DNA from: Candidatus Altarchaeota archaeon
GTDB taxonomy: Archaea; Altiarchaeota; Altiarchaeia; IMC4; QMZM01
DNA: 8,629 nt
Assembly (NCBI GenBank): GCA_016931955.1
Contig: JAFGDV010000001.1
Location: forward strand, 1-8,629
Reading direction: 5' to 3'
Shown: positions 1 through 8,629 of the stretch, piece after piece
Layout: the number at the start of each line of letters is the position of its first letter
How positions within the stretch are numbered: position 1 is the stretch's first letter
Position numbers and translations under genes: made by a program
Notes under the pieces: model-generated
Databases searched by the model: none
What the model saw: the letters and a program-made list of their open reading frames with translations, nothing else
Told to the model about the DNA's origin: nothing

Positions 1-183
1 CAGCCTCCTCAGCAGCAGCCTCCTCAGCAGCAGCCTCCTCAGCAGCAGCCTCCTCAGCAGCAGCCTCCTCAGCAGCAGCCTCCTCAGTCTCAGCAGCAGC
101 CTCCTCAGTCTCAGCAGCAGCCTCCTCAGCAGCAGCCTCCTCAGCCTCAGCAGCAGCCTCCTCAGCAGCAGCCTCCTCAGCCT
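1..183 (+). repeat. 15-base tandem repeat coding QPPQQ units
   Basis: The unit CAGCCTCCTCAGCAG is present five times perfectly at 1-75. It then continues with variants in which the last codon becomes TCT or CCT and an extra CAGCAG is inserted (units at 76-90, 97-111, 118-132, 133-147, 154-168 and 169-183). The whole array is in frame with the downstream ATPase and reads as Gln and Pro with occasional Ser. Every Gln codon is CAG and every Pro codon CCT, so the DNA itself, not only the protein, is repeated; this points to recent expansion by slippage or unequal recombination. The array runs off the left edge, so its full length is unknown. Confidence 0.95.
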
Positions 184-2463
184 TCTCAGACTCCTGAACC
201 AAAGCAATCAGCGATGGATATGCTGAAGCCTGGGGAATTAGATCAACTGCAGGAGATACTGCAGCAGCCAGAACAATTACTGGAGCAGATACTGGAGCAG
301 AAGATAGAGGGGATACTGTCACAAAGGATTGCAGCGCAAACCGCACCTCCCACACCAGTGACTCCAGCTCCGGCGCCTATAGCAGTCGCTCCACCTCAGC
401 CTGCGCCTCTTGTAGAGGAAAAACTGCCAGAGAAGAAAATACTTGCAAAGAAGCCTCCTAGGGTGAAACCGCCTGAGAAGGAGGGTGACATAGATTCAAT
501 GCTGCCGTTGATACCTGTTAAGGGAAGCATAACATCAAATAAGGTGATGTTGACACTGGGATTAAGGAAGAAAACAGCCAACAAGTGGATTAAGGAACTC
601 CGTAAGCAAGGCATGCTCCGTTTAAAAAAGGATTATATATTCTTCGGAACATCAAGGCTGTTCGCTACAAAGTGGCTGCTAAAGCGAAGAGAGGAGGAGA
701 GACTAAAAAAAGAGATACTGGAGAAGAAGAAAATCTTCAAGGTAGTATTAACGCCAGTGGACAGTCTCTTAAATATAGTGAGAAGGGAAAAGCAGATGTC
801 GGTGTCTGATCTATCCAGGATTCTTGGATTGGATAAGGGGGTGATAGAAAAGTGGGCCAGCAAGATGGGGGATCTGGTATTATTGGAGTATCCAGCGAAC
901 ATACTCAAGAGCCCAGTGGTCAGGATAAAGAAGGAGCATCCGGATTTGGAAGCCCCCGAAGAAATGGCGACCGAGTCCATGGAATCATACCAGATAATCG
1001 CAGACAAGGTTCCTGCGATGGTTAAAATATACCGCTCAAGCGAGGAATCAATGCCTCACTATATGATCGATTTGCCTTATATCGGGGAAGGAACCTCAGC
1101 GATCCTTGATTCAATCCGAGATAAATTAACTGACAGGGTCCAGGTCCATGCAGAGGATATATCAGACCCAAAGAAGATGAGAGAGCTGAAGGATAGATTC
1201 TTCAAAGAAACCAAGAACCTCCTCTTGGAGGAGTTAACCACCTCAGAGGAGAACATGGATATAATCACAGGCATCATACTCCACAAGGCATATGGTCTAG
1301 GCAACATAGAACTACTCATGCAGGATGACTGGTTGGAGGAAGTTTGTGTTAACACCAGCCACATCCCACTCACGGCTTATCATAAAAAATACGGCTGGAT
1401 GAAAACGAACCTACTGGTTGAAAACGAGAAGGCAGTATACAACTATTCCTCACAGATAGGTAGGAAGGTGGGGAGAAACATAACAAACCTGAATCCGATA
1501 ATGGATGCTCATCTACTGACGGGGGACAGGGTATGCGCTTCGTTATTCCCTATATCGTCTTTCGGTAACACCATAACCATAAGGAAATTCGCAAGAAGCC
1601 CGTGGACGATCACGAATTTTATATCACCCGACCACTACACGCTCTCTAAGGAGATCGCAGCGTTCTTGTGGCTTTGCTTCCAATACGAGCTCAACGTAAT
1701 AGTTGGGGGTGGCACAGCATCTGGGAAGACAAGCGTACTTAACTGTCTTTGTTCGCTGATACAGCCCACTCATAGAATAGTCAGCATAGAGGATACACGC
1801 GAGATAAACCTGCCAAGTTACCTCTACTGGAACTGGATTCCGCTCACCACGAGGGAGGTAAACCCGGAAGGGAAAGGCGAGGTCTCCATGCTTGACCTGA
1901 TTGTGACATCCCTCAGGATGAGACCGGATAGGATCATTGTGGGGGAAATAAGGAGAAGACGGGAAGCGGAGGTCTTATTCGAGGCAATGCACACCGGCCA
2001 TTCGGTCTACTCAACGATACACGCAGACACCGCCAGGAATCTGCAGAGGAGGCTTCTTGAGCCGCCTATAGAGCTTCCAAGCGCGGAAGTCGAGGCCCTC
2101 CAGCTTATAGTAATCCAGCACCGGGACAGGACGACAGGAACGAGGAAGACCTTCGAGATTGCCGAGATCGTTCCCGGATCTGAGAAGTCGGGCTTTGAGT
2201 TAAACTACTTGTTCAGGTGGAACTCCAGGACAAAGGAATTCATTAAGATAAATGAGAGCTCTCGCATATTTGATGACCTTATGTTGCATACTGGGTTGAA
2301 TAAGCCTGAGATCCAGGAAGACCTGAAGGAGAGGGAGATTGTCTTGCAGTGGATGTTGGACAATAATGTGACACACATAGAGGACGTGGGGAGCGTCATG
2401 GACATGTACTACAAAGACAGAGATGGTCTATTGAATGAGATCAGAAAAAAGATGGGAATGTGA
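1..2463 (+). CDS. Type IV filament / type II secretion ATPase (archaeal GspE/TadA-like), 5'-truncated by window edge
   Basis: Cytoplasmic hexameric ATPase expected to power assembly of a type IV pilus-like filament through the two membrane proteins encoded next. The core shows Walker A GGTASGKT (nt 1708-1731), an Asp box SIEDTRE (1783-1803), Walker B RIIVGEIR (1930-1953) and a His box GHSVYSTIHAD (1996-2028), in the order usual for this family. The ATPase N-terminal region begins near nt 985. The reading frame is open without a stop back to nt 1, so at least 820 residues are coded; the first in-window ATG (nt 214) has no ribosome binding site and sits after an in-frame Gln/Pro tract, so I take the true start to be upstream. 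Order: Q/P repeats (1-213), Gln/Leu-rich probable coiled coil (about 214-340), Pro-rich linker (to about 490), two winged-helix-like segments (about 493-650 and 754-930), then the ATPase. The family assignment is firm; the filament type (pilus, Tad/Epd-like or secretion) is inferred. Confidence 0.93.
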   Translation, partial: QPPQQQPPQQQPPQQQPPQQQPPQQQPPQSQQQPPQSQQQPPQQQPPQPQQQPPQQQPPQPSQTPEPKQSAMDMLKPGELDQLQEILQQPEQLLEQILEQKIEGILSQRIAAQTAPPTPVTPAPAPIAVAPPQPAPLVEEKLPEKKILAKKPPRVKPPEKEGDIDSMLPLIPVKGSITSNKVMLTLGLRKKTANKWIKELRKQGMLRLKKDYIFFGTSRLFATKWLLKRREEERLKKEILEKKKIFKVVLTPVDSLLNIVRREKQMSVSDLSRILGLDKGVIEKWASKMGDLVLLEYPANILKSPVVRIKKEHPDLEAPEEMATESMESYQIIADKVPAMVKIYRSSEESMPHYMIDLPYIGEGTSAILDSIRDKLTDRVQVHAEDISDPKKMRELKDRFFKETKNLLLEELTTSEENMDIITGIILHKAYGLGNIELLMQDDWLEEVCVNTSHIPLTAYHKKYGWMKTNLLVENEKAVYNYSSQIGRKVGRNITNLNPIMDAHLLTGDRVCASLFPISSFGNTITIRKFARSPWTITNFISPDHYTLSKEIAAFLWLCFQYELNVIVGGGTASGKTSVLNCLCSLIQPTHRIVSIEDTREINLPSYLYWNWIPLTTREVNPEGKGEVSMLDLIVTSLRMRPDRIIVGEIRRRREAEVLFEAMHTGHSVYSTIHADTARNLQRRLLEPPIELPSAEVEALQLIVIQHRDRTTGTRKTFEIAEIVPGSEKSGFELNYLFRWNSRTKEFIKINESSRIFDDLMLHTGLNKPEIQEDLKEREIVLQWMLDNNVTHIEDVGSVMDMYYKDRDGLLNEIRKKMGM

Positions 2464-2464
2464 A

Positions 2465-3352
2465 ATGGATATTCCATTAATGCTTTTATCCGCTAAGCGC
2501 AGCAGGTTTGTTGTCGAGAAACTAAGGGGGTTCACAAAAAGTCTGGCACATTTTTTGCCAGGGTTGAGACTTAGCCTTATTGAGATAGACAATGACTCTG
2601 ATGCTGATGAATATATCGCTCTATCTATCCTCTCAGCTTTGATATATGGTATACTACTGTTTATATTGATTTTTGGGTTGTTGTTCTCTTTAGGTGAAGT
2701 AATTGATAGGGTGATCTTCCTAGCATTAATGGCTGGATTTGTCGTCTTTGCTCTCTTCTTTTTTTTGTTCCTCATCTATCCATCTATCTTGGCGGGTAAA
2801 AAAGCCGAGCAGATAGAGCGGGATCTTATCTTTGCCTTGAAGGATATACTGCTTGAGATAAATTCCGGATCAACTATCTATAGCGCTCTTATAGAGGTGG
2901 CGAACTCGGAGTATGGTATGGTCTCGAAGGAGATAGAGAATGTTGTTAGGAAAGTCGATACGGGCACTCCCCTGGAGGATGCTTTGGAGAAGCTCGCGTT
3001 GAAAACAACATCGGAGAACTTTAAGAACGCTATCTGGCAGTTGGTGAATACGCTGAGGGCGGGCTCGGATATAGAGGATGCATTGAGGGAGTTGATAAGG
3101 AACATGAACATAGATCACAGGGCCAAGATTAGAAATTATGCTCAGGAACTGAATGTAATGGTCTTAATCTACTTGCTTTTTGCCGTGGTCATACCCACCA
3201 TAGCAATAACCATGTTGATAATAATAGGCCCGTTTATATCAATGAGTCTGGGCTTGGACATAATATTTTATCTGATATTGTCTGTATCCTTTGTGATCCA
3301 GATAATGCTGATAGAGTTCATGAAGAGCAGGAGACCGGTGGTGAATCTATGA
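2465..3352 (+). CDS. T2SF-domain membrane platform protein (GspF/TadB/FlaJ-like), first of two
   Basis: Predicted inner platform protein that anchors the ATPase and transmits its motion to the growing filament. With the ATG at 2465 it has 295 residues: a short cytoplasmic N-terminus, two hydrophobic segments (about 52-75 and 82-107), a cytoplasmic helical T2SF domain (about 115-225, with SGSTIYSAL, TGTPLEDALEKLA and LRAGSDIEDAL signatures), and two more membrane segments (about 231-260 and 265-286). The frame stays open to an ATG at 2435, which would overlap the ATPase by 29 bases and add a charged decapeptide; I prefer 2465, one base after the ATPase stop, giving translational coupling. The T2SF assignment rests on domain layout and signatures; which named subunit it matches cannot be decided here. 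Confidence 0.88.
   Translation: MDIPLMLLSAKRSRFVVEKLRGFTKSLAHFLPGLRLSLIEIDNDSDADEYIALSILSALIYGILLFILIFGLLFSLGEVIDRVIFLALMAGFVVFALFFFLFLIYPSILAGKKAEQIERDLIFALKDILLEINSGSTIYSALIEVANSEYGMVSKEIENVVRKVDTGTPLEDALEKLALKTTSENFKNAIWQLVNTLRAGSDIEDALRELIRNMNIDHRAKIRNYAQELNVMVLIYLLFAVVIPTIAITMLIIIGPFISMSLGLDIIFYLILSVSFVIQIMLIEFMKSRRPVVNL
3337..3344 (+). promoter_or_regulatory. Ribosome binding site GGTGGTGA for the second T2SF gene
   Basis: GGTGGTGA matches the archaeal anti-Shine-Dalgarno sequence well. It lies 4 bases before ATG 3349 and 7 bases before the adjoining ATG 3352, so the second ATG (one residue shorter) has the more usual spacing. It is inside the end of the preceding gene, consistent with one transcript. 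Confidence 0.75.
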
Positions 3353-4347
3353 TGGAAGGAAATAAAACCGAAACCACGATCTTGAAGAGGGTGTTCATAA
3401 CAGCCTCCAAGGTTTTCCCGAGAAAATACAAGGAAGTGGTGGGGCAGTACATAATCTATGCTGGCATGGACGTTGAAACAGACGTCTGGCTTGGGATGTC
3501 TCTACTCCTCGGAATTTTTGTTTTCTTCACGGTCATGTTTCTGTCAAACTTTGGTTACTCCCTGCTATTCTATGTTCTGGCTTTTGTCGCCTTCATACTC
3601 TATCTTGTGGGCTCTTATCTTCTGCCTTATTTTATTGCGATGAATAGATCTGATGTGGTGGAAAAAATATTACCAAGTGCTTTGCAGTTGATGGCGTCGA
3701 ATATTAGGGCTGGGATGACACCCTTCCAATCCATGAAATTCGCAGCTAGGGACGAATTTGGTATCCTAAAGGAGGAACTGGACAGGGCGACAACCAAAGC
3801 CCTGGGAACTGCATCATTCCCTGATGCATTATCTGAGATGACGAAGAGGATAAACCTGCCTTCCCTGAAAAGATCCATTCGATTGCTTACTGGATGTATC
3901 GAATCTGGCGGACAGCTGGCTAACGTCCTGGAAGAATCCTCGCGCGACATCATGGAGATAGAGGCTTTGAAAAAGGAGCTATCCACTTCCACTAGAACCT
4001 ACAATCTCCTGATAATGTTCGTGGTGATCTTCTGCGCTCCAATATTGTTGACCATATCCATATACTTTGTGGAGAGATTAACTACGTTGAAGTCGTCATT
4101 CGACGTCTCTGATGTGGAAGGTGTTGGGATGGGTATACTAGTGGTCACGATGGGACTCACTCCTCAGTTCTTGGTTAATATGGCTACATTGGTCATAACC
4201 ATAACTGCTTTTTTGTCTGGTATACTCATTGGCGTGATAAAGAAAGGAGACAGAAGTTACGGTTTCAAGTATTCTGTTGTATTGGTTCCAATAACCCTGA
4301 TTGTGTTCTACATAATGCGTTATCTGGTGAAATTTATAGCGGGGTAG
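3349..4347 (+). CDS. T2SF-domain membrane platform protein (GspF/TadC/FlaJ-like), second of two
   Basis: Second platform protein, 332 residues (331 if the next ATG is used). It starts in an ATGA overlap with the stop of the preceding gene, behind a strong ribosome binding site. Hydrophobic segments lie at about 46-66 and 69-97; the cytoplasmic T2SF domain follows at about 102-212 (LPSALQLMASNIRAGM, then TGCIESGGQLANVLEESS); further membrane segments are near 217-240, 262-296 and 306-328, giving a longer membrane C-terminus than its neighbour. Two separate platform genes after one ATPase is the layout known from Tad and archaeal Epd-like pili, whereas archaella use a single fused FlaJ. From this I infer that the two proteins act together. 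It ends 10 bases before a convergent gene, so the operon most likely stops here. Confidence 0.9.
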   Translation: MMEGNKTETTILKRVFITASKVFPRKYKEVVGQYIIYAGMDVETDVWLGMSLLLGIFVFFTVMFLSNFGYSLLFYVLAFVAFILYLVGSYLLPYFIAMNRSDVVEKILPSALQLMASNIRAGMTPFQSMKFAARDEFGILKEELDRATTKALGTASFPDALSEMTKRINLPSLKRSIRLLTGCIESGGQLANVLEESSRDIMEIEALKKELSTSTRTYNLLIMFVVIFCAPILLTISIYFVERLTTLKSSFDVSDVEGVGMGILVVTMGLTPQFLVNMATLVITITAFLSGILIGVIKKGDRSYGFKYSVVLVPITLIVFYIMRYLVKFIAG

Positions 4348-4357
4348 TCGTATGCTC

Positions 4358-5182
4358 CTAAGGGGTAGGCCTTATGTCGTAGTAGTCTAATGGCCCAACC
4401 GAGTCGCCATAGAGGAGGACTTCGCCTTCATGTGATTCGTCGGCAAGGACTAGTTTAGCAAAAAACGGCTGACTGTGACACTGCATTGACTCGGGGAAAC
4501 ATGTGGCTGAGGGATACCCGTAGAGGAGCCAGAAAAACACACCATCTTTTGAGTCAATGGGTAGGGATACCTCAGAGATTATATAAGAGGGGGACTTGGA
4601 GTAAGAAACGCCTCCATCGGAGATGACCCGCTCAAGGTATTCTCCGCAGAATTTGCCGTCGACTCCGAAGATGGAGTTTCCACAGTAGATGCCTCCGCCG
4701 TCGCCGACCACGCCCTCAAACAGAGGGAGAACGATGAACATGTGTCGGTCGCCGTAGATGCGATTGTATCTGCCGTCGTTGGTAGGGTCGATAAAAAGGG
4801 CGGAATCCCCATAGAATCTGTTGCCGTCCAAGACCATGTAGAGGAAAAACACATGCGAGTCATTGTTCATGACGTAGAGCCTGTCAAAGCCCGATAAGAC
4901 GATCATGGAGGCACCAGACCACTCTGATGAGGAAACGGTGCCGTCTATTTCAGGTGCGGAGGAAGCCCATCCACTCTGTAAGACGTCGCTGACTGGGGGG
5001 AAGGGTAAAGTGGTTGAGGTCGTTGTAGTAGGGCAGGTAGACGAAGACAGGGTTTTAGGATATGGTTCGATGAGGTCTGTGATCTTTCTCTCAGGGGACT
5101 GTGGTCTGATGAATGAGGCCTCTTTCCTCTGCACGCAGCCACATAACAATACTAGGATAAACACGACGATGAGTCTTTTCAT
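4358..5182 (-). CDS. Predicted surface lipoprotein with CBM9-like domain
   Basis: Predicted to be exported and lipid-anchored: MKRLIVVFILVLLCGC is a short positive N-terminus, a hydrophobic core and a lipobox ending at Cys16 (Cys at -2 is less usual). A TTG at 5188 is in frame but would only add MG before the MKR start, so I use the ATG at 5182 (274 residues). A Ser/Thr-rich stalk with STCPTTTTSTTLP follows (about 47-60), typical of a cell-wall spacer that may be O-glycosylated. The rest contains PEIDGTVSSSEW near residue 75, the opening motif of CBM9-like/DOMON-type beta-sandwich domains, then alternating hydrophobic strands and an FIDPTNDGRYN loop. Such domains often bind carbohydrate, but no ligand can be named. 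The C-terminus ends at DYYDIRPTP with no second membrane anchor. It is convergent with the filament operon and divergent from the next lipoprotein. Confidence 0.8.
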   Translation of the reverse strand: MKRLIVVFILVLLCGCVQRKEASFIRPQSPERKITDLIEPYPKTLSSSTCPTTTTSTTLPFPPVSDVLQSGWASSAPEIDGTVSSSEWSGASMIVLSGFDRLYVMNNDSHVFFLYMVLDGNRFYGDSALFIDPTNDGRYNRIYGDRHMFIVLPLFEGVVGDGGGIYCGNSIFGVDGKFCGEYLERVISDGGVSYSKSPSYIISEVSLPIDSKDGVFFWLLYGYPSATCFPESMQCHSQPFFAKLVLADESHEGEVLLYGDSVGPLDYYDIRPTP

Positions 5183-5260
5183 TCCCAACCACTATATATT
5201 ACCGGGGAATTGATGCATAAATAACGCCGCATTTATTCGCTCTAGCATAAATAAGCTAAC
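5183..5260. promoter_or_regulatory. Divergent intergenic region between two lipoprotein genes
   Basis: This 78-base AT-rich stretch must hold the start signals for both flanking genes. On the + strand, ATTTATTC (about 5231-5238) lies some 27 bases before ATG 5261, the right distance for a TATA box of a leaderless transcript; no ribosome binding site precedes that ATG. GCATAAATAA occurs twice as a direct repeat (5215-5224 and 5245-5254), 30 bases apart. TATATATT at 5194-5201 is the most TATA-like word, but it is too near ATG 5182 for the leftward gene; on the + strand it would put a start near 5222. These are visual matches only. Confidence 0.45.
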
Positions 5261-6028
5261 ATGAGGGTGCGGGTAATGTTGATGCTTGCATTGCTCTTGG
5301 TCGGATGCATGCAGTCGGACAAAGAACTCTACGATGAAGCGGTACATAAGGAAGATCCTGAGCTCTGTGGGGTTGTGGGAAACGACAGCTTAAGGGATTC
5401 TTGTTACTCAGAACTGGCATTTGATCTCATGAACTCCTCCCTCTGCGGAAAAATAAGAAACCAGTCAGAGAAGGACGCATGTTATGGCAGAAGTGGTATA
5501 GAAGAGAACAACGTCTTACTCTGTGATAAAATCAGAGATCGGTGGGAAAGGGATCAATGCTGTTATAAGATAGCGATTAATAGAAAAGATTCAATGACAT
5601 GTGGCCTTATCCAAGATCAGGGGGTGAGAAACCAGTGTTATCTCGATGCGATAGTGAACCACTGGCGTTCGATGTTGTGTGATAAAATCAATGAAAGCGG
5701 GCTGAAGAGTGCATGTATTGCGGCGGCAAAGGACGACATAGCAGTCTGTTGGAGGGTGGAAAATCAAAGCGACCAGGACTACTGCTACGGGATTTTTGCA
5801 ATTGCAAGTTGGGATCCATTAGTCTGCGATAGGGTGCAGAATAGAACCCTTCAGGATTTCTGCTATCGCAATGTCGCGGAGAAGAGAGAGACGCCCCTCC
5901 TGTGTGAAAAAATTCAGGATGAAGACGAAAGAAACCACTGTCATGCGATAGTAGCAGTAGATCTGAGAAGATGCGACAGAATAAAGGATCAGGATAAGAG
6001 GGAACAATGCAGAAAAGAGCTTACTTGA
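5261..6028 (+). CDS. Predicted lipoprotein made of nine C-x11-C tandem repeats
   Basis: A 255-residue protein of unknown function. MRVRVMLMLALLLVGC is a lipoprotein signal with lipobox LVGC (Cys16), so it should be anchored on the outer face of the membrane. From residue 33 to the end it is nine tandem repeats of 26, 26, 26, 26, 23, 26, 26, 23 and 21 residues. Each has an invariant pair spaced C-x11-C (36/48, 62/74, 88/100, 114/126, 140/152, 163/175, 189/201, 215/227, 238/250), with pattern LC-x-x-I/V ... R/Q-D/N-x-C-Y and a following helical-looking segment. The regular pairing suggests one disulfide per repeat and a helical solenoid. Six N-x-S/T sequons are present. The repeats are diverged at DNA level, so the array is old. 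Similar Cys-repeat proteins occur in uncultured archaea as hypothetical proteins, to my recollection. It may be a binding scaffold, which is inference. It overlaps the convergent glyA by 8 bases. Confidence 0.85.
   Translation: MRVRVMLMLALLLVGCMQSDKELYDEAVHKEDPELCGVVGNDSLRDSCYSELAFDLMNSSLCGKIRNQSEKDACYGRSGIEENNVLLCDKIRDRWERDQCCYKIAINRKDSMTCGLIQDQGVRNQCYLDAIVNHWRSMLCDKINESGLKSACIAAAKDDIAVCWRVENQSDQDYCYGIFAIASWDPLVCDRVQNRTLQDFCYRNVAEKRETPLLCEKIQDEDERNHCHAIVAVDLRRCDRIKDQDKREQCRKELT
5357..6025 (+). repeat. Nine protein-level 23-26-residue Cys repeats
   Basis: Internal repeat domain of the lipoprotein. The Cys-Cys spacing is constant in all nine copies, while inter-repeat length is 26 in six copies and 23 in two (copies 5 and 8), with the last copy cut short after the second Cys. 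The 3-residue shortening, close to one helical turn, removes part of the segment after CY. Copy 3 has an extra Cys (101) directly after its second Cys. The consensus reads roughly LCDKIxNxxxRDxCYxxIA. Confidence 0.85.
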
Positions 6029-7319
6029 ATCTGATGTATTCATATGCCCCAACATGGGATTCAAAACAGTAATGCACTTTATTGTAGTCCTTCATGAATT
6101 CTATGACGTCGGCTTTAACCTTCGTTGGGTTTTCTCTGTCTAATGTAATCCTCTTCAAGAATTCAGAGATTTCCTCCATCTCTGATTCTTTCATCCCGAT
6201 ATGTGTGACCTCTGGAACCCCAATGCGGATGCCTGAGGGATTGCCTGTCATCTTCAGGGTATCCCAGGGCAGAAGATTCTTGTTCAGGATGATGTTAGCC
6301 TTCTCGCAGTCGTTGGCTACCTTATCGCCTCCGCCGACACCGCTGACGTCGACAACGACTTGATGTGATTCAGTGAAGCCTTTTTTTTCACACAAGACGT
6401 TGAATCCGAGTTCGTGCATTGATTGGGCAAGAGCCTTCGCATTCTTTACGATCTGTTCCGCATATTCTCCGCTGAATTTCTGCATCTCAGCCAATGCCAC
6501 AACCAAGCCAGCGACGTGGTGGAGGTGGTGGTTGCTCGTCAACCCCGGAAAAGCCGCGTTGTCCACCCTCTCAGCGAATTCGTTCCTGCATAAGATCAGG
6601 CCGCCTTGCGGGCCGGGGAAAGATTTGTGAGTCGATGAGGTTACTACGTCAGCGCCCTCTTGTAAGGGGTCTTGGAATCTCCCACCAGCAAACAGGCCGA
6701 GTACGTGGGCTGCATCATAAACTAGTGTTGAACCGATTTCATCAGCGATCTTCTTCATCTCTCTTACTGGGTGTGGAAAGAGGAGAAGGCTTGCACCAAG
6801 CATCATGATCTTGGGTTTCTCCTTGACCAGGTTTTTTCTTGAACCATCTACGTCGATGTTCATCTCTTCATTGTCAAAGACGTACGAAACATCCCTTAAG
6901 CCGATAACTCCGGCGCAGCTTACGTGGGTGTGGCTTATGTGGCCGCCCGCCTGAACGCTCAGTCCAGAGATCTTATCGCCGTGTTTGGCTAATGCGCTGT
7001 AGACGGTGAGATTGGCCATGGCGCCGGAGATGGGGACCACGTTAGCGTGCTCTGCCTTGAAGAGGTCCTCAGCCAGTTTAATAGCTAAGGCCTCAACTCG
7101 GTCGAAATACTTCGTGCCCTGATAGAATCGGTCAAATACCCGGAAGCCGTTGGTCTTGCCCCCTAGTAGACCTTCAGCATACCGGTGGCTGAAGTCTGAG
7201 ACAATAGCCTCCCTCACTGCCGGTGATGTCACATTTTCTGAGGCGATCAGATTAATGCATTTACTCCTCCACTCATGCTGTTTTTCGATTAGGTCAAAAA
7301 GCTCGTCGAAGTAGCTCAT
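6021..7319 (-). CDS. glyA: Serine hydroxymethyltransferase
   Basis: PLP enzyme that interconverts serine and glycine, passing the one-carbon unit to tetrahydrofolate or, in many archaea, tetrahydromethanopterin; cytoplasmic. Its 432 residues are normal length. Seen in the sequence: NLIASEN (23-29); GGHISH (125-130); YDAAHVLGL (201-209), with Asp202 expected to pair with the PLP ring nitrogen; STHKSFPGPQGG (229-240), with Lys232 as the Schiff-base lysine; and SGIRIG (362-367), with Arg365 expected to bind the substrate carboxylate. The FPGLTSNHHLHH segment (257-268) looks like archaeal rather than bacterial GlyA. The start follows GAGTGATAAC, a weak ribosome binding site (7324-7329), 12 bases after the AMMECR1 stop, so it is probably the last gene of the leftward operon. 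Its 3' end overlaps the convergent lipoprotein by 8 bases. All key catalytic residues are present. Whether it uses tetrahydrofolate or tetrahydromethanopterin cannot be read here. Confidence 0.96.
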   Translation of the reverse strand: MSYFDELFDLIEKQHEWRSKCINLIASENVTSPAVREAIVSDFSHRYAEGLLGGKTNGFRVFDRFYQGTKYFDRVEALAIKLAEDLFKAEHANVVPISGAMANLTVYSALAKHGDKISGLSVQAGGHISHTHVSCAGVIGLRDVSYVFDNEEMNIDVDGSRKNLVKEKPKIMMLGASLLLFPHPVREMKKIADEIGSTLVYDAAHVLGLFAGGRFQDPLQEGADVVTSSTHKSFPGPQGGLILCRNEFAERVDNAAFPGLTSNHHLHHVAGLVVALAEMQKFSGEYAEQIVKNAKALAQSMHELGFNVLCEKKGFTESHQVVVDVSGVGGGDKVANDCEKANIILNKNLLPWDTLKMTGNPSGIRIGVPEVTHIGMKESEMEEISEFLKRITLDRENPTKVKADVIEFMKDYNKVHYCFESHVGAYEYIRFK

Positions 7320-7331
7320 GTTATCACTCTA

Positions 7332-7934
7332 TCAAAGTTTTCTCTTAGAGATCCGACCATATGGCTCCTTTTCCATGAATGTTTGAGCCGTGAATCTATA
7401 AACTTTGGCGTCTTTATCACGCCATACGCTAGGCTTCAAGCCGATAGACATGGCTGCATGGGATAGAAACTGTTTGGGGTTCCATCGGAATTCAACCGCC
7501 ATCTGGGGCAGAAGCACGCCCTTCAGTGAATCCTTTTCCACTAAGACACCATCTCTGCCGATAACGATATGATTGGAATACTCCCCCGGGTTGTCTGCTT
7601 CGATAAGCTCTGGTTTTGACAGGATTGAGACCTCGATTATGGTAGTCTTTAACTCGCTCTTTCTGAGGGGCGTGAATCTGCGGTCTCTGATTGCCGCAGC
7701 CAAGGAGACCTCACTTAATGCGCTGCTGAGGGGTATTACTCCCTCAGTGTAGCCTGCGAACCCCCGCAGTACATGGTTTTTATATATGTTTAACTTCACG
7801 AACACGCCGACCTGCTTAGACATTAGCTCCTTCATTTCTTCTGGAATAGTTGGCTTCTCTTCACCAAAGTGCGCCTCTATGGTCTTTCTCGCATGTCCCA
7901 CCAGAAACCTGCCTTCTTTGAGCTTCAAATCCAT
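7332..7934 (-). CDS. AMMECR1-domain protein
   Basis: 200-residue cytoplasmic protein spanning the full AMMECR1 domain, a widespread family in archaea and eukaryotes whose biochemical role is not settled. Recognisable blocks: GRFLVGHARKTIEAHF at the N-terminus, LRGFAGY (56-62, canonical LRGCIGY), AAAIRDRRFTPL (79-90, canonical AAxxDPRFxPL), EVSILSKPE (101-109), GVLLPQMAVEFRW (139-151) and QFLSHAAMSIGLKPSVW (155-171, canonical CxKAGLxxxxW). The two Cys of the canonical blocks are replaced by Phe and Ala. Its ATG overlaps the end of the upstream flavoprotein gene by 10 bases, so the two are surely cotranscribed and probably translationally coupled; serine hydroxymethyltransferase follows after 12 bases. 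No fused radical-SAM or MEMO domain is present. A role in cofactor or RNA modification has been suggested for relatives but is not shown by this sequence. Confidence 0.92.
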   Translation of the reverse strand: MDLKLKEGRFLVGHARKTIEAHFGEEKPTIPEEMKELMSKQVGVFVKLNIYKNHVLRGFAGYTEGVIPLSSALSEVSLAAAIRDRRFTPLRKSELKTTIIEVSILSKPELIEADNPGEYSNHIVIGRDGVLVEKDSLKGVLLPQMAVEFRWNPKQFLSHAAMSIGLKPSVWRDKDAKVYRFTAQTFMEKEPYGRISKRKL

Positions 7935-8440
7935 TTTAGCACGGCATCTACTACTTCATCGACTGAAGCCATCTTGGCCTTGTTTTCCTCGATCCTTGGT
8001 TCCATAACCCTTATACCATTCTCTTTCAGCCTTTTTATATTGGCTGAGACGAACGGGTTTTTGTACATGGAGAGATGCATTGCCGGCACTATGGTGACGG
8101 GAATCCCTGATCCGATAGCTGTTGTCGCAAGTGTTGTGACTGGTGTGTCGTCTATGCCGCAGGCGATCTTCGATATTGTGTTCGCTGTTGCAGGGCATAT
8201 AAGGAGAAGGGATGCCTCCCCATCAACGCCGCAGAGCCTCACATGCTCCACTTCTCCAGTTAGTCTGGTTATCACCCTATTGCCTGAAGCCCATTCGAGA
8301 ATGTCTGGGTGAATGATCTTTTTCGCAGCCTTAGACATCACGCATTCTACTCCAAAGCCCTTCTTTACCAATTCCCTTGCAACCTTTGGTGATTCGATCG
8401 CTGCGACACTTCCACACACGCCTAAGACGATCTTCTTCAT
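7925..8440 (-). CDS. Flavoprotein, HFCD/CoaC-like family, stand-alone
   Basis: 171-residue FMN-binding Rossmann-like protein of the group that includes the phosphopantothenoylcysteine decarboxylase half of CoaBC, UbiX-like proteins and archaeoflavoproteins. Seen: GVCGSVAA (7-14) for phosphate binding, His66 in EHVRL at the place of the CoaC catalytic His, and PATANTISKIACGIDDTPVTT (83-103), the strongest family signature. It differs from a true decarboxylase: the PxMNxxMW motif reads PAMHLSMY (119-126), with His in place of the substrate-binding Asn; the C-terminal LAC...GxGR clamp is absent, with ENKAKMASVDEV there instead; and there is no CoaB synthetase domain. A flavin redox or prenyl-type role is therefore as likely as decarboxylation. 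It is the first gene of the leftward operon and has no clear ribosome binding site, which fits a leaderless or very short-leader mRNA. Confidence 0.85.
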   Translation of the reverse strand: MKKIVLGVCGSVAAIESPKVARELVKKGFGVECVMSKAAKKIIHPDILEWASGNRVITRLTGEVEHVRLCGVDGEASLLLICPATANTISKIACGIDDTPVTTLATTAIGSGIPVTIVPAMHLSMYKNPFVSANIKRLKENGIRVMEPRIEENKAKMASVDEVVDAVLKWI

Positions 8441-8464
8441 CTTGCTTAATTTATTAGACTGAGG

Positions 8465-8474
8465 ATAGATTATA
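8465..8474 (-). promoter_or_regulatory. Candidate TATA box for the flavoprotein-AMMECR1-glyA operon
   Basis: On the - strand TATAATCTAT lies 25-34 bases before the flavoprotein ATG. An archaeal TATA box at this distance would place the transcription start within a few bases of the ATG, matching the absence of a ribosome binding site. The preceding purine content (BRE) is not convincing. A T5 run on the - strand at 8487-8491 lies just beyond and could end the transcript of the next gene. Confidence 0.4.
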
Positions 8475-8500
8475 GGATTAGGAGGGAAAAATCAGGCGTT

Positions 8501-8629
8501 TTATGTGTGTGTTTGTTTTTGTATTTTGCATATTATTCCGTTGCAGCATGCCCAGTTTAGGTAGCCTGTGCCGCTGTTTCTTACGCATCCGTCGTATATT
8601 GGGCCGGGGCATGGGGCATGTCCTGGGTC
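8501..8629 (-). CDS. Cys-rich, probably exported protein, C-terminal end only
   Basis: A 42-codon frame runs from the right edge of the window to a TAA at 8501-8503. It reads with five cysteines in the pattern C-x7-C-x12-CC-x4-C, with the segments PCPGPIYDGC and NWACCNGIIC, followed by a short polar tail KIQKQTHT. Close-set Gly, Asn, Pro, Trp and Cys residues with no long helices are typical of small disulfide-rich extracellular domains. The gene has the same direction as the flavoprotein operon and ends 60 bases before it. The N-terminus is outside the window, so no signal peptide can be seen. Another frame of this strand is open through this stretch but is strongly basic and lacks domain-like features, which makes this frame the better choice. 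The family is not recognised. Confidence 0.55.
   Translation of the reverse strand, partial: DPGHAPCPGPIYDGCVRNSGTGYLNWACCNGIICKIQKQTHT

What the first reader, a model, noticed from the sequence alone, without database searches (positions are those of the whole stretch)
5261..6028. Lipoprotein built from nine repeats with an invariant C-x11-C pair
All nine copies keep exactly 11 residues between the two Cys, while the linker between copies is 26 or 23 residues in period. There are 18 repeat Cys plus one extra (Cys101) and the lipobox Cys. This reads as a disulfide-stapled helical solenoid displayed on the cell surface. I do not recognise it as a named family; such a scaffold could be a binding or adhesion protein or a protein-contact surface in a host-associated or biofilm archaeon.
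Basis: partly seen in the sequence, partly recalled or inferred. Interest (0 to 1): 0.78.

Follow-up and report, generated by a model that had tools for sequence, protein, structure and literature searches.

The report
Cysteine-paired helical repeat surface lipoprotein
This archaeal surface lipoprotein is a rod of nine small helical units, each marked by two cysteines exactly 12 residues apart, and it belongs to a large repeat family with no Pfam or NCBIfam entry that is common in the ultra-small DPANN archaea, occurs in some of the likewise ultra-small Patescibacteria, and was essentially absent from three comparison phyla.

Summary
Confirmed: a 255-residue lipoprotein with nine C-x11-C units at spacing 26 or 23; the best of 20,000 shuffles gave seven. 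It is not an orphan. The same genome, an Altiarchaeota relative, holds about a dozen paralogs, and a syntenic ortholog in its genus keeps all 18 repeat cysteines but not Cys101. A genome-wide motif scan gave 38 stretches: 25 from DPANN/Altiarchaeota, 10 from Patescibacteria, 3 outliers, of which at least one looks misbinned. Profile searches gave 115/194 genomes in a Nanoarchaeota phylum and 24/286 in Patescibacteria, against 1/148, 1/295 and 0/115 in three comparison phyla. Pfam, NCBIfam and PDB sequences give no credible match. AlphaFold predicts a regular alpha-solenoid (pLDDT about 94). The helical-solenoid and surface readings are therefore well supported. The disulfides are likely but unproven: I could not measure S-S distances, VKOR does not co-occur with the family (P = 0.66), and this genome has no detected VKOR, DsbA-like or thioredoxin gene. 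Best explanation: an extracellular partner-binding scaffold, working like Helicobacter Hcp/Sel1-like solenoids but not a member by sequence.

The parts
5261..6028 (+). repeat lipoprotein gene (255 aa plus stop)
   Evidence: ORF; syntenic ortholog at 47% identity; AF2 model pLDDT 93.9
5261..5308 (+). signal peptide and lipobox ending at Cys16 (LLVGC)
   Evidence: sequence; lipobox also in ortholog L017 (LLSGC)
5348..5425 (+). unit 1 (C36/C48)
5426..5503 (+). unit 2 (C62/C74)
5504..5581 (+). unit 3 (C88/C100, plus unconserved C101)
5582..5659 (+). unit 4 (C114/C126)
5660..5728 (+). unit 5 (C140/C152), followed by a 23-residue step
5729..5806 (+). unit 6 (C163/C175)
5807..5884 (+). unit 7 (C189/C201)
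5885..5953 (+). unit 8 (C215/C227), followed by a 23-residue step
5954..6025 (+). unit 9 (C238/C250), C-terminal
4358..5188 (-). divergently oriented second lipoprotein, retained next to the repeat gene in the sister species (35% identity); functional link not shown

Best explanation
The protein is a lipid-anchored extracellular alpha-solenoid built from nine two-helix units: a 4-6-residue helix ending at or near Cys 1, and a roughly 11-15-residue helix carrying Cys 2 in its middle. The Cys pair of each unit most likely forms a disulfide that staples its hairpin, so that very short units (26 or 23 residues, against 34-38 in TPR or Sel1 repeats) hold a rigid rod outside the cell. The variable positions on the rod most likely bind specific proteins or glycans of the cell envelope or of partner cells, and lineage expansion into many paralogs with 3-15 units and varied extra domains diversifies that repertoire. 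Shown: units, anchoring signal, paralogs, distribution. Predicted: fold. Inferred: disulfides and binding function.
For: Nine-unit anatomy far beyond chance. AF2 pLDDT 93.9/pTM 0.80 for the window protein and 94.7/0.76 for a 14-unit bacterial relative, both regular alpha-solenoids. In a repeat scan scored with the Cys columns masked, over proteins pre-selected by the C-x11-C motif, 480 of 483 units had both Cys and only 1 had a single Cys. Only 14 of 192 array ends show an unpartnered extra Cys, so arrays run C1...C2, as within-unit pairing predicts. 86 of 90 family ORFs have an N-terminal lipobox or membrane/signal segment. Units are conserved position by position between orthologs (40.5% on the diagonal vs 19.7% off it), so each unit has its own conserved identity. 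About a dozen paralogs in this genome. Fusions with weak Lcl_C, C39-peptidase-like, MG2 and PKD matches.
Against: No ligand, binding site or experiment. No S-S distance measured. The own genome lacks recognisable VKOR, DsbA-like and thioredoxin families, and VKOR does not track the family in the Nanoarchaeota phylum. Neighbour genes give no functional hint: only the adjacent lipoprotein, SHMT, AMMECR1 and flavoprotein genes are shared with the ortholog locus, and the pilus-like genes are not.
Confidence: 0.55

Rival explanations
1. Same solenoid, but the Cys pairs are reduced thiols that bind metal ions or serve in thiol redox chemistry; the protein is a surface metal sink or redox buffer.
For: No VKOR, DsbA-like or thioredoxin gene found in this genome; no VKOR association; c5321, an SLR-fold protein, carries a metal site (PMC3851747).
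Against: Only two Cys per unit; the unit consensus has no conserved His and no third or fourth conserved Cys; an extracytoplasmic location usually favours disulfides.
Confidence: 0.15
2. A passive structural spacer or envelope rod that lifts other domains or reinforces the cell surface, with no specific ligand.
For: Unit number varies widely (3-15) and some relatives have near-identical units (L045, L021); fusions to other domains.
Against: In the window protein the units differ strongly from each other (mean 19.7% identity) yet are conserved one by one in the ortholog, more than a spacer needs; many members have no other recognised domain.
Confidence: 0.22
3. Divergent members of the Sel1-like/TPR superfamily (Hcp-like), not a separate family.
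For: Alpha-solenoid fold; structural second look gives TPR/SLR-type chains at Z 6-11; Hcp proteins are secreted, disulfide-linked and paralog-expanded (PMC3851747, PMC3608669).
Against: No Sel1 or TPR profile match even at loose E-values; unit 26/23 aa rather than 36-38; the structural Z values are what any helical repeat gives.
Confidence: 0.12

Closest known systems
Helicobacter cysteine-rich proteins (HcpA/B/C; Sel1-like repeats, PF08238)
   Same: Secreted alpha/alpha solenoid, repeat hairpins tethered by disulfides in Hcp, expanded rapidly evolving paralog family, thought to contact partner proteins (PMC3851747, PMC3608669)
   Different: Unit 36-38 aa vs 26/23 aa; no PF08238 match; different taxa; here the Cys pair is an invariant C-x11-C and its disulfide is not shown
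TPR-type alpha-solenoids (e.g. OGT, LGN, consensus TPR)
   Same: General helical-repeat scaffold; best structural rows (1w3b Z 10.8, rmsd 15.7, 259 aligned)
   Different: Unit 34 aa vs 26/23; no profile match; no Cys staple; such Z values are common for helical repeats
Ton1535 (PDB 3zpj), Thermococcus onnurineus
   Same: Archaeal alpha-helical repeat structure; best Foldseek row for the 14-unit relative (E 3e-4, probability 1.00)
   Different: TM-scores 0.21-0.33 only, VIA Z 6.6-6.8; no sequence match with any profile
Large cysteine-rich extracellular proteins of Peribacteria
   Same: Cys-rich predicted surface proteins in Patescibacteria, proposed to serve in attachment (PMC4736985)
   Different: Much larger (mean 1,655 aa), related weakly to Myxococcus Cys-rich repeats; no C-x11-C unit is reported for them

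Membership tests
Sel1-like repeat / Hcp family | Match to the Sel1 profile PF08238 | tested here: not met
   No such match among Pfam hits up to E 1 (window), 0.5 or 0.1 (relatives)
Sel1-like repeat / Hcp family | Unit of 36-38 residues | tested here: not met
   Unit spacing 26 (322 cases) or 23 (23 cases) across 71 ORFs
Sel1-like repeat / Hcp family | Super-helical alpha/alpha solenoid fold of SLR type | tested here: inconclusive
   AF2 alpha-solenoid; c5321 (4bwr) Z 6.2 among many helical repeats
Sel1-like repeat / Hcp family | Disulfides locking the hairpins | not testable with these tools
   No coordinates, no experiment; indirect support only
TPR family | 34-residue unit and a TPR profile match | tested here: not met
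   Unit 26/23; no TPR family among Pfam hits
Undescribed C-x11-C solenoid family (defined here) | At least 3 tandem C-x11-C units with consensus D-x-S-[IL]-C-[DE]-K-I-x-D-x-x-x-[KR]-D-x-C-Y-x-x-[VI]-A and extracytoplasmic targeting | tested here: met

The most novel reading that the evidence does not exclude
A previously unnamed extracellular repeat family shared by, and largely limited to, the two ultra-small radiations (DPANN archaea and Patescibacteria), moved between the domains and used as a diversifying recognition repertoire for contact with host or partner cells.
Probability: 0.3. Interest if true: 0.82.

Novelty: new variant of a known kind. Interest (0 to 1): 0.62.

Why it matters
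[quoted passage not shown] A compact Cys-paired solenoid found in over half of sampled Nanoarchaeota-phylum genomes, expanded to a dozen or more copies in some, and present in bacteria of similar lifestyle, is a concrete and testable candidate class. Its 23-26-residue unit is also very short for an alpha-solenoid, of interest for protein design, and it raises the question of how such proteins are oxidised in genomes without recognisable Dsb/VKOR enzymes.

Tried and rejected
Multi-sequence alignment as genome-contig query: no conserved stretch. Single-protein query: no confirmed relative. The degenerate C[ED]KI.D...[KR]D.CY pattern worked. Viral contigs, phages and plasmids: no match, so no sign of a mobile or viral origin. 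PHROGs matches were weak and inconsistent. Weak Pfam hits (Ribosomal_S21e and others) lie below cut-off and were rejected as chance. Cys co-loss could not separate within-unit from between-unit pairing because Cys losses are almost absent; the array-end test was used instead. VKOR and Thioredoxin_4 co-occurrence gave no association. Sel1-like/Hcp and TPR chains show up only as generic helical-repeat matches. Literature searches for a described C-x11-C family found none, within an open-access library only. The link to the neighbouring pilus-like ATPase/TadC genes was rejected because they are not kept at the ortholog locus.

Full report
Observation. The ORF at 5261-6028 (+) encodes 255 residues with a lipobox ending at Cys16. 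It contains exactly nine C-x11-C pairs (36/48 to 238/250), spaced 26 residues apart except for two 23-residue steps, and one further Cys101. Shuffling the mature sequence 20,000 times never gave more than seven such pairs.

Not an orphan. The genome holding the window (1.55 Mb, 92% complete) gives 22 matches to the protein, in about a dozen separate ORFs. Two of them, with 15 and 8 units, lie next to each other; most have a lipobox. In the other sampled species of the genus the gene sits in the same place between the same neighbours (second lipoprotein, SHMT, AMMECR1, flavoprotein). It is 47% identical, while the three cytoplasmic neighbours are 66-79% identical. All 18 repeat Cys and both 23-residue steps are kept; Cys101 is not. 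Each unit resembles its positional counterpart in the ortholog (40.5%) far more than other units on average (19.7%), so the units are individually maintained, not homogenised.

Organism. One genome of the same family carries a protein that also lies on contig QMZG01000022.1, named Candidatus Altiarchaeales archaeon, and one of the same order matches another contig so named. The window is therefore from an Altiarchaeota relative, as far as record titles can be trusted.

Distribution. A strict degenerate pattern for one canonical unit, scanned over 84,980 species genomes, gave 38 stretches: 25 in archaea named Altiarchaeota/Altiarchaeales, Pacearchaeota, Woesearchaeota, Nanoarchaeota, Micrarchaeota, Diapherotrites, Aenigmatarchaeota, Nanohaloarchaea, Fermentimicrarchaeum or Burarchaeum; 10 in Patescibacteria; and 3 others. 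The 'Mollicutes' outlier encodes a protein identical to one in a Paceibacterota genome and is probably misbinned. A four-unit profile (A4) at E <= 1e-6 hits 115 of 194 genomes in the phylum of a Pacearchaeota record and 24 of 286 in the phylum of the Liptonbacteria record. In the Helarchaeota phylum it hits 1 of 148, in the phylum of the 'Mollicutes' record 1 of 295, in each case only the genome chosen as the centre, and in one further archaeal phylum 0 of 115. The phyla were sampled, not exhausted, and many phyla were not sampled at all. The bacterial occurrence is real: the 14-unit Liptonbacteria gene lies among genes for bL25, RF1 and bL31. The archaeal occurrence is real too: 12 matches in a complete 1.18 Mb Fermentimicrarchaeum chromosome, and an archaeal-type MinD gene near a 15-unit Diapherotrites gene. 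Similarity between the Liptonbacteria protein and Diapherotrites proteins (50-59%) is as high as that to Parcubacteria (48-57%). This suggests inter-domain transfer, but consensus-driven repeats make that inference weak.

Family status. No Pfam, NCBIfam or PDB sequence family matches credibly. The unit consensus from 517 repeats is roughly K-Q-D-x-S-I-C-[DE]-K-I-x-D-x-x-x-[KR]-D-x-C-Y-x-x-[VI]-A. Of 90 distinct ORFs, 86 carry a lipobox or an N-terminal hydrophobic segment. Some members are fused to other domains, with weak matches to Lcl_C, C39-type peptidase, MG2 and PKD.

Structure. AlphaFold2 with 19 sequences gives mean pLDDT 93.9 and pTM 0.80. Each unit is a 4-6-residue helix ending at or near Cys 1 and a roughly 11-15-residue helix with Cys 2 in the middle. 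The 14-unit Liptonbacteria relative gives the same picture (pLDDT 94.7, pTM 0.76). Foldseek finds no PDB chain at E <= 1e-3 for the window model. For the relative, the best is Ton1535 (3zpj) at E 3e-4 but with TM-score only 0.21-0.23. VIA-align gives Z 9.5 to a designed repeat and up to 10.8 to a TPR domain, which the tool's own notes rate as common for helical repeats. So it is predicted to be an alpha-solenoid, without a demonstrated close relative of known structure.

Are the Cys disulfide-bonded? I could not measure distances because coordinates are not released by the tool. Indirect evidence: with Cys columns masked in scoring, 480 of 483 detected units have both Cys and only one has a single Cys (the proteins had been chosen by their C-x11-C motif, so this is partly circular). 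Only 14 of 192 array ends carry an extra, unpartnered Cys, so arrays start with Cys 1 and end with Cys 2. This favours within-unit pairs over pairs between neighbouring units. Against: this genome has no hit to VKOR, Thioredoxin_4 or thioredoxin PF00085, and VKOR occurs about equally in Nanoarchaeota-phylum genomes with (60/115) and without (38/79) the family. Disulfides remain the likeliest state for paired Cys outside the cell, but this is inference.

Function. The best-supported account is a lipid-anchored, rigid, modular scaffold that binds partners through its variable surface. It works like the Helicobacter Hcp proteins, which are secreted, disulfide-stabilised Sel1-like solenoids in an expanded paralog family (PMC3851747; PMC3608669). 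It is not a member of that family: the Sel1 profile match and the unit length were tested and not met. A passive spacer rod or a metal/thiol role are the main alternatives.

Novelty. No description of a C-x11-C repeat family was found in the searched open-access papers. The main text of the DPANN protein-family survey PMC8204110 does not mention cysteine, disulfide or repeats, and notes that many lineage-specific families lack functional annotation and are membrane-bound or extracellular. I rate it a new variant of a known kind (Cys-stapled alpha-solenoid surface protein), notable for its taxonomic pattern.

Noticed in passing
window 4358-5188 (-): Fast-evolving lipoprotein divergent to the repeat gene, kept in synteny in the sister species at 35% identity; no credible family match.
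   Followed up: partly
window 1-210: Q/P-rich low-complexity N-terminal stretch (QPPQQQ...) of the type II/IV-like secretion ATPase ORF that continues to 2463, followed by two TadC-like T2SSF genes: a pilus-type cluster.
   Followed up: no
L064 (JAAYPA010000072.1) and L049 (JAQVJR010000001.1): A 'Mollicutes' MAG carries a protein identical to that of a Paceibacterota genome, so it is probably misbinned.
   Followed up: partly
L009 5531-7830: Two adjacent repeat genes in the same genome (15 and 8 units), one a lipoprotein and one apparently membrane-anchored.
   Followed up: no
G000, whole genome: No detected thioredoxin (PF00085), Thioredoxin_4 or VKOR gene although the genome is 92% complete; 13 of 14 control genomes have PF00085.
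   Followed up: partly
L072 (Helarchaeota MAG) and G062: The only Asgard genome with the family, on two contigs; real transfer or contamination is unresolved.
   Followed up: no
L055 1732-3375 (-): Repeat units fused to a C39-peptidase-like domain in an unclassified bacterium.
   Followed up: no
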